Shown piece after piece: positions 1-64,000 of a DNA stretch of 64,000 bases. The stretch's first letter is position 1; each line of letters opens with the position of its first letter. Location of the stretch: assembly GCF_003591005.1 (NCBI RefSeq), contig NZ_QYYD01000010.1, positions 124,001 to 188,000 of the forward strand, in the 5' to 3' direction. Source of the DNA: Rhodopseudomonas palustris. Its GTDB lineage: Bacteria > Pseudomonadota > Alphaproteobacteria > Rhizobiales > Xanthobacteraceae. The notes under the pieces are model-generated. The model was not told the origin of the DNA. It saw nothing but the letters and a program-made list of their open reading frames with translations, and did not search any database. Position numbers and translations under genes: made by a program.

Positions 1-760
1 TCGCGATAATCACATTCACGATCGATAACTTGTTCCACTCGTTCCATACGAAGTAACCGATGCCGGTGCCGCCGACGAGCATCTCGGCTGCGACGATGAC
101 GAGCCACGCGATGCCGATCGAAATACGCATGCCGGTGAGGATCGTTGGCGCTGCGGCCGGCAGGATCACCGTGAAGGCGCGGCGCACGGTGCCAACTTCG
201 AGCGTGCGGGCGACGTTGACCCATTCCTTGCGCACCGAGGCGACGCCGAACACGGTGTTGAGCAGCATCGGCCAGATCGAACAGATGAAAATCACGAAGA
301 TCGCCGACAGCCCGGAGTCCTTGATGGTGTAGAGCGCCAGCGGCATCCAGGCGAGCGGCGAGATCGGCTTCAGCACCTGGATGAACGGATCGAGCGCCTT
401 GCTCATCAGCGGCGACATGCCGATCAGGAAGCCGAGCGGGATCGCCACCACGACGGCCAGCAAGTAACCAGCCATCACCCGCGCGATCGAATAGCCGAGC
501 TGAATGCCGAGCCCCTTGTCATTGGGACCGTTGTCGTAAAACGGTTGGCGCAGGTGCTCCCACAGCTTGGCCCCGACATCGAGCGGGCCAGGCATCGCCG
601 ATTTGCCCTGCGTGGCGGTGAGTCCCATCAGCTTGGCGTATTCGGGATTCATCGCCGCCGTGGAGCCGGTGCTGCGCGTCGCCAGATGCCAGGCGCCGAT
701 AAAGCTGAGAAACAGCAAGATCGACACCAGCGCGGCGCGCAGCGTGAGAGACTTGGCCAT
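1..760 (-). CDS. NrtB-like ABC transporter permease (C-terminus off the left edge)
   Basis: Inner-membrane permease of the nitrate/sulfonate/taurine class of ABC importers. The start (ATG at 760) gives MAKSLTLRAALVSILLFLSF, a first membrane helix. The later part reads as a BPD_transp_1 domain with the coupling-loop pattern around LPAAAPTILTGMRISIGIAW, close to the left edge. The reading frame is still open at base 1, so the C-terminus is missing. It starts 3 bases after the stop of the upstream binding-protein gene, so the two form one operon read from the sigma-54 promoter near 2227. A matching ATPase is expected off-window. Substrate cannot be told from the permease; nitrate, cyanate and related small anions are the likeliest from family resemblance. 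Confidence 0.85.
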   Translation of the reverse strand, partial: MAKSLTLRAALVSILLFLSFIGAWHLATRSTGSTAAMNPEYAKLMGLTATQGKSAMPGPLDVGAKLWEHLRQPFYDNGPNDKGLGIQLGYSIARVMAGYLLAVVVAIPLGFLIGMSPLMSKALDPFIQVLKPISPLAWMPLALYTIKDSGLSAIFVIFICSIWPMLLNTVFGVASVRKEWVNVARTLEVGTVRRAFTVILPAAAPTILTGMRISIGIAWLVIVAAEMLVGGTGIGYFVWNEWNKLSIVNVIIA

Positions 761-763
761 TGC

Positions 764-2152
764 TCAGGACGCCTTCTTGATCTTGACGCTGGCCAAGTAA
801 TCGTCCGGCTTCTCCGGATCGAAGCTCTTGCCCATCACGGTGAACGACTTGTACGCCGTGGCCGGCGGCGTGAGCCCCATCTCCTTCATCACCTTGGCGG
901 TGTCGGTGGCGAGATAGACCTGCTCGGCGACCGCCTTGTAGTCGACGTCACCCTTGATCTGACCCCAGCGCTTCATCTGTGTCATGATCCACACCGCGAA
1001 CGACTGCCACGGGAACGGATCGAAATCGACCCGCTTCGGATCATTCTTGATCTCGCCGAGGCCGTCCGCATAGATGCCGGTCAGCACCTGCTCGACCACC
1101 GTGACCGGCGCGTTGAGATAGTTGGCCGGCGCGATCGCCTCGGCGATCGATTTGCGATTCTCGGCCTTCGACGCATAGGCGGTGGCATCGACGATGGCGC
1201 GGGTCAGCGCCGCGAACGAATTCGGCGCCGTGGTGATGAACTCGCGGCTCGCAGCGAAGCTGCAGCACGGATGCCCGTCCCAGATTTCCTTGGACAGGAT
1301 GTGCATGAAGCCGACGCCGTCATAGATGGCGCGCTGGCAGATGTTGTCGGGCGCCAGGAAGCCGTCGATATTGTCGGCGCGCAGATTGGCGACCATCTCG
1401 GGCGGCGGCACCGAGCGGATCTGGACGTCCTGATCCGGATCGAGGCCGTGCTCGGCCAAGTAATAGCGCAGCAGATAATTGTGCATTGAATAGTCGAACG
1501 GCACCGCGAGTTTCATGCCCTTCCACAGCTTCGGATCGCGCTTGTCCTTGTGCTTGGTGGCGAGCGTGATGCCCTGACCGTTGATGTTCTCGATCGCCGG
1601 CACGGTGAACGGCACGGCGCTGGCGCCGAGCCCGAGCGTGATCGCGATCGGCATCGGCGCCAGCATGTGAGCGGCGTCGTATTCCTTGTTCATCGTCTTG
1701 TCGCGCACGACCGCCCAGCCGGCGGTCTTCACGACTTCGACGTTGAGGCCGTGCTTGGCGTAGAAGCCCATCGGCGCGCCCATGATGATCGGCGTCGCGC
1801 AGGTGATCGGGATGAAGCCGACCTTGAGGTCCTTCTTCTCCAGCGGGCCGCCCTGCGCAAACAGGTCGGTCGCGGTCGCCAGCGGGAAGAACTGCGAAAT
1901 CGCCGCCAGCGCGGTGCCCGCCCCGACCGCCTTCAGGAAGGCGCGGCGCGAGGCGTCCTGCGGAAACATCGCGCGCATCACCGCGGAAGCGACGACGCCT
2001 TCGAACCGCTTGTCCTCGCTCTCCAACATCGGCTGCTGCGCCAGCGCCGCCGCGTCGGCGGCATGGTCGGCCTCGGTCGCATGTTTGCCGCAGCTACAGC
2101 CGCCGGCGCTGAGGCGGCGATTGGGATCGAACGGATTGTCGAATGTGGACAT
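764..2152 (-). CDS. NrtA/CmpA-like periplasmic substrate-binding protein with Tat signal
   Basis: Solute-binding protein of a nitrate/bicarbonate-type ABC importer, 462 residues. The start at 2152 (MSTFDNPFD) is chosen over an upstream ATG because an AGGAGG Shine-Dalgarno sits 6 bases before it. An unusual 67-residue N-terminal stretch with a Cys-Ser-Cys motif (residues 19-21) precedes a twin-arginine motif, SRRAFLK at 68-74, and a hydrophobic run, which suggests folded export through Tat. The body (LKVGFIPITCATPIIMGAP, then AAHMLAPMPIAITLGLG) matches the NrtA/CmpA family. It is the first gene of the operon with the NrtB-like permease. Ligand is inferred to be a small nitrogenous or inorganic ion and is not proven. 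Confidence 0.85.
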   Translation of the reverse strand: MSTFDNPFDPNRRLSAGGCSCGKHATEADHAADAAALAQQPMLESEDKRFEGVVASAVMRAMFPQDASRRAFLKAVGAGTALAAISQFFPLATATDLFAQGGPLEKKDLKVGFIPITCATPIIMGAPMGFYAKHGLNVEVVKTAGWAVVRDKTMNKEYDAAHMLAPMPIAITLGLGASAVPFTVPAIENINGQGITLATKHKDKRDPKLWKGMKLAVPFDYSMHNYLLRYYLAEHGLDPDQDVQIRSVPPPEMVANLRADNIDGFLAPDNICQRAIYDGVGFMHILSKEIWDGHPCCSFAASREFITTAPNSFAALTRAIVDATAYASKAENRKSIAEAIAPANYLNAPVTVVEQVLTGIYADGLGEIKNDPKRVDFDPFPWQSFAVWIMTQMKRWGQIKGDVDYKAVAEQVYLATDTAKVMKEMGLTPPATAYKSFTVMGKSFDPEKPDDYLASVKIKKAS

Positions 2153-2219
2153 GGATCCTCCTGCGGTGATGCGGCGGGAAATCGGCGCGCGCACTCGCCG
2201 ATCATTCCGCTTCGCAAAC

Positions 2220-2234
2220 GCAAGGAGTGTGCCA
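2220..2234 (-). promoter_or_regulatory. Sigma-54 (-24/-12) promoter for the NrtA-like operon
   Basis: On the minus strand the bases read TGGCACACTCCTTGC, which fits the sigma-54 consensus TGGCAC-N5-TTGC with the invariant GG and GC at correct spacing. The start codon of the binding protein lies about 68 bases downstream. A sigma-54 activator gene is divergent and adjacent, which makes the assignment much stronger than the motif alone. Confidence 0.85.
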
Positions 2235-2279
2235 GCGCTCAAACCCAGGCTTTTGCGAACCTAGGCGGCAATTGCCGGG

Positions 2280-2310
2280 TACGAGATTTCGTAATATACG
2301 AAATCTCGTA
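2280..2310. promoter_or_regulatory. Perfect inverted repeat, likely activator-binding site (UAS/operator)
   Basis: Two 14-bp arms, TACGAGATTTCGTA and its exact complement, are separated by 3 bases (ATA). The site lies about 46-76 bases upstream of the -24 element of the leftward sigma-54 promoter and about 28 bases before the start of the divergent activator. Enhancer sites for sigma-54 activators usually lie at about this range, so the site probably serves both activation of the transporter operon and autoregulation. Confidence 0.7.
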
Positions 2311-2317
2311 GGACGAT

Positions 2318-2331
2318 TACGGAATCTCGGA
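2318..2331. promoter_or_regulatory. Third, imperfect copy of the operator half-site
   Basis: TACGGAATCTCGGA matches the right arm of the palindrome (TACGAAATCTCGTA) at 12 of 14 positions. It is displaced by exactly 21 bp, two helical turns, from that arm and lies just before the start codon of the activator gene. Confidence 0.5.
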
Positions 2332-2337
2332 GCGCTG

Positions 2338-4260
<1,923 letters not shown>

Positions 4261-4282
4261 GCGCGGCAGCGATATCCATTGA

Positions 4283-5683
4283 TCAGCCGATCGGCGGTCG
4301 CCGCGTGTGCCAGTCTGTGATCGACTGATACGCATGGCCGGCGCGCGCCAGCACGTGTTCGGACAGATGCGGCCCGACCAGTTGGAAACTCAGCGGCATC
4401 GCGTCATCCGACATCCCCATCGGCATGGTGATCGTCGGGCTGCCGCTGAAGTCGAACGGCGCGGTGAAGCGCAGGATGTTGAGCAGCACATTGGGATCGG
4501 CGCCGTATTCACCCATCTTGGTCAATGTCGGGATCGGCACCGGCATGGTGGGTATCAGCAAGAGGTCGATATCCTCGAACAGCGCCGCGAGCGCGCCGGA
4601 GAATTTCAGCCGCTCGTGATGGATCGCGGCGATCTCGACGCCGGTCATGCTGTGACCCTGCTCGATCAGCTGCGCGAGATCCGGGCCGTACTCCTGCTTG
4701 CGCGACTGGTAGGTCGCCAGATGCGCCTCGGCAGTTTCGACCGAGCACATCGGGATCCATTGGCTGACCAGCTTCTCGTAAGCGGGAAACTTCACCTCGC
4801 GAATGCTGGCGCCGAGCGATGCGAGCGCGCGTTCGGCTTCCAGCAAGGCTTTGACGACCTGCGGATCGATGCCGTCCTGGGTGTAGCTGCGGTCGACGCC
4901 GATGCGCAGACCGCGCACGCCGCCGCCGAGCTGCGCCAGATAGTTCGGCACCGGCGCCTGCAGCGCGGTCGGGTCGTTGGCATCGGCGCCCGCAATGACG
5001 CCGAGCATCGCCGCGGCATCCGCCGCGCTGCGGCACATCGGGCCGACATGGTCGAGCGAATCCGCCAGCGGAAACACGCCGTAGCGGCTGACGCGGCCCC
5101 AGGTCGGCTTGATGCCTGTGAGCCCGCAGGTGGCCGACGGAAACCGGATCGAACCGCCGGTGTCGCTGCCGATCGCGCCGTAACACAGTCCCGCCGAGGT
5201 CGCGACGCCCGAACCGCTCGACGACGAGCCGACCCAGTGATCGGCGCTCCACGGATTGAGCGGCGCGGCGTCGTCCGGATGATGGCTGGTGTAGGCGCCC
5301 TCGGTCATCTTCAGCTTGCCGATCGAGATCGCGCCGCCGAGTTCGAGCCGGTCGACCACCGTCGCGTTGTAGGACGGCACGAACTTGGCGTGGATCATGG
5401 TGCCGCCGCCGGTCGGCGCGAACGTCGTGTAGCAAAGGTCCTTCAGCCCGATCGGCACGCCGTGCAGCGGGCCGCGGTCGATGCCCTTGGCAATCTCGTC
5501 GTCCGCCTGCCTGGCCTGCTGCAGCGCGCGATCGCCCAGCACCGTCATGTAGGCGTTGAAGCGCTTGTCGAACTGCCCGATACGATCGAGCGTCGCCTGC
5601 GTCACCTCCGAGGGCTTCAGCTGCTTGCGGCGATAGAGATCGGACAGCTCGGTGATCGATTTGTAGTGCAGATCCGCAGTCAT
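4283..5683 (-). CDS. Amidase-signature (GatA family) amidohydrolase
   Basis: 466-residue amidase that hydrolyses a carboxamide to acid plus ammonia. The Ser-cisSer-Lys triad is visible: Lys81 in GLKDLC, the serine-rich GSSSSGSG at 152-159, and nucleophile Ser178 in GSDTGGSIRFPS. It is last in the leftward amide cluster, after the SDR gene, with a palindromic repeat in the 223-base gap, so it may be transcribed with the cluster or alone. It is clearly paralogous to the amidase at 12548-13942 (same MT-DLHY start, TDWH-RP ending). It is not GatA of the glutamyl-tRNA amidotransferase, since no gatB or gatC is near. Exact amide is unknown. Confidence 0.9.
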   Translation of the reverse strand: MTADLHYKSITELSDLYRRKQLKPSEVTQATLDRIGQFDKRFNAYMTVLGDRALQQARQADDEIAKGIDRGPLHGVPIGLKDLCYTTFAPTGGGTMIHAKFVPSYNATVVDRLELGGAISIGKLKMTEGAYTSHHPDDAAPLNPWSADHWVGSSSSGSGVATSAGLCYGAIGSDTGGSIRFPSATCGLTGIKPTWGRVSRYGVFPLADSLDHVGPMCRSAADAAAMLGVIAGADANDPTALQAPVPNYLAQLGGGVRGLRIGVDRSYTQDGIDPQVVKALLEAERALASLGASIREVKFPAYEKLVSQWIPMCSVETAEAHLATYQSRKQEYGPDLAQLIEQGHSMTGVEIAAIHHERLKFSGALAALFEDIDLLLIPTMPVPIPTLTKMGEYGADPNVLLNILRFTAPFDFSGSPTITMPMGMSDDAMPLSFQLVGPHLSEHVLARAGHAYQSITDWHTRRPPIG

Positions 5684-5786
5684 TGTTGACGCCTTGTTGT
5701 TGATGCGTTTCCTCGTGCGGCGCGAGTCGAGGCCGCGACGCGTTATCAGTAGATCGGACTAACGGCTGGCCGACCGCCTCTCCACC

Positions 5787-5866
5787 CGTCATTGCGAGGA
5801 GCGAAGCGACGAAGCAATCCAGCTCCGTGCAGTGCGCTGGATTGCTTCGCTACGCTCGCAATGACG
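5787..5866. repeat. Palindromic intergenic repeat, family A (copy 1)
   Basis: Two long inverted arms beginning CGTCATTGCGAG and ending CTCGCAATGACG flank a short variable centre; the inner arms read GAAGCAATCCAG and CTGGATTGCTTC. Other copies are at 39545, 44080 and 59270, with a degenerate one at 33085. Confidence 0.9.
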
Positions 5867-5906
5867 GGGAGAGGCCTTCGGTCAATCGATAGCAGCGATG
5901 GCGTTG

Positions 5907-6668
5907 CTAGAACTGCACGCCCTTGGTGAGCGCGCCGTCCACCACCAGGTTCGTCCCGGTGATGAAACTCGCCGCCTTGCTGCCGAGGAACACGACCGCA
6001 TTGGCCATTTCCTGCGGCGTGCCCATGCGGCCGGTGGGGTTGAGCGCGAGCGCCGCCTTGTACAGCTCCGGATTGCCGTCCTTGATCTGATTCCAGACGC
6101 CGCCTTCGAAATAGGTGTTGCCCGGCGACACCGAATTGGCGCGGATGTTCTTGGCAGCGAGCTGGTAGGCGAGGCCCTGGGTGTAGTGGATGATGGCGGC
6201 CTTGAAGGTGCCGTAGGGCCCGGCGGCGAAATCGACTTCGCGGCCCGACACGCTGGAAATGGTGACGATCGCGCCGGCGCTGCTCTTCTCCAGATACGGC
6301 ATCGCCGCATCGACCAGCCGCACCGTGCCCATCATGTCGGTGGCGAATTCCTTTTCCCAGCTCTCCTCGTCCTGCCCGATCGCCAGCGCGCTGACGTTGG
6401 CAACGATGACATCGACGCCGCCGAGCTTGGCGGCCATGTCGGCGACCCAGGCCTTCAGCGCGGAGCCGTTCGCCACATCGACCGCGCCGCCGAACGCCGC
6501 GACGCCCTCGGCTTTCAGAGCCGTGATGGTGGCATCGACCTCGGCCGCATTGCGGGCGCAGATGCCGACATCGGCGCCCTCGGCCGCAAACGTCTCGGCC
6601 ACCGCGCGGCCGATGCCCTTGGTGCCGCCGGTGACCAGCACCTTGGCGCCCTTCAATCCCAGATCCAT
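5907..6668 (-). CDS. Short-chain dehydrogenase/reductase
   Basis: 253-residue NAD(P)-dependent oxidoreductase of the classical SDR family. The Rossmann motif TGGTKGIG is at 13-20, a VANVSALA segment replaces the usual NNAG, the catalytic serine lies in ISSVSG, and the active-site pair is in the YGTFK (YxxxK) motif. Start at 6668 is chosen over an ATG 15 bases upstream because GGGAG lies 7 bases before it. It sits 67 bases after the ABC ATPase gene and before the second amidase in the same direction, so it is likely part of the amide operon and could oxidise or reduce a carbonyl formed from the transported amide. Substrate unknown. Confidence 0.85.
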   Translation of the reverse strand: MDLGLKGAKVLVTGGTKGIGRAVAETFAAEGADVGICARNAAEVDATITALKAEGVAAFGGAVDVANGSALKAWVADMAAKLGGVDVIVANVSALAIGQDEESWEKEFATDMMGTVRLVDAAMPYLEKSSAGAIVTISSVSGREVDFAAGPYGTFKAAIIHYTQGLAYQLAAKNIRANSVSPGNTYFEGGVWNQIKDGNPELYKAALALNPTGRMGTPQEMANAVVFLGSKAASFITGTNLVVDGALTKGVQF

Positions 6669-6735
6669 TCTACGCTCCCTCAACTTGCGCGCGCCGTACG
6701 CGCGATCATTTGAACCGTCTCGGCACGGTCGCCGC

Positions 6736-7461
6736 TCACAGCAGCAGCTGCGCCCGCACCTTGTCTTCGTTGACCTCGTCGCCGACCAGCGAATGGGTGA
6801 TGCGGCCTTTTTCCATGATGTAGCAGCGCTGCGCGATCGCCAGGATGGTGTCGAGATTCTGCTCGACGAACACGATGGTGGTGCCGAGTTCGGTGCGGAA
6901 CGACTGCAGGGCCTCGCAGATGTGCTGCACGATCGACGGCTGGATGCCTTCGGACGGCTCGTCCAGGATCATCAGCGCCGGGTTGCCGATCAACGCCCGC
7001 CCGATCGCGAGCTGCTGCTGCTCACCGCCGGACATCGTGCCGGCCGCCTGTTTGCGCCGCTCTTTCAGCCGCGGGAAGTATTCATAGACCAACTCCGGCA
7101 GCTTCTTGCCCTTGGGGCCGCCGATCAGCTCGCCGACCTGCAAGTTCTCCTCGACGGTCATCTGTGGGAACACGTCGCGGCCTTGCGGGATGTAGCCGAA
7201 ACCGGCGCGGGCCCGCGCATCGGCCTGCAGCGGCGTGACGTCGCGATCCATAAAAGTAATCGTGCCGCGCCAGGAATCGAGCAGGCCGATGATGCAGCGC
7301 ATCAGCGTCGATTTGCCGACGCCGTTGCGGCCGATCACGCCGACGATCTCGCCGCGATACACCGTCATGTCGACGCCCTGCAGGATCGGCGTGGCGCCGT
7401 AGCCAGCCCACAGGCCGCTGACGTCGAGGATGCGATCGGCCGGCGCGCGGTCAGTGGGCAT
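6736..7461 (-). CDS. Urea/short-amide type ABC transporter ATP-binding protein (UrtE/LivF-like)
   Basis: 241-residue ATPase of a branched-chain amino acid/urea class importer. Walker A is GRNGVGKST, the signature is MSGGEQQQ, Walker B is LMILDEP, and the stretch EGIQPSIV resembles UrtE/LivF proteins. Its start overlaps the end of the preceding ATPase gene by 11 bases, pointing to translational coupling. It pairs with the larger LivG/UrtD-like ATPase and the two permeases upstream. In Methylophilus-type fmd clusters the same transporter class takes up short-chain amides and urea; that role here is inferred from neighbouring amidases. Confidence 0.9.
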   Translation of the reverse strand: MPTDRAPADRILDVSGLWAGYGATPILQGVDMTVYRGEIVGVIGRNGVGKSTLMRCIIGLLDSWRGTITFMDRDVTPLQADARARAGFGYIPQGRDVFPQMTVEENLQVGELIGGPKGKKLPELVYEYFPRLKERRKQAAGTMSGGEQQQLAIGRALIGNPALMILDEPSEGIQPSIVQHICEALQSFRTELGTTIVFVEQNLDTILAIAQRCYIMEKGRITHSLVGDEVNEDKVRAQLLL

Positions 7462-8170
7462 GGGTTTTCCCGAGATAGATTTCGGCGACCTGCTCGTCGT
7501 TGAGGATCTCGTCGAGGCTGCCGCGCGCGAAGATCTTGCCGAGATGCAGCACGGTGACGCGCTGCGCGATCTGCCGCACGAACGCCATGTCGTGCTCGAC
7601 CACCAGCACCGTCATGCCCTCGGCGTTGAACGACTTGATCAGCTCGCCGGTCTTGTAGGTCTCTTCCGGCGACATGCCGGCGGTCGGCTCGTCGAGCAAG
7701 AGGAGTTGCGGCCGCAGCGCCAGCGCCATGCCGATCTCCAGCCATTGCTGCTGGCCGTGCGACAACGCGCCGGCCATCTTGCCGGCATCGGCGGCGAGAC
7801 CGAGCAGTTCGAGCAGCCGCTGCTCCTCGGCGGCGCGCTCGGCGCCGGAGACGCGGTCCTGCAGCGCGATCTGGATGTTCTGCCGCACCGGTAGTTCCTT
7901 GAACACGCTCGGCGCCTGCATCTTGATGCTCATGCCGCGCTGAACGCGGGCGAACGGCCGCTCGGCGGTGACGTCGACCTGATCGAACAAGATGCTGCCG
8001 GCACTCGGCGGAAACAGCCCGACGATCAGCTTGAACAGCGTGCTCTTGCCGGCGCCATTCGGGCCGATCAGGCAATGCACCTCGCCGGCCTTCACGGTGA
8101 GATCGACGTCGGACACCGCGGTGAGACCGCCGAACCGCTTGGTGACACCTTTGACTTCCACGAGGGACAT
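7451..8170 (-). CDS. Urea/short-amide type ABC transporter ATP-binding protein (UrtD/LivG-like)
   Basis: 239-residue ATPase. Visible motifs are Walker A GPNGAGKST, signature LSHGQQQW (the H in place of the usual second G is common in UrtD-type proteins) and Walker B LLLLDEP followed by TAGMSPEET. The gene starts 3 bases after the permease stop and overlaps the next ATPase. Together with the UrtE-like subunit it should form the nucleotide-binding heterodimer of the importer. Confidence 0.9.
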   Translation of the reverse strand: MSLVEVKGVTKRFGGLTAVSDVDLTVKAGEVHCLIGPNGAGKSTLFKLIVGLFPPSAGSILFDQVDVTAERPFARVQRGMSIKMQAPSVFKELPVRQNIQIALQDRVSGAERAAEEQRLLELLGLAADAGKMAGALSHGQQQWLEIGMALALRPQLLLLDEPTAGMSPEETYKTGELIKSFNAEGMTVLVVEHDMAFVRQIAQRVTVLHLGKIFARGSLDEILNDEQVAEIYLGKTHAH

Positions 8171-8172
8171 GA

Positions 8173-9249
8173 TCAGGCCTCGTCCGTCTTGAGTTTAGGC
8201 CGGGGCTGCAACTCTGCGGCCGCGGCGCGCTTGCCCCGCCCTGTCAGCCGATCCGCCACGAACTTGCCGATGCCGAGCACAAAGCCCTGCGGCGCAGCCA
8301 TCACGGTGGCGAGCAGCAGCGCGCCCATCAGCACCAGCGCGGCCTGCTGGCTGTAGACCGTGATGGTCTGGAAGCCGAACAGCAGCAGGAACGAACCGAC
8401 CAGAGTGGCGGTGAGATCGCTGCGGCCGGAGAACGCCACCCAGACGATCGGCATCGCGGCGGCCGGCAGGCCGATGCTCGACGGCGTGATGAACTGGCCC
8501 CACGAGGTGTAGAGCGCGCCCGACAGCCCGGCGAGGCCGCTCCCGACAACGAAGGTCAAGAGCTGATATTTGCGCACGTCGTAGCCGAGCATCTCGGCGC
8601 GCTGCGGGTTCTCGCGCGTGGCGACGATGACGTTGCCGATGCCGGAATTCACCAGCATGCGCAGCGCCAGATAGACGATCACGATCAGCGCCACCATCAA
8701 ATAGTACAGCGCCGAACCTTCAATGTAGAGATCGCCGATCGCCAGTGGGTCCATCCCCTTCATGCCGTTGAAGCCGTTCAGGCGGGCGTCGCCAATCCGC
8801 CATTCCGGCCCGGCGGTCTGGCCGAGGAAGAACGCCAGCACCAGCGTCGCCGACAGCGTGACGATGCCGAAGAAGATGCCGTTGATGCCGCCCCAGATCA
8901 TGAAATAGCCGAGGATGCCGGCGGCGATCATCGCTACCACGACCGACAACAGCAGCGCCGCGATCGTCGTGGTGCCGCCGCCCATGTTGATGGCCAGCAC
9001 GCCGTACGAGTATCCGGCGATGCCGAAGAACAGCGTCTGGCCGAACGACAGCATGCCGCCATAGCCCCACATCAGGCACAGGCCGAGCGCCATGAAGATC
9101 CAGATCAGGAAGTACGAGAAGTTGCCGACGTCGTAGGAGTCGGCGAACAGCGGATAGATCAGCGCCCCCGCCAGCACGGCGACGAAACAGCCCCAGAACT
9201 TCGGACCGCGTCCCAGCGTCTGCGGACCTTCGAGCAGTTTGAACATCAT
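8173..9249 (-). CDS. Urea/short-amide type ABC permease (UrtC/LivM-like)
   Basis: 358-residue multi-spanning membrane protein, LivM-type. It has many hydrophobic segments and the family stretch VVGSGLAGLSGALYTSWGQFITPSSIG in the cytoplasmic coupling region. The start carries two adjacent ATG codons (9249 and 9246); the second has the better spacing from GGAGAGG, so the true start may be 9246. The gene follows the UrtB-like permease by 10 bases. The C-terminal tail is charged and proline-rich, lacking recognisable domains. Confidence 0.9.
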   Translation of the reverse strand: MMFKLLEGPQTLGRGPKFWGCFVAVLAGALIYPLFADSYDVGNFSYFLIWIFMALGLCLMWGYGGMLSFGQTLFFGIAGYSYGVLAINMGGGTTTIAALLLSVVVAMIAAGILGYFMIWGGINGIFFGIVTLSATLVLAFFLGQTAGPEWRIGDARLNGFNGMKGMDPLAIGDLYIEGSALYYLMVALIVIVYLALRMLVNSGIGNVIVATRENPQRAEMLGYDVRKYQLLTFVVGSGLAGLSGALYTSWGQFITPSSIGLPAAAMPIVWVAFSGRSDLTATLVGSFLLLFGFQTITVYSQQAALVLMGALLLATVMAAPQGFVLGIGKFVADRLTGRGKRAAAAELQPRPKLKTDEA

Positions 9250-9259
9250 CCCTCTCCGC

Positions 9260-10126
9260 TCAGCGTCCGCGACGCGCCAGCACGCTGGACAGCCCCTCCG
9301 GCAGCACCCGGATGATCAAAATGACCGCCACCAGCATGCCGATCTGGCCGATGATCTGGCCGTAGCTCGCGTTCAGCGTCATCCGGATCGCCGCCAGCAG
9401 CAGCGCCGCCGGCGCGGTGCCGAGCAGCACGTTGGCGCCGCCGATCACCACGGTGACGAAACTCTCGACCACGAAGGTCGCGCCCATCGTCGGAATTAGC
9501 GTCATGGTCGGCGCATACAGCGCGCCGCACAGCCCGGCGAGTCCGGCGCCGATGCCGAAGCTGATCGCGTAGATCCGCCCCGTCCGCGCGCCAAGCGCTC
9601 GCGCCATCGCGGCGTTCTGCATGGTGGCCCGCGCGATCACGCCGAACCGCGTCTTCATAAATACCACGTAGAGCCCGGCCAACACCGCGACGGCGGCGGC
9701 AAACAGCACCAGCCGATAGGTCGAGAACGTGTAGGCTCCGATCGCGAAATTGCCATCGGGCGTGCCGATGCCGCGCACCGAGGAGCCGACGATCAGCAGC
9801 ATCGATTGCGTCACGATCAGGCTGAGGCCCCAGGTCGCGAGCAGCGAATCCAGCGGCCGCTTGTAGAAGCGACGGACGATGAAATACTCGACCACGACGC
9901 CGATCAGACCCGCCGTGATCGCCGCGGCGATCTGCGCGATCGGCAGCGGCACGCCGAGATTGACGAGGCCGACGGTGACGTAAGCGCCACACATGATGAA
10001 CTCGCCGTGGGCCATGTTGATCACACCCATCATGCCGAACACGATGGCGAGGCCGGCGGCGGAGAGGATCAGAAAGGCGAAGACGTCGGCGAACTGATAG
10101 AAGACCGAGAACACTTCAGCCGACAT
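9260..10126 (-). CDS. Urea/short-amide type ABC permease (UrtB/LivH-like)
   Basis: 288-residue LivH-type inner-membrane permease. N-terminal helix LILSAAGLAIVFGMMGVINMAHGEFIMCGAYV is the typical LivH/UrtB opening, and the coupling segment FGIGAGLAGLCGALYAP follows at about residue 185-200. It sits 134 bases downstream of the binding-protein gene and 10 bases upstream of the LivM-like permease. It forms the membrane channel with that protein. Confidence 0.9.
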   Translation of the reverse strand: MSAEVFSVFYQFADVFAFLILSAAGLAIVFGMMGVINMAHGEFIMCGAYVTVGLVNLGVPLPIAQIAAAITAGLIGVVVEYFIVRRFYKRPLDSLLATWGLSLIVTQSMLLIVGSSVRGIGTPDGNFAIGAYTFSTYRLVLFAAAVAVLAGLYVVFMKTRFGVIARATMQNAAMARALGARTGRIYAISFGIGAGLAGLCGALYAPTMTLIPTMGATFVVESFVTVVIGGANVLLGTAPAALLLAAIRMTLNASYGQIIGQIGMLVAVILIIRVLPEGLSSVLARRGR

Positions 10127-10260
10127 CGAGGTCTCCTGGTTGAGAGGATCGGCGCCGCCGCAACGCGGCGCCGATAAGCTGGTGATCCGTCACGCGAGCA
10201 ACCTCGAATGCCTTGCAAGTTCAGTGCCGCTGCGCGTGGCAGGAGCCATGAAGATCGCGC

Positions 10261-11499
10261 TCACGACTTCTTCGGCAGATGGCTTGGCGTGTACTGATCC
10301 TTGTCGTTCTTCTTGGTGAGATCGCAGCCGATCTCGCCGAGCCAATACGGCTGGATCGTGCCGTAGTCCTTCTCGACCTTGACCTCGTGCTGCGGCCCGA
10401 CCGAGATCAGCCGCATGCGGTGCGAGGTATGCTGGCTCTTCGGATCGATGCAGACCTTGCCTTCCGGCGCATCGATGCAGGCATCGCCGGTGGCGATCAC
10501 CTTGCGCAGATCCTCGAGCTTGGTCGATTTCGCCTTCTCCACCAGCGTCTTGTACATGTAGAGCGCGTTGTAGGCGTTGTAGCCCATGTCGTTGATGTAC
10601 ATCTCGTCCGGGAACTTGGCCTTCCAGCGCTTCTTGAAGTCGTTGGCTTCGGGCGTGTCGATCTCCTCGAACCAGTTGGCGGTGGCGTGCATGTTGTTGA
10701 GCGCCGGCGGCTTGAAGCGCTTGTGCTCGAAGCCGAGCATCACCTTGATCGACGAGCCCATCGGCAGGTTGAGATTGGCTGCGGCGGCCTGCTCGAAGAA
10801 CGAATCCTGCGCGGCGCCGACATTGATGGTCAGCAACCAGTCGGGCTTCGCCTTCTGGATGTTCTGGATGTTCTGGGCGAATTGCGAGACGCCGAGCGGG
10901 ATGAACTCCTCGCCGACCACTTCGCCGCCGAGATCCTTCATCAGCTTGCGGTTCCACTCCGCCGAGATCTGGCCGAAATTGTAGTCCGCGGCGATGACGT
11001 AGACCTTCTTGCCGAACTTCTCGACCATCCAGGGGATCAGCGTCGAGAACTGCTGCTCGGGCACCGCGCCCATGCTGATCATGCTGGCGTCGCAGACGCC
11101 GCCCTCATACTGGTTGGTGTAGAAATACGGCGTCGTGGTGCGATCGACGATCGGCCGCACCGCTTCGCGCGACGCCGAGGTGATGCCGCCGATCAGCACG
11201 TCGACCTTGTCGCGGTTGAGCAGGCGGCGCGCGAACTCCTGATAGCGCGCGTTGTCGCCTTGCGGATCGAGATGGATCAGCTCGATCTGCCGGCCCATGA
11301 TGCCGCCGCTCTTGTTGATCTCCTCGACGGCGAGCTGCGAACCGTGCAGCTTCGGCATGCCCATGAAGGCGAGGTCGCCGGAGATGTCTTCGAGCAGGCC
11401 GACCTTGAGCGGCGGATCGGCCGCATGGGCGGCGAACGGCGCGGCGGCGCCGAGCGCGAGGCCGAGCAAGGCCGTGCGGAGCAGATGTCTCTTGTGCAT
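10261..11499 (-). CDS. Urea/short-amide type ABC substrate-binding protein (UrtA/FmdD-like)
   Basis: 412-residue periplasmic binding protein with a Sec signal peptide (basic start MHKRHLLR, hydrophobic core, AHA cleavage region near residue 26). The mature domain begins LKVGLLEDISGDLAFMG, a Peripla_BP_6 fold, and resembles UrtA, FmdD and AmiC rather than LivK. Two cysteine pairs near the C-terminus (GDACID, GKVCID) may form disulfides. It lies between the formamidase-like gene and the permeases in one operon, so it should deliver short amides or urea to this transporter. It is a distant relative of the AmiC-like regulator at 14354. Confidence 0.9.
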   Translation of the reverse strand: MHKRHLLRTALLGLALGAAAPFAAHAADPPLKVGLLEDISGDLAFMGMPKLHGSQLAVEEINKSGGIMGRQIELIHLDPQGDNARYQEFARRLLNRDKVDVLIGGITSASREAVRPIVDRTTTPYFYTNQYEGGVCDASMISMGAVPEQQFSTLIPWMVEKFGKKVYVIAADYNFGQISAEWNRKLMKDLGGEVVGEEFIPLGVSQFAQNIQNIQKAKPDWLLTINVGAAQDSFFEQAAAANLNLPMGSSIKVMLGFEHKRFKPPALNNMHATANWFEEIDTPEANDFKKRWKAKFPDEMYINDMGYNAYNALYMYKTLVEKAKSTKLEDLRKVIATGDACIDAPEGKVCIDPKSQHTSHRMRLISVGPQHEVKVEKDYGTIQPYWLGEIGCDLTKKNDKDQYTPSHLPKKS

Positions 11500-11532
11500 G
11501 TCTGATCGTCCCCTTGTCGGAAAGTTGGTGAG

Positions 11533-12531
11533 TTAGGTCTTCAGGTAATTCTTCAGGATCGACGCCCCCATCGTGTATTTGGGGTCGACCATATTGCCGA
11601 GGCGGATGCGGCCGGCCTGGCTGAGCAGCATGTAGGCGTCGATTTCGTCGAAGCCGTAATCGGCCGCCATCCAGCGCGTCAGCTCCCGATAGGCGATACG
11701 CGCCGCGTCCTCGAGCGGACGCGCGCTGCCGATCGTCATGATGAAGTCCTTGGTCTCCAGCCGCGGCCAGGCGAAGCTCCAATTCTTGATCAGATCGACC
11801 TGCAGCGTCACCGTCGCGCGCTGCTCGAGCGCGACGCCCGACAACTCCCCGTCGCCCTGCGTGGCGTGGCAGTCGCCGACGTAAAGCATGCCGCCGTCGG
11901 TGTGCACCGGGAAGTAGATCACCGCGCCGGGCGCGACGTCGGGCAGGTCCATGTTGCCGCCGTGATAGTCCGGCTGCAGCGACGAGATTGCCTCGATTTC
12001 CGGCGACACGCCGATGGTGCCGATGAACGGCTCGTAGGGCAGCGTGATCTTGTCGCTCCACTTCACGCCGCTGCGGTCGACATGCAGCTTTTTGACGCGT
12101 TCCGGCAGCGGCGGGTTGAGCAGCGCGGTCGCGGCGGTGCCGACGAGGCCGCCGAACTCCGGCATGATGCAGGTGGTGCCCGCCGGCTGCTCGCCGCGGG
12201 TCTCGACGTCGCGGATGTAGATCGCCAGACAATCGCCCTTCTTGGCGCCGTTGACGGCGATCGGGCCGCATTGCGGATTGAGATAGGGAAAGTTCAGCTT
12301 CGCGGTCGGGCTGTCGCTCTCGCTGGTGATGACGCCGCCGAACGCGTCCTCGGTCTCGACCACGACGACGGAGCCGGGATCGATCGTCAGCGTCGGCTTC
12401 GCATAGGGGCCGTAGACGTAGTGAAACTGTCCCTGCTGCTCGATGGTCAGACTATGCGTCTTGCCGGCCGCGCCCTTGGCGACGCCGCGCGCCGCCATGA
12501 TCGAACTCTTCAGCCACTCTTCGGAAGACAT
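11533..12531 (-). CDS. fmdA: Acetamidase/formamidase family hydrolase
   Basis: 332-residue member of the FmdA_AmdA family, cytoplasmic enzymes that release ammonia from formamide or acetamide. The hallmark stretch HTDGGMLYVGDCHATQGDGE is intact, as are EFGGLVG and PVAPGAVIYFPV-like segments. Start at 12531 has AGGAG 6 bases upstream. It lies 16 bases after the GatA-type amidase and 33 bases before the binding-protein gene, so the operon couples two structurally unrelated amide hydrolases with an importer. Formamide versus acetamide preference cannot be read from sequence here. Confidence 0.88.
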   Translation of the reverse strand: MSSEEWLKSSIMAARGVAKGAAGKTHSLTIEQQGQFHYVYGPYAKPTLTIDPGSVVVVETEDAFGGVITSESDSPTAKLNFPYLNPQCGPIAVNGAKKGDCLAIYIRDVETRGEQPAGTTCIMPEFGGLVGTAATALLNPPLPERVKKLHVDRSGVKWSDKITLPYEPFIGTIGVSPEIEAISSLQPDYHGGNMDLPDVAPGAVIYFPVHTDGGMLYVGDCHATQGDGELSGVALEQRATVTLQVDLIKNWSFAWPRLETKDFIMTIGSARPLEDAARIAYRELTRWMAADYGFDEIDAYMLLSQAGRIRLGNMVDPKYTMGASILKNYLKT

Positions 12532-12547
12532 GTGAACTCCTAAAATC

Positions 12548-13942
12548 TCACAGAGACGGATGGCGCTTGTGCCAGTCGGTGACGCGCTGGAAGGCGTCGC
12601 CGGCGGCGACCAGACGCGCTTCGTCGAAGTGACGGCCGACGAACTGGAACGCCACCGGACCACCGTTGGGCGCGAAGCCGCCCGGCAGCGTGATGGTCGG
12701 ACTTCCGGTCATGTCGAACGGACAGGTGAAGCGCAGCAGCCCGCCGATCAGCGAAGGGTCCTCGCCAAGCGACGCCATCTTGGCCAGCGTCGGCGCCGCA
12801 TAGGCCTGTGCCGGCACGGCGATGAGATCCACCGTCTCGAACAGCGCCCGCAGCGCGCCGCGAAACGCTTCCCGCCGCAGCACGATCTTCTGATAATCCG
12901 TGCCGGATTGCTGCAAACCGAGATCGAGCAGGCCGGCGAGGCCGGGACCGTATTCATCCTTGCGCGCCGGATAGGTCGCCTCGTGCGCCACCGCGGCTTC
13001 GATGCCGCACAGCGGGAACCAGTCGTCGGTCACCGCCTGGGCGTCCGGGAAAGTGATGTCCTTGATGGTGGCGCCGAGATCCTTGGCGACGCGCAGCGCA
13101 TCGTCCAGCACCTTGACGGCCGCTTCGTCGGTGCCCTGCGAGGTCGAGCGTCGATCGACGCCGATCACCACGCCCTTGAGGTCGCCGGACAGATTGCCCG
13201 TGTAGTTCGGCACCGGCAGCGGCACCGCCGTGGTGTCGTGCGGGTCGGCGCCGGCGATCACGCTCAGCATCGCGCCGCAATCCACGGCGCTGCGCGCCAT
13301 CGGGCCGATGTGATCGAGCGTCGCGGCGAGTTCGTAAGCGCCGTAGCGGCTGACGCGGCCCCAGGTCGGCTTCAGCCCGGTGATGCCGTTCGCGGCCGAC
13401 GGAAACCGGATCGAGCCGCCGGTGTCGGTGCCGAGCGAGCCGAAGCACAGCCCCGCCGCGGTCGCCGAGCCGGACCCGCTCGACGACGCGCCCGACCATA
13501 GCTCCTTATCCCAGGGATTTTTCGGCGGATCGATTTTGGGATGATGATCGGCGTAGGCGCCTTCGGTTTGCTGTAACTTGCCGAGAATGATCGCGCCGGC
13601 CTCTTTGAGCCGCATCACCACGGTGGCGTCCTCGCCCGGCATGAAGTCGCGATGGATCGGCATGCCGTGCGCCGCCGGCATGCCCTTGACCCAGCACAGA
13701 TCCTTGACGGCGATCGGCACGCCGTGCAGCGGCCCTTTCACTTGGCCGGCGGCGATCTCCTTGTCCGCGGTCACAGCCTGTTCGTGCGCGGATTCGGGCG
13801 ACACGTGCGCGTAGCTCTTCAGCGCGCCATCGAGCTTGTCGATGCGCTGCAGCATCGCCTTGGTGACTTCGACCGCAGACAGCTTCCTTGCCTGAATGTC
13901 CTGTCCGACCTCGACGAGCCCGCGATAATGAAGATCTGTCAT
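12548..13942 (-). CDS. Amidase-signature (GatA family) amidohydrolase, first gene of the amide operon
   Basis: 464-residue amidase. Catalytic residues are visible as Lys80 in AVKDLC, the serine-rich GASSSGSG at 151-158 and nucleophile Ser177 in GTDTGGSIRFPS. Start at 13942 (MTDLHYRGL) is set by alignment with the paralogous amidase at 4283-5683; the frame is open further upstream but that would read through the leader. The nearest GGGAG is 13 bases upstream, so translation initiation may be weak. A terminator hairpin lies about 110 bases upstream in the leader, so expression is probably controlled by antitermination through the divergent AmiR-like protein. Confidence 0.9.
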   Translation of the reverse strand: MTDLHYRGLVEVGQDIQARKLSAVEVTKAMLQRIDKLDGALKSYAHVSPESAHEQAVTADKEIAAGQVKGPLHGVPIAVKDLCWVKGMPAAHGMPIHRDFMPGEDATVVMRLKEAGAIILGKLQQTEGAYADHHPKIDPPKNPWDKELWSGASSSGSGSATAAGLCFGSLGTDTGGSIRFPSAANGITGLKPTWGRVSRYGAYELAATLDHIGPMARSAVDCGAMLSVIAGADPHDTTAVPLPVPNYTGNLSGDLKGVVIGVDRRSTSQGTDEAAVKVLDDALRVAKDLGATIKDITFPDAQAVTDDWFPLCGIEAAVAHEATYPARKDEYGPGLAGLLDLGLQQSGTDYQKIVLRREAFRGALRALFETVDLIAVPAQAYAAPTLAKMASLGEDPSLIGGLLRFTCPFDMTGSPTITLPGGFAPNGGPVAFQFVGRHFDEARLVAAGDAFQRVTDWHKRHPSL

Positions 13943-14051
13943 CCCCAATGCATTCACTCCCGGTGTGCCGACATCGCGCGGCCCTCGCCGGGCGTGCAGC
14001 AGCGTTTTGGCGACGCGCCTGCGCCGCCAATTTGATCTCGAGCGACAAACG

Positions 14052-14090
14052 AAAAAAGCCACCCGCTCCTCGAAACGAGGCGCGAATGGC
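14052..14090 (-). terminator. Intrinsic terminator in the amidase leader (attenuator)
   Basis: On the minus strand a 15-position stem (14058-14090, one mismatch and two G-U pairs, loop of three T) is followed by six T (14057-14052). It lies between the intergenic promoter region and the amidase start at 13942, so it should stop transcription before the operon unless disabled. The gene divergent to it encodes an ANTAR antiterminator, the classical partner for such leaders. A small hairpin with a six-base loop, GGC-ATCCGA-GCC at 14088-14099, shares the outer three bases of the terminator stem and could be mutually exclusive with it. Confidence 0.8.
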
Positions 14091-14146
14091 TCGGATGCCG
14101 CGGCTATGGTCGGTCGTGTGGGTGCTTAGTCGAACGCTACTTTGAT

Positions 14147-14180
14147 GCTTGAATTTGGACGTCGTCGGCCAAATTCAAGC
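14147..14180. repeat. Perfect 12-bp inverted repeat in the amidase/amiC intergenic region
   Basis: GCTTGAATTTGG and its exact complement are separated by 10 bases. It lies upstream of the attenuator on the minus strand and upstream of the small ORF and amiC-like gene on the plus strand. It could be an operator for a DNA-binding regulator or an RNA stem in the amidase leader. Confidence 0.75.
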
Positions 14181-14230
14181 TCGGTTCGATTGTCACCCGA
14201 CAACGAAAGTCTAAGTTGGGGAGGTTCAAC

Positions 14231-14299
14231 ATGTCAACGCGTGAGCTTGCACAAATCCTGAACGAGTGCTGCGCAGCAAATCAGCAAGGCGGCTCTTGA
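14231..14299 (+). CDS. Candidate 22-residue small protein or leader peptide
   Basis: An ATG at 14231 lies 6 bases after a strong GGGGAGG Shine-Dalgarno and opens a frame of 22 codons ending TGA: it begins MSTRELAQ and contains adjacent Cys-Cys and a QQGG tail. It precedes the amiC-like gene by 54 bases in the same direction. No family is recognised. The strong ribosome site is the main support; it could be a leader peptide tuning amiC-amiR expression, or a chance frame. Confidence 0.45.
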   Translation: MSTRELAQILNECCAANQQGGS

Positions 14300-14353
14300 T
14301 CGGTTTGCACGCTTAATGATTTCATGCGCGCCTTGCGCGAGTGATCATCTTTC

Positions 14354-15511
14354 ATGTCCAGACCATCGATCCCGATCGGAATTCTGCTGTCGAGATCCGG
14401 CCCATATCAAGCAATGGGACGAGAGATCCTGAAATCCGCGCTGATGGCTGTCGACGAGGTCAACGGCAGTTCGGAGTTCGACTTCAGCTTCGCGGCGCAT
14501 GTGCGTGATCCCGGCGGCGTGCTGGGCGAATATCACGTGGCCTGCGACGACCTGATCCGCAATGTCGGCGTCGATCACATCATCGGCTGCTACACCTCCG
14601 CGGCGCGCAAGCAGGTGCTGCCGATCGTCGAGCGCACCGAGCGGTTGCTGTGGTATCCGGCGCGCTACGAAGGCTTCGAGTGCTCCGACAACGTGATGTA
14701 TGTCGGCGCTTCGCCGAACCACAACGTCGTGCCGCTGGTGCGCTACGTGCTCGATAATCTGTCGCGTCAGCTGTTCTGCGTCGGCTCCAACTACATCTGG
14801 ACCTGGGAGACCAACCGCGTCACCCGCGAGTTGGTGACGGCCTCGGGCGGCCGCATCGTCGCCGAGCGATTGCTCGAGCTCGGCGAAAGCCGGGTCGAGC
14901 ACATCGTCGACGAGATCGTCCGCAAGCGGCCGCCGATCGTCTTCAACACCTTGGTCGGCAGCTCGAGCTACGATTTCATCCGGGCCTTCCACGCCGCCAC
15001 CGAGGGGCTCGACATCCCGATGCTGAGCTGCAGCCTGTGCGAGCCGGAGCTGATGATCGTCGGTTCGGCCGGCGCGGGATGCATCACCTCGTCGGCCTAC
15101 TTTGAAAGTATCCGCCTGCCGGAGAATTGCGCCTTCGTGGCGCGGTGGAAGGCGCGCTACGGCGAAGACAGCAGCCCGTCGGTGGACGGCCAGTCCGCCT
15201 ACGTCGCGGTGTTTCTGCTGGCGCGAGCAATCCAGCGCGCCGGCACTGCGAACGTCAACGAGGTGCGCCGCGCCGCCGCCGGCCATCGCTACGACTCGCC
15301 GCAAGGTCCGGTGTGGATCGACGGCGATAATAATCACTGCGTCCTTACGCCACGGCTGGCAGTGTCCAACGCCGGCGGCCAGTTCGATATCTTCTGGGAA
15401 GCGGATGCTCCCGTGAAGCCAGACCCTTATTTGTCGCAACTCGATGTCGCGGTTCGGCCGTCGAAAGACGGGCGGGCTCCCCATGCGCCTCACCTGAGGA
15501 TCGTCAAATGA
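14354..15511 (+). CDS. amiC: AmiC-like amide-sensing regulator
   Basis: 385-residue cytoplasmic protein with the periplasmic-binding fold but no signal peptide: it starts MSRPSIPIGILLSRSGPYQAMGREIL, directly in the first beta strand. This matches Pseudomonas AmiC, which binds small amides and holds AmiR inactive until ligand is present. Its stop overlaps the start of the amiR-like gene by 4 bases (ATGA), so the two products are made together. It diverges from the amidase operon that it probably governs. Functional role is by family; the ligand is inferred from the neighbouring amidases. Confidence 0.82.
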   Translation: MSRPSIPIGILLSRSGPYQAMGREILKSALMAVDEVNGSSEFDFSFAAHVRDPGGVLGEYHVACDDLIRNVGVDHIIGCYTSAARKQVLPIVERTERLLWYPARYEGFECSDNVMYVGASPNHNVVPLVRYVLDNLSRQLFCVGSNYIWTWETNRVTRELVTASGGRIVAERLLELGESRVEHIVDEIVRKRPPIVFNTLVGSSSYDFIRAFHAATEGLDIPMLSCSLCEPELMIVGSAGAGCITSSAYFESIRLPENCAFVARWKARYGEDSSPSVDGQSAYVAVFLLARAIQRAGTANVNEVRRAAAGHRYDSPQGPVWIDGDNNHCVLTPRLAVSNAGGQFDIFWEADAPVKPDPYLSQLDVAVRPSKDGRAPHAPHLRIVK

Positions 15512-16095
15512 GCAAGCCGTCATCGTTTTCCCTGCGCGGCCGCAAGGCCCTCTTGGCTATCAAGGACGAACGCGACGCCTCGGTCGTCCGCCGTCAGTTC
15601 GAGCGGCTCGGCATCGAGATCGCAAGCTGGATCCCCGGCGAAGCGCCGGCCTGCGCCGCCGATCTCCTGCTGATCGACGACGATTATCTGCCGATCGCCG
15701 GTGCCGAGGATCGGCCTCTACCGGAGGGATGCGCCGTCATCGTCCTGCTCGGCACCGAAACGCCGAGCCGGCTGAAACTGGTGCTCGAGCTCGATCCGGC
15801 GTCGTTCCTGGTCAAGCCGCTGCGCTCCGCCGGCATCTATGCGGCCGTGGTGATGGCGTTCGAACGCGTCGCACGCACCAACGAATTGAAGCAGCAGCTC
15901 GGCAAGATGGACGCGCGGATGCGGGCGCGGCGCGTCGTGCTCGCCGCGCTGGTGCAGATCATGCACGCGCAGGGGCTCGCCGAGCCCGCCGCGTTCGCGT
16001 TGCTGCGGCGGATGGCGATGGAGCAGCGCAAGACCATCGAGCAACTCGCCGCCGAACTCGTCGCGCAAGATCCGCTCGCCCGCGCGACTGGTTAG
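15508..16095 (+). CDS. amiR: AmiR-like ANTAR-domain transcription antiterminator
   Basis: 195-residue RNA-binding regulator. Residues 1-125 form a receiver-like fold lacking a clear phosphorylation Asp pattern, as in AmiR (LLLIDDDYLP, then FLVKPLRSAGIYAAV). The C-terminal ANTAR domain (about 135-190) shows the typical helix pattern A-L---M---G--E--AF-LLRR-AM. AmiR binds leader RNA and prevents terminator formation when released by AmiC. The terminator in the divergent amidase leader at 14052-14090 is the obvious target. Confidence 0.85.
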   Translation: MSKPSSFSLRGRKALLAIKDERDASVVRRQFERLGIEIASWIPGEAPACAADLLLIDDDYLPIAGAEDRPLPEGCAVIVLLGTETPSRLKLVLELDPASFLVKPLRSAGIYAAVVMAFERVARTNELKQQLGKMDARMRARRVVLAALVQIMHAQGLAEPAAFALLRRMAMEQRKTIEQLAAELVAQDPLARATG

Positions 16096-16134
16096 CTAAC
16101 AGCCAGTTTTTTTGCTAAGTTTGCATGGGGTTTC

Positions 16135-16224
16135 CGTCATGGCCGGGCTTGTCCCGGCCATCCACGCCTTTACTGCATCTCCTTCGGCAAGGCGTGGATG
16201 CCCGGCACAAGGCCGGGCATGACG
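16135..16224. repeat. Palindromic intergenic repeat, family B (copy 1)
   Basis: Inverted arms CGTCATGGCCGGGC and GCCGGGCATGACG, with inner arms CATCCACGCCT and AGGCGTGGATG. It fills most of the gap between amiR and the convergent exonuclease gene. Related copies are at 29736, 33229, 41125 and 60243. Confidence 0.9.
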
Positions 16225-16288
16225 CGTTGAGATGAAGTGACTTGGTTTTAAAGGCAGCAATTTCGGCTATGCTGATACTTCACGCGTA

Positions 16289-17059
16289 TCAGTCGAGCAC
16301 GATCCACGCCGGCGCGTGATCGCTGGCCTCCGCCGCGGCGCGGACCTTGCGATCGACGCCGGCGCGCTTGAGCCGCGGCGCGAGCGATGGATCGAGCAGC
16401 AGATGATCGAGCCGCAGTCCCTTGTCCTGTTCGAAGCGATTGCGCCAATACGTCCAGAACGTGTAGGGCGCGTCGTCCGGATGCATTGCCCGCAGTGCAT
16501 CGGTCCAGCCCTGCTTCAGCAGCGCCGCGAACAAAGCGCGCGGCGCCGGCTGCACCAGCGCGTCCTTGCTCCACGACTTGGTCGGATAGATATCGTCCGG
16601 CGTCGGCACCACATTGTAGTCGCCGGCCAGCACCACCGGCGCGCCGCTCTTCAGCAGCTTGGCGGCGTGGCGGTTGAGCCGCTTCAGCCAGGCGAGCTTG
16701 GCGTCGAATTTCGGTCCCGGCTGCGGGTTGCCGTTCGGCGCGTAGATTGAGGCGATGATGATGCCGGACACCGCCGCTTCGATGTAGCGCGCTTCGGTGT
16801 CCTTGGGATCGCCCGGCAGCCGTTTCCGCGTCACCACGATCTCGGCCTTGCGGGCCAGAATGGCGACGCCGTTCCAGCTCTTCTGGCCGACCCAGGCGGC
16901 CGAGTAGCCGGCCTTGTGCAGCGCCTCTTCGGGGAAGTCGGCCTGCGCCGCCTTCAGCTCCTGCAGACAGACGACATCGGGCTTGGCCGCACGCAGCCAA
17001 GCCAGCAGATTCGGCAGCCGCTTGTTGACGTTGTTGATGTTGAACGTCGCGATCTTCAC
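16289..17059 (-). CDS. xth: Exodeoxyribonuclease III
   Basis: 256-residue Mg-dependent AP endonuclease/3'-5' exonuclease of base excision repair, cytoplasmic. Conserved elements are the start KIATFNINNVNKR, LQELKA (metal-binding Glu), IYAPNGN, AGDYNVVPT and the C-terminal SDHAPAW. A GTG start at 17059 with AAGGG at proper spacing is preferred over ATG codons further upstream, because the family begins at the KIATFN strand. It stands alone, with the aldehyde dehydrogenase gene 82 bases upstream in the same direction. Confidence 0.92.
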   Translation of the reverse strand: MKIATFNINNVNKRLPNLLAWLRAAKPDVVCLQELKAAQADFPEEALHKAGYSAAWVGQKSWNGVAILARKAEIVVTRKRLPGDPKDTEARYIEAAVSGIIIASIYAPNGNPQPGPKFDAKLAWLKRLNRHAAKLLKSGAPVVLAGDYNVVPTPDDIYPTKSWSKDALVQPAPRALFAALLKQGWTDALRAMHPDDAPYTFWTYWRNRFEQDKGLRLDHLLLDPSLAPRLKRAGVDRKVRAAAEASDHAPAWIVLD

Positions 17060-17141
17060 GCCGGCCCTTTTCGACGGACGCGCCCGTGGCGCGCCCATCA
17101 ATGGCGACGACGCGGGCGAAGTTCCATCGCGGAGAGCACTG

Positions 17142-18581
17142 TCAGCCGGCGAATTGGCTGACGTATTTGATCGACTGGAAGTCCTGCAGGCCTTCGATGC
17201 CGCCTTCGCTGCCGACGCCGCTGTCCTTGAAGCCGCCGAACGGTGTCTCCGGCAGCGAGGCCTGCCAGTGATTGATGATCACGTTGCCGGCCGCGATGCC
17301 GTCGGCCATCGCGGCGGCGTTGCGCAGATCGTTGGTCATCACATAGGAGGCCAGCCCGAACGGCAACCGGTTGGCCAGCGCGAGCGCTTCGTCGCGCGTG
17401 CGGAACGGCGCCGTCACCGCCAGCGGGCCGAACGGCTCGACATTCGACGCCATGCAGTCCTGATCGACCCCGGTCAGCACGGTCGGCCGGAAGAAGAAAC
17501 CGCGCTCACCGCAGCGAACGCCGCCGGCCGAAACCGCGATGCTGCGCGAGCGCGCGTCGTCGACGAAGCGCTCCATCGCCTCGACCCGCCGCGCATTCGC
17601 CAGCGGTCCCATCTTGGTGGCCGCATCGAAGCCATCGCCGACCGAGAGGCCACCGGCGAGCTCCGACAGTTTCGCGGCGAAGCGGTCGTGGATCGATTCG
17701 TGCACGAAGAAGCGCGTCGGCGAGGTGCAGACCTGACCGGAATTGCGAAACTTCGCCGCCACCGCCGAGATCGCCGCGGCCTCCGGATCGACGTCGCCGA
17801 AGATCACCACCGGCGCGTGGCCGCCGAGCTCGAGCGTCATCCGCTTCATGGTCTGCACGGCGAGCGCGCCGAGCTGCTTGCCGATCGCGGTCGAGCCGGT
17901 GAAGGTGATGCCGCGAATGATCGGCGAGCCGACCAGCGCCTCTGAAATCATCGCCGGCTGGCCGAGCACCACGTTCAGCACCCCGGGCGGCAGTCCCGCT
18001 TCCTGCAATAGTTCGGCAATCGCCAGCGCCGTCGCCGGCGTTTCTTCCGAGGGCTTGATGATCACCGAGCAGCCGGCCGCGAGCGCGCTGCTGATCTTGC
18101 GGGCGGGCGTGATCGCCGGCGCATTCCACGGCGCGAACGCCGCGATCGGGCCGAGCGGCTCGCGTACCGCGATCTGCTGGAGGGCGCGATTGCGCGGCGG
18201 GATCACGCGCCCATAAGCGCGGCGGCCTTCCTCGGCATTCCAGGCGAAGATGCCGGCCGCGGTCTCCACCTCGATCCGCGCCTCGGCGAGCGGCTTGCCG
18301 AGTTCGAGCGTGATTAGGCTGGCGAGGTGTTCGCCGCGCTGCTGGATCAACCCGGCAGCCCGCTGCAGGATGCGGCCGCGGTCGACCGCGGACATCCTGC
18401 GCCAGACCTCGTGACCGCGCGCCGACGACGCCAGCGCTTCGTCGAGGTCGGCCGCGGTGGCGTGCGGCAGCTCGCCGAGCACCGCCCCGGTCGCAGGGTT
18501 GAGCACCGGCTCCGTGGTGCGCCCGGCGGCGTCCAGCCATCGGCCGTCGATCAAAAGGCGCAACGCAGGATAATCGATCAC
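17142..18581 (-). CDS. NAD(P)-dependent aldehyde dehydrogenase
   Basis: 479-residue ALDH superfamily enzyme oxidising an aldehyde to the acid. The general-base Glu251 is in LELGG and the nucleophile Cys285 in NSGQVCTSPTR; PWNAP at 151-155 and FTGS at 227-230 are the cofactor-binding segments. Length and motifs are standard; closest to succinate-semialdehyde or medium aldehyde types, though the substrate cannot be fixed. It follows the LivK-type binding-protein gene by 72 bases and is probably the last member of the leftward catabolic set starting at 24379. Confidence 0.88.
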   Translation of the reverse strand: MIDYPALRLLIDGRWLDAAGRTTEPVLNPATGAVLGELPHATAADLDEALASSARGHEVWRRMSAVDRGRILQRAAGLIQQRGEHLASLITLELGKPLAEARIEVETAAGIFAWNAEEGRRAYGRVIPPRNRALQQIAVREPLGPIAAFAPWNAPAITPARKISSALAAGCSVIIKPSEETPATALAIAELLQEAGLPPGVLNVVLGQPAMISEALVGSPIIRGITFTGSTAIGKQLGALAVQTMKRMTLELGGHAPVVIFGDVDPEAAAISAVAAKFRNSGQVCTSPTRFFVHESIHDRFAAKLSELAGGLSVGDGFDAATKMGPLANARRVEAMERFVDDARSRSIAVSAGGVRCGERGFFFRPTVLTGVDQDCMASNVEPFGPLAVTAPFRTRDEALALANRLPFGLASYVMTNDLRNAAAMADGIAAGNVIINHWQASLPETPFGGFKDSGVGSEGGIEGLQDFQSIKYVSQFAG

Positions 18582-18653
18582 GGCCCGTCTCCCTTAGCCC
18601 GCGGGCGCGCTGATCCGCGCCCGCCGGTTCGTCACGTCAGTCGCGCAAAGCGA

Positions 18654-19868
18654 TTACTTCGCCGCATTCACCAGCGGGCAACCGCCGTCCTTGAGCGGAC
18701 GGAACGCCTTGTCGCCCGGAACCGTGGACAGGATCTTGTAGTAGTCCCACGGATACTTGGACTCCGACGGCTGCTTCACCTGCAACAGATACATGTCGCG
18801 GATGACGCGGCCGTCCTCGCGGATCATGGCGTTTGTGGTGTAGAAGTCGTTGATCGGCATCTTCTTCATCTCGGCGACCACCACCGAGCCGGCATCGCTC
18901 TTGGTGGCGTCAACCGCCTTCAGATAATGCGTCACTGCGCCGTACACCGCGGCCTGCAGGCTGCCCGGCGCCTTGCCGCCGAACCGCGCCATGAAGCGCT
19001 TGCTCCATTCGCGGGTCTTGTCGTTGGCGTCCCAATAGAAGCTATCGGCGAAGATCAAATCCTTGGCGCTCGCGAGGCCGAGCGCGTGGATATCCGGCAG
19101 ATTGACCAGCAGCGCGGCGATGCTCTGGCCGCCCGCGGTGATGCCGAACTCGTTGGCCTGCTTCAGCGCCGACATCATGTCGGCACCGGCATTGGCGAGG
19201 CCGATCACCTGCGCCTTGGAGGCCTGCGCCTGCAGCAGATAGGACGAGAAGTCCGACGAATTCAGCGGATGCTTGGACGAACCCAGCACGGTGCCGCCCT
19301 TGGCAAGGATCACCTTGCTGGCTTCGGCTTCGAGCGCCTGGCCGAAGCTGTAATCGGCCGTGAGGAAGTACCAGCTCTTGAGGCCCTTCTCGACCAGCGG
19401 CGCGGTGGCGACGTTGGCCAGCGCGTAGTTGTCGTAGGCCCAATGCACGCCGACCGGCGAGCACGCCTTGCCGGTGAGATCTGGCGTGCCGGGACCGGTC
19501 GCCAGGAACGCCTTGTCCTTGTCGCGCGACAATTGCTGCACGGCCAGCGCCACGCCCGACGACACAACCTCGGTGATGGTGTCGACGCCCTCGGTGTCGT
19601 ACCATTTGCGCGCCAGCGCGAGGCCGATATCCGCCTTGTTCTGATGATCGGCGGAGATCACCTCGACCGGCATGCCGGCCGCCTTGCCGCCGAAATCCTC
19701 GACCGCCATCTTGGCGGCCAGCACCGAGCCGGCGCCGACATTGTCGGCATAGGGGCCGGACATGTCGGTCAGCACGCCGATCTTCACGGTGCCGTTGGAG
19801 ATTTCGGCCGAAGCCGACGTCACCGACATCAGCACGGCGGCGGTCGCCAGATAGGATTGCAACTTCAC
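18654..19868 (-). CDS. LivK-type ABC substrate-binding protein without local permease
   Basis: 404-residue periplasmic binding protein (Peripla_BP_6) with a Sec signal ending near ASA at residue 21. Mature start VKIGVLTDMSGPYADNVGAGSVLAAKMAVEDF. It is closely similar to the binding protein at 30689-31942 (shared NKAD, DLTGK-CSP, YDNYAL-type stretches, QASKAQVI, KYPWDYYK). No permease or ATPase lies in this operon, so it must use a transporter encoded elsewhere. Position after the hydrolase gene and before the aldehyde dehydrogenase suggests it imports the compound that these enzymes degrade. Confidence 0.88.
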   Translation of the reverse strand: MKLQSYLATAAVLMSVTSASAEISNGTVKIGVLTDMSGPYADNVGAGSVLAAKMAVEDFGGKAAGMPVEVISADHQNKADIGLALARKWYDTEGVDTITEVVSSGVALAVQQLSRDKDKAFLATGPGTPDLTGKACSPVGVHWAYDNYALANVATAPLVEKGLKSWYFLTADYSFGQALEAEASKVILAKGGTVLGSSKHPLNSSDFSSYLLQAQASKAQVIGLANAGADMMSALKQANEFGITAGGQSIAALLVNLPDIHALGLASAKDLIFADSFYWDANDKTREWSKRFMARFGGKAPGSLQAAVYGAVTHYLKAVDATKSDAGSVVVAEMKKMPINDFYTTNAMIREDGRVIRDMYLLQVKQPSESKYPWDYYKILSTVPGDKAFRPLKDGGCPLVNAAK

Positions 19869-19919
19869 GAGTGAACTCCTCCCTTGTGTTTTATCAGCAG
19901 GCGCGAGATCGCCCGCCGC

Positions 19920-20762
19920 TTACTTGATGGCCGCGAGCACCGGCAGCAGATGGCCGAGGAACGCCTCGGGATCCTCGCTCATCGGAAAATGGCCGAGGCC
20001 CTTCATGATCGTCACGTTGCTGCCCGGAATGCTGCGCGCGACCGCCAGCGTTTCTTCCGGCGTGCACGAGTAGTCGTATTCGCCGGACAGCAGGAACAGC
20101 GGGCACTTCCTGGTATCGATCTGCGCGACGCGGTCGCGGATGTCGCCGTCCTGCTTGTAGAAATACAGGTCGCCCTTGAACACGCCGGGGCCGCCCTGCA
20201 TGTAGTGCCACAGCGTTTCCCACCGCTCCTTGCCGGGCGCATCCGGGCCGACTAGGCCCGACACGATCGCGGCGCAGACTTCGCCGCCATGCACGTCCGG
20301 CCGGTGCAGGAAGTTGAGGTCGTAATACGGATCGACATGCGCCCCGGCCTGCAAGCCGATGATGGCGCGGAAGCGCTCGGGATGCTCCAGCGCCAGATGC
20401 AGCACGATGCGGCCGCCGATCGAGCAGCCCATCACGATCGGACGATCGAGCTCCAGCGCGCTCATGATCTCGAGAATCATGCCGGTGTATTGCGCCGAGG
20501 TCAGTTGATACTCTTCGTTGTGCCAGCCGGCCGGCGGCGACGACTTGCCGTGCCACGGCATGTCGAAGGCGATGACGCGATGCTTGGCGGTGACCCGCGC
20601 ATCATTCATCAGCGCGCGATACTGCCGGCCGTCGGCGCCCGCGGTGTGCAGGCAGAGCAGCGGCGTGCCGGTGCCGGCCTCTTCCACATAGACGCGGTGC
20701 GGCCGGCCGAACAGATCGAGATTGAGATAGCGCCCGATCACGGGCTCGAACGAGACGGTCAT
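19920..20762 (-). CDS. Alpha/beta-fold hydrolase
   Basis: 280-residue serine hydrolase. The nucleophile elbow GCSIGG, an N-terminal strand PLLCLHTAGADGRQY, FDMPWHGKSSPP and a C-terminal GLGHFPMSEDP (catalytic His) are visible; the acid is likely in LSGEYDYSCTPE. Start at 20762 (MTVSFEPVIGRYLN) overlaps the stop of the preceding SCP2-like gene by 4 bases. It could be an esterase or C-C bond hydrolase; the coupled CoA ligase and acyl-CoA dehydrogenase suggest it opens or de-esterifies an organic acid precursor. Substrate unknown. Confidence 0.85.
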   Translation of the reverse strand: MTVSFEPVIGRYLNLDLFGRPHRVYVEEAGTGTPLLCLHTAGADGRQYRALMNDARVTAKHRVIAFDMPWHGKSSPPAGWHNEEYQLTSAQYTGMILEIMSALELDRPIVMGCSIGGRIVLHLALEHPERFRAIIGLQAGAHVDPYYDLNFLHRPDVHGGEVCAAIVSGLVGPDAPGKERWETLWHYMQGGPGVFKGDLYFYKQDGDIRDRVAQIDTRKCPLFLLSGEYDYSCTPEETLAVARSIPGSNVTIMKGLGHFPMSEDPEAFLGHLLPVLAAIK

Positions 20763-21127
20763 GCCGAGGCTCCGGTCGCACGCAGTTTCGCCAGCGCTTC
20801 CTTGAAGTAGCGCAGATTGGCCATGAAGATCTGCAGGTTGCCCTCGGCCCTCAGGGTGCGCCGCTTGATCAGCGCCATCAGGTCGTGCGAGCCCGGCCGC
20901 GGCCTGGCGGCCCAGAACTGCGCCCACTCCTCCTCGGAGGCGCGCAGCGCGAACGACCAGGACGGCATCACGAACGGCCCGCGCGTCACCGACACGATGC
21001 GGCCTTCGGCGATCGTCACCAGCCAATCGGTCGGACCGACCGCGAGCAGCAGCGTGGTCGACAGAAAGCGGCCGCGCTTCACCAGCATCTCGTCCGCATT
21101 GACCCTGGATGTCAGGTTTTCGATCAT
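20759..21127 (-). CDS. Small SCP2-like protein
   Basis: 122-residue protein with no signal or membrane segment. The pattern DWLVTIAEGRIVSVTRGP then LRASEEEWAQFW and a C-terminal GNLQIFMANLRYFKEAL resembles the sterol-carrier-protein 2 fold, which binds lipids or acyl-CoAs. It has a strong AAGGAGG site and 4-base overlaps with both the acyl-CoA synthetase before it and the hydrolase after it, so it is made in step with them. It may present or shield a hydrophobic substrate. Family call is from pattern only. Confidence 0.5.
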   Translation of the reverse strand: MIENLTSRVNADEMLVKRGRFLSTTLLLAVGPTDWLVTIAEGRIVSVTRGPFVMPSWSFALRASEEEWAQFWAARPRPGSHDLMALIKRRTLRAEGNLQIFMANLRYFKEALAKLRATGASA

Positions 21128-23229
21128 GTGTCCTCCTTGTCCGCGAGCGCCACCAGCGCATCGACCGCGACGACGCCGCTCCCCACCTGGTTGATGATCA
21201 GCGGGTTGATCTCGGCGTCGCGTACGTGAACCTTGTCATCGACCGCCAGCCGCGACAACGCAACGATCGCGCGCGCCAGCGCCTCGAGATCGCCGTGCGG
21301 CTTGTTGCGGAAGCCGCGGAACACACGGCTGATCGCCAGCTCATCGATCATGTCTCGCGCGCCGTCGAGGTCGACCGGCGCGAGCCGGATGCTGCGGTCG
21401 CGATAGATCTCGGTAAAGATGCCGCCGGCCGCGAGCAGCACGATCGGCCCAGCCTCCGGGTCGACCCGGTAGCCGAGCAGCATCTCGTCGAGCCCCGACG
21501 TCATCGGCTGCACCAGCACCCGTTTCAGCGCAGCGCCCGGCTGATGCGCCGCGACATTCGCGGCGATGCTGGTTGCAGCCCGCTTGACGCCGGCCTCATC
21601 GCCGACGTTGAGAACGACGCCGCCGACCTCGGTCTTATGCGCGATCTCGGCCGACAGCAGCTTGACGGCGACCGGATAGGCGAACGGCAGGTCGACCGAT
21701 TGCGCCCCGACATCAACCGCGACAGCCGGCGCATGCGCGATGCCGAGGCGGTCGAGCAGCTGATAGGCCTCTAACTCATCGAGCTGACGCGTCGCGCCTG
21801 CTACCCCGGGCGGCAACGGCAGTTCGCGCCGCGGCTGCCGCCGCAGCAGCGCGGCGCTGATCGCGTCCGCGCAGCTGTCCGGCGTGCGGAAGTTCGGCAC
21901 GCCGGCTTGGGTGAGCATCGCCAGCGCGTCGGGCGCCTCGGGCACCACGAATGCGACCAGCGGCTTGGCCGAGCCGGCGCTGTCGATCACCGGCTTGACG
22001 GCGAGCTCCGGTTGAAACCGCGCCGATGAGCCGGTGACGGCGACGACGACATCGAATTCGGGCGCCGCCAGCATGGTCTGCAACGCCGCTTTCATGATTT
22101 CGTAGCGCGTGCCGGCCAGCGTCAGGTCGATGATGCGCTCGTGATGCGCCGTAACGCCGGCCTCGCCGAGGCGATCGAACGTGTCATTGCTCGGCTTGAC
22201 CACCTCGATATCGCGGATGCCGAGTTCGTCGACCACCATGGCGGCGCCGCCGCCGGTGGTGGTGACGACGCCGACGCGCTTGCTGCGTTGCCCGGCCGCG
22301 CGCGGCGGCAGCTTGTGCAGCAGCGGCAGCGCCTCGATCAGCGTTTCGAAATTGTTGACGCGGGCGATGCCGCAATCGGCCAGGAACGCGGCGGCGACGT
22401 CGTCCTCACCGGCCAGCGCGCCGGTGTGCGACAGCGCGAGTTCGGCCGCCATAGCAGAACGCCCGAGCTTGTAGGCGATCACCGGCTTGCCGCGCTCGGC
22501 GGCCGCGAGCGCAAAGTCGCGCAGATCCTGCGCGCGCCGGATGCTTTCGAGGAACAGCATGTAGCCGGTGACGTTCGGATCATCGAGCGTCGCGGCGCAG
22601 ATCTCGCCGAGGCTGAGATCGATCTCGTTGCCGACCGACACCAGCCCGGCGAAGCCGACATTGCGTGCTTTGCCGCGCGAGATCAGCCCGCCGAGCAGGC
22701 TGCCGCTGTGCGACGCGACGAAGATGCCGCCGCGCGGCAGGTCGCCCTCGGCGAACGCCGCGTTGGCGGTGATGATCGTGTGGCTGTGCAGATTGATGGC
22801 GCCGAGGCTGGACGGACCGAGGATGCGCAGCCCGCTCGCCGCGCAGATCGCCTTCAGCCGCTCGACCCGCGCGAGCCCGGCGTCGCCGCCTTCCGAAAAA
22901 TTCGACGCCAGGATAGTCGCAACCGGAATGCCGAGGCGCGCGCAGGCCTCGGCAGCGGCGATGGCGTCATCGGTCGGCGTCAGGATGAAGGCGTGATCGG
23001 GCACCGCGGGCAGCGCATCGAGCGACGGCCACGCCGTCTCGCCGAGCACCGTCGCGCGCCGCGGATTGATCGGATAGATCGTGCCCGGGTAGCCGGCGCG
23101 CCGCAGATATTGCAGCGGCCGCGCCGAGGTCTTGGATAGATCGTCGGACGCGCCCACCAGCGCGATGCTGCGCGGCGCCAGCAGCGCCTGCGCCCATCGC
23201 GGCGATGTCGGCGCGTTACTCAACGGCAC
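21124..23229 (-). CDS. ADP-forming acyl-CoA synthetase (acetyl-CoA synthetase family)
   Basis: 701-residue fused alpha-beta enzyme of the ADP-forming acyl-CoA synthetase class. Order: CoA-binding Rossmann domain (SIALVGASDD near 17), succinyl-CoA-ligase-like domains with the phospho-histidine in LSHTGALAGEDD near 265-275, then an ATP-grasp domain (YPVAVKLLSAEIAHKTEVGGVVLNV). There is no C-terminal GNAT domain, so it is not a Pat-type acetyltransferase. It overlaps the acyl-CoA dehydrogenase gene by 14 bases. It probably activates the acid handled by this operon to its CoA thioester. Confidence 0.85.
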   Translation of the reverse strand: MPLSNAPTSPRWAQALLAPRSIALVGASDDLSKTSARPLQYLRRAGYPGTIYPINPRRATVLGETAWPSLDALPAVPDHAFILTPTDDAIAAAEACARLGIPVATILASNFSEGGDAGLARVERLKAICAASGLRILGPSSLGAINLHSHTIITANAAFAEGDLPRGGIFVASHSGSLLGGLISRGKARNVGFAGLVSVGNEIDLSLGEICAATLDDPNVTGYMLFLESIRRAQDLRDFALAAAERGKPVIAYKLGRSAMAAELALSHTGALAGEDDVAAAFLADCGIARVNNFETLIEALPLLHKLPPRAAGQRSKRVGVVTTTGGGAAMVVDELGIRDIEVVKPSNDTFDRLGEAGVTAHHERIIDLTLAGTRYEIMKAALQTMLAAPEFDVVVAVTGSSARFQPELAVKPVIDSAGSAKPLVAFVVPEAPDALAMLTQAGVPNFRTPDSCADAISAALLRRQPRRELPLPPGVAGATRQLDELEAYQLLDRLGIAHAPAVAVDVGAQSVDLPFAYPVAVKLLSAEIAHKTEVGGVVLNVGDEAGVKRAATSIAANVAAHQPGAALKRVLVQPMTSGLDEMLLGYRVDPEAGPIVLLAAGGIFTEIYRDRSIRLAPVDLDGARDMIDELAISRVFRGFRNKPHGDLEALARAIVALSRLAVDDKVHVRDAEINPLIINQVGSGVVAVDALVALADKEDT

Positions 23230-24379
23230 GAGCCACAGCTCCGCGCTGATCGAAGCGGCGCTCGAACACGTCTTCGGCGATCCGGTTCTTGAGGATTTCG
23301 GTCGAGCCGCCGGCGATCATCCAGCCGCGGGTGCGGCGCATGCAGTACTCGGCGAGCGCCTCCTGGCTATAGCCGAGCCCGCCCATGATCTGCACCGCCT
23401 CGTTCGCCACCTCGAAGCCGGCCTGGTTGCAGGCGAGCTTGGCGATCGCGGTCTGATACGGCGACGGCAGCCCCTCGGTGATGCTGGCGGCGCGATACAG
23501 CAGCAGCTGCGCCGATTCCAGCTTCAGCGCCATGTCGGCGAATTTCCACTGCAGGCCCTGGAATTCGCACAGCGGGCGGCCGAACTGCTTGCGGATCAGC
23601 GCATGCTCGCGCGCCAGATTGAAGGCGTGGCGGCCGAGCGCCAGCGACCGCGCCGAATTGCCGAGCCGCTCGACGTTGAAGCCGGAGATCTGCTTCTTGA
23701 AGCCGCCGAGCCCGAGCAGCACGTTGGCGGCCGGGATCCGGCAGTTCTCGAAGTACAATTGGCTCCACTGCTCGCCGCTCATGAAAGCCGTCGGCTTGCC
23801 GACGGTGAAGCCCGGTGTATCGCGCTCGATCAGCACCGAGCCGATGCCGCCGACGCCCGGCCCGAACCGGACATAGACCAGATAGACCGCAGCATCCGGA
23901 CTATGCGTACCGAACACCTTGCTGCCGTTGATCAGGTAATCATCGCCATCGGCGGTCGCGGTGGTCTTCAGCTCGGTCGCAGCGGAGCCGGCGTCCGGCT
24001 CGCTCATGCCGAGGCTGATGCAGCTTCGCCCGGCCAGCAGATCGGGCAGGAAGCGCGCCTTCTGCTCGGGCGTCGCGTATTCCACGAAGGTGCGGATCGG
24101 ACCGAAATTGCCGGCCTGCACGATATCGGCGCTGCGCGGGCACACCGCCGCGACCTGCTCGATCGCGATCACCGCGTCCATCAACGTGCCGCCCTGGCCG
24201 CCATCCTCCGGATCGAACGGGATGCCGAGCAGCCCCTGCTCGGCGAGCAGCTTGGCGGTTTCGAACGGGAAGTGCGGATCGTGGGCGCGCGCCAGTGCAC
24301 CATCTTTCAGATGCGCTTCGGCAAAGCGCCGCACCGAGGTGGCGAAAGCTTGCTGTTCTTCTGTGAGTTCGAAATCCAT
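23216..24379 (-). CDS. Acyl-CoA dehydrogenase
   Basis: 387-residue FAD flavoprotein introducing an alpha-beta double bond into an acyl-CoA. FAD-binding segments MSEPDAGS (near 125) and RKQFGRPL, and IMGGLGYS, are standard. The usual catalytic Glu in YEGT is absent: the site reads IAGGST at 355-360. Glu237 in FNVERL falls where isovaleryl-CoA dehydrogenase keeps its base, so a branched or otherwise unusual substrate is likely. First gene of the leftward operon, divergent from the LysR gene. Confidence 0.87.
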   Translation of the reverse strand: MDFELTEEQQAFATSVRRFAEAHLKDGALARAHDPHFPFETAKLLAEQGLLGIPFDPEDGGQGGTLMDAVIAIEQVAAVCPRSADIVQAGNFGPIRTFVEYATPEQKARFLPDLLAGRSCISLGMSEPDAGSAATELKTTATADGDDYLINGSKVFGTHSPDAAVYLVYVRFGPGVGGIGSVLIERDTPGFTVGKPTAFMSGEQWSQLYFENCRIPAANVLLGLGGFKKQISGFNVERLGNSARSLALGRHAFNLAREHALIRKQFGRPLCEFQGLQWKFADMALKLESAQLLLYRAASITEGLPSPYQTAIAKLACNQAGFEVANEAVQIMGGLGYSQEALAEYCMRRTRGWMIAGGSTEILKNRIAEDVFERRFDQRGAVARAVE

Positions 24380-24455
24380 GGGTCCGCCGCAGCTGAGGTG
24401 GCGCCCTGTTTCCCAGCACAGCCGCGGGCGGGCAACTGTGCATCGGTTATTGCAT

Positions 24456-24472
24456 CATTACTTTTTGTAATG
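24456..24472. promoter_or_regulatory. Inverted repeat between divergent LysR and acyl-CoA dehydrogenase genes
   Basis: CATTAC-TTTTT-GTAATG is a perfect 6-bp palindrome with a 5-base centre. It contains the T-N11-A pattern used by LysR regulators and lies 14 bases before the LysR start and 77 bases before the dehydrogenase start. A LysR-type site controlling both genes is the simplest reading. Confidence 0.6.
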
Positions 24473-24485
24473 CTACGCTGCGGTC

Positions 24486-25415
24486 ATGGCCGAGAAGGAA
24501 ATCCCGCAGTCCGAATGGCTGCCGCCGCTCAATCCGCTGCACGTGTTCGAGGTCGCGGCCCGGCTCGGCAGCTTCACCAAGGCGGCCGAGAAGCTGCGCG
24601 TGACCCAGCCGGCGATCAGCCGGCAGGTGCGCACGCTCGAAGATTTTCTCGGCGTGCGCTTGTTCGAGCGCGACCAGCAGGGCATCCGGCTGACGCCGGC
24701 CGGCGAACAGTTTCAGCGCGAGATCTCGCCGGCGTTCCATATCATCCGGACCGCGGCGGCTAACCTCAAGGAGACCCGCAAGGTCGAGCCGCTCAAGATC
24801 CGCGCCTACACGACCTTCGCGTCGAAATGGCTGATCCAGCGGCTGCCGGCCTTTCACGTCGCGCATCCGAACATCCGGCTGAACATCAGCAACGTCGTCG
24901 CCCCGATCGACTTCGCCAAGGACCGCGTTGATCTCGCGATCCAGTTCGGCGACGGCAACTGGCCGGGCGTCGTGTCGGAATTGCTGTTCACCGATCTCAT
25001 TCAGCCGGTGTGCAGCCCGAAACTACTGAAGAGCGTGCGGCTCACGGAAATCGACGATCTGCGCAATGTGCAGATGCTGCACTCGCATTATCGCCGCACC
25101 GACTGGCACGACTGGCTGGCCGCCGTGAACCGCACCGATCTCATCACCAGCAACGAGATCAGCTTCTCATCGTCCATCCTGACCTATCAGGCCGCCGCCG
25201 AGGGCGTCGGCGTCGCGATCGGCCAGATCCATCTGCTGCGCAACGAAATCACCGACGGAACGCTGGTGCCGCTGTTCGACGCGCCGTTCGAGCGCAAGCT
25301 GGCGCACTACGTGGTGCGCCCGAAAGGCCGCCCGCTCAACCGCAAGGCGCGCAGCTTCCTGAATTGGCTGCGCAAAAGCATGGACGAATTCGCAGCCGCC
25401 GCTCCTGGACGCTAG
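24486..25415 (+). CDS. LysR-family transcriptional regulator (GcvA-like)
   Basis: 309-residue DNA-binding regulator. The N-terminal winged helix (residues about 16-75: LHVFEVAARLGSFTKAAEKL, VTQPAISRQVRTLE) is typical LysR; the remainder is a two-lobed effector-binding domain with GcvA-like features (DLAIQFGDGNWPG). It is divergent from the acyl-CoA dehydrogenase operon, across a 106-base intergenic region carrying a palindrome, so it likely controls that operon in response to a pathway metabolite. Confidence 0.9.
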   Translation: MAEKEIPQSEWLPPLNPLHVFEVAARLGSFTKAAEKLRVTQPAISRQVRTLEDFLGVRLFERDQQGIRLTPAGEQFQREISPAFHIIRTAAANLKETRKVEPLKIRAYTTFASKWLIQRLPAFHVAHPNIRLNISNVVAPIDFAKDRVDLAIQFGDGNWPGVVSELLFTDLIQPVCSPKLLKSVRLTEIDDLRNVQMLHSHYRRTDWHDWLAAVNRTDLITSNEISFSSSILTYQAAAEGVGVAIGQIHLLRNEITDGTLVPLFDAPFERKLAHYVVRPKGRPLNRKARSFLNWLRKSMDEFAAAAPGR

Positions 25416-25446
25416 TGGCAGGACTGACCACCGGCACGGGCAACGA

Positions 25447-25659
25447 CTAGCCGCTCGGCGCCTCGGTGGCGTCATCCTCCGGCTCAGGCAGCATGCCGCT
25501 GCCCGGCGTCTTGCTCTCGTCGGTCAATTCGGGCTCGGCGTGCGGGCCGGCAGGATTGGGATCCTTCCGCCCGTCGGAGCCTCCACTGGCGGACGACCTG
25601 GGCGCACCACCATCCCGGGTTGGCTGCGGCTCTGTCTTGCCCGAGTTGCGCTCCACCAT
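25447..25659 (-). CDS. Small hydrophilic hypothetical protein
   Basis: 70-residue protein, Pro-, Gly-, Ser- and Glu-rich with no hydrophobic segment, likely disordered. ATG at 25659 is 7 bases after AGGAG; an in-frame GTG 6 bases upstream is too close to that site. It is convergent to the LysR gene and stands alone. No domain recognised. Similar short disordered proteins are common in this bacterial group, without known roles. Confidence 0.5.
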   Translation of the reverse strand: MVERNSGKTEPQPTRDGGAPRSSASGGSDGRKDPNPAGPHAEPELTDESKTPGSGMLPEPEDDATEAPSG

Positions 25660-25826
25660 CTTCACACTCCTGCTCGCTTGAACCTACGCCGGGCTGCGCT
25701 GACGCGGCATCCACCCGGCTGCACGAGCAACCATCGGCGGATCGCGTCAGTTCCTCGTCAAGCACAGCGGAATTGGCAAGCACTGCGCAGGAGCGCGCGA
25801 AGATGAACATAAGTCATTGATAACAT

Positions 25827-25901
25827 TGGCTGGGGCGGGAGGGATCGAACCTCCGCATGGGGGAATCAAAATCCCCTGCCTTACCGCTTGGCTACGCCCC
25901 A
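25827..25901 (-). tRNA. tRNA-Gln (anticodon TTG)
   Basis: 75 bases on the minus strand. A 7-bp acceptor stem (TGGGGCG with CGCCCCA), the anticodon loop TTTTGAT giving TTG, a T-arm with GGTTCGATCC, and an encoded 3' CCA after discriminator G are all visible. It lies between the small hypothetical gene and the acyl-CoA dehydrogenase gene, with about 160 bases free of features on its left-hand flank. Confidence 0.95.
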
Positions 25902-26104
25902 ACGCGCAGCGGCCGCTTCGGGGCGGCCGCCGGCGGAATCATGGTCCGGCTCCGCCGGTCTATAGAGCCGGCGGCGAGTTTTCAACCGCCCCGGCCGGCC
26001 AGGGGCCGGCGAAATTCCGCTCCTGCGGCAGCGTGACGAAAGGTTGAGAGCGGGCGGTTTTCATGGAAGAAGGCGGCCAGTGCTCCGTCAGCCGGGATCC
26101 TCAC

Positions 26105-27886
26105 ATGACCTATCGCGCTCCGATCGACGACATCCTGCTCTCCCTCAACCACGGCGCGGGCCTGCAGGCCGCGGTGGCGGCCGGGCATCTCGGCGACTAC
26201 GACGGCGACATCACCGCGCAGGTGCTGGAAGAGGCCGGCAAATTCGCCGGCGACATCCTGGCGCCGCTGAACCGCGTCGGCGACAAGCATGGCATCAAGC
26301 TCGAGCACAACGCCGTCACCACCGCGCCGGGCTGGCCGGATGCCTATCAGCGCTGGATCGCGGCGGGCTGGAACGCGGTGTCCGGGCCGGAGGAATTCGG
26401 CGGCCAGGGCCTGCCGGCGGCGCTCAATGCGGTCTGCACCGAGCTGTGGGCGTCGTCCAACATGGCGTTCGGGCTGTGCCCGCTGCTGACGCTGTCGGCG
26501 ATCGACGCGCTGCATGCGCATGGCAGCGACGAGCTGAAAGAGGTCTATCTCGGCAAGCTGGTGTCGGGCGAATGGACCGGCACCATGCAGCTGACCGAGC
26601 CGCAGGCCGGCTCCGACGTCGGCGCGCTGCGCACCCGCGCCGAGCGCGCCGCCGACGGCAGCTACAAGCTGTTCGGCAGCAAGATCTTCATCACCTACGG
26701 CGACCACGACATGACCGACAACATCGTGCATTTCGTGCTCGCCCGCCTGCCCGACGCGCCCGCCGGCACCAAGGGCATCTCGCTGTTTCTGGTGCCGAAG
26801 TTTTTGGTCAACGGTGACGGCACGCTGGGCAAGCGTAACGACATCTTCCCGAGCGGCGTCGAGCACAAGCTCGGCATCCACGCGTCGCCGACTTGCACCA
26901 TGCAAATGGGCGACCAGGGCGGCGCGATCGGCTATCTGATCGGCGAGGAAAATCGCGGCATGCAGTGCATGTTCACGATGATGAATCAGGCCCGGCTCGG
27001 CGTCGGCCTCGAGGGCGTCGGCATCGCCGATCGCGCCTATCAGCAGGCGCTGGCCTATGCGCAGGAGCGCAAGCAGGGCCGCGCCATCGGCAGCGACAGC
27101 AAGGGCTCCGATCCGATTATCAAGCACCCCGACGTCAAGCGCATGCTGCTGACGATGCGGGCGCTGACCGGCGCGGCCCGGACGATCTGCTACGCGACCG
27201 CGGTGGCGCTGGATATCGCCGCGCGTAGCAGCGATGCGAAAGTGCGTGCCGCCGCCGCCGCGCGCGCCGCGCTGCTGACGCCGATCGCCAAGGCGTTCTC
27301 GACCGACATTGGCACCGAGGTCGCCTCGCTCGGCGTGCAGATCCACGGCGGCATGGGCTTCATCGAGGAAACCGGCGCCGCACAGCATTATCGCGACGCC
27401 CGCATCGCGCCGATCTACGAAGGCACCAACGGCATCCAGGCGATCGACCTTGTCACCCGCAAGCTCGGTGTGAACGGCGGCGAGTCGGTGTGGACGCTGC
27501 TCGGCGAACTCGACCTGATCATCAAGGACGTCGAGGCCAGCAATGATCCGGCGTTCGGCGCCACTGGTCCGCGGCTGCGCGATGCGCTCGAGGCGCTGAC
27601 CCGCGCCAGCAAGTATCTGCTCGACAAGCTCGGCTCGTCGACCAATGACGCGCTGGCCGGCGCGACGCCGTATCTGCGGCTGTTCGGCGCGACGCTGGGC
27701 GGCTGCTCGCTCGCCGCCGAAGCGCTGGCGGCGCGCAATCTCGAGGGCGTTGCCGAGCCGGCGCGCTATGTCGCGCTGGCGCGGTTCTTCGCCGAGAGCG
27801 TGGCGGTGCAGGCCGGCGCGCTGGAGCGCAATGTGGTCGACGCCGCCGCCGGGCTGCAGAATGCCGACGCGGTGCTGACCGCCTGA
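26105..27886 (+). CDS. Acyl-CoA dehydrogenase, long form with C-terminal extension
   Basis: 593-residue FAD enzyme of the FadE5/DmdC-like long acyl-CoA dehydrogenases. An N-terminal segment (MTYRAPIDDILLSLN) precedes the dehydrogenase core with MQLTEPQAGSDVGALRT, QIHGGMGFIEETGAAQHYRD and the catalytic Glu in YEGTNGIQAIDL. A C-terminal helical domain of about 130 residues follows. Start at 26105 matches family N-termini. It is followed 183 bases on by an enoyl-CoA hydratase gene in the same direction, giving two successive beta-oxidation steps. Confidence 0.9.
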   Translation: MTYRAPIDDILLSLNHGAGLQAAVAAGHLGDYDGDITAQVLEEAGKFAGDILAPLNRVGDKHGIKLEHNAVTTAPGWPDAYQRWIAAGWNAVSGPEEFGGQGLPAALNAVCTELWASSNMAFGLCPLLTLSAIDALHAHGSDELKEVYLGKLVSGEWTGTMQLTEPQAGSDVGALRTRAERAADGSYKLFGSKIFITYGDHDMTDNIVHFVLARLPDAPAGTKGISLFLVPKFLVNGDGTLGKRNDIFPSGVEHKLGIHASPTCTMQMGDQGGAIGYLIGEENRGMQCMFTMMNQARLGVGLEGVGIADRAYQQALAYAQERKQGRAIGSDSKGSDPIIKHPDVKRMLLTMRALTGAARTICYATAVALDIAARSSDAKVRAAAAARAALLTPIAKAFSTDIGTEVASLGVQIHGGMGFIEETGAAQHYRDARIAPIYEGTNGIQAIDLVTRKLGVNGGESVWTLLGELDLIIKDVEASNDPAFGATGPRLRDALEALTRASKYLLDKLGSSTNDALAGATPYLRLFGATLGGCSLAAEALAARNLEGVAEPARYVALARFFAESVAVQAGALERNVVDAAAGLQNADAVLTA

Positions 27887-28069
27887 GGCGGCCGCCTTTG
27901 AGCTCGTGGCAGTCCCGGGCACGCCGCCTGCGCGGCCCGGCTCGTCCGCCAACCGGTTGAAAACCGGGTCGTTCGTCGCGCCGGTTCTGGCGACCGCGGC
28001 GATCGTGTACAGTCGCGGCACATCGGCTGCATTGACGGTGGCCAGGCAAACTGGGTTGGGGGAAGGTTC

Positions 28070-28831
28070 ATGACGGAACATCTGATCGTCACCGATGAGG
28101 ACGCCACGCGCGTCGTCACCATGCGCCGGCCTGAGAAGAAGAACGCCCTGACGCAGGACATGTACCGGGCGATGAGCGACGCCATCGACACCGCGCAGAA
28201 CAATCCGGACATCCGCTGCCTGATCATCACCGGTGGCTCGGGCGTGTTCACCGCCGGCAACGATCTCGACGATTTCCTCAAAGCCGGCACCGACACCAGC
28301 GGCGCCGCCCGCGGCAATGCCGCGACCAAGTTTCTCTACTCGTTGGCCCACAACGTGAAGCCGATCATCGCCGCGGTCGACGGCATCGCCATCGGCATCG
28401 GCACCACGCTGCTGTTTCACTGCGACTACGTGCTGGCCTCGACCACCGCGACGTTCTCGACGCCGTTCATCCAGCTCGGCCTGGTGCCGGAAGGCGCCTC
28501 CAGCCTGCTCGCGCCGCGCACCATGGGCCATCAGCGCGCTTTCGGCATGCTGGTGATGGGCCACAAGGTGACGGCCGAACAGGCCCGCGAGGCCGGCTTC
28601 GTCAACGCCGTGGTGGCGCCCGGCCACACCGAGGAGGAAGCCCGCAAGGCCGCCCGCGAAATCTGTGCGCTGCCGGCCGAAGCCGTCGCCCTCTCCCGCA
28701 AACTGCTGCGCCCCGCGCCGGACGAAATCGTCCGCCGCATCGATCAGGAGAGCCATTTGTTCGGCGAGCGGATGAAGTCGGCCGAAGCGGTGAGCGCGTT
28801 TCAGCGGTTCTTTCAGCGCAAGCGAGGCTGA
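28070..28831 (+). CDS. Enoyl-CoA hydratase/isomerase family protein
   Basis: 253-residue crotonase-fold enzyme. The oxyanion-hole segments FTAGNDLDDF (about 60-70) and AAVDGIAIGIGTTLLFHCDYVLAS are clear, and LGLVPEGASSLL carries the catalytic Glu usually found there. A strong site (GGGGGAAGG) precedes the ATG. Probably hydrates the product of an acyl-CoA dehydrogenase such as the one just upstream. Confidence 0.88.
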   Translation: MTEHLIVTDEDATRVVTMRRPEKKNALTQDMYRAMSDAIDTAQNNPDIRCLIITGGSGVFTAGNDLDDFLKAGTDTSGAARGNAATKFLYSLAHNVKPIIAAVDGIAIGIGTTLLFHCDYVLASTTATFSTPFIQLGLVPEGASSLLAPRTMGHQRAFGMLVMGHKVTAEQAREAGFVNAVVAPGHTEEEARKAAREICALPAEAVALSRKLLRPAPDEIVRRIDQESHLFGERMKSAEAVSAFQRFFQRKRG

Positions 28832-28903
28832 GAGCCGCTATCAACGCGTCAGCCGCCTCGTGTCGTTTGTTAGATCGCTCCATCGGACCACGCCCCACCC
28901 CGC

Positions 28904-29683
28904 ATGACCAAGCCGGAAGCCAAGAACCAGCCGACCGCGCCTGCGCTGGAAAAGGGGCTCGATCTGCTCGAGGCGCTCGCCACGGAATCGCGCGGCCTCA
29001 CCCAGCGGCAATTGGCCGAGCGGGTCGGCCGCTCGGTGGGCGAGATCTTTCGCATGCTGGTGGCGCTGGAGCGGCGCGGCTATGTGGCGCGCGATCCCTC
29101 CACCGGCGAATACGCGCTGACGCTCAAGCTATTCCGCATCGCCTCGCAACATCCGCCGACCGAGCGGCTGCTGAAATCCGCGCTGCCGGTGATGGAGCAA
29201 CTCGCCGCCAAGGTTCAGCTCTCGTGTCACATCACGGTGCTGCACGGCGAGCAGTTCATGGTGATCGCGCGGATCGAGCCGGAATGGCTGATGGGCTGGT
29301 CGGTCAAGGCCGGCACGGTGTTCCCGCTGTCGCAGCAATATCCGTCCGCCAAGGTCCTGGCGGCCTTTCAGCACCCCGGCCGCCGCGACGAACTCGCCCA
29401 GGTGATCGCCGACAATGATCACGTCAGCCTGCGCAAGGCGCTCGCCGCGCTCGATCGGATCTCCGCCGAGGGTGGCAATTTCTCCAACGACGACGGCTAC
29501 ACGCGCATCCTTGCGTATTGCTGCCCGATCATCGATTCGACCGGCCGCGCCGTCGCAGCGCTGACCGTGCCGCTGGTGCGCCAGGACCGCATCCCGAAAG
29601 CCGAAGCCGCAGCCATCGCCGCCGAACTCCGTGCCGCTGCGGCCACGTTGTCGGAACGGATCGGCGGCGGCGGCGGGGCGTAA
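28904..29683 (+). CDS. IclR-family transcriptional regulator
   Basis: 259-residue regulator with an N-terminal winged helix (ALEKGLDLLEALATESRGLTQRQLAERVGRSVGEIFRMLVALERRGYVAR) and a C-terminal IclR effector-binding domain (KLFRIASQHPPTERLLKSALPVMEQLA through ISAEGGNFSNDDGY). It follows the enoyl-CoA hydratase gene by 72 bases in the same direction and faces the SDR/binding-protein/decarboxylase set, so either cluster could be its target. Effector unknown. Confidence 0.9.
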   Translation: MTKPEAKNQPTAPALEKGLDLLEALATESRGLTQRQLAERVGRSVGEIFRMLVALERRGYVARDPSTGEYALTLKLFRIASQHPPTERLLKSALPVMEQLAAKVQLSCHITVLHGEQFMVIARIEPEWLMGWSVKAGTVFPLSQQYPSAKVLAAFQHPGRRDELAQVIADNDHVSLRKALAALDRISAEGGNFSNDDGYTRILAYCCPIIDSTGRAVAALTVPLVRQDRIPKAEAAAIAAELRAAAATLSERIGGGGGA

Positions 29684-29735
29684 AGTCGTTTGATCGCGCG
29701 CAGTCACTGCCATCATCCTAATCAGCAATGAGTCC

Positions 29736-29825
29736 CGTCATGGCCGGGCTTGTCCCGGCCATCCACGCCTTCTCTGCATTTCCGTCAGCAAGGCGTGGAT
29801 GCCCGGCACAAGGCCGGGCATGACG
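29736..29825. repeat. Palindromic intergenic repeat, family B (copy 2)
   Basis: Same architecture as the copy at 16135: outer arms CGTCATGGCCGGGC and GCCGGGCATGACG, inner CATCCACGCCT and AGGCGTGGATG. It lies between the convergent IclR and SDR genes. Confidence 0.9.
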
Positions 29826-29933
29826 CGTGGATAGGAAAATGCCTGATTTTAAAGGACGCGCTTACGGCCAGGCTCTCAGAATGAGGAGCCAGTGCAGTGG
29901 ATAGTCCGGATCGCTTCGACTCTCGAAGAGGCC

Positions 29934-30692
29934 TTACGCCACCGTGATCCCGCCATCGACCACCCAGGCCGCGCCGTTGACGTGGCGAGTTTGGTCGGAG
30001 GCCAGCAGCGCGACCACAGCGGCAACGTCGTCGGGGTGGCCGTAGGGCGCCGACCCGGCGCGCGCCAACGCGCCGCCGTCATTGCCGGCCATGCGGTTGA
30101 GGTCGCGGATCATCCGCGACTCGATCGGCCCCGGCAGCACGGCGTTGACGCGGATCGATGTGCCGATCAGTTCGAGCGCGGCGATTCGCGTCAGGCCGAG
30201 CACGGCGTGCTTCGACGCGACGTAGCCGGCGAGCCCGGCACGGCCACGGATCGCCGAGGTCGAGGCGGTGTTGATGATCGCGCCGTGGCCGCGCTGGCGC
30301 ATCCGCGGAAGGACGTAGTGAAGACCGAGAAAGATGCCCCGGACGTTGACCCGCATGACGCGGTCGAACATCTCGACCGGATACTCGCCGAGCGGCGCCA
30401 CCACGCCCTCGATCCCGGCATTGTTGGCAAACACACCGATCGGGCCGAGCTGCTGCTCGACCGTTTCGACATAGCCCGCGGCATCAGTCTCGTCGGACAC
30501 ATCGGCGCGGATCGCCAGCGCCCGGCGGCCGAGGGCCTCGACAGCGGCGGCGGTCTGCTCCGCAGCCGCAAAGTCGAGATCGACCACCGCCACGGCGCCC
30601 GCCGACCCAGCGAGGCGCAGCGCGATCGCCCGGCCGATTGCGCCGCCGCCGCCGGTGACAAGCGCGACGGAATTTTCAGCTGCGACCGTCAT
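29934..30692 (-). CDS. Short-chain dehydrogenase/reductase
   Basis: 252-residue classical SDR. TGGGGAIG near 14-21 binds the nucleotide, NNAGIEG is the structural Asn motif, the catalytic Ser is in INTASTSA, and YVASK provides Tyr and Lys. C-terminus GAAWVVDGGITV is typical. It overlaps the upstream binding-protein gene by 4 bases. With the acetoacetate-decarboxylase-like protein it may process a beta-keto or hydroxy acid. Confidence 0.88.
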   Translation of the reverse strand: MTVAAENSVALVTGGGGAIGRAIALRLAGSAGAVAVVDLDFAAAEQTAAAVEALGRRALAIRADVSDETDAAGYVETVEQQLGPIGVFANNAGIEGVVAPLGEYPVEMFDRVMRVNVRGIFLGLHYVLPRMRQRGHGAIINTASTSAIRGRAGLAGYVASKHAVLGLTRIAALELIGTSIRVNAVLPGPIESRMIRDLNRMAGNDGGALARAGSAPYGHPDDVAAVVALLASDQTRHVNGAAWVVDGGITVA

Positions 30693-31942
30693 GATTTGAC
30701 GAAGTCACAGCCGCCTTCCTGCAGCGGCCGCCAGGCTTCCTCGGGCGGGATGGTCTTGACCAGCTTGTAATAGTCCCACGGATATTTCGATTCCGCCGGC
30801 TTCTTCACCTCGAACAGATACATGTTGTGCAGCTTGCGGCCATCGGCGCGGATGCTGCCCTTGCCGAACAGCGGATCGTCGGTCGGCAGCGCCTTCATCT
30901 TCTCGATGACTGCCTTGCCATCGTTCGAAGCGCCGAGCGCATCGACGGCCTTGAGATAGTGCAGCGTCGCGCCGTAAGCGCCGGCCTGCAGCGCGGTCGG
31001 GTAGCGGCCATTGTTGAGAGCGGCGAAGCGTTTGGACCATGTCCTGGTGCTGTCGTTCTGATCCCAATAGAACGATTCGGCGAATTGCAAGCCCTGCGCC
31101 ACGCTGAGGCCGAGCGAATGCACGTCGCTGAGATACAGCACCATCGCGACCACCCGCTGATCGCTCTGGGTGATGCCGAATTCGACCGCCTGCTTGATCG
31201 ACGTGATGGTGTCGCCGCCGGCATTGATCAGCGCGATCACCTGCGCCTTGGAGGCCTGCGCCTGCAGCAGGAACGAGGAAAAGTCCTGCGTGTTGATCGG
31301 CACGCGCACGCCGCCGACCACCGAGCCGCCCTGCTGCGCGACGATCCGCCTGATGTCCTGCTCCATCGCGTGCCCGAACGCGTAGTCCGCGGTGAGCGCG
31401 AACCAGCTCTTGCCGCCCTCGGCCACCACGGCGCGAGCGGAGCCGGTCGTCAGCCCGTAGGTGTCATAAGTCCAATGCACCAGATTCGGCGAGCAGCTCT
31501 TGCCGGTGAGGTCGGACGACGACGACGCCGACACCAGCATCGCCTTGTTCTTCTGCTGCACGATGTTACGCACGGCGAGCGCGACCGCCGAATTCGGCAG
31601 ATCGACCACGACGTCGACACCGCTACGGTCGATCCACTCGCGCGCGATGTTGGCGCCGAGATCGGCCTTGTTCATATGATCGCCGCTGATCACTTCGATC
31701 GGCCGCTTCGACTGCCGCGGGCCGGCGAGGAAGTCTTCGACGGCCAGCTTGGCGGCCAGCACCGAGCCCGGCCCCGTCGTGTCGGCATAGAGGCTCGACA
31801 TGTCCGTCAGCACGCCGACCCGCAGCGGCGCGTCGTCCGCCGCGGCGGCCTTCAGGCCGGCGCCGGCTGCCAGCGTTAGTCCCCCCGCCCCCGCCAGAAA
31901 GCGGCGACGGCTGATCGGCCACACTGCGTTGGTCATCCTCAC
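30689..31942 (-). CDS. LivK-type ABC substrate-binding protein with Tat signal, no local permease
   Basis: 417-residue periplasmic binding protein. The N-terminus carries a twin-arginine motif SRRRFLAG at about 11-18 followed by a hydrophobic stretch ending AAA, so export is by Tat, unlike the close relative at 18654 which has a Sec signal. Mature part LRVGVLTDMSSLYADTTGPGSVLAAKLAVEDF. It overlaps the SDR gene and lies 87 bases after the decarboxylase-like gene. No membrane or ATPase subunit is nearby. Confidence 0.87.
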   Translation of the reverse strand: MRMTNAVWPISRRRFLAGAGGLTLAAGAGLKAAAADDAPLRVGVLTDMSSLYADTTGPGSVLAAKLAVEDFLAGPRQSKRPIEVISGDHMNKADLGANIAREWIDRSGVDVVVDLPNSAVALAVRNIVQQKNKAMLVSASSSSDLTGKSCSPNLVHWTYDTYGLTTGSARAVVAEGGKSWFALTADYAFGHAMEQDIRRIVAQQGGSVVGGVRVPINTQDFSSFLLQAQASKAQVIALINAGGDTITSIKQAVEFGITQSDQRVVAMVLYLSDVHSLGLSVAQGLQFAESFYWDQNDSTRTWSKRFAALNNGRYPTALQAGAYGATLHYLKAVDALGASNDGKAVIEKMKALPTDDPLFGKGSIRADGRKLHNMYLFEVKKPAESKYPWDYYKLVKTIPPEEAWRPLQEGGCDFVKS

Positions 31943-32029
31943 CTCCCTGTGCCGGCGCTTGCTCCGCGCCGGCTTGATATGGCCCGCAGCTACTTTGGCG
32001 TGCGGGTCTCGTTGCTGGATCAGCCTCGC

Positions 32030-32821
32030 TTACGGAATTAATCGCGCGAGCAACCGGCGGTCCTCGACCTCGAAGCCGCCGCCATAGACGTCCGACACCA
32101 TGAAGTGGGCGCCGAGGATCTCCGGCTGCAGCTCGGCGATCGGATCGTAGATGCTCGGATGCAGCGTCATCGACGCGCGGCCCGGCTTCGGCACGGAGTA
32201 TTTCAGCGGCGTGCGTCGATAAGCGACGTCCGCATAGGCGGTTTCCAGACGCTCCGGATGCGGCAGGCGGCGGACATGGATCTCGCCGGCCGGCAACTGA
32301 TCGCCATCGACAATGCGCACCGTCGGAGCCGCCGGATCCGGCGCGAAGCTGAATTCGGCCAGCGGAATCTTGCGCCGCGTCACCGAGCCGGCGATCGAGC
32401 CGTCGGCGCGCTCCTCGAACGTATAGTTGGCGTCCTTCTTGGTGTAGCCGAACACTTCGCGCCCGGCGCAGATGCCCATCGGATCGCTGCAATACATGAA
32501 GATGTGCGTCTCGGTGAACAGATCCTGATAGCGCACCGCGACGCTGACCATGAGATCGAACATCTCGCCGGAATGCACCGCCAGCGAATGCCCCGGCGAC
32601 GTCATGAAGCGGAACGCGACCCGGTCGTTGACCAGCTCGAACGGCGTGTCCGAAAGCAGCGTCCGCAGCTTGGCCGGATCGACCCGCGTCATGATCTCGA
32701 CAGTGCGCAACGTGCAGCCCCACTCCACCGGATAGGCCGGCGAATAAGGCGGATTGACGCCGCTGTTCGGCTTCAACTGGTAGTCGCCGAACATCCGGCG
32801 GGCGTTGTCAACGTCGGTCAC
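32030..32821 (-). CDS. Acetoacetate decarboxylase family protein
   Basis: About 263 residues, matching the ADC fold (PVEWGCTLRTVEIMTRVDP, then GREVFGYTKKDANYTFEE near the middle). The GY-KK pattern is where acetoacetate decarboxylase keeps its Schiff-base lysine. The GTG start at 32821 fits the beginning of similarity; the frame stays open upstream through a repeat region that is unlikely to be coding. First gene of the leftward set with the binding protein and SDR. It may decarboxylate a beta-keto acid, although many family members carry out other reactions. Confidence 0.72.
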   Translation of the reverse strand: MTDVDNARRMFGDYQLKPNSGVNPPYSPAYPVEWGCTLRTVEIMTRVDPAKLRTLLSDTPFELVNDRVAFRFMTSPGHSLAVHSGEMFDLMVSVAVRYQDLFTETHIFMYCSDPMGICAGREVFGYTKKDANYTFEERADGSIAGSVTRRKIPLAEFSFAPDPAAPTVRIVDGDQLPAGEIHVRRLPHPERLETAYADVAYRRTPLKYSVPKPGRASMTLHPSIYDPIAELQPEILGAHFMVSDVYGGGFEVEDRRLLARLIP

Positions 32822-32916
32822 GGGCGGTCTTTCTCTGCAGGGAACGATGGCCGCGCAAGACAGATCGAACGCGCAACATCCCTGGACGGGATCGCGACCG
32901 GCAGCCTTGAGCGTTC

Positions 32917-32944
32917 CATATATGATTCTATCATTGCATATATG
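32917..32944. promoter_or_regulatory. AT-rich operator-like element upstream of the decarboxylase-like gene
   Basis: Two copies of the 8-bp palindrome CATATATG (32917-32924 and 32937-32944) lie exactly 20 bp apart, with a further inverted repeat ATGAT-TCT-ATCAT (32922-32934) overlapping the first. The element sits about 96 bases before the GTG start of the leftward operon, in otherwise GC-rich DNA, and probably contains its promoter and regulator sites. The remaining part of the 582-base gap (32822-33403) holds two repeat elements. Confidence 0.55.
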
Positions 32945-33084
32945 AAATCGGCGATTGCGTGCGATGTCAAGTGAGACGGGGCACGCCGGCGCAGCGGGCA
33001 AGCGAGAAGACGATGCGCACTCCGATTGGAGCACGCCCATTTCGTGCAGAAAGTCCGACCGAAAACGAAGACAGCAGCAACTGC

Positions 33085-33132
33085 CGTCATTGCGAGCGAA
33101 GCGAAGCAATCCAGACGCTCCTCGCAATGACG
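33085..33132. repeat. Degenerate, shortened family A repeat
   Basis: CGTCATTGCGAGCGAAGCG and CTCGCAATGACG arms are present, but the inner CTGGATTGCTTC arm is missing, leaving 48 bases instead of about 80. Confidence 0.8.
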
Positions 33133-33228
33133 ACGTTCATGCCCTCGTTTCACGGATCGAATTTTCGATCCGACGTTGAAAGCCAGGCAGGGATACGCGC
33201 TGCAGACTCGGGTACGTTCGTTTCCCCG

Positions 33229-33357
33229 CGTCATGCCCGGCCTCGTGCCGGGCATCCACGCCTTGCTGATGGAGATGCAGAAAAGGCGTGGATGGCCGGG
33301 CCTTCGCCGCGCCGAAGCGGCTTCGGCCGCGCAGGCGGGACGAGCCCGGCCATGACG
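33229..33357. repeat. Family B repeat with an internal GC-rich expansion (copy 3)
   Basis: Outer arms CGTCATGCCCGGCC and GCCCGGCCATGACG are intact, but the segment between GGCCGGGC and GAGCCCGGC is enlarged by roughly 40 bases with its own small hairpin (CCGAAGC-GGCTTCGG). Total 129 bases against about 90 for the other copies. Confidence 0.8.
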
Positions 33358-33403
33358 AAGGAGAGTGCGCGGGACTACACGTTCGAAGAGGCGGCCGCGC
33401 GAA

Positions 33404-33883
33404 CTACTTCCTCCTTACGCCGAACACCTGATCGCTGAACGGGTTCATCTCGGGGGTCCTCAGTTCGATGAAGCCCAGCTTCAGCTCGCGGTGGCAGGAA
33501 TTGCAGCCCGTTGTCAGTTCGCCATAGGCCTTGACGAACGCCTTGCTGTCCTCCGCGGCGATCGCTGCCGTCATCGCGTCGATCGGCTTGGCCATGGTGG
33601 TGATGTCATTGACCGGGAGGCTCTGGTAGAGCGAGGCGGCGTCCTGCAGGCGGGTCTTGATCTGGCGGGTCTGGTACGCGGCGAGTTTCCAGTTTCCCGT
33701 GATGCCGGCGAACCACAGCTTGATGTGACGCGCCTGCGCGGCCTCCATCAGATCCGCGAGGCGCGGGTTGCCGGGCCGGACGCCTTCGGCCGCCTGCTGC
33801 GCAGTCGCAGGGAGTAAGGCGGCGGCAAGCGACAGCGAGGCGGCGACCAGCATGGCGACCAAGGTGATCGGTGTTGCGCGCAT
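33404..33883 (-). CDS. Monoheme c-type cytochrome, exported
   Basis: 159-residue protein with a Sec signal peptide (hydrophobic LVAMLVAASLSLAAALLPATA, cleavage near ATAQQ). A single heme motif CNSCH lies near residue 127, followed by RELKLGFIELRTPEMNPFSDQ. The helical region with conserved W and K residues resembles small four-helix cytochromes rather than class I. It stands alone; the divergent gene is a 5'-nucleotidase. A FixK-like site with one mismatch lies 76 bases upstream, so it may respond to low oxygen. Redox partner unknown. Confidence 0.8.
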   Translation of the reverse strand: MRATPITLVAMLVAASLSLAAALLPATAQQAAEGVRPGNPRLADLMEAAQARHIKLWFAGITGNWKLAAYQTRQIKTRLQDAASLYQSLPVNDITTMAKPIDAMTAAIAAEDSKAFVKAYGELTTGCNSCHRELKLGFIELRTPEMNPFSDQVFGVRRK

Positions 33884-33958
33884 AACTCACCTCTTCGAGT
33901 GAACCGCCGATCGCACGGCGAGATGGGCTGACCTCACCACCTCGGCCGCGAAGCCGCG

Positions 33959-33972
33959 TTGCGCTTGCTCAA
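33959..33972. promoter_or_regulatory. Possible FixK/FNR-like box, one mismatch
   Basis: TTGCGCTTGCTCAA matches TTGCGC-N2-GATCAA except for C in place of A. It lies between the cytochrome gene (start 33883) and the divergent 5'-nucleotidase (34089). Confidence 0.35.
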
Positions 33973-34088
33973 CATCCGCCGGGAATCGGGCTCAGCGGCA
34001 GTTGGCCGCGCCGGCCGGCCGCAACAAAGCGGTTGCCAGCCATGCCGGCCTGCGCCATGTCCGCCGGGCCATAGCTGCCGGATCGTCG

Positions 34089-35777
34089 ATGTCCCTCGCC
34101 CGCCTTGCCCTGCTCGCGCCCGTGATGGCGCTGGCGCTAGCCACGCCCGCCGCTGCCGACCCGCAATCGGCGGCCGCGGCCGCGCCGGTCGAGGTCCGCC
34201 TCCTCGCCATCAACGACTTCCACGGCTACCTGCAGCCGCCGTCCTCCGGTCTCGTCACGCCGGATCCCGCCGACCCGGCCAAGACGATCAGCACACCGGC
34301 CGGCGGCGCCGAGCACATGGCGACGCTGGTCCAGCACCTCCGCGAGGGACACGCCAACAGCATCTTCGTCGCGGCCGGCGATCTGATCGGCGCCAGCCCG
34401 TTTCTGTCGGCGATGTTTCACGACGAGCCGACCATCGAGTCGATGTCGCTGATGGGGCTGGCGCTGTCGGCGGTCGGCAATCACGAATTCGACGAGGGCA
34501 AGACCGAGCTGCTGCGGATGCAGAACGGCGGCTGCCATCCGGTCGACGGCTGCATGGGGCCGCATAAGTTTACCGGGGCCAAATTCCAGTATCTCGCGGC
34601 GTCGACCATCGACACCGCGACCGGCAAGCCGATCCTGCCGCCTTATGCGATCCGCGAGTTCGGCGGTATTCCGATCGCGTTTATCGGGCTCACGCTGAAG
34701 GCGACGCCGACCATGGTGTCGCCGCCCGGCGTCGCCGGGCTGCAATTTCTCGACGAAGCCGACGCCGTCAACGCGCAGGTCGCCGAGCTGAAGGCGCGCG
34801 GCGTCGAGGCGATCGTGGTGCTGATCCACGAGGGCGGCTTTCCGAGCGGCGGAATCAATGAGTGCCCGGGGATCTCCGGGCCGATCGTCGAGATCGTCAG
34901 GAAGTTCGACAGGGCGGTCGACCTGGTGATCAGCGGCCACACCCACCGCGCCTACACCTGCACCATCGACGGCCGCCTGGTCACCAGCGGTGACAAATAC
35001 GGCACGCTGGTCACCGCGATCGACCTGCAGCTCGATCCGGCGACGCGCGATATCGCCAGCGCCAAGGCCGACAACGTCATCGTCCACACCTCGCTGGCGA
35101 AGGATCCGGCGCAGACCGCGCTGATCGAGGCCTACAACAGGCTCGCCGGGCCGATCGCGGCGCGGCCGGCGGGCGCCGTGGCGGCAGCGCTGTCGCGGGT
35201 GCCGAATGCGGCCGGCGAAAGCGCGCTCGGCGATCTGGTCGCCGACGCCCAGCTCGCCGCGACGCGCGATCCGGAAACCGGCGGCGCCGAGCTGGCGATC
35301 ACCAACCCGGGCGGCCTGCGCGCCGATATCAACGGCGCGGCGCACGGCGAGCCGCCGTTCCGTGTGACGTTCGGCGATGTCTTTGCCGCGCAACCGTTCC
35401 GCAATCAGCTGGTGACGATGACGCTGAGCGGCGCGCAGCTGAAAGCAGCACTGGAGCTGCAGTGGCAGGATCCGGCGCGGCCGCGCATCCTGCCGGTGTC
35501 GCGCGGCTTCAGCTACGCGTGGGACAATACCGCTGCGCCGGGGCAGCGCATCCTCGCCGATCGCATGATGTTGAACGGCAAGCCGGTCGCGCCGGACCGC
35601 AACTATCGCGTGACCGTGAATCAGTATCTGGCGTCCGGCGGCGACGGCTTTGCGCCGTTTGCGCAAGGCACCGAGCGGCTCACCGGCGTATACGACGTCG
35701 ATGCGCTGTTCGGCTATTTCAAGGCACACAGCCCGATCACGCCCGCCGCCGCGGACCGCATTTTGCGATTGAATTAA
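34089..35777 (+). CDS. Periplasmic 5'-nucleotidase / bifunctional UDP-sugar hydrolase family
   Basis: 562-residue exported metallophosphoesterase with a Sec signal (MSLARLALLAPVMALALATPAAA). Metal-binding motifs LAINDFHGYL, VAAGDLIGASP, GNHEFDEGK and SGHTHRAYTC are complete in the N-terminal domain. The C-terminal 5_nucleotid_C domain (about 360-540) has NPGGLRADINGA and the substrate-stacking YLASGGDGFAPF. It dephosphorylates extracellular nucleotides to nucleosides. Start at 34089 gives a normal signal peptide; longer frames upstream do not. Confidence 0.92.
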   Translation: MSLARLALLAPVMALALATPAAADPQSAAAAAPVEVRLLAINDFHGYLQPPSSGLVTPDPADPAKTISTPAGGAEHMATLVQHLREGHANSIFVAAGDLIGASPFLSAMFHDEPTIESMSLMGLALSAVGNHEFDEGKTELLRMQNGGCHPVDGCMGPHKFTGAKFQYLAASTIDTATGKPILPPYAIREFGGIPIAFIGLTLKATPTMVSPPGVAGLQFLDEADAVNAQVAELKARGVEAIVVLIHEGGFPSGGINECPGISGPIVEIVRKFDRAVDLVISGHTHRAYTCTIDGRLVTSGDKYGTLVTAIDLQLDPATRDIASAKADNVIVHTSLAKDPAQTALIEAYNRLAGPIAARPAGAVAAALSRVPNAAGESALGDLVADAQLAATRDPETGGAELAITNPGGLRADINGAAHGEPPFRVTFGDVFAAQPFRNQLVTMTLSGAQLKAALELQWQDPARPRILPVSRGFSYAWDNTAAPGQRILADRMMLNGKPVAPDRNYRVTVNQYLASGGDGFAPFAQGTERLTGVYDVDALFGYFKAHSPITPAAADRILRLN

Positions 35778-35889
35778 GCTTTCGACGCGCTAAGCCTTAA
35801 GCGGCCCTTCCGTGGGATGCGGCGGGCACTTAAGTTCATCGATCGATATTGTTGTTGCTTCCTCTGATCGGACGTTCAGGCGCTCCCGA

Positions 35890-36822
35890 ATGACCACGTT
35901 ATTTCTGACGCATTCTGCGTGTCTCGAACATCATACGCCGGAGGGCCATCCCGAACGCGCCGAACGGCTGATCGCCGTCAACAAGACGCTGACCGCCGAG
36001 CGGTTCGCGACGCTGGCGCGCGGCGAGGCGCCGATCGGCTCGCTCGAACACATCGCGCTGTGTCACACCGATCACCATATCGTCGAGATGCGCCACATGT
36101 CGCCGTCGAGCGGCATCGTCTATGTCGACGGTGATACGTCGATGTCGCCGGGCACCTTCGAGGCCGCGCTGCGCGGCGTCGGCGGCGCGGTGTCGGCGGT
36201 CGATGCGGTGATGAAGGGGACGGCCGCCAATGCCTTCGTGGCGACGCGCCCGCCCGGCCACCATGCCGAAGTCACCAAACCGATGGGCTTCTGCTTCTTC
36301 GGCAATGCCGCGATCGCGGCGCGCTATGCGCAGCGCAAATACGGCATCGAGCGCGCCGCGGTGGTGGACTTCGACGTCCATCACGGCAACGGCACGCAGG
36401 ACATCTTCTGGGGCGACCGCACCGTAATGTACTGCTCGACCCACCAGATGCCGCTATTCCCCGGCACCGGGTCGACCACAGAACGCGGCGAGCACGACAA
36501 CATCGTCAACGCGCCGCTCGCTTCCGAGGATGGCGGCAAGGAATTCCGCCACGCCTTCGAGGCCGCGATCCTGCCGCAGCTCGAACGCTTCGCGCCGGAA
36601 TTGATCGTGATCTCAGCCGGCTTCGACGCGCACTACCGCGATCCGCTGGCGAGCCTCAATCTGAAGGCCGAGGACTTCGCCTGGGTGACCCAGAAGCTGA
36701 TGGACGTGGCGGACAAGACCGCCGGCGGCCGCATTGTCTCGGTGCTCGAGGGCGGTTATGACCTGCAGGGCCTGAGTGAATCGGTCGCCGCCCATGTCGG
36801 CGCCCTGATGGGCGCTGAATAG
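35890..36822 (+). CDS. Histone deacetylase-like amidohydrolase (AcuC/HDAH type)
   Basis: 310-residue zinc hydrolase of the class II HDAC-like family. RPPGHHAE (active-site His pair), [15 protein letters not shown] (zinc Asp and His) and [13 protein letters not shown] (zinc Asp) are visible, with C-terminal [10 protein letters not shown]. Bacterial members deacetylate small acetylated amines or lysines. The next gene downstream is xseB at 65 bases, a common neighbour in this group. ATG at 35890 matches the family start MTTLFLTH. Confidence 0.9.
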
Positions 36823-36886
36823 CGCTTCGGCCTCATCGCCTTATCATTGCCGCCGGCCGCGCCGCGGCGCACCCCAGGAGCCGCCG

Positions 36887-37135
36887 ATGGCCGACGCCGC
36901 CGCCGATGTCAAAAAATTGAGCTTCGAGCGCGCCATGGAGGAACTCGAAACCATCGTCAAGCGACTCGAGGACGGCAAGGTTCCGCTTGAGGAGTCGGTG
37001 GCGATTTACGAGCGCGGTGAAGCACTTAAGCGGCGCTGCGAGGATCTGCTGCGGCAGGCGGAGGCCCGCGTGGACAAGATTACGACCGACGCCAGCGGCC
37101 AGCCCAGCGGAACCGAGCCGCTCGACGTCCAATAA
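36887..37135 (+). CDS. xseB: Exodeoxyribonuclease VII small subunit
   Basis: 82-residue helical protein that joins XseA to form the single-strand-specific exonuclease VII. The family signature [43 protein letters not shown] is complete, and length is typical (about 80). The usual ispA partner between xseB and dxs is absent here; a 451-base gap follows instead. Confidence 0.93.
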
Positions 37136-37586
37136 TCGGGCTGTTCAGCAAATCGACAGCTTTCCGGGTGTCATCTGGTGCCCAGGCACCCTACATCGAA
37201 CCGGAGCTGGCGTGACCAACACACAACAGTGTGGTCGAAAACGTCACGGGATCGTCCCTCTTGGGCAAAAGTTTAAGCAGGCCGGCCAAGCGTTGGGCAG
37301 GCCCTGATTGGCTTTGAATTCAAGTTTGTGTAAGGGTATGAGCTTATGCGCCGAGGGTGACACTTGCCTGACGGCTAGTGTCAAGTTCGGTAGACGCATG
37401 CTGCCGTACTTACGTGATCCAGATTCAATGATCGAGATCACTCACGACGGTAGAGCGCTGCCGGGCTTCGATCGTTGATTTCTCCTGAACAAGGAGGCGG
37501 AAGCCTGGTGGGCTCCGCAGACAGGATAGTTCGGACCATTCGTCGCGGGCCTCACCAGCCCCATAGTCAAGACTGGGATTATCGCC
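37136..37586. other. Long intergenic region upstream of dxs
   Basis: 451 bases without a convincing reading frame. It contains a hairpin, TGACACT to AGTGTCA (37358-37383), with an inner 3-bp stem and a TGAC loop. No thiamine-pyrophosphate riboswitch core could be found. Base composition is less GC-rich than the genes around it. It could hold the dxs promoter, a long leader or a small RNA. Confidence 0.5.
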
Positions 37587-39512
37587 GTGACCGAATTGAG
37601 TAAGACGCCGCTTCTCGACACCATCCGCACTCCGGAAGATCTCCGCAAGCTTCGAATCGACCAAGTTCGACAGGTTGCCGATGAATTGCGGCAAGAAACC
37701 ATCGATGCGGTCTCGGTCACCGGCGGTCATTTCGGCGCCGGCCTCGGCGTGGTCGAGCTGACCACCGCGATCCATTACGTGTTCGATACCCCGCGCGACC
37801 GCCTGATCTGGGACGTCGGCCATCAGGCCTATCCGCACAAGATCCTGACCGGCCGCCGCGACCGCATCCGCACGCTGCGCACCCCGGGCGGCCTGTCCGG
37901 CTTCGCCAAGCGCACCGAAAGCGATTACGATCCGTTCGGCGCCGGCCATTCCTCGACCTCGATCTCGGCCGGCCTCGGCATGGCGGTGGCCAGCGAGCTG
38001 TCGGGCATCAAGAACAACGTCATCGCGGTGATCGGCGACGGCTCGATCTCGGCCGGCATGGCCTATGAGGCGATGAACAACGCCGGCGCGATGAACTCCC
38101 GCCTGATCGTCATTCTCAACGACAACAACATGTCGATCGCCCCGCCGGTCGGCGCGATGTCGTCGTATCTGTCGCGGCTGTATTCGGGCAAGACCTACCG
38201 GTCGCTGCGCGAGGCCGGCAAGCAGATCGGCAAGCATCTGCCCAAGGTGATCGCCGACCGCGCCGCCCGCGCCGAGGAATATTCCCGCGGTTTCATGATG
38301 GGCGGCGGTACGCTGTTCGAGGAGCTCGGCTTCTACTATGTGGGCCCGATCGACGGCCACAACCTCGACCACCTGCTGCCGATCCTGCAGAACGTCCGCG
38401 ACGCCGACGCCGGCCCGTTCCTGATCCACGTCGTGACCCAGAAGGGTAAGGGCTACGGCCCGGCCGAGGCCGCGGCCGACAAGTATCACGCGGTGGTCAA
38501 GTTCGACATCGCGACCGGCGCGCAGTCCAAGGCGAAGTCGAACGCGCCGTCGTATCAGAACGTGTTCGGCCAGAGTCTGGTCAAGGAAGCCGAGAAGGAC
38601 GACAAGATCGTCGGCATCACCGCCGCGATGCCGTCCGGCACCGGCATCGACATCTTCGAAAAGGCATTCCCGAAGCGCACCTTCGACGTCGGCATCGCCG
38701 AGCAGCACGCCGTGACCTTCGCGGCCGGCCTCGCCACCGAAGGCTATAAGCCGTTCTGCGCGATCTACTCGACCTTCCTGCAGCGCGCCTATGACCAGAT
38801 CGTGCACGACGTCTGCATTCAGAACCTGCCGGTCCGCTTCGCGATCGACCGCGCCGGCCTGGTCGGCGCCGACGGCGCCACCCATGCGGGCTCGTTCGAT
38901 AACGCCTATCTCGGCTGCCTGCCCAACATGGTGATCATGGCGGCGGCCGACGAGGCCGAGCTGGTGCACATGGTGGCGACCCAGGTGGCGATCAACGACC
39001 GGCCGAGCGCGGTGCGCTACCCGCGCGGCGAAGGCCGCGGCGTCGAGATGCCGGACGTCGGCGTCCCGCTGGAGATCGGCAAGGGCCGCATCGTCCGCCA
39101 GGGCAACAAGGTCGCGCTGCTGTCGTTCGGCACCCGCCTGGCCGAATGCGAGAAGGCCGCCGAGGAGCTGGCGACGCTTGGGCTCTCGACCACCGTGGCC
39201 GACGCGCGCTTCATGAAGCCGCTCGACCTCGACATGATCCTGAAACTCGCCAACGACCACGAGATTCTGCTGACCATCGAGGAAGGCTCGATCGGCGGCT
39301 TCGGCAGCCACGTGATGCAGGCGCTGGCCGACCACGGCAAGCTCGACGGCGAAGTGAAGATGCGCTCGATGGTGCTGCCCGACGTCTTCCTCGATCACGA
39401 CACCCCGGCCGCGATGTACGCCCGCGCCGGCCTCGACGCCAAGGCGATCGTCAAGAAGGTGTTCGAAACCCTCGGCAAGGACGTTCAGGCCGAGACGTCG
39501 AAGCTGGCGTAG
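37587..39512 (+). CDS. dxs: 1-deoxy-D-xylulose-5-phosphate synthase
   Basis: 641-residue thiamine-diphosphate enzyme that condenses pyruvate and glyceraldehyde 3-phosphate in the first step of the MEP isoprenoid route. The ThDP motif [18 protein letters not shown] to LNDNNMSI, the catalytic [14 protein letters not shown] region and the transketolase-like C-terminal half ([15 protein letters not shown]) are present. Translation starts at GTG (37587). In a phototroph it supplies carotenoid, bacteriochlorophyll and quinone side chains. Confidence 0.96.
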
Positions 39513-39544
39513 GCGACTTCCGCCGGATCGACGCACATCATCAA

Positions 39545-39624
39545 CGTCATTGCGAGCGAAGCGAAGCAATCCAGCGCCGTGCACTGAGCTGGATTGCTTC
39601 GTCGCTACGCTCCTCGCAATGACG
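39545..39624. repeat. Palindromic intergenic repeat, family A (copy 2)
   Basis: Arms CGTCATTGCGAGC and CTCGCAATGACG with inner GAAGCAATCCAG and CTGGATTGCTTC. Lies in the gap after dxs. Confidence 0.9.
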
Positions 39625-39718
39625 GAGAGATTTCCTTAGGGTCGGAAGTAGCCCAACAGCGGTGCTATTGGCTCTCCTGGCCAGGAAGTACCGCGGAGCT
39701 AGCCTGTCCCCGATTGCG

Positions 39719-40282
39719 ATGACGACAATTTATCTCGCCGGTCCCGACGTCTTCTTGCTCGACGCCCTCGACGTTGGCCGGCGCAAGGTCGAACTCTGCG
39801 CGCGCTACGGGCTCACCGGTCTGTTCCCGCTCGACAACGCCGTCGCGCTCGCGGCGCATGATGCGTCGCTGCAGATCTTTCGCGGCAACGAGGCGATGAT
39901 GGACCGCGCCGATGCGATCATCGCCAATCTGACGCCGTTCCGCGGGCCGAGTGCCGACGCCGGCACCGTGTACGAGCTCGGCTATATGGCCGGGCGCGGC
40001 AAGCTGGTGCTCGGCTATTCGAACGATCCGGCGAGCTACGTCGACCGCGTAGCGCGGTTCGAGACGATCAGCAACCGCGACGGCCTACTGATCGGCGCCG
40101 ACGGGCTCGCCGTGGAGGATTTCGGCCTGCCCGATAATCTGATGCTGATGCATTGCCTGGAGCTGCACGGCGCTCCGCTAGTCACGCTGCCGGCCGCACC
40201 GGCTGATCTCTGGCACGATCTCACCGCGTTCGAAAGCTGCGTGCAGATCGCGGCGCAGCGGCTGCTGCGACAGGCGAACTAA
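39719..40282 (+). CDS. Nucleoside 2-deoxyribosyltransferase family protein
   Basis: 187-residue protein with the NDT fold: IYLAGPDVFL at the start, ANLTPFRGPSADAGTVYELGYMAGRGK carrying the catalytic Glu, and VLGYSNDP. Members exchange bases on deoxynucleosides or hydrolyse 5-hydroxymethyl-dCMP-like nucleotides. Start at 39719 fits the family. It is followed 2 bases later by tlyA, so the two are probably co-transcribed. Confidence 0.8.
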   Translation: MTTIYLAGPDVFLLDALDVGRRKVELCARYGLTGLFPLDNAVALAAHDASLQIFRGNEAMMDRADAIIANLTPFRGPSADAGTVYELGYMAGRGKLVLGYSNDPASYVDRVARFETISNRDGLLIGADGLAVEDFGLPDNLMLMHCLELHGAPLVTLPAAPADLWHDLTAFESCVQIAAQRLLRQAN

Positions 40283-40284
40283 TC

Positions 40285-41025
40285 ATGGCCCAGTCAAACG
40301 ACACCCCGCCCCGCAAGCGCGCCGATGTCGTCCTTGTCGAGCGTGGCCTGTTCGAGAGCCGCGCACGGGCGCAGGCGGCGATCGAGGCCGGCCTGGTGTT
40401 CGCGGACGGCAAGCAAGTCACCAAGGTGTCCGAGCCGATCGCGCCCGACGCCAGCTTGCAGGCCGAGCCGGCGCATCCGTGGGTGTCGCGCGGCGGCGTC
40501 AAACTTGCCGGCGCGCTCGAGCGCTATCCGATCGAGATCGAGGACCACGTCTGCCTCGACGTCGGCTCCTCGACCGGCGGCTTCACCGAGGTGCTGCTGG
40601 CCGAGGGCGCGGCGCTGGTGTTCGCGGTCGATGTCGGCCGCGATCAGTTGCATCCGTCGCTGCGCGGCCATCCCAGGATCGTCTCGATGGAAGCCACCGA
40701 CATCCGCAGCCTCGAAGGCAAACGCCTGCCGCAACGGCCGGATGTCGTCGTGATCGACGCCAGCTTCATTTCGCTGAAGCTGGTGCTACCCACCGCGCTG
40801 TCGCTCGCGGCAGCGCCGATGAGTCTGCTGGCGCTGATCAAGCCGCAATTCGAAGTGCCGTCGAAGCACGGCATCGTCCGCGACGCCAAGGCGCATCGGG
40901 CGGTGATCGACGACATCACCGCCTACGCCGCCTCGCTCGGCTGCACCGATATCGAGGTGTTCGCCTCGTCGATCGCCGGCGGCGACGGCAACACCGAATT
41001 CTTCCTCGCCGCACGGCGCGGCTGA
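40285..41025 (+). CDS. tlyA: TlyA-family rRNA 2'-O-methyltransferase
   Basis: 246-residue enzyme with an N-terminal S4 RNA-binding domain (RADVVLVERGLFESRARAQAAIEAGLV) and a C-terminal FtsJ/RrmJ methyltransferase domain (VSRGGVKLAGAL, SAM motif DVGSSTGGFTEVLL, catalytic VVVIDASFISLKLVLP). In mycobacteria TlyA methylates rRNA cytidines and affects capreomycin sensitivity; older annotation as haemolysin is doubtful. Placed directly after the deoxyribosyltransferase gene. Confidence 0.9.
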   Translation: MAQSNDTPPRKRADVVLVERGLFESRARAQAAIEAGLVFADGKQVTKVSEPIAPDASLQAEPAHPWVSRGGVKLAGALERYPIEIEDHVCLDVGSSTGGFTEVLLAEGAALVFAVDVGRDQLHPSLRGHPRIVSMEATDIRSLEGKRLPQRPDVVVIDASFISLKLVLPTALSLAAAPMSLLALIKPQFEVPSKHGIVRDAKAHRAVIDDITAYAASLGCTDIEVFASSIAGGDGNTEFFLAARRG

Positions 41026-41124
41026 CGTCCTTTGCGCAGGTACCGACCTCATCCTGACAGCCTGCCTCAAACTCGGGCCGAGCTCTCAGCCACATTTTGC
41101 GGTCGGCTAATTTGCTCACAAACT

Positions 41125-41215
41125 CCGTCATGGCCGGGCTTGTCCCGGCCATCCACGCCTTCGCTGCGTTTCTTTCAGCAAGGCGTGGATGCCCGGCACA
41201 AGGCCGGGCATGACG
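41125..41215. repeat. Palindromic intergenic repeat, family B (copy 4)
   Basis: Arms as in the copies at 16135 and 29736. It occupies much of the 320-base gap between tlyA and the MATE gene; the rest of that gap shows nothing recognisable. Confidence 0.9.
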
Positions 41216-41345
41216 CGTGGAGACGGGAGCGTTTAATTTCAAAGAACGCATTCCCGGTCAGGCTTTGAGTTTTCTAAGAGCTTCGCCTCAGCTTCGCAGT
41301 CGCACCAGTCTTACTCCCGCCGCAACTTCGGCTATGGTGCGCGGC

Positions 41346-42749
41346 ATGACTCACCCTGGATCGGAGCTCAGCGCCGGCGCGTTTGCGCCGGCGAAATCGT
41401 CTGCGTGGCGGACGGAAGTCATCGAGACGCTGTGGCTCGCAGCGCCGATGGCGCTGACGCAGCTCGGCCAGATCGCCATGATGACCACCGACCTGGCGCT
41501 GATCGGCCGGCTCGGCGACCAATCCGTCGCCGCCGCCGCGCTCGCCCATACGGTGCTGTTCGCAACCTTCACGATGGGTCTCGGCCTGGTTTCGGCGGTG
41601 ACGCCGCTGGCCGCGCAGGCGGTCGGCGCGCGCAATCCGCGGCAGGTGCGCGCCGCATTGCGGGTCGGGCTGTGGGCGACGGTGATCGCCGGCGTGCCGC
41701 TGACGATCGGGCAATTGTTCGGCGAACAGATGCTGCTCGGGCTCGGCCAGGATGCCGGGACGGCGAAGCTGGCCGGGCTGTATCTCGACGGCCTCGCCTG
41801 GTCGCTGCTGCCGTCGTGGATCTTCATCGCGCTGCGCGGCTTCATGGGCGCGGTGAACCGGCCGGAGCCGGCGCTGTGGATCATGCTGGCGGCGATCCCG
41901 ATCAATCTCGGTCTGGCGTATCGGCTCATTCACGGCGGCTACGGCCTGCCGCAGCTCGGCATCTTCGGCGCCGGCCTCGCCACCGCGATCGTGGCGGTCG
42001 GCATGTGCGTGGCCGCCGCGATCGTCTGCGTCACCATGCGGCCGTTCCGGAAATATCGGGTGTTCGGCGAATTGTGGCGGCTGAACGGGCCGCTGATGGG
42101 CCGGCTGCTGCATCTCGGCTTGCCAATCTCGGGCGCCTCCTTGCTGGAATACGGCGTGTTCGGCGCCGCCGCGCTTCTGATGGGCCAATTCGGCACCACC
42201 GCGCTTGCTGCACACCAGATCGCCCTGCAGATCGCCGCCATCATGTTCATGGTGCCCATGGGCATCTCGATCGCCGCCACCGTGCGGGTCGGGCACGCGA
42301 TCGGCCGCGCCGATGCGGAGGGGGCACGGCGTGCCGGCTTCGCGGCGATCACGATCGGCCTGGTGTTCATGACGGCGATGACGCTGCTGGTGGCGTTGAC
42401 GCGGCACCAGATCCCAAACCTGTTCCTCGGCGACAGCGCGCAATCGGCCGCCACCGCGGAGCTGACCGCGGCGCTCTTGATCGTCGGCGCCAGCTTCTTC
42501 ATCGCCGACGGCCTGCAGGTGGTCGCCAACGGCGCGCTGCGCGGCCGCAACGACACCGGCGTACCGCTGCTGTTCGCCGTGCTGTGTTTCTGGGTGATCG
42601 CGTTCCCGTGCTGCTGGCTGCTCGGCTTTACGGCCGGATATGGTCCCTTCGGCGTCTGGATCGGGCTGGCGATAGGGCTGATGGTATACGCCGCGCTGCT
42701 GGTGTGGCGTTTCCATCTCCTGAGCCGGACCGCGGTGCCGAGTGCGTAG
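41346..42749 (+). CDS. MATE-family multidrug/Na+ antiporter (NorM-like)
   Basis: 467-residue inner-membrane transporter with about 12 hydrophobic segments and the paired MATE repeats (WLAAPMALTQLGQIAMMTTDLALIGRLG near the start, HLGLPISGASLLEYGVFGAAALLMGQFG in the second half). Exports cationic drugs or metabolites against Na+ or H+. Start at 41346 is chosen for family fit; an in-frame ATG 12 bases upstream is also possible. It is followed 57 bases later by the methyltransferase gene. Confidence 0.88.
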   Translation: MTHPGSELSAGAFAPAKSSAWRTEVIETLWLAAPMALTQLGQIAMMTTDLALIGRLGDQSVAAAALAHTVLFATFTMGLGLVSAVTPLAAQAVGARNPRQVRAALRVGLWATVIAGVPLTIGQLFGEQMLLGLGQDAGTAKLAGLYLDGLAWSLLPSWIFIALRGFMGAVNRPEPALWIMLAAIPINLGLAYRLIHGGYGLPQLGIFGAGLATAIVAVGMCVAAAIVCVTMRPFRKYRVFGELWRLNGPLMGRLLHLGLPISGASLLEYGVFGAAALLMGQFGTTALAAHQIALQIAAIMFMVPMGISIAATVRVGHAIGRADAEGARRAGFAAITIGLVFMTAMTLLVALTRHQIPNLFLGDSAQSAATAELTAALLIVGASFFIADGLQVVANGALRGRNDTGVPLLFAVLCFWVIAFPCCWLLGFTAGYGPFGVWIGLAIGLMVYAALLVWRFHLLSRTAVPSA

Positions 42750-42806
42750 CGAATTGTTGAACCGCACAGGTGTGAGGCCGGCCGCGACGCGCTATATCGC
42801 GTCGGC

Positions 42807-44045
42807 ATGACCGAAATTCTCAAGATCGATCACGTCGGCCACCGCGGCGACGGCGTCAGCCTCGCCGCCAGCGGCACGCTGTATGTACCCTATGCGCTGG
42901 GAGGCGAGACGGTCGAGACGGCGCTGGTGTCGGGCCATCCCGATCGCCGCAAGCTGCTGCGCGTCGACATCGCCAGCCCGGAGCGGATCGAGCCGTTCTG
43001 CCCGCATTTCGGCGTCTGCGGCGGCTGCGCGATCCAGCACTGGCAGCACGATGCGTATCGCGCCTGGAAGCGCAATCTGGTGGTCGAAACTCTGGCGCAG
43101 GCGAGGATCGACTGCGAGGTCGCGCCGCTGATCGACGCCCACGGCGCCGGCCGCCGCCGCGTCACGCTGCATGCGCGCCGAGGCACGCACGACGTGCTCA
43201 AGGTCGGATTCAGTGCCCCGGCCAGTCACGACGTGGTAGCGATCGATCATTGCCCGATCCTGGATCCGGGCCTGAACGGTGCGATCGAGGCGGCATGGGC
43301 ACTGGCCGAGGCGCTGACGCCTGTAGGCAAGCCGCTCGATATTCAGGTTACTGCCGCCGAGAACGGCCTCGATGTCGATGTGCGCGGCTCCGGCCCGCTG
43401 CCGTCGAAGATGATTGCGGCCCTGTCGAAGCTCGCCGAGCAGCACCGCCTGGCGCGGCTAACGCGGCACGGCGAGCTGGTGCTGATGCGGATGCCGCCGA
43501 CCGTGATGATCGGTCCCGCGCGCGTCACGCTGCCGCCCGGCGCCTTCCTGCAGGCCACCGCGCTCGGCGAGCAGACGCTGGCCGATCTGGCCCTCGCCGA
43601 GATCAAGCGCGCCAAGCTGATCGCCGACCTGTTCTGCGGCGTCGGCCCGTTCGCGCTGCGTCTCGCCACCAAGGCGCGCGTGTTCGCCTGCGACAGCGAT
43701 GCGCCGGCGGTGGCAGCGCTGCACAAGGCCGCGCAAGTGACCGCGGGCCTGAAGCCCATCAAGGCGGAGCCGCGCGATCTGTTTCGCCGCCCGCTGGCGC
43801 CGCCGGAGCTTCTCGATTTCGACGCCGTCTTGTTCGACCCGCCGCGCCAGGGCGCACAGGCCCAGGCCGCGCAGCTCGCGGCGAGCAAAGTGCCGCTGAT
43901 CATCGCGGTGTCCTGCAACGCGCAGACGTTCGCGCGAGATGCAAGGCTGCTGATCGACGGCGGTTACCGGCTGGAGAAGGTGACGCCGGTCGATCAATTC
44001 AAATATACGCCGCATGTAGAATTAGTCGCGGCGTTCAGGAAGTAA
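42807..44045 (+). CDS. TrmA/RumA-type class I RNA methyltransferase
   Basis: 412-residue SAM-dependent RNA (uracil-5) methyltransferase family enzyme. An N-terminal TRAM-like region precedes the iron-sulfur cysteines [10 protein letters not shown] (about 63-72). The C-terminal domain has the SAM motif [23 protein letters not shown] and the catalytic cysteine in [11 protein letters not shown]. Target (23S rRNA or tRNA uridine) cannot be fixed from sequence. Followed by a family A repeat and convergent zapA. Confidence 0.88.
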
Positions 44046-44079
44046 CGACGGCTCTTGGCCGCAAGCAACACCCTCTCCC

Positions 44080-44162
44080 CGTCATTGCGAGGAGCGCAGC
44101 GACGAAGCAATCCAGCGCCGTGCTCGGCGCTCCTGGATTGCTTCGCTGCGCTCGCAATGACG
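44080..44162. repeat. Palindromic intergenic repeat, family A (copy 3)
   Basis: Arms CGTCATTGCGAGG and CTCGCAATGACG; inner GAAGCAATCCAG and CTGGATTGCTTC. Between two convergent genes. Confidence 0.9.
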
Positions 44163-44184
44163 TGGAGAGGTCGGAGCGTAGTAA

Positions 44185-44595
44185 CTACCCGATCGCGATC
44201 CCGCCGCCGATGGTGCGGTTCAGCACTTGGGTGGTGCGTTCGATGCGTTCGGCGGCGCTGTTCAGTGCGGCGGCGACGGCGCGATTTGTCGTGATGGTGC
44301 GCTCGACCGACTGGCTACGGTCTTCGCGTAGCGAGTCGATTTCCTGCTGAAGCGCGGCGAGGCGGCCGTTCACGTCGAGCAGTTCGTCGGCCATCATCAG
44401 CGCGGCCATCACGGTGAGGCGAGCGTCGCCGATCTCGCCGAAGCGGCCGCGCAAGCTCTGGATGCGGCTCTCCAGATTATCAGCGAGGCCGAGCAGTTGC
44501 GGCTCCTGGCCCGGCTCGCAGGCCATCCGATATTGCCGGCCGTTGATGGTGACGTTGACGTGGTTGGCCGAGCCGGCCGCGTCTTTCGCGCTCAT
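44185..44595 (-). CDS. zapA: Cell division protein ZapA
   Basis: 136-residue protein with the ZapA fold at residues 12-85 (VNVTINGRQYRMACEPGQEPQLLGLADNLESRI) followed by a long coiled coil. ZapA bundles FtsZ at mid-cell. It overlaps the upstream DUF4164-like coiled-coil gene by 4 bases. The arrangement zapA near a 6S RNA gene and tkt is a conserved one in proteobacteria. Confidence 0.88.
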   Translation of the reverse strand: MSAKDAAGSANHVNVTINGRQYRMACEPGQEPQLLGLADNLESRIQSLRGRFGEIGDARLTVMAALMMADELLDVNGRLAALQQEIDSLREDRSQSVERTITTNRAVAAALNSAAERIERTTQVLNRTIGGGIAIG

Positions 44596-44921
44596 GACGG
44601 CTCCTCCTCGGCGGGCTCGGTCTCGAGCACGGCCCGAATGGTGCCGATCGCCGAGTCGAGCCGCTGCGCGATTTCGCGATTGGTGCGCTCCAGCTTGCGG
44701 GTGCGCACCAGCGAGCCGTCGAGCTCGTCCGCGAGCCGCGAGCGGTCGGCGCCGAGCGCCTGAATCCGCGAAGCCAGCTCGTCCTCGTCGCGATCCGCCT
44801 CGGCGCGGCGCTCCACCGCGCCCTCCAACGCCTCAAGCGCCGCGGCAAGGCGGCGCGCGGCGGCGACGATCTCGGTGGGAGCCTGATCGGCGCTGATGGA
44901 ACCGGCAGGACGATCGGTCAT
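44592..44921 (-). CDS. Coiled-coil protein, DUF4164-like
   Basis: 109-residue protein, nearly all helical and charged (AARRLAAALEALEGAVERRAEAD, then RIQALGADRSRLADELDGSLVRTRKLERTNREIAQRLDSAIGTIRAVL). Start at 44921 (MTDRPAG) chosen over a longer frame. Translationally coupled to zapA, so a role in division-ring assembly is plausible, but none is known. Confidence 0.75.
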   Translation of the reverse strand: MTDRPAGSISADQAPTEIVAAARRLAAALEALEGAVERRAEADRDEDELASRIQALGADRSRLADELDGSLVRTRKLERTNREIAQRLDSAIGTIRAVLETEPAEEEPS

Positions 44922-45049
44922 GGTCGCGCGACCCTCGCAGCTTCTCGCATCCAAACAAAAACCACGATTGGGCAAGCCCTTAGAGCACGAAATTTACGCA
45001 GCAAGGCAGCCGAGCGCAACGCTGCTGCTGGACTATGCACCATAAAGCG

Positions 45050-45200
45050 CGGCCCTCGGGTTGATCCGAGGCTCCTACCTTGGTGCCTGCACCGTGCATG
45101 ACTGCCGCCGCCTTGGACTCGCCGGATCATGGTGCTATGCCACCCCGGCACCCGGTATTTTGGCCTCCTTGCGTGTCTGGCTGTGCCGGAGCGACATTGC
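45050..45200 (+). ncRNA. ssrS: Probable 6S RNA
   Basis: Between zapA and tkt lies about 330 bases with no gene. A rod-like fold is visible: GAGGC/GCCTC (45068-45072 with 45163-45167), ACC/GGT, GGTGCC/GGCACC, then an inner GCAC-CATGA paired with TCATG-GTGC around a large terminal region. That is the shape of 6S RNA, which binds the housekeeping RNA polymerase, and the zapA-linked position is typical. Boundaries are approximate. The rest of the gap shows a GGAGCG/CGCTCC hairpin at about 45193-45212 and the tkt ribosome site. Confidence 0.5.
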
Positions 45201-45250
45201 GCTCCGCGCCGCGGAGGGCCGGCACACACACGTTTTCAGGTGGTTACATC

Positions 45251-47239
45251 ATGGCGAAACTCGATCATTCCCGTATGGCGAACGCAATCCGGGCGCTGGC
45301 GATGGATGCGGTCGAGAAGGCCAAATCCGGTCACCCGGGCCTGCCGATGGGCGCCGCCGACGTCGCCACCGTGCTGTGGCGCGACTTTCTTAAGTTCGAC
45401 GCGGCCGATGCGCATTGGCCGGACCGCGATCGCTTCATCCTGTCGGCCGGCCACGGCTCGATGCTGCTCTATGCACTGCTGTATCTGACCGGCAACAAGG
45501 AGATGACGCTCGACCAGATCAAGAACTTCCGTCAGCTGGATTCGCGGACGCCCGGCCATCCGGAAAACTCGATCACCGACTCGGTCGAGACCACCACCGG
45601 CCCGCTCGGCCAGGGCGTGGCGTCGTCGGTCGGCACCGCGCTGGCCGAGCGGCTGCTCGCCGCCGAATTCAGCGAGATCGTCGATCACTACACCTACGTG
45701 CTGTGCTCCGACGGCGACCTGATGGAAGGCGTCAGCCACGAAGCGATCGCGCTGGCCGGCCATCTCAAGCTGAGCAAGCTGATCTTCCTGTACGACGACA
45801 ACGGCATTTCGATCGACGGCCCGCTGACGCTGACCGACAATGTCGACCAGGTCGCACGCTTCCAGGCGCATGGCTGGAATTCGTTTCGGATCGACGGCCA
45901 CGATCCCATCGCGATCGCCGACGCGATCCGCAAGGCGCAGGCCTCCGACCGGCCGACCATGATCGCCTGCAAGACCACGATCGGCTTCGGCGCCCCCAAG
46001 AAAGCCGGCACTTCCAAGGCGCATGGCGAGCCGCTCGGCGCCGAAGAACTCGCCGGCGCCAAGAAGGCGCTGGGCTGGGAGTACGGCCCGTTCGAGATTC
46101 CGGACGACGTGCTGAATGCCTGGCGCGAGGTCGGCAGCAAGGGCGCCAAGGCGCACGCCGACTGGCAGAAGCGCCTGGACGCGCTGCCGGCCGAGCAGCG
46201 CGGTGAATTCAAGCGCCGGGTTATCGACCGCAAGCGCCCGTCGGCGCTCGGCAGCGCGATCCGCAAGCTCAAGGACAGGCTGGTCGACGAGCCGCAGACC
46301 ATCGCCACCCGCAAGGCCAGCGAAGTCGCACTCGAGACCATCGTCGAGGTGGTGCCCGAGATGCTGCTCGGCTCGGCCGACCTGACGCCGTCCAACAACA
46401 CGCGCACCAAGCATGCCAAGGACGTCACGCCGGATGATTTCAGCGGGCGGTATATTCACTACGGCATCCGCGAGATGGGCATGGCGGCGGCCATGAACGG
46501 CATCGCGATGCATGGCGGCTTTGCGCCGGCCGGCGGCACCTTCATGTGCTTCGCCGACTACGCGCGACCGTCGATGCGGATCGCCGCGCTGTCGCATGTG
46601 CCGGTGGTCTACATCATGACCCACGACTCGATCGGGCTCGGCGAAGACGGCCCGACCCATCAGCCGGTCGAGCACCTCGCCTCGTTGCGCGCGATGCCGA
46701 ACATGCGGGTGTTCCGCCCGGCCGACCCGGTCGAGACCGCCGAATGCTGGCAGCTGGCGCTGGAGCGGACCGACGGGCCGACCGTGCTGGCGCTGTCGCG
46801 GCAGAACCTGACGCCGGTGCGCACCACCAAATCCGACGACAATCGCTGCGCCAAGGGCGGCTATGAACTCGTCCCCGCAAGCGGCAAGGCTCAGGTGACC
46901 ATCTTCGCCACCGGCTCGGAAGTCGAGATCGCGGTCGCGGCGCAGAAACTGCTGGCCGACAAGGGCGTCTCGGCCCGCGTCGTCTCGGTACCGTCGCTCG
47001 AGCTACTGCTGCAGCAGGACGAAGCGACCCGCAAGGCGATCATCGGCGACGCGCCGGTCAAGGTCGCGATCGAGGCCGCGGTGCGGTTCGGCTGGGACGC
47101 CGTGATCGGGCCGGAGGGCGGTTTCGTCGGCATGTCGAGCTTCGGCGCCAGCGCCCCCGCCAAGGAGCTCTACAAGCATTTCGGCATTACCGCCGAAGCG
47201 GTCGTCGAGGCCGCGACCAGCCGTCTCGCCGGCAAGTAA
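45251..47239 (+). CDS. tkt: Transketolase
   Basis: 662-residue ThDP enzyme of the Calvin cycle and pentose phosphate pathway. [14 protein letters not shown] near the start, the ThDP motif [20 protein letters not shown] to YDDNGISID, and [17 protein letters not shown] with the catalytic [10 protein letters not shown] region are all present. Start ATG at 45251 (MAKLDHSR). It heads the tkt-gap-pgk-fba series; the gap to gap is 127 bases. Confidence 0.96.
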
Positions 47240-47311
47240 GGCCCTGGCGAGATTCGACAAATGAGCGCATTGCAACCGCAGTGCATTCAGGGCATGACAC
47301 CGCGCAAGTAC

Positions 47312-47328
47312 GGGGAATCCCCTTCCCC
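47312..47328. other. Small perfect hairpin upstream of gap
   Basis: GGGGAA-TCCCC-TTCCCC, 6-bp stem and 5-base loop, 38 bases before the gap start. No T-run follows, so it is not an obvious terminator; it might be a leader structure or an operator. Confidence 0.35.
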
Positions 47329-47366
47329 ATAACAATCGAATAGCATTAGCACCGAGGAGAAATTGG

Positions 47367-48374
<1,008 letters not shown>

Positions 48375-48390
48375 CGAACTGACTACTCGT

Positions 48391-48530
48391 CTCCTCATGG
48401 TTCGAGACGCGGGCTTTGCCTGTTCTTCAACATGAGGATCCAGACAGGGCGCGGGGAGCTTGCTCTCCGCGCCGCTTTCGTAAGCCGCATCCTGAGGAGC
48501 CGAGCGCAGCGAGGCGTCTCGAAGGATGGG
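48391..48530. repeat. Repeat element, family C, between gap and pgk
   Basis: Inverted segments CCTCATGGTTCGAGACGC and GCGTCTCGAAGGATG flank a hairpin with GGCGCGGGGAGC paired to GCTCTCCGCGCC (48448-48473) followed by a short T-run (TTTC). The hairpin could also act as a weak terminator for gap. Confidence 0.65.
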
Positions 48531-48550
48531 CCCCACGCAAAGGGTTCATC

Positions 48551-49747
48551 ATGACCAAATCATTCCGCACCCTCGACGACGTCGATGTGAAGGGCAAACG
48601 CGTGCTGCTCCGCGTCGATCTCAACGTGCCGATGGAAGCCGGCAAGGTGACCGACGCCACCCGGCTGGAGCGCGTGGCGCCGACCATCACCGAGATCGCC
48701 GGCAAGGGCGGCAAGGTGATCCTGCTGGCGCATTTCGGCCGGCCGAAGGGGCGCGACGACAAGAACTCGCTGAAGCCGGTCGCCGCTGCCCTCGCCGAGG
48801 TGATCAAGAAGCCGGTCGCGTTCGCCGAGGATTGTGTCGGCGAGCCCGCTGCGAAGGCGATCGCCGCGATGAAGGACGGCGACATCCTGTGCCTGGAAAA
48901 CACCCGCTTCCACCCCGAGGAAGAGAAGAACGACCCCGCCTTCGTGGCCAAGCTCGCCGAGCTCGGCGACATCTGGGTCAACGACGCGTTCTCGGCCGCG
49001 CACCGCGCCCATGCTTCGACTGAAGGCCTGGGCCACAAGCTGCCGGCCTATGCGGGCCGCACCATGCAGGCCGAACTGGTCGCGCTCGAGAAGGCGTTGG
49101 AAGCGCCAACCAAGCCGGTGATCGCGATCGTCGGCGGCGCCAAGGTGTCGAGCAAGATCGACCTGCTGGAAAACCTCGTCACCAAGGTGCAGGCGCTGGT
49201 GATCGGCGGCGGCATGGCCAACACCTTCCTGCACGCCCAGGGCGTCAAGGTCGGCAAGTCGCTGTGCGAGAAGGATCTCGCCCCCACCGCGCTACGCATC
49301 CTTGCGAAGGCCGAAGCGGCGAACTGCGCCATCATCCTGCCGGTCGACGCCACCGTGGCCTATCACTTCGAGGCCAACGCGCCGTCGTTCGCCTACGGGC
49401 TCGACGCGATTCCGCCGGACGCCATGATCCTCGACGTCGGCCCGCGCTCGATCGAGCGCATCCACGCGGCGATCGACGACGCCGCCACACTGGTCTGGAA
49501 TGGCCCGGTCGGGGCGTTCGAGCTGACGCCGTTCGACAAGGGTACGGTGGAGGCCGCCAGGCACGCCGCCAAGCGCACCAAGGCCGGCAAGCTGATCTCG
49601 GTGGCGGGCGGCGGCGACACCGTCGCGGCGCTCAACCACGCAGGCGTGGCGGGCGACTTCACCTACATCTCGACCGCCGGCGGTGCCTTCCTGGAGTGGA
49701 TGGAAGGCAAGCCGCTACCGGGCGTCGAGGTGCTGCGGGCGAAGTGA
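48551..49747 (+). CDS. pgk: Phosphoglycerate kinase
   Basis: 398-residue enzyme transferring phosphate between 1,3-bisphosphoglycerate and ADP. The N-terminal RVDLNVPM with its substrate-binding residues, [10 protein letters not shown], and the C-terminal nucleotide-binding GGGDTVAAL and SVAGGGD motifs are complete. Start ATG at 48551. In the Calvin direction it works with gap and fba in the same series. Confidence 0.96.
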
Positions 49748-49808
49748 AGCGACTCGGCCGGCGCCACAACCGCGCCGGCTTGCGACCCCGCCGTCCCGAG
49801 CTTATGTT

Positions 49809-49824
49809 GCGTTACATGTAACGC
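49809..49824. promoter_or_regulatory. Perfect 16-bp palindrome upstream of the toxin-antitoxin pair
   Basis: GCGTTACATGTAACGC is fully self-complementary and ends 19 bases before the GTG start of the antitoxin. Type II toxin-antitoxin operons are usually autorepressed by antitoxin binding to such a site. Confidence 0.65.
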
Positions 49825-49843
49825 TCCGGACGGAGGCATTCCG

Positions 49844-50119
49844 GTGGACAGGAAAGTCGACAAGCCCGCCAAGGGCAAGCGTGCCGCCGCCGGCAGGGCA
49901 GCGAAGCCACGCAGCGCCAGCGCCGAACGTGTTCGCCGCCACCGCGACAAGATGAAGGCGTTGGGGCTGAAGCCGGTGACCATCTGGGTTCCAGACGTCG
50001 ACACCCCGGAATTCAAGGAGCAAATCGCGCGGGCCGTTGCGGTGATCAATGCCGACGAAGAGAGCCGTCGAGTTCTCGAGGGAATGCTGGAACTCGGTGA
50101 CTTCAGCGATTGGCAATGA
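49844..50119 (+). CDS. MazE-like antitoxin (DUF3018 family)
   Basis: 91-residue protein with a Lys/Arg/Ala-rich N-terminal tail (about 1-25), then RVRRHRDKMKALGLKPVTIWVPDVDTPEFKEQIARAVAVIN, the DUF3018 antitoxin pattern, and an acidic C-terminus likely to bind toxin. A GTG start has GGAGG 8 bases upstream. It overlaps the toxin gene by 4 bases. It should neutralise the MazF-type ribonuclease and repress the operon. Confidence 0.78.
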   Translation: MDRKVDKPAKGKRAAAGRAAKPRSASAERVRRHRDKMKALGLKPVTIWVPDVDTPEFKEQIARAVAVINADEESRRVLEGMLELGDFSDWQ

Positions 50120-50439
50120 TGTATGGCGATCTGATAACGGTCGCACTCCGCGGCGAATATGGTAAGCCCCGGCCGGCTTTGATCGTTCAGTCAAACAGGT
50201 ACGCGCATCTGAATTCGGTGACAGTGCTGCCGCTCACCAGTCACCTGACCGACAGTGAGCCATGTCGCGTCATGATCGCACCGTCGCCGACGAATGGTTT
50301 GCGAGAGCGATCCCTCGTTATGGTCGACAAGGCGGCGACCGTTCTGCGGGAGAAGACGGGCCCCGTGATCGGCCGCCTGTCTCCCGAAGATATCTCCGCG
50401 GTTAATCGCGCCCTCGCCATTTTCCTGGGCATTGTCTAA
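50116..50439 (+). CDS. MazF/PemK-type toxin (endoribonuclease)
   Basis: 107-residue PemK/MazF fold protein: YGDLITVALRGEYGKPRPALIVQSN (with the conserved GKPRPA stretch), VTVLPLTSHLTD, and a C-terminal IGRLSPEDISAVNRALAIFLGI. MazF toxins cut mRNA at short sequence motifs. The ATG at 50116 lies inside the antitoxin stop (ATGA). The pair splits the pgk-fba gene series, and lower GC in parts of this gene hints at acquisition by transfer. Confidence 0.82.
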   Translation: MMYGDLITVALRGEYGKPRPALIVQSNRYAHLNSVTVLPLTSHLTDSEPCRVMIAPSPTNGLRERSLVMVDKAATVLREKTGPVIGRLSPEDISAVNRALAIFLGIV

Positions 50440-50501
50440 GACCTAGCGACCAACTTGCTGCGCGAACAAAACCCAAAAAACACCCCAAAGGAGAGACATT
50501 G

Positions 50502-51530
50502 ATGAACCTCGCCGACCTCAACAAGATCGCCCGGGCGATGGTCGCCCCCGGTAAGGGCATCCTCGCGGCCGACGAATCCTCCGGAACCATCAAGAAGCGC
50601 TTCGACGTGATCGGCGTCGAATCCACCGAGAATAACCGCCGTGATTATCGCGAGATGATGTTCCGCTCCCAGGAAGCGATGAGCCAGTACATCTCTGGCG
50701 TCATCCTGTACGACGAGACCATCTGGCAGAACGCCGCCGACGGCACACCGCTGGTCAAGCTGATCGAACAGGCCGGCTCGATCCCCGGCATCAAGGTCGA
50801 CGAAGGCACGCAGCCGCTGCCGGGCTGCCCCGGCGAATTGATCACCGCCGGCCTCGACAAGCTCGCCGAGCGGCTGGCCAAATACTACAAGCAGGGCGCC
50901 CGCTTCGCGAAATGGCGCGCGGTGATCGATATTGGCGCCGGCATTCCGAGCTACACTGCGGTCCGCACCAACGCGCATGCGCTGGCGCGCTACGCGGCGC
51001 TGTGCCAGCAGGCGCAGATCGTGCCGATCGTCGAACCCGAAGTGCTGATGGACGGCGATCACGACATCGACCGCTGCTACGAGGTCACCGAGTTCGTGCT
51101 CAAGGAGACCTTCCAGGAGCTGTACTACCAGAAGGTCGCGCTCGAGGGCATGATCCTGAAGCCCAACATGGTGGTCCCCGGCAAGAAGTCGGCCAAGCAG
51201 GCCTCCGTGCAGGAAGTCGCCGAGAAGACCGTCAAGCTGCTGAAGGCCTGCGTGCCGTCGGCGGTGCCGGGCATCGCGTTCCTGTCCGGCGGCCAGTCCG
51301 ACGAGGAAGCCACCGCGCATCTCGACGCCATGAACAAGATCGGCGGCCTGCCCTGGGGTCTGACCTTCTCCTACGGCCGCGCCCTGCAGGCCGCGCCGCA
51401 GAAGGCGTGGTCCGGCAAGGTCGACAACGTCGCGGCTGGCCAGGCTGCGTTCACCCATCGGGCCAAGATGAACTCGCTCGCCAGCAAGGGCGAGTGGAGT
51501 TCGTCGCTCGAGAGCAAGAAGGCCGCCTAA
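50502..51530 (+). CDS. fba: Fructose-bisphosphate aldolase, class I
   Basis: 342-residue Schiff-base aldolase. KGILAADESSGTIKKRF, DEGTQPLPGCPGE, and GMILKPNMVVPGK with the Schiff-base lysine are visible, as is FLSGGQSDEEAT. Class I (metal-free) is the eukaryote-like type, found in some alphaproteobacteria. Start ATG at 50502 has AAGGAGA at good spacing. It splits fructose 1,6-bisphosphate, or forms it in the Calvin cycle. Confidence 0.95.
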   Translation: MNLADLNKIARAMVAPGKGILAADESSGTIKKRFDVIGVESTENNRRDYREMMFRSQEAMSQYISGVILYDETIWQNAADGTPLVKLIEQAGSIPGIKVDEGTQPLPGCPGELITAGLDKLAERLAKYYKQGARFAKWRAVIDIGAGIPSYTAVRTNAHALARYAALCQQAQIVPIVEPEVLMDGDHDIDRCYEVTEFVLKETFQELYYQKVALEGMILKPNMVVPGKKSAKQASVQEVAEKTVKLLKACVPSAVPGIAFLSGGQSDEEATAHLDAMNKIGGLPWGLTFSYGRALQAAPQKAWSGKVDNVAAGQAAFTHRAKMNSLASKGEWSSSLESKKAA

Positions 51531-51535
51531 GCGCA

Positions 51536-52213
51536 ATGGCCAAGTCTGCCCCGCCCCGCCCGGCGCCGCGCCTGTATCTGGCGACGCCGGTTCTGGATGA
51601 TCCCGCGCCGCTGCTGGCGGTGCTGCCGCGTCTGCTCGAAGCCGCCGATGTCGCGGCCGTGCTGCTGCGGCTGGCGCCGTCGGATCCGCGGACGCTGATC
51701 GGCCGGATCAAGGCGGCGGCAGGCGTGGTGCAAGCGGCCGGCGCCGCGCTGCTGCTGGACGGCCATGCCGATCTGGTCGCACGCGGCGGCGCCGACGGGG
51801 CGCATCTCGGCGGCATCGCCGAGATGCAGGAATGGCTGCCGCAGTTGCAGCCGTCCCGCATCGCCGGGGTTGGACGCCTGGAGACGCGGCACGACTCGAT
51901 GACCGCCGGTGAAGCCGGTGCCGACTACGTACTGTTCGGCGAACCGGCCGACGACGGCACGCGGCCGTCGACAGAAGCAATCGCCGAGCGGCTGAACTGG
52001 TGGGCGGAGCTGTTCGAGCCGCCCTGCGTCGGCTATGCGACGTCGCTGGACGAAGTCGAGGTTTTTGCAGCGGCGGGCGCCGATTTCGTGCTGGTCGGCG
52101 AATTCGTCTGGGCGGCGGCCGGCGAAGAGACGACCGCTTTGACCGAAGCCGAAGCGGCCCTGAAGCGCGGCTTCACCACCGCCGGCGCCGCGCCGACTAC
52201 GGCCCAAGGATAA
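51536..52213 (+). CDS. Thiamine-phosphate synthase family protein
   Basis: 225-residue TIM-barrel protein of the ThiE/TenI family (RLYLATPVLDD, ALLLDGHADLVARGGADGAHLG, GADYVLFGEP). The pyrophosphate-binding signatures of true ThiE (GIGI/GVGPxxxT) are weak, so it may be a paralogue with another role. It starts 5 bases after fba, and the next gene begins 3 bases after it, so it is likely co-transcribed. Confidence 0.7.
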   Translation: MAKSAPPRPAPRLYLATPVLDDPAPLLAVLPRLLEAADVAAVLLRLAPSDPRTLIGRIKAAAGVVQAAGAALLLDGHADLVARGGADGAHLGGIAEMQEWLPQLQPSRIAGVGRLETRHDSMTAGEAGADYVLFGEPADDGTRPSTEAIAERLNWWAELFEPPCVGYATSLDEVEVFAAAGADFVLVGEFVWAAAGEETTALTEAEAALKRGFTTAGAAPTTAQG

Positions 52214-52216
52214 TCG

Positions 52217-53299
52217 ATGCCTTCGCTGCGCCCGATCTCGCTCGCTGCGGCCCTGTTGCTGCTCGCCACCGGCGCGTCGGCGCAGATGTCGCTCACCCCG
52301 GCTCCACCCAATCCGTTCCCGAAGCCGCTCGAGCCGGAGAAGCCGAAGCCCACTCCGAAGGCCGCCGCCAAACCGGCCGAGAAGGACAAGGCGGCGAAGC
52401 CGACCGCCAAAGCCGGAACCGAAACGCCGGCGCCGGACGCCGCGGCTGCGCCTGACGATCCGAATGTCGATCTGGTGTACGGCGCGTATCAGCGCGGCTT
52501 CTACAAGACCGCGTTCGACCTGGCGATGAAGCGCGCCCAGGAGCAGGGCGACCCCAAGGCGATGACCATGCTGGGCGAACTCTACGGCAACGCGCTCGGC
52601 ACCAAGCGTGACTACAACAAGGCCGTCGAGTGGTATCGTCGCGCGGCCGATCTCGGCGATCGCGAAGCGATGTTTGCCTTGGCGATGGCCCGCATGGCCG
52701 GCCGCGGCGGCGGCCCGGCCAATCGCGAGGAAGCGGCCAAATGGCTGGCCTCCTCCGCCAAGCTCGGCGAGCCGAAGGCGGCGTATAATCTGGCGCTGCT
52801 ATATCTCGACGGCCAGACCTTCCCGCAGGACGTCAAGCGCGCCGCGGAGCTGCTGCGGGTGGCGGCCGACGCCGGCAATCCCGAGGCCCAGTATGCGCTG
52901 GCGACCTTCTACAAGGAGGGCACCGGGGTCGAGAAGAATCTCGAGCAATCGGTGCGGCTGCTGCAGGGCGCTTCAGTCGCCGGCAATGTCGCCGCTGAGG
53001 TCGAATACGCCATCGCACTCTACAACGGCACCGGGACTCCGAAGAACGAGTATGCGGCGGTGGCGCTGCTGCGCAAGGCGGCCCGGGCCAACAACCCGAT
53101 CGCCCAGAACCGGCTGGCCCATGTGCTGCTCAACGGCCAGGGCGCGCCGCGCGACCCGGTCGAGGCGATCAAATGGCACCTGATCGCCAAGACGTCCGGC
53201 AAGGGCGATCTGATGCTGGACGAGGCGCAGGCGCAACTCAGCGCCGAGGATCGCGCCAAGGCCCAGGAGGCCGCCCGCAAATGGCTCGGCGCGAAGTGA
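52217..53299 (+). CDS. Exported Sel1-repeat protein
   Basis: 360-residue protein with a Sec signal (ISLAAALLLLATGASAQ), a Pro/Lys/Ala-rich linker (about 30-80) and at least six Sel1-like (TPR-related) repeats, each around 36 residues with the A--LG-LY--G pattern, for example KAMTMLGELYGNALGTKRDY. Such proteins act as scaffolds in the periplasm. Immediate upstream gene is the thiE-like one. Confidence 0.85.
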   Translation: MPSLRPISLAAALLLLATGASAQMSLTPAPPNPFPKPLEPEKPKPTPKAAAKPAEKDKAAKPTAKAGTETPAPDAAAAPDDPNVDLVYGAYQRGFYKTAFDLAMKRAQEQGDPKAMTMLGELYGNALGTKRDYNKAVEWYRRAADLGDREAMFALAMARMAGRGGGPANREEAAKWLASSAKLGEPKAAYNLALLYLDGQTFPQDVKRAAELLRVAADAGNPEAQYALATFYKEGTGVEKNLEQSVRLLQGASVAGNVAAEVEYAIALYNGTGTPKNEYAAVALLRKAARANNPIAQNRLAHVLLNGQGAPRDPVEAIKWHLIAKTSGKGDLMLDEAQAQLSAEDRAKAQEAARKWLGAK

Positions 53300-53421
53300 C
53301 GGCCGCGCGCCGGCAGCCGATCGAGGCTTGACGCCGCGACTTGCGCAGGGCACCCCTTCGGCCCAACCAAATCCCCGCAAATCCCTCTGTCAGACCTGTC
53401 GCAGGTCGCCGCGAGACCGCC

Positions 53422-54210
53422 ATGATTTCTTCCGCTCTCATCAACGTCATGGTCAAAGCCGCGCGCCGCGCCGGCCGCAGCCTCAAGCGCGACTTCGGCG
53501 AAATCGAAAACCTGCAGGTGTCGCTCAAGGGCCCGGCGAATTTCGTCTCGCTCGCCGACAAGCGCGCCGAGGAGATGCTGTATGACGACCTCGCCAAGGC
53601 CCGGCCCGGCTACGGCTTCATCGGCGAGGAAGGCGGCAACCGCGAGGGCAGCGACAAGAGCCACACCTGGATCGTCGATCCGCTCGACGGCACCACCAAC
53701 TTCCTGCACGGCATCCCGCATTTCGCCATCTCGATCGGCCTGGTACGCGACGACACGCCGATCGCCGGCGTGATCTACAATCCGGCCAACGAAGAGCTGT
53801 ACATCGCCGAGCGCGGCAAGGGCGCGTTCCTCAACGACACCCGGCTGCGCGTCGCCGGGCGTAACCAGCTTCATGACTGCGTGATCGGCTGCGGCCTGCC
53901 GCATCTCGGCCGCGGCGATTTCGGCCAGAACCAGCGCGAGATGGCGGCGCTGCAGCCCAAGGTCGCCGGCCTGCGCCGCTTCGGCACCGCCTCGCTCGAC
54001 CTCGCCGCGGTCGCGGCCGGCCGCTTCGATGGCTTCTGGGAGCGCAATCTGTCGCCCTGGGACATTGCGGCCGGCATCGTGATGATCCGCGAAGCGGGCG
54101 GCACCGTCGGTGACATCAACGGCGGCGACGTGCTGAAGACCGGCGACATCGTTTGCGGAAACGAAGTGATCCACGCGATGCTGGCACGCGTGCTGAAGCC
54201 GCTGAGCTGA
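53422..54210 (+). CDS. suhB: Inositol monophosphatase family protein (SuhB-like)
   Basis: 262-residue Mg-dependent phosphatase. Metal and substrate motifs GEEGG, WIVDPLDGTTNFLHG and SPWDIAAGIVMIREAGG are complete. E. coli SuhB also joins rRNA antitermination complexes; that moonlighting role cannot be read here. Start ATG at 53422. A 250-base gap with repeats follows. Confidence 0.9.
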   Translation: MISSALINVMVKAARRAGRSLKRDFGEIENLQVSLKGPANFVSLADKRAEEMLYDDLAKARPGYGFIGEEGGNREGSDKSHTWIVDPLDGTTNFLHGIPHFAISIGLVRDDTPIAGVIYNPANEELYIAERGKGAFLNDTRLRVAGRNQLHDCVIGCGLPHLGRGDFGQNQREMAALQPKVAGLRRFGTASLDLAAVAAGRFDGFWERNLSPWDIAAGIVMIREAGGTVGDINGGDVLKTGDIVCGNEVIHAMLARVLKPLS

Positions 54211-54312
54211 GGGCACGCGCTCACACGCGATGGATGCGCGGGTCAAGCCCGCGCATGACGGCCGAGAGCGGTGATAGAGAGCGATGATACGGAGCGGCTC
54301 AACATCGTAAGC

Positions 54313-54411
54313 CGTCATCGCCTGCGCAGGCGGGCGACCCAGTATTCCAGAGCGTTGCTTTACAATCGGCGCACCGCCGTACTGGATCCTCCGCTTTCGC
54401 GGAGGATGACG
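54313..54411. repeat. Palindromic intergenic repeat, family E
   Basis: Outer arms start CGTCATCGCC and end GGATGACG, with ACCCAGTA and TACTGGAT inside. A partial element with GCGGGTCAAGCCCGC (about 54237-54254) lies just before it, in the same gap between suhB and ubiV. Confidence 0.7.
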
Positions 54412-54460
54412 GTGGCGGTTGGTGCGATGCTGTGCGCTACGTCTGGCGCAGGACCCATTG

Positions 54461-55381
54461 CTACGCCGCCGGCACGATCCTGCGCACATCGCCGCTGTCG
54501 GTGATGAAGGCGGCGCCGGGCTTGGAGAACAGGAAACCGTTCGACTTGCGCAGCGGATAGAGCTGCTCCAGCTGGAGCGCGCCGTCGGCGGCGCTCAGCT
54601 TGCCGTCGATCACCTCGTGGAACAGCCTGGCTACCGCCACTATGTCGCATTGCTGCGGTGACAGACGTAGAGAGCGGGCGCCGGCGTCCTTCAGCTTGTC
54701 GATGTCGCCGAGCAGGCTGGCGCAGGTGTAGGACAGCGTCTGCACGCCGTTCATCGCCAGAAACGGCTCGTCGTCGAGCGTCGTCACCGCGAGGCCGTCG
54801 GGGTCCTGGTCGCAGACGAATTTGCAGTTGTCCTTGGACAGCTTGTTGAGCCTTGCGTGATAGCAGCGCGCCGAGATCGCCAGCGGCACACGGCCGAATG
54901 CGAACACCTCGAACGTCACCTCCGGCTGCGAGCGCGCGATGGCGCGGATCGCCGACAGCGGCAGCTCCGGCGGCAGGCAGATCCGCGTCGCGCCGCGTGC
55001 TGCGAAGTAACCGGCGGTCGCCTCGTTGTAGATGTTAACGAACGGGCCGATAGCATGCGGCCTGCCGCCGAGCATGCCCAGGCAGGTGAGATCGTTGACT
55101 TCCATCGGGAAGCTGTCGTCGCCCGCAAGCTCGGCCATCGCCTTGCGCTCGCGCGGCAGCGACATCAGCGTCAGCGAGCCCATCAGCACGGTCTTGCCGG
55201 CGCCGGCGAGGCGTTCGACCACCGCCGGGATATGCGGCTCCAGGAACGGCTGGCGCTTCGAGCACACCACCTCGCCGACCACCACATTGTCGACCGGCGC
55301 TTCGTCGGCGATGCGGAAGTAGAAGTCGCGCCACTCCTCGGGCTTCCAGTTATACAGCACCGGTCCGAGCGTGAGTTGCAT
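54461..55381 (-). CDS. ubiV: UbiV, oxygen-independent ubiquinone hydroxylase subunit (U32 peptidase family)
   Basis: 306-residue iron-sulfur protein that works with UbiU in O2-independent ring hydroxylation during ubiquinone synthesis. Cysteines are spaced as known for the [4Fe-4S] cluster: Cys41 in GEVVCSK, then Cys-x12-Cys-x3-Cys in ARCYHARLNKLSKDNCKFVC. Start at 55381 (MQLTLGP) is preferred to an ATG 21 bases upstream. Last of the leftward ubiT-ubiU-ubiV series. Confidence 0.9.
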   Translation of the reverse strand: MQLTLGPVLYNWKPEEWRDFYFRIADEAPVDNVVVGEVVCSKRQPFLEPHIPAVVERLAGAGKTVLMGSLTLMSLPRERKAMAELAGDDSFPMEVNDLTCLGMLGGRPHAIGPFVNIYNEATAGYFAARGATRICLPPELPLSAIRAIARSQPEVTFEVFAFGRVPLAISARCYHARLNKLSKDNCKFVCDQDPDGLAVTTLDDEPFLAMNGVQTLSYTCASLLGDIDKLKDAGARSLRLSPQQCDIVAVARLFHEVIDGKLSAADGALQLEQLYPLRKSNGFLFSKPGAAFITDSGDVRRIVPAA

Positions 55382-55453
55382 GGGGGTCGCCTCGTTGTGC
55401 ATCGGGTGGTCGATCGCCGGCGCGATGCGCGGGACGCGATCAGCGTTCGAGAA

Positions 55454-56431
55454 TCAGCGCCAGGTCTTCTTGTAAGCGCCGGTGGTGGTGGATTGGCCCT
55501 CGGTGAGGCCGCGCAGCGCGTCGACCGGCAGCGGACGGCCTTCGTCCATCGCGCCGAGGACGTCCTTGAAGGTCTTCACCACGCGCTCGATATAGGCGCG
55601 GCCGCGCTGGCGGCCCTCGATCTTCAGCGCTGCGACGCCGGCGGCGCGCAGGTCCGGCAGCATCGTGGTGGCGTCGAGCGAGGCCGGATCCTCGAACAGA
55701 TAGCCGCAGCCCTCATCGGTCTGGTAGCGGCCCTTGCACAGGGTCGGATAGGCCGCCGCCTCGCCCTTGGCGAATTTGTTGATGGTGAACTCGCCGAGCC
55801 GCGACACCAGCGCGCCCTTCTCCTCGCGATACTGGATCGCGCCGGCGGGCGAGCAGACGCCGTCCATATTGGGCGACTTGCCGGTCGCGTAGGACGACAG
55901 CGAGCAGCGGCCCTCCTCCATCACGCACAGCCCGCCGAAGATGAAGACTTCGGTCTCGCAATCCACCTCTTTGGTGATCGCCGCGATCTCCTGCACGCTG
56001 AGCACGCGCGGCAGCACCACGCGCTTGGCGTTGAAGCTGTCGATGTAGAACCTGATCGAATCGGCGTTAGCGGCGGCGGCCTGCACCGAGACGTGCAGGC
56101 GCTGCTGCGGATGATTGCGCGCGCAGTAATCCATCACGCCGACGTCGGCGAGGATCACGGCGTCGGCGCCGGCCTCGACCGCATCGTCGACCGCACGCTG
56201 CCACAGTTCGACATTGCCGGCGCGCGCGAAGGTGTTGATCGCCACCAACACGCTGACGCCGTAGCGATGCGCGTGGGCGATCGACTCGCGCATTTCCTGC
56301 CGGCTGAAATTCAGCCCCGGAAAATTTCGCGCGTTAGTTTCGTCGTTGAAGCCGCAATAGATCGCGTCGGCGCCCGCGGCAACGGCGTCGTGCAATGCGG
56401 CGGGCGTGCCGGCCGGACAGATCAATTCCAT
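55454..56431 (-). CDS. ubiU: UbiU, oxygen-independent ubiquinone hydroxylase subunit (U32 peptidase family)
   Basis: 325-residue partner of UbiV. The cluster-binding cysteines follow the family spacing: Cys-x6-Cys-x16-Cys in GGLCVMEEGRC and DGVCSP, then TLCKGR. The N-terminal MELICPAGTPAALHDAVAAGADAIYCGF is typical. It lies 72 bases before the ubiV start and 3 bases after ubiT. UbiU-UbiV add ring hydroxyls without oxygen, allowing quinone synthesis in anoxic growth. Confidence 0.92.
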   Translation of the reverse strand: MELICPAGTPAALHDAVAAGADAIYCGFNDETNARNFPGLNFSRQEMRESIAHAHRYGVSVLVAINTFARAGNVELWQRAVDDAVEAGADAVILADVGVMDYCARNHPQQRLHVSVQAAAANADSIRFYIDSFNAKRVVLPRVLSVQEIAAITKEVDCETEVFIFGGLCVMEEGRCSLSSYATGKSPNMDGVCSPAGAIQYREEKGALVSRLGEFTINKFAKGEAAAYPTLCKGRYQTDEGCGYLFEDPASLDATTMLPDLRAAGVAALKIEGRQRGRAYIERVVKTFKDVLGAMDEGRPLPVDALRGLTEGQSTTTGAYKKTWR

Positions 56432-56434
56432 GCG

Positions 56435-56980
56435 CTAACCTCCGCCGCTGGCGCCCAGCTCTTCACGATAATTCGGCTGCGCGCCGACCAGGCTGCGCAG
56501 AATCCGTTCGATCGGCGCCGCCAGCGGGCCGAACCACGCCACCGACTCTTTCAGGAAATCGACGCGGGAGTCGTCGATCGCGTTGCGCAGCGCCACCACG
56601 GCTTCCATGTCGCCATCGATTTCGATGTCGCGCGAGAAGAACAGCGCATCGCCGTCATAGGAGCCGTCGGTCATGCCGATCAGCGCCGACAGCGGGCCGG
56701 CGATCCGGGCGTCGATGTTGGGCGGCAGCGTGCGCACCACGGTGACGCGCGGATTCATCCGCCGCGGCTCGAGCACGAAGGCGAGCGGCAGATCGGTCGG
56801 CGCCAGGCCGTAGCGCTTGCCGGTGTGGGTGCCGAGGCGATCGAAGATGCGGGGATGCCGACTGCGGATCTCCCGCAGGCAAATGCCGAGCAACACCTGC
56901 AGGGGCAACAGCGGCAGAACCCGCGTTGCGAGGGCAAGCGGCGCGGGCATCCTGGAGACGGACGAACTGGATACCGACAT
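56435..56980 (-). CDS. ubiT: UbiT, SCP2-domain accessory factor of anaerobic ubiquinone synthesis
   Basis: 181-residue protein with an SCP2 lipid-binding domain (FVLEPRRMNPRVTVV, RIAGPLSALIGMTDGSYDGDALFFSRDIEIDGDM). UbiT is required with UbiU and UbiV for ubiquinone made without oxygen and probably carries quinone intermediates. First of the leftward three genes; AAGG lies before its ATG and a FixK-type box 51 bases upstream. Confidence 0.88.
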   Translation of the reverse strand: MSVSSSSVSRMPAPLALATRVLPLLPLQVLLGICLREIRSRHPRIFDRLGTHTGKRYGLAPTDLPLAFVLEPRRMNPRVTVVRTLPPNIDARIAGPLSALIGMTDGSYDGDALFFSRDIEIDGDMEAVVALRNAIDDSRVDFLKESVAWFGPLAAPIERILRSLVGAQPNYREELGASGGG

Positions 56981-57030
56981 GAGCCACCTTATGAGGAACC
57001 ATTCGTTTAGCGAGTCCCGCCGGTACTTCT

Positions 57031-57044
57031 TTGCGCCTGATCAA
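57031..57044. promoter_or_regulatory. Consensus FixK/FNR-type box between ubiT and ubiD
   Basis: TTGCGCCTGATCAA fits the Bradyrhizobium-type FixK consensus TTG(A/C)GC-N2-GATCAA exactly. It lies 51 bases from the ubiT start and 52 bases from the ubiD start, so it could act on either or both. This links the quinone cluster to oxygen limitation. Confidence 0.8.
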
Positions 57045-57095
57045 AGACAGCTCCGATCGCAGGTGCTGACCACAGGGTGTCCGCACGGAGACACC

Positions 57096-58634
57096 ATGCT
57101 CAGCCGCGTCAAACCGCCTTTTCCGGACCTCCGCGCTTTCACCGCCTATCTGGAATCCCGCGGGCAGTTGCACCGGATCCACAAGCCGGTGTCGGTGGTC
57201 CACGACCTCACCGAAATTCATCGCCGCGTGCTGCACGCCGGCGGGCCGGCGCTGCTGATCGAACATCCGGTCAAGGCCGACGGCACGCCGTCGGCGATGC
57301 CGATGCTGGTCAATCTGTTCGGCACCGTCGAGCGGGTCGCGTGGGGGCTCGGCATCTTGCCGGAGAATCTGTCGCGGCTCGGCGAGGCGCTCGCCGAAAT
57401 GCGCGAACCGGCGCCGCCGCAGAGTCTGACCGATGCGCTGAGCAAACTGCCGATGGCGCGCGCGGCGCTCGCGATGCGGCCCAAGACCGCGAAGTCCGCA
57501 CCCGTGCAAGACGTGGTGCTGACCGGCGACGCGATCGATCTCGGGCGGCTGCCGGTGCAGATCCCATGGCCGGGCGAGCCGGCGCCGCTGATCACCTGGG
57601 GGCTGGTGTTCACCAAGCCGGCGCCGGGGGTGCACGGCACCGACAATGTCGGCGTCTACCGGATGCAGGTGCTGGGCAAGGATCGCCTAATCATGCGCTG
57701 GCTGGCGCATCGCGGCGGCGCTAAGCATCATCATCAATGGAAGACCGAGGGCCGCGAGATGCCGGTGGCGATCGTGATCGGCGCCGATCCGTCGATGATC
57801 CTGTCCGCGGTGCTGCCGCTGCCGGAGACGGTGTCGGAGATCAAGTTCGCCGGCCTCTTGAGCGGCGAGCGGCCGAGCCTGACGTCGTGCGTGTCGATCC
57901 CGCTGAGCGTGCCGGCCGATGCGGAGATCGTGCTGGAAGGTTATGTGTCGCCGGCCGAGACCGCGCCGGAAGGGCCGTATGGCGATCACACCGGCTACTA
58001 CAATGCGGTCGAGGAATTCCCGGTGATGCGGATCACCGCGATCACCATGCGGCGCAATCCGATCTATCTGTCGACCTACACCGGCCGCCCGCCGGACGAG
58101 CCGTCGCGGCTGGGCGAAGCGTTCAACGACGTATTCCTGCCGGTGGCGCGGCGGCAATTTCCGGAAATCGTCGATCTGTGGCTGCCGCCGGAGGCCTGCT
58201 CCTACCGGATCGCGGTGGCGTCGATCAGGAAGCGCTATCCAGGCCAGGCGCGGCGGCTGATGATGGGGCTATGGTCGATGCTGCCGCAGTTCAGCTACAC
58301 CAAACTACTCATCATCGTCGACGACGACGTCGACGTCCGCGACTGGGCCGACGTGATGTGGGCGGTGTCGACTCGCAGCGATACCTCGCGCGACATGGTG
58401 TCGATCAGCGACACCCCGATCGATTATCTCGACTTCGCCTCTCCGAAATCCGGCCTCGGCGGCAAATTGGGGATCGACGCCACCAACAAGATCGGCACCG
58501 AGACCGAGCGCGAGTGGGGCAAGGTGCTTGAAATGGACAAGGACGTGATCGCGCGGGTCGACGCGATGTGGACCAGCCTCGGGCTGAGCCCGGCGCCGAC
58601 ACCTGGCGCGGCGCCGCGCCGGCTGCTGCGATGA
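57096..58634 (+). CDS. ubiD: UbiD-family prFMN decarboxylase
   Basis: 512-residue decarboxylase using prenylated FMN. Conserved signatures are PEGPYGDHTGYYN (with the catalytic Glu), LPETVSEIKFAGLLSGER and the metal/prFMN segment around DNVGVYRMQVL. The preceding frame is open for long, but ATG at 57096 has GGAG at correct spacing and fits the family start. Paired with UbiX through a 4-base overlap, and divergent from ubiT-ubiU-ubiV, it most likely decarboxylates 4-hydroxy-3-polyprenylbenzoate; an aromatic acid decarboxylase role is possible. Confidence 0.88.
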   Translation: MLSRVKPPFPDLRAFTAYLESRGQLHRIHKPVSVVHDLTEIHRRVLHAGGPALLIEHPVKADGTPSAMPMLVNLFGTVERVAWGLGILPENLSRLGEALAEMREPAPPQSLTDALSKLPMARAALAMRPKTAKSAPVQDVVLTGDAIDLGRLPVQIPWPGEPAPLITWGLVFTKPAPGVHGTDNVGVYRMQVLGKDRLIMRWLAHRGGAKHHHQWKTEGREMPVAIVIGADPSMILSAVLPLPETVSEIKFAGLLSGERPSLTSCVSIPLSVPADAEIVLEGYVSPAETAPEGPYGDHTGYYNAVEEFPVMRITAITMRRNPIYLSTYTGRPPDEPSRLGEAFNDVFLPVARRQFPEIVDLWLPPEACSYRIAVASIRKRYPGQARRLMMGLWSMLPQFSYTKLLIIVDDDVDVRDWADVMWAVSTRSDTSRDMVSISDTPIDYLDFASPKSGLGGKLGIDATNKIGTETEREWGKVLEMDKDVIARVDAMWTSLGLSPAPTPGAAPRRLLR

Positions 58635-59227
58635 GCGCGCCGCGCCGCATCATCGTCGGCATCAGCGGCGCGTCAGGTGCCGCGGTCGGCCTGCGAATCG
58701 TCGAACTGCTCGCGACCACCGACTGCGAGATCCACCTCGTGGTGTCGTCGGCGGCGGAGCGCACCATCGCCTATGAGGTCGGGCCGAAGGCGCTCGAGCA
58801 CACCATCGAGATCGTCGATCGCCATCACGAGATCAATGACGTCGGCGCCAGCATCGCCTCGGGCTCGTTCCGCACCGCCGGCATGATCGTGGCGCCGTGT
58901 TCGATCCGCACCCTGTCGGCGATCGCCACCGGCAATCTCGACAATCTCTTGGTCCGCGCCGCCGATGTACAACTCAAGGAGCGACGACGGCTGGTGCTGA
59001 TGCTCCGCGAGACGCCGCTGCATTTGGGCCATATCCGCAGCATGGCGCAGGTTACCGAGATCGGCGGCATCGTCGCCCCGATCTCACCGGCGTTCTATCA
59101 GCGGCCGCGTTCGATCACCGAGATGATCGACCACCTCGCGCTGCGCGCCATCGGCCTGCTCGGCCTCGACGACCTCGACCTCGCCGCCCCGGAATGGTCG
59201 GACGATACGCCGCCGACGTGTCCGTAG
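58631..59227 (+). CDS. ubiX: UbiX-family flavin prenyltransferase
   Basis: 198-residue flavoprotein that prenylates FMN to make the UbiD cofactor. GISGASGAAVG at the start, SGSFRTAGMIVAPCSIRTLSAIA and the C-terminal MLRETPLHLGHIRSM are typical. Start overlaps the ubiD stop (ATGA). Together they give the complete decarboxylation step. Confidence 0.92.
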   Translation: MSAPRRIIVGISGASGAAVGLRIVELLATTDCEIHLVVSSAAERTIAYEVGPKALEHTIEIVDRHHEINDVGASIASGSFRTAGMIVAPCSIRTLSAIATGNLDNLLVRAADVQLKERRRLVLMLRETPLHLGHIRSMAQVTEIGGIVAPISPAFYQRPRSITEMIDHLALRAIGLLGLDDLDLAAPEWSDDTPPTCP

Positions 59228-59269
59228 GGCTGAGTATCTGCGCTGTCATGGTCGGGTACGGAACCTCCC

Positions 59270-59348
59270 CGTCATTGCGAGGAGCGGAGCGACGAAGCAA
59301 TCCAGCGCCGTGCACCGGGCTGGATTGCTTCGCTTCGCTCGCAATGAC
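59270..59348. repeat. Palindromic intergenic repeat, family A (copy 4)
   Basis: Arms CGTCATTGCGAGG and CTCGCAATGAC with inner GAAGCAATCCAG and CTGGATTGCTTC, in the 260-base gap between ubiX and the small-protein genes. Confidence 0.9.
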
Positions 59349-59405
59349 AGTGGAGAGGCTGTTGTCGAAAGCGATAGTCTCACGCGTCGCCGGACGCCGC
59401 CCAAT

Positions 59406-59442
59406 AAAAAGCCGGCACCCACCCGATCAGGTGGATGCCGGC
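59406..59442 (-). terminator. Intrinsic terminator for the small membrane protein operon
   Basis: On the minus strand, GCCGGCATCCACC pairs with GGTGGGTGCCGGC-type sequence (59411-59442) around a short loop and is followed by five T (59410-59406). It lies 45 bases downstream of the stop of the 63-residue membrane protein. Confidence 0.8.
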
Positions 59443-59486
59443 AGATCTTGAGCGGAGCAGATCGAGCAGCAGCCGGACGCGCTGCC

Positions 59487-59678
59487 TCAGCGCGCATGGC
59501 CCGCGAGATGGTCGTGCGGGCGCCAGTCTTCGGCGGCGTCGTCCCAATAGTGCGCTTCGTCGAAGCGCTTCCAGCGCGCGGTCTCGGACACCATTTCGCG
59601 TCCGCCATAGACCAGCGCAACGAGGCCGATCAGGCCGACCAGCACGTAGATCGCAGCGATCAATACAACAATGGTCAA
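59487..59678 (-). CDS. Small single-span membrane protein
   Basis: About 63 residues: a TTG start at 59678 is supported by GAGGA 8 bases upstream; a longer frame from a GTG at 59714 lacks a ribosome site. One long hydrophobic segment (IVVLIAAIYVLVGLIGLVALVYG) is followed by an acidic and aromatic cytoplasmic tail rich in Trp, His and Asp (RFDEAHYWDDAAEDWRPHDH). No family recognised. Second gene of a pair downstream of a FixK-type box and ended by a terminator. Confidence 0.6.
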   Translation of the reverse strand: MTIVVLIAAIYVLVGLIGLVALVYGGREMVSETARWKRFDEAHYWDDAAEDWRPHDHLAGHAR

Positions 59679-59751
59679 GGCTTCATCCTCACTGTGGTGG
59701 TTGATCGAATGCACCCGTTGGAGCGCGGCGGGTGCGCCGCGTTGTGCGAGA

Positions 59752-59949
59752 TCAGGAGTTCGCCCAGGCGAACCAGCCGGACCTGGACGACTGCACCGGA
59801 GCAGTCACAATCACGGGCTCCGGATGCCGCACCTGCGCGCGCCGGAATACTCTCTGCCGGATGTCGTCGAGAACCAGATACGCGATCAGGGCGGCTGGAA
59901 CCGCACAGGCCAGGAACAACACAAGTGAACCAAGCGAAGCTAAATACAC
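59752..59949 (-). CDS. Small single-span membrane protein
   Basis: About 65 residues from a GTG at 59949, which has AGGAG 6 bases upstream. One hydrophobic segment (YLASLGSLVLFLACAVPAALIAYLVL) then a basic stretch DDIRQRVFRRAQVRH and a Ser/Pro tail. No family recognised. It is 57 bases downstream of a consensus FixK-type box and shares direction with the second small gene 73 bases on. Small membrane subunits of terminal oxidases look like this, but no oxidase gene is in the window. Confidence 0.6.
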   Translation of the reverse strand: MYLASLGSLVLFLACAVPAALIAYLVLDDIRQRVFRRAQVRHPEPVIVTAPVQSSRSGWFAWANS

Positions 59950-60005
59950 GCCAATCTCCTGCTGTTGTTGAGCCGGAAAACTAGACGCGAGTACCGCCGG
60001 CTGCA

Positions 60006-60019
60006 TTGCGCCGGATCAA
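60006..60019. promoter_or_regulatory. Consensus FixK/FNR-type box upstream of small membrane proteins
   Basis: TTGCGCCGGATCAA is an exact match to TTGCGC-N2-GATCAA. A -10-like TCTAGT lies about 30 bases downstream on the minus strand (59985-59980), a spacing suitable for class II activation of the small protein gene starting at 59949. Confidence 0.78.
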
Positions 60020-60373
60020 TTCCAAACCGGCATACTAGCCGGTTCCGCATCATTAGTCTTGTGTAGTTATCTGATCGTTAAACAATTTCCGCGGGCGGCG
60101 CGGCCGCTTAGCCGCCCTTCAACAAGTCGTGAAAGTGAACCGGAGCGCTAACATACGCCAACCCAGCGCGCTCCTTAGGGCTGACCGCAAAATCGAGGTC
60201 GAGTTCACACCACCCTCTAGTTTGGGCGCCTCCGTCTCCACGCGTCATGCCCGGCCTTGTGCCGGGCATCCACGCCTTGCTGACGGTGACGCCGAAAAGG
60301 CGTGGATGGTCGGGACAAGCCCGGCCATGACGGAGTGTGTTAGCAAATCAAGTGAGATTTCTGGTCAGGCTCG
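60020..60373. other. Intergenic region upstream of the small proteins
   Basis: About 350 bases with a family B repeat (60243-60332). Outside that repeat nothing was recognised apart from a short GC-rich inverted stretch near 60100-60118. No coding frame is convincing. Confidence 0.5.
60243..60332. repeat. Palindromic intergenic repeat, family B (copy 5)
   Basis: Outer arms CGTCATGCCCGGCC and CCCGGCCATGACG, inner CATCCACGCCT and AGGCGTGGATG, in the reverse order to copies 1, 2 and 4, so it is inserted in the other orientation. Confidence 0.9.
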
Positions 60374-61399
60374 TCACACCGGCTTCAGTCGATAGTGACT
60401 GACGCCCCATTCGTCGCCGTCGGCATAGCCGAACAGTCCCGAGGTCGCGAGGAAGAACCAGCGCCAGCGCCGCATCCACAGAGCGGTGTCGTCGCCATAG
60501 ACCGGGCGCAGGATCGACTCGATCTCGGTCTCGTGCTTGTCAAAATTCGCCAGCCAGTCTTCGGCAGTTCGCTGATAGTGCCGGCCGCTCCAGCGCCATT
60601 GCTCGTCGATGCGGAAAACATCGGCGTATTGCCGGATCAGCTTGTGGCTCGGCATCACGCCGCCGGTGAAGAAATGCTGCGCGATCCAATCGTCGCGGTC
60701 GGCGCGATCGAACAGATAGGCGCCGCTGCGGTGCGTGAAGATGTGGATGAAGAGCGATCCGCCCGGAGCGAGCCAGCCACGGATGCGGCCGAGCAGCGCG
60801 CGCCAGTTCATCATGTGCTCGAACATCTCGACCGAAACCACGCGGTCGAATTTTTCGCCCGGATCGAACGCGTTCATGTCACACGTCACGACGCGCAGGT
60901 TCAGCAGCCCGCGCGCCGCGGCTTCGCTCTCGATGTAGAGCCGCTGCGACGCCGAGTTCGACACCGCGACGATGCGCGAGTTCGGCAGATGCCGCGCCAT
61001 CGCCAGCGACAGTGAGCCCCAGCCGCAGCCGAGTTCGAGGATCGAGTGGCCGTCGCGCAGATCGGCGTGTTCCATGGTGATGCGCAGCGCTTCGTCTTCG
61101 GCCTGCGCCAGCCTGGTGTCGGCCTCGCGATAGAAGCAGGACGAATACTTGCGGTTCGGCCCCAGCACCTTGCCGAAGAACGCGGCCGGCACTTCGTAGT
61201 GCTGGGCGTTCGCCTCGTCGGTGTGTTCGGCGACCGCGCGCGACGCCATCTCGCGGGCGAAGGCGGCGTCGGCGGCCTCGTTGCCGTGGGCCAGCTTCGC
61301 GGCGGTGCGGGCGCACAGCCGGTTGATGCCGGCGCGGATCACCGCGTCCGGCAGTGCTACGCGCTCGGCGACGCCGATGATCGAAGATACAAAGCTCAT
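60374..61399 (-). CDS. Cyclopropane-fatty-acyl-phospholipid synthase family methyltransferase
   Basis: 341-residue SAM-dependent enzyme. QHYEVPAAFFGKVLGPNRKYSSCFY is the typical entry, ELGCGWGSLSLAMA binds SAM, and VEMFEHMMNW and a C-terminal FRIDEQWRWSGRHYQRTAEDW follow. Such enzymes add a methylene to unsaturated lipids or methylate other lipid acceptors. The DUF1295 gene precedes it by 8 bases in the same direction, a common pairing. Confidence 0.85.
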   Translation of the reverse strand: MSFVSSIIGVAERVALPDAVIRAGINRLCARTAAKLAHGNEAADAAFAREMASRAVAEHTDEANAQHYEVPAAFFGKVLGPNRKYSSCFYREADTRLAQAEDEALRITMEHADLRDGHSILELGCGWGSLSLAMARHLPNSRIVAVSNSASQRLYIESEAAARGLLNLRVVTCDMNAFDPGEKFDRVVSVEMFEHMMNWRALLGRIRGWLAPGGSLFIHIFTHRSGAYLFDRADRDDWIAQHFFTGGVMPSHKLIRQYADVFRIDEQWRWSGRHYQRTAEDWLANFDKHETEIESILRPVYGDDTALWMRRWRWFFLATSGLFGYADGDEWGVSHYRLKPV

Positions 61400-61407
61400 A
61401 GTCCGGC

Positions 61408-62220
61408 TCAGCCTCCGGGCGGCAGCGGGAAGAACTTGCTGGTTCGCGCCTGATACGCTTTATAGCGCTCGCCACGTGATTTGAGCATCTGCTCTTCCAG
61501 CGGCGGAATGCCGGTGACGTGGACCAGGATCCAGTACATGAACAGCGGCGCCAGCAGCGCCGCGTAGCCCCATGGATAGGACAACGGATCGCTGAACGGT
61601 ATCGCAATCACCGGATAGCTCAGCCAGCCGAACCACTGGAAGAAGTAGTTGGGATGCCGCGACCAGCGCCACAGACCTGCGTCGCAGACCTTGCCCTTGT
61701 TGGCGGGATTCTCCCGGAACGCCTTGAGCTGCGAATCGGCCAGCCCCTCGCCGGCGATGCCGATCGCGAGGATCAGGAGCCCGAGCCAGTCCTGCAGCCG
61801 CAACTCCCCAGCCGGCGCGCGAGCGGCGACGAAAATCGCGAACACCAGCGGCACCGAGCCGTAGGCCTGCTGCTGCAGGAACACGAACATCTTCTTGGGC
61901 GCATCTGCGCCCCAATCCTTGGCGAAGGCGGCGTAGCGCGGATCGTCGGTGATGTGCCGGGTGCGCGCCGCGATGTGCGAGCCGAGCCGCACCGACCAGG
62001 CGACCACCAGCGCCGCGACCAGCCATTGTCGCGCATTCGGCGCTGCGCCAGCCACCGGCCACAGCGCCGCGGCGGCGCCAGTAAGGCCGAGCGAGAATGT
62101 CCAGATGGTGTCGACCCAGCCTGAATTTCCGGTCTTTTGTTGCACCAGCCAGGCGCCCGCCATCAGCAGGCCCAGCGCGATCGCGATCGCCACCAGAGCT
62201 TCGAGATACAAAACCGTCAT
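61408..62220 (-). CDS. DUF1295 / steroid 5-alpha-reductase-like membrane protein
   Basis: 270-residue membrane protein with several hydrophobic segments and the family C-terminal signature LWRWSRHPNYFFQWFGWLSY and a final PPLEEQMLKSRGERYKAYQARTS. Start at 62220 has AAGGA upstream. It may modify lipids jointly with the neighbouring methyltransferase. No experimental role is known for most members. Confidence 0.8.
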   Translation of the reverse strand: MTVLYLEALVAIAIALGLLMAGAWLVQQKTGNSGWVDTIWTFSLGLTGAAAALWPVAGAAPNARQWLVAALVVAWSVRLGSHIAARTRHITDDPRYAAFAKDWGADAPKKMFVFLQQQAYGSVPLVFAIFVAARAPAGELRLQDWLGLLILAIGIAGEGLADSQLKAFRENPANKGKVCDAGLWRWSRHPNYFFQWFGWLSYPVIAIPFSDPLSYPWGYAALLAPLFMYWILVHVTGIPPLEEQMLKSRGERYKAYQARTSKFFPLPPGG

Positions 62221-62411
62221 CGTCAGTCCTTCATGCCCGCGCCATGCAGCCGACATACGGTCGCGCGGAACGGCGAGTTTCACCGGTCGGACCCAGCGTC
62301 TGGTGACGGGTGAGCAGTAGCGGAAAACCTCTGCTGACACTTCCTTCCGCGTCGCACTGTGCCATATTGGTTGAAACAGCCGCTTCCGGCAAACCGGAGA
62401 ACGAACGCGCG

Positions 62412-63410
62412 ATGGCATCTAGCCCCTCTTCCCGCTCGACGATGGAGATCGAACTCACCAAGCTGTCGTCGCCGCGGATTTTCCTGGTGCGGATGCTGGT
62501 CTTTCTGGTGCTGTGCGGGCTGATCGCGGTGGTGCTGTACAAGCAGGCGCTGGCGGCGTTCCTGGCCAATCCCGGGCTCAACGCACTGATTCTCGCAGTG
62601 CTGGCGATCGGCATCGTTCTGGCGTTCCGGCAGGTGATCCGGCTGTATCCCGAAGTCGCCTGGGTCAACAATTTCCGCCGTAGCGATCCGGGCCTCGCGC
62701 TCGACCGCCGGCCGACGCTGCTGGCCCCGATGGCGGCGATGCTCGGCGGCGAGCGCAACGGCCGCATCTCGGTCTCGCCGCAGATCATGCGGCATCTGCT
62801 CGATTCGATCGCAACCCGGCTCGACGAAGCGCGCGACATCTCACGCTACATGACCGGCCTGCTGGTGTTCCTCGGCCTGCTCGGCACGTTCTGGGGCCTG
62901 ATCGAAACCGTCGGCTCGATCGGCGGCGTGATCAGCGGGCTGAAGGTGACGGGCGACGCCGGCTCGTTGTTCGATACGCTGAAGGAAGGCCTCGCCGCGC
63001 CGCTCGGCGGCATGGGCATCTCGTTTTCGTCGTCGCTGTTCGGCCTTGCCGGCTCGCTGATCCTCGGCTTTCTCGACCTGCAGTCGAGCCAGGCGCAGAA
63101 TCGCTTCTACACCGATCTCGAAGACTGGCTGGCCTCGACGGTGCGCGGCGCCGCGCCCGAGGGCGGGATGACCGGCAGTGCCGAACTGCAGACCGCGATC
63201 GAACGGCTGCGGCTGACCATGGAAGACGGCGGCGCCAACCGCGCCACCACGGCCGCGATGGCCAACCTCGCCGACGCGATCCAGAACCTCGTCGCCCATA
63301 TGCGCAACGAGCAGCAGATGATCCGCGAATGGGCCGATGCCCAGGGCGAGCAGAACCGCGAGATCAAGGAACTGCTGACCATCATGGTGCGCCAGCGGGA
63401 GAAGAGCTGA
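62412..63410 (+). CDS. MotA/ExbB/TolQ-like proton-channel protein
   Basis: 332-residue membrane protein with four hydrophobic segments (near 22-46, 55-75, 140-160, 200-220) and the characteristic TFWGLIETVGSIGGVISGL, then GMGISFSSSLFGLAGSLILGF. A C-terminal helical domain (about 250-332) is predicted to be cytoplasmic. Its partner is the OmpA/MotB-like gene 215 bases downstream. This pairing is typical of proton-driven stator complexes. Start ATG at 62412 has only a weak site. Confidence 0.78.
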   Translation: MASSPSSRSTMEIELTKLSSPRIFLVRMLVFLVLCGLIAVVLYKQALAAFLANPGLNALILAVLAIGIVLAFRQVIRLYPEVAWVNNFRRSDPGLALDRRPTLLAPMAAMLGGERNGRISVSPQIMRHLLDSIATRLDEARDISRYMTGLLVFLGLLGTFWGLIETVGSIGGVISGLKVTGDAGSLFDTLKEGLAAPLGGMGISFSSSLFGLAGSLILGFLDLQSSQAQNRFYTDLEDWLASTVRGAAPEGGMTGSAELQTAIERLRLTMEDGGANRATTAAMANLADAIQNLVAHMRNEQQMIREWADAQGEQNREIKELLTIMVRQREKS

Positions 63411-63447
63411 TGGTCTTCTCACTGCATCAGCCCCAAGCACTGCGCAA

Positions 63448-63580
63448 CCTCTCCCCGCGCGCGGGGAGAGGTCGGATCGCGTCAGCGATCCGGGTGAGGG
63501 GGCGCCTCCGCGCCGAAGAGACTCCGTGCCCGCGTCGCCCCTCACCCCACCCCTCTCCCCGCAAGAGCGGGGCGAGGGAG
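63448..63580. repeat. Repeat element, family D, between the two stator-like genes
   Basis: CCTCTCCCCGC paired with GCGGGGAGAGG, and a later CCCCTCTCCCCGC with GCGGGGCGAGGG, surround GATCGCGTCAGCGATC. Palindromic elements of this type are widespread in this group. Confidence 0.75.
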
Positions 63581-63624
63581 CGCGCGCTGCCTGCGGCGGC
63601 GCTGCGATCAGCAGGAGAGCGCTG

Positions 63625-64000
63625 ATGGCGCTCGGACGCGGGCGGCGGCAGGAGGTCGGGTTCAACTACTGGCCGGGATTTGTCGACGCGCTGTCGACGC
63701 TGATCCTCGGCATCGTGTTTCTGCTGTCGGTGTTCCTGGTGGTGCAGTTCTTCCTGTCGCAGGAGGTCACCGGCAAGGACAAGGCGCTGCAGGAGCTCAA
63801 CGCCAGGATCTCCCAGCTCAACGAACTGTTGTCGCTGGAGAAGCTCGGCAAGCTGAACCTGGAGGATCAGCTCTCGCAGGTTCGCGCCGGCCTCACCGCC
63901 GCGGAAGGCGAGCGCGACCGGGTCAAGAGCCTGTATGACGGCCTCGCCGGCGCCGGCAGCGACGCCGCCGGACGCGCCGGCGAACTCGGCAAGGCGCTGG
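63625..64000 (+). CDS. OmpA/MotB-like peptidoglycan-binding membrane protein (cut by right edge)
   Basis: The first 125 codons are in the window. Residues about 14-45 (FNYWPGFVDALSTLILGIVFLLSVFLVVQFFLS) form one membrane segment with the Asp typical of MotB-type proton channels, followed by a long coiled coil (GKDKALQELNARISQLNELLSLEKLGKLNLEDQLS). A C-terminal OmpA domain is expected past the edge. AGGAG lies 7 bases before the ATG. Likely partner of the preceding MotA-like protein. Confidence 0.78.
   Translation, partial: MALGRGRRQEVGFNYWPGFVDALSTLILGIVFLLSVFLVVQFFLSQEVTGKDKALQELNARISQLNELLSLEKLGKLNLEDQLSQVRAGLTAAEGERDRVKSLYDGLAGAGSDAAGRAGELGKAL

Follow-up and report, generated by a model that had tools for sequence, protein, structure and literature searches.

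A conserved pair of small, predicted single-span membrane proteins behind a FixK/FNR-type box in Rhodopseudomonas palustris, with a tail motif that recurs in a second genus

Two adjacent small genes, A and B, in a 64,000-nucleotide stretch of the Rhodopseudomonas palustris contig NZ_QYYD01000010.1 (hereafter the window, meaning the whole stretch analysed) are best explained, with a probability of about 0.42, as accessory proteins of the low-oxygen membrane, each with a single span, whose joint expression FixK/FNR would activate and in which the cytoplasmic tail of B would recruit a partner. The genes and the elements around them are as follows.

54461 to 56980, minus strand: ubiT-ubiU-ubiV, neighbouring genes of O2-independent ubiquinone synthesis
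57031 to 57044, read on the minus strand: a second box of the same variant, TTGATCAGGCGCAA, midway between the divergent ubiT and ubiD
57096 to 59227, plus strand: ubiD-ubiX, neighbouring genes
59411 to 59442, minus strand: intrinsic terminator-like hairpin of 14 pairs (10 G-C), followed by TTTTT
59487 to 59678, minus strand: gene B, 63 aa, TTG start, predicted span at about residues 2-24, conserved tail WKRFDEAHYWDDAAEDWRPH
59679 to 59751, minus strand: A-B spacer, with a G+C-rich hairpin and an overlapping helix GCACCCG/CGGGTGC, the two helices being mutually exclusive
59752 to 59949, minus strand: gene A, 65 aa, GTG start, one predicted span at about residues 6-27, tail ending in GWFAWANS
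59978 to 59983, minus strand: -10-like TAGTTT, read by eye, 23-28 nt downstream of the box at a class II-like distance
60006 to 60019, minus strand: FixK/FNR-type box TTGATCCGGCGCAA, that is TTGATC-CG-GCGCAA, conserved in the carriers of the pair
60062 to 60081, minus strand: upstream element TTAACGATCAGATAACTACA, of the form TTAA-N7-NTAACTA, starting 62 nt upstream of the box

Read 5' to 3' on the minus strand, the box is followed by gene A, a 73-nt spacer, gene B and the terminator-like hairpin, and an SD-like sequence precedes both the GTG start of A and the TTG start of B. The two open reading frames, their non-ATG starts and their ribosome sites had been described in an earlier note on this DNA, and all are present in the sequence. 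The starts are conserved in all 16 genomes that carry the pair (GTG 16/16, TTG 16/16); a longer ATG frame of A, which starts at 60006, overlaps the box. One membrane span in each protein, also proposed earlier, is predicted by hydropathy: A and B each contain a single strongly hydrophobic stretch near the N terminus, with no charged residues before it and peak 19-residue Kyte-Doolittle means of 2.70 for A and 3.03 for B. AlphaFold2 predicted a helix at residues 2-41 for A (pLDDT 72), and at residues 2-42 and then 47-52 for B (pLDDT 78); as models of single helices these would fit the anatomy, and they are uninformative on A-B contact or on a partner.

We searched 150 related genomes at E <= 0.01, of which 16 matched A and 17 matched B. 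The pair, with the same order, box and start codons, was found in 16 of the 150, namely 14 of 16 members of the window's own genus and two genomes of another genus (g6). Across this and wider searches, a match of B in G104 (E 0.0086, inside a 645-aa frame), weak matches in G293 and G683, and a second weak match of A in G020 (E 0.0015) were set aside as chance. Over all pairs of the 16 carriers, the ratio of summed pN to summed pS was 0.32 for A (first 37 codons) and 0.24 for B (first 57 codons). A scan of named genomes with the alignment of B returned nine loci, all from Rhodopseudomonas, while a class-wide draw of 385 genomes yielded two matches, the window's own genome and a weak one in a 790-aa frame, and a plasmid search with A and B gave no match. 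That A and B are real, conserved genes is well supported by these sequence comparisons. The opposite reading, that the frames are not genes, might be suggested by their shortness and non-ATG starts, but is hardly credible, being contradicted by the low pN/pS and by the conservation of starts, SD, order and promoter in 16 genomes.

Within B, the tail is conserved most strongly. A family-wide profile search placed B in 47 of 391 genomes, namely the 16 carriers, the weakly matching G293 and 30 genomes of 7-9 Mb from a genus (g25) that appears to be Bradyrhizobium-like. The motif W-K-x-F-D-[DE]-x-H-x-W-D-x-x-A-[ED]-[DE]-W-x-P was present in 14 of the 14 g25 loci read, out of the 30 matched, in proteins of 67-86 aa that retain little else of B. 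Ten tail residues (W36, K37, F39, D40, H43, W45, D46, A49, W52 and P54) are invariant in all 11 aligned proteins, five of them of the Rhodopseudomonas type and six from g25. The g25 matches had E values from 3e-9 to 1e-4 over about 20-50 residues, and the similarity to B could be convergence. Peak 19-residue hydropathy in the 14 g25 proteins was 0.56-1.54, versus 3.03 for B; they appear to lack a strong span and may still associate weakly with the membrane. The aromatic and acidic tail that the earlier note had pointed out in the second protein is thus not confined to B, small proteins of Bradyrhizobium-like genomes having it too.

In six g25 loci that were read, the tail gene stands alone; two of these six, L083 and L087, share some neighbours, and the others differ. 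Relatives of A were sought in the 30 g25 genomes together with G010 and G014, where 24 of the 32 gave a match at E <= 1, the best being 0.006 with an internal stop, a level that we regard as background. In 14 of 14 g25 loci (L069-L082), a TGTGA-N6-TCACA-like site matching 8-10 of 10 bases ends 59-63 nt before the ATG. One of these sites scored 10, eleven scored 9 and two scored 8; among 2800 mononucleotide-shuffled upstream regions, a score of 8 was seen in 109, 9 in 7 and 10 in none. The tail module is thus found in two genera and in each follows a Crp/Fnr-like site; the distance from site to start is similar, but the sites differ in sequence, TGTGA-N6-TCACA in g25 versus TTGA-N6-GCAA before A-B. 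The g25 proteins share the tail motif with B, and differ from it in being encoded by a single gene with no convincing A, in lacking a strong span and in their length. Conservation in B peaks in the tail, which also turns up where a strong span is missing, so that the tail is probably what binds. Tentatively, and at less than even odds, the tail may be a previously undescribed docking module under Crp/Fnr control in both genera, which in Rhodopseudomonas would be fused to a span and paired with A as an accessory component of the low-oxygen, phototrophic membrane.

The box upstream of A ends 54-60 nt before its GTG. TTGATCC-N2-CGCAA and the broader variant TTGA-N6-GCAA were found in 16 of 16 carriers, and TTGATC-N2-GCGCAA in 13 of 16. 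When the promoters of the 16 genomes were aligned, with gapped columns counted as not invariant, 12 of the 14 box columns were invariant, compared with 1 of 44 in the stretch immediately before the box, 10 of 56 between the box and the GTG and 2 of 87 further upstream. Across the genome, the variant TTGATC-N2-GCGCAA (TTGATCNNGCGCAA) has eight sites versus none for the reversed control. Taken by itself, the window gives weak evidence for the box: four sites at <=2 mismatches versus 1.2 expected, a number reached in 6 of 100 shuffles; a looser pattern, in which the spacing was wrong, gave two sites versus 4.4 expected. The box claimed earlier as an exact TTGCGC-N2-GATCAA is present and conserved, but it is a variant of the consensus and not a full palindrome, its halves being TTGATC and GCGCAA. 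As for the class II distance claimed for it, a -10-like hexamer about 22-29 nt after the box gives a class II-like geometry by eye in the carriers, where weaker forms such as TACCTT or TATTTT, also read by eye, lie near the same place; a sigma-70 scan of 59200-60400 in which both hexamers were required returned no promoter.

Published FixK/FNR-type motifs are TTGA-N6-TCAA (PMC3050613) and TTGANCNNGATCAANG (PMC4999443). A sequence of the same pattern as our box, TTGCGcaggATCAA, lies under an FnrL ChIP-chip peak at hemN in Rhodobacter sphaeroides, with a low motif score of 262 versus the cut-off of 1613.5 in that paper's own genome search; the same work reports FnrL peaks at bchE, ubiD and hemN, describes the DNA targets of FixK and FNR as very similar, and gives FNR, FixK and DNR members for R. 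palustris TIE-1 (PMC2908626). The A-B operon was unrecognisable in Table 1 of PMC3050613, whose locus tags could not be matched to A-B. The candidate activator is FixK or FNR/AadR, two regulators that are indistinguishable from the site. With the FixK/FNR (AadR) regulon of Rhodopseudomonas and other Alphaproteobacteria, A-B shares the box type, conserved in 16/16 carriers at a spacing that by eye would be class II-like, and a box variant that also stands near BchE-type, bfr and ubi genes, and it differs in the second half-site, GCGCAA versus GATCAA.

Four of the eight genomic sites of the variant are tied to recognisable genes, namely A-B, the gap between ubiT and ubiD, a BchE-type gene and bacterioferritin, and the other four, judged from their open reading frames and one Pfam scan, were tied to no recognised low-oxygen gene. 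All 13 loci read have the box between ubiT and ubiD, and three of them come from genomes that lack A-B. Another site precedes a short gene and then the BchE-type gene (NCBIfam TIGR02026, 459 bits versus a cut-off of 481, the frame being cut by the locus end), and one lies near bfr. Because the variant accompanies ubi, BchE-type and bfr genes, and because of the FnrL peaks, the setting is that of an oxygen-controlled Crp/Fnr activator, a low-oxygen setting that conservation supports well, and to judge from the promoter A-B would be made at low oxygen. In locus L107 (1501-1823), the variant precedes a 79-aa open reading frame (MDKIDFMNGQ...) with no Pfam match.

Searches of Pfam, NCBIfam and PHROGs returned no convincing match for A or B (best E 0.019). 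The anti-sigma factor CnrY for A and DUF4235 for 4 of 12 A relatives (neither better than E 0.019), and B12D (E 0.035, also the best Pfam match for B itself) and AmcA (0.033) for relatives of B, were below the cut-off and were put down to chance. Cytochrome oxidase small-subunit profiles (FixQ/CcoQ, CydX) did not match either protein, a PDB sequence search up to E 10 returned one match, a PAS protein at E 0.84 that we judged to be chance, and neither protein matched a chain of the RC-LH1 and LH2 structures, though structures of both complexes from R. palustris have been published. The earlier view that the two proteins have no recognised function is thus in agreement with our searches, which link them to no oxidase-subunit family and no PDB chain. 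A literature search by title or start of abstract found nothing on an A-B operon, which does not prove absence. We would place A and B among the small accessory membrane proteins. CydX and FixQ/CcoQ are single-span proteins of low-oxygen membranes, and A and B resemble them in having one predicted span, but have no Pfam or NCBIfam match and no oxidase encoded alongside in the loci read. Protein-W (PufW, RPA4402), a 10.5-kDa protein of the R. palustris RC-LH1 complex, was likewise a small membrane protein of the same genus that was uncharacterised when identified; it has three membrane helices, versus one predicted span each and no PDB match for A and B (PMC7806223). LH2 gamma (RPA1495) of R. 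palustris was unrecognised until cryo-EM and contains six approximate EYKGHSGHPLIKQEG repeats in the membrane plane (PMC9618040), repeats of a kind that A and B do not have.

Reaction-centre (Photo_RC) genes are present in all 16 A-B carriers versus 40 of the 150 genomes overall (Fisher p 5e-11, uncorrected for kinship), and the box variant is shared with the BchE-type gene. Together with the precedent of protein-W and LH2 gamma as late-identified subunits in R. palustris (PMC7806223, PMC9618040), this argues for A and B as structural subunits or assembly factors specific to the photosynthetic apparatus (RC-LH1, LH2 or quinone traffic). The link with phototrophy is, however, confounded by descent, the carriers forming one lineage; 24 of the 40 reaction-centre genomes, G010 and G014 among them, are without the pair, no PDB chain matches, and the tail module also occurs in g25 genomes, so that we consider a photosynthetic role unlikely. 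G010 and G014 are the two members of the window's genus without A or B, and since they have reaction-centre genes and ubiTUV-DX, the pair is dispensable. A different role, in which A and B would be small regulators tuning a transporter or a respiratory enzyme rather than recruiting a soluble partner, in the manner of CydX and KdpF, is suggested by their size, single span and condition-specific promoter. We hold it to be unlikely: A and B match no such family, and since the tail is strongly conserved and reappears where no strong span is present, the working part of B would be the tail, not the span.

The neighbourhood brings in a further reading, in which A and B would serve as membrane anchors for the O2-independent ubiquinone pathway (UbiT/U/V, UbiD/X) and a soluble Ubi enzyme would bind to the tail of B. 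All 10 carrier places read (the window and L036-L044) have one gene order: a gene that we take from its sequence appearance to be TolQ/MotA-like, DUF1295, a CFA-synthase-like methyltransferase, A, B, ubiX-ubiD and ubiT-ubiU-ubiV, UbiV not being seen in L041, which ends there. This constancy, the presence of the variant box in the ubiT-ubiD gap and the listing of the ubiD locus as an FnrL ChIP-chip target in R. sphaeroides (PMC2908626) favour the reading, but in the loci read A-B forms a unit of its own that is convergent with ubiX, and in G010, G014 and G060 ubiXD-TUV is retained while A-B and, over the 19-19.5 kb read, the CFA/DUF1295 side are missing. In g25, 56 of 265 genomes matched UbiU at E <= 1e-30, and of the 30 tail carriers 9 are among those 56, 4 were printed without UbiU and 17 are not among the 56, which gives a Fisher p of 0.23 if all 30 lie within the 265. 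A link of the tail with UbiU is accordingly unsupported. Because ubi genes occur without A-B and the tail occurs mostly without UbiU, a dedicated role of A-B in ubiquinone synthesis is unlikely on this sequence evidence; the pathway would not be a required partner of the tail, and anchoring of Ubi enzymes strikes us as distinctly improbable. A link with the neighbouring DUF1295 gene was rejected, as this gene is found in 54 of the 150 genomes at E <= 1e-20, including G010 and G014, where it lies elsewhere.

For the preferred reading, an accessory pair whose B tail recruits a partner, we infer the following course of low-oxygen expression, topology, A-B contact and docking. A Crp/Fnr-family activator (FixK or AadR) would bind 60006-60019 and start class II transcription, which a second protein at the upstream element would probably modulate. 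By the positive-inside rule, both A and B would be inserted with the C terminus facing the cytoplasm and only a very short N-terminal stretch outside, and their spans would presumably be packed against one another or against a larger membrane complex. The cytoplasmic tail of B, WKRFDDxHYWDxxAEDWRPH, would then dock a partner protein at the membrane. Since g25 has this peptide with neither A nor a strong span, the partner is to be expected among the proteins common to both genera. R. palustris is a model for photosynthesis in which two light-harvesting subunits were first seen as unexplained density in structures, and the A-B operon, of a conserved low-oxygen type, is a concrete target whose promoter can be tested and whose ten invariant tail residues can be mutated. 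Should the tail prove to be a docking module, it would open the way to a small-protein family in Bradyrhizobium-like bacteria as well.

Further elements flank the box and the two genes. In the upstream element, 11 of the first 18 columns are invariant in the 16 genomes, versus 1 of 44 in the stretch to the box, from which it is separated by 62-64 nt in 15 of 16 genomes and by 53 nt in one; the copy in G064 has TTTA for TTAA. Searched as TTAACGATCAACTAACTACA, the element is single-copy in the genome at <=3 mismatches. We take it to resemble a CtrA site (TTAA-N7-TTAA), and do not assign it to CtrA. An upstream TCAC-N6-GTGA repeat picked up by regular expression was rejected, the hits being mostly unrelated sites. 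Between 60243 and 60332, a long imperfect inverted repeat with 36-nt arms lies between the CFA-like gene and the A-B promoter.

In the spacer between A and B, the competing GCACCC/GGGTGC complement was found in 13 of 16 genomes, as aligned without G008, G020 and G064, whose spacers differ. Covariation was confined to one pair of the first hairpin that changed on both sides, a result reached by 344 of 500 shuffles and exceeded by a slid control, and none was seen in the second helix; control of B by alternative spacer folds is only an idea, covariation favouring neither helix over controls. The intrinsic terminator that had been described downstream of B is present in the window, but a stem of at least 6 pairs was found in only 7 of 16 carriers, versus 51 of 1600 shuffled sequences. 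In 7 of the 10 carrier places (L036-L038 and L041-L044), B and ubiX are separated by a cassette whose three genes look from their sequences like an XRE-type gene, a membrane protein gene and a lipoprotein gene. It was not found in the window, G020 or G064, and in the window its place (59228-59486) holds a palindromic repeat at 59293-59332 instead.
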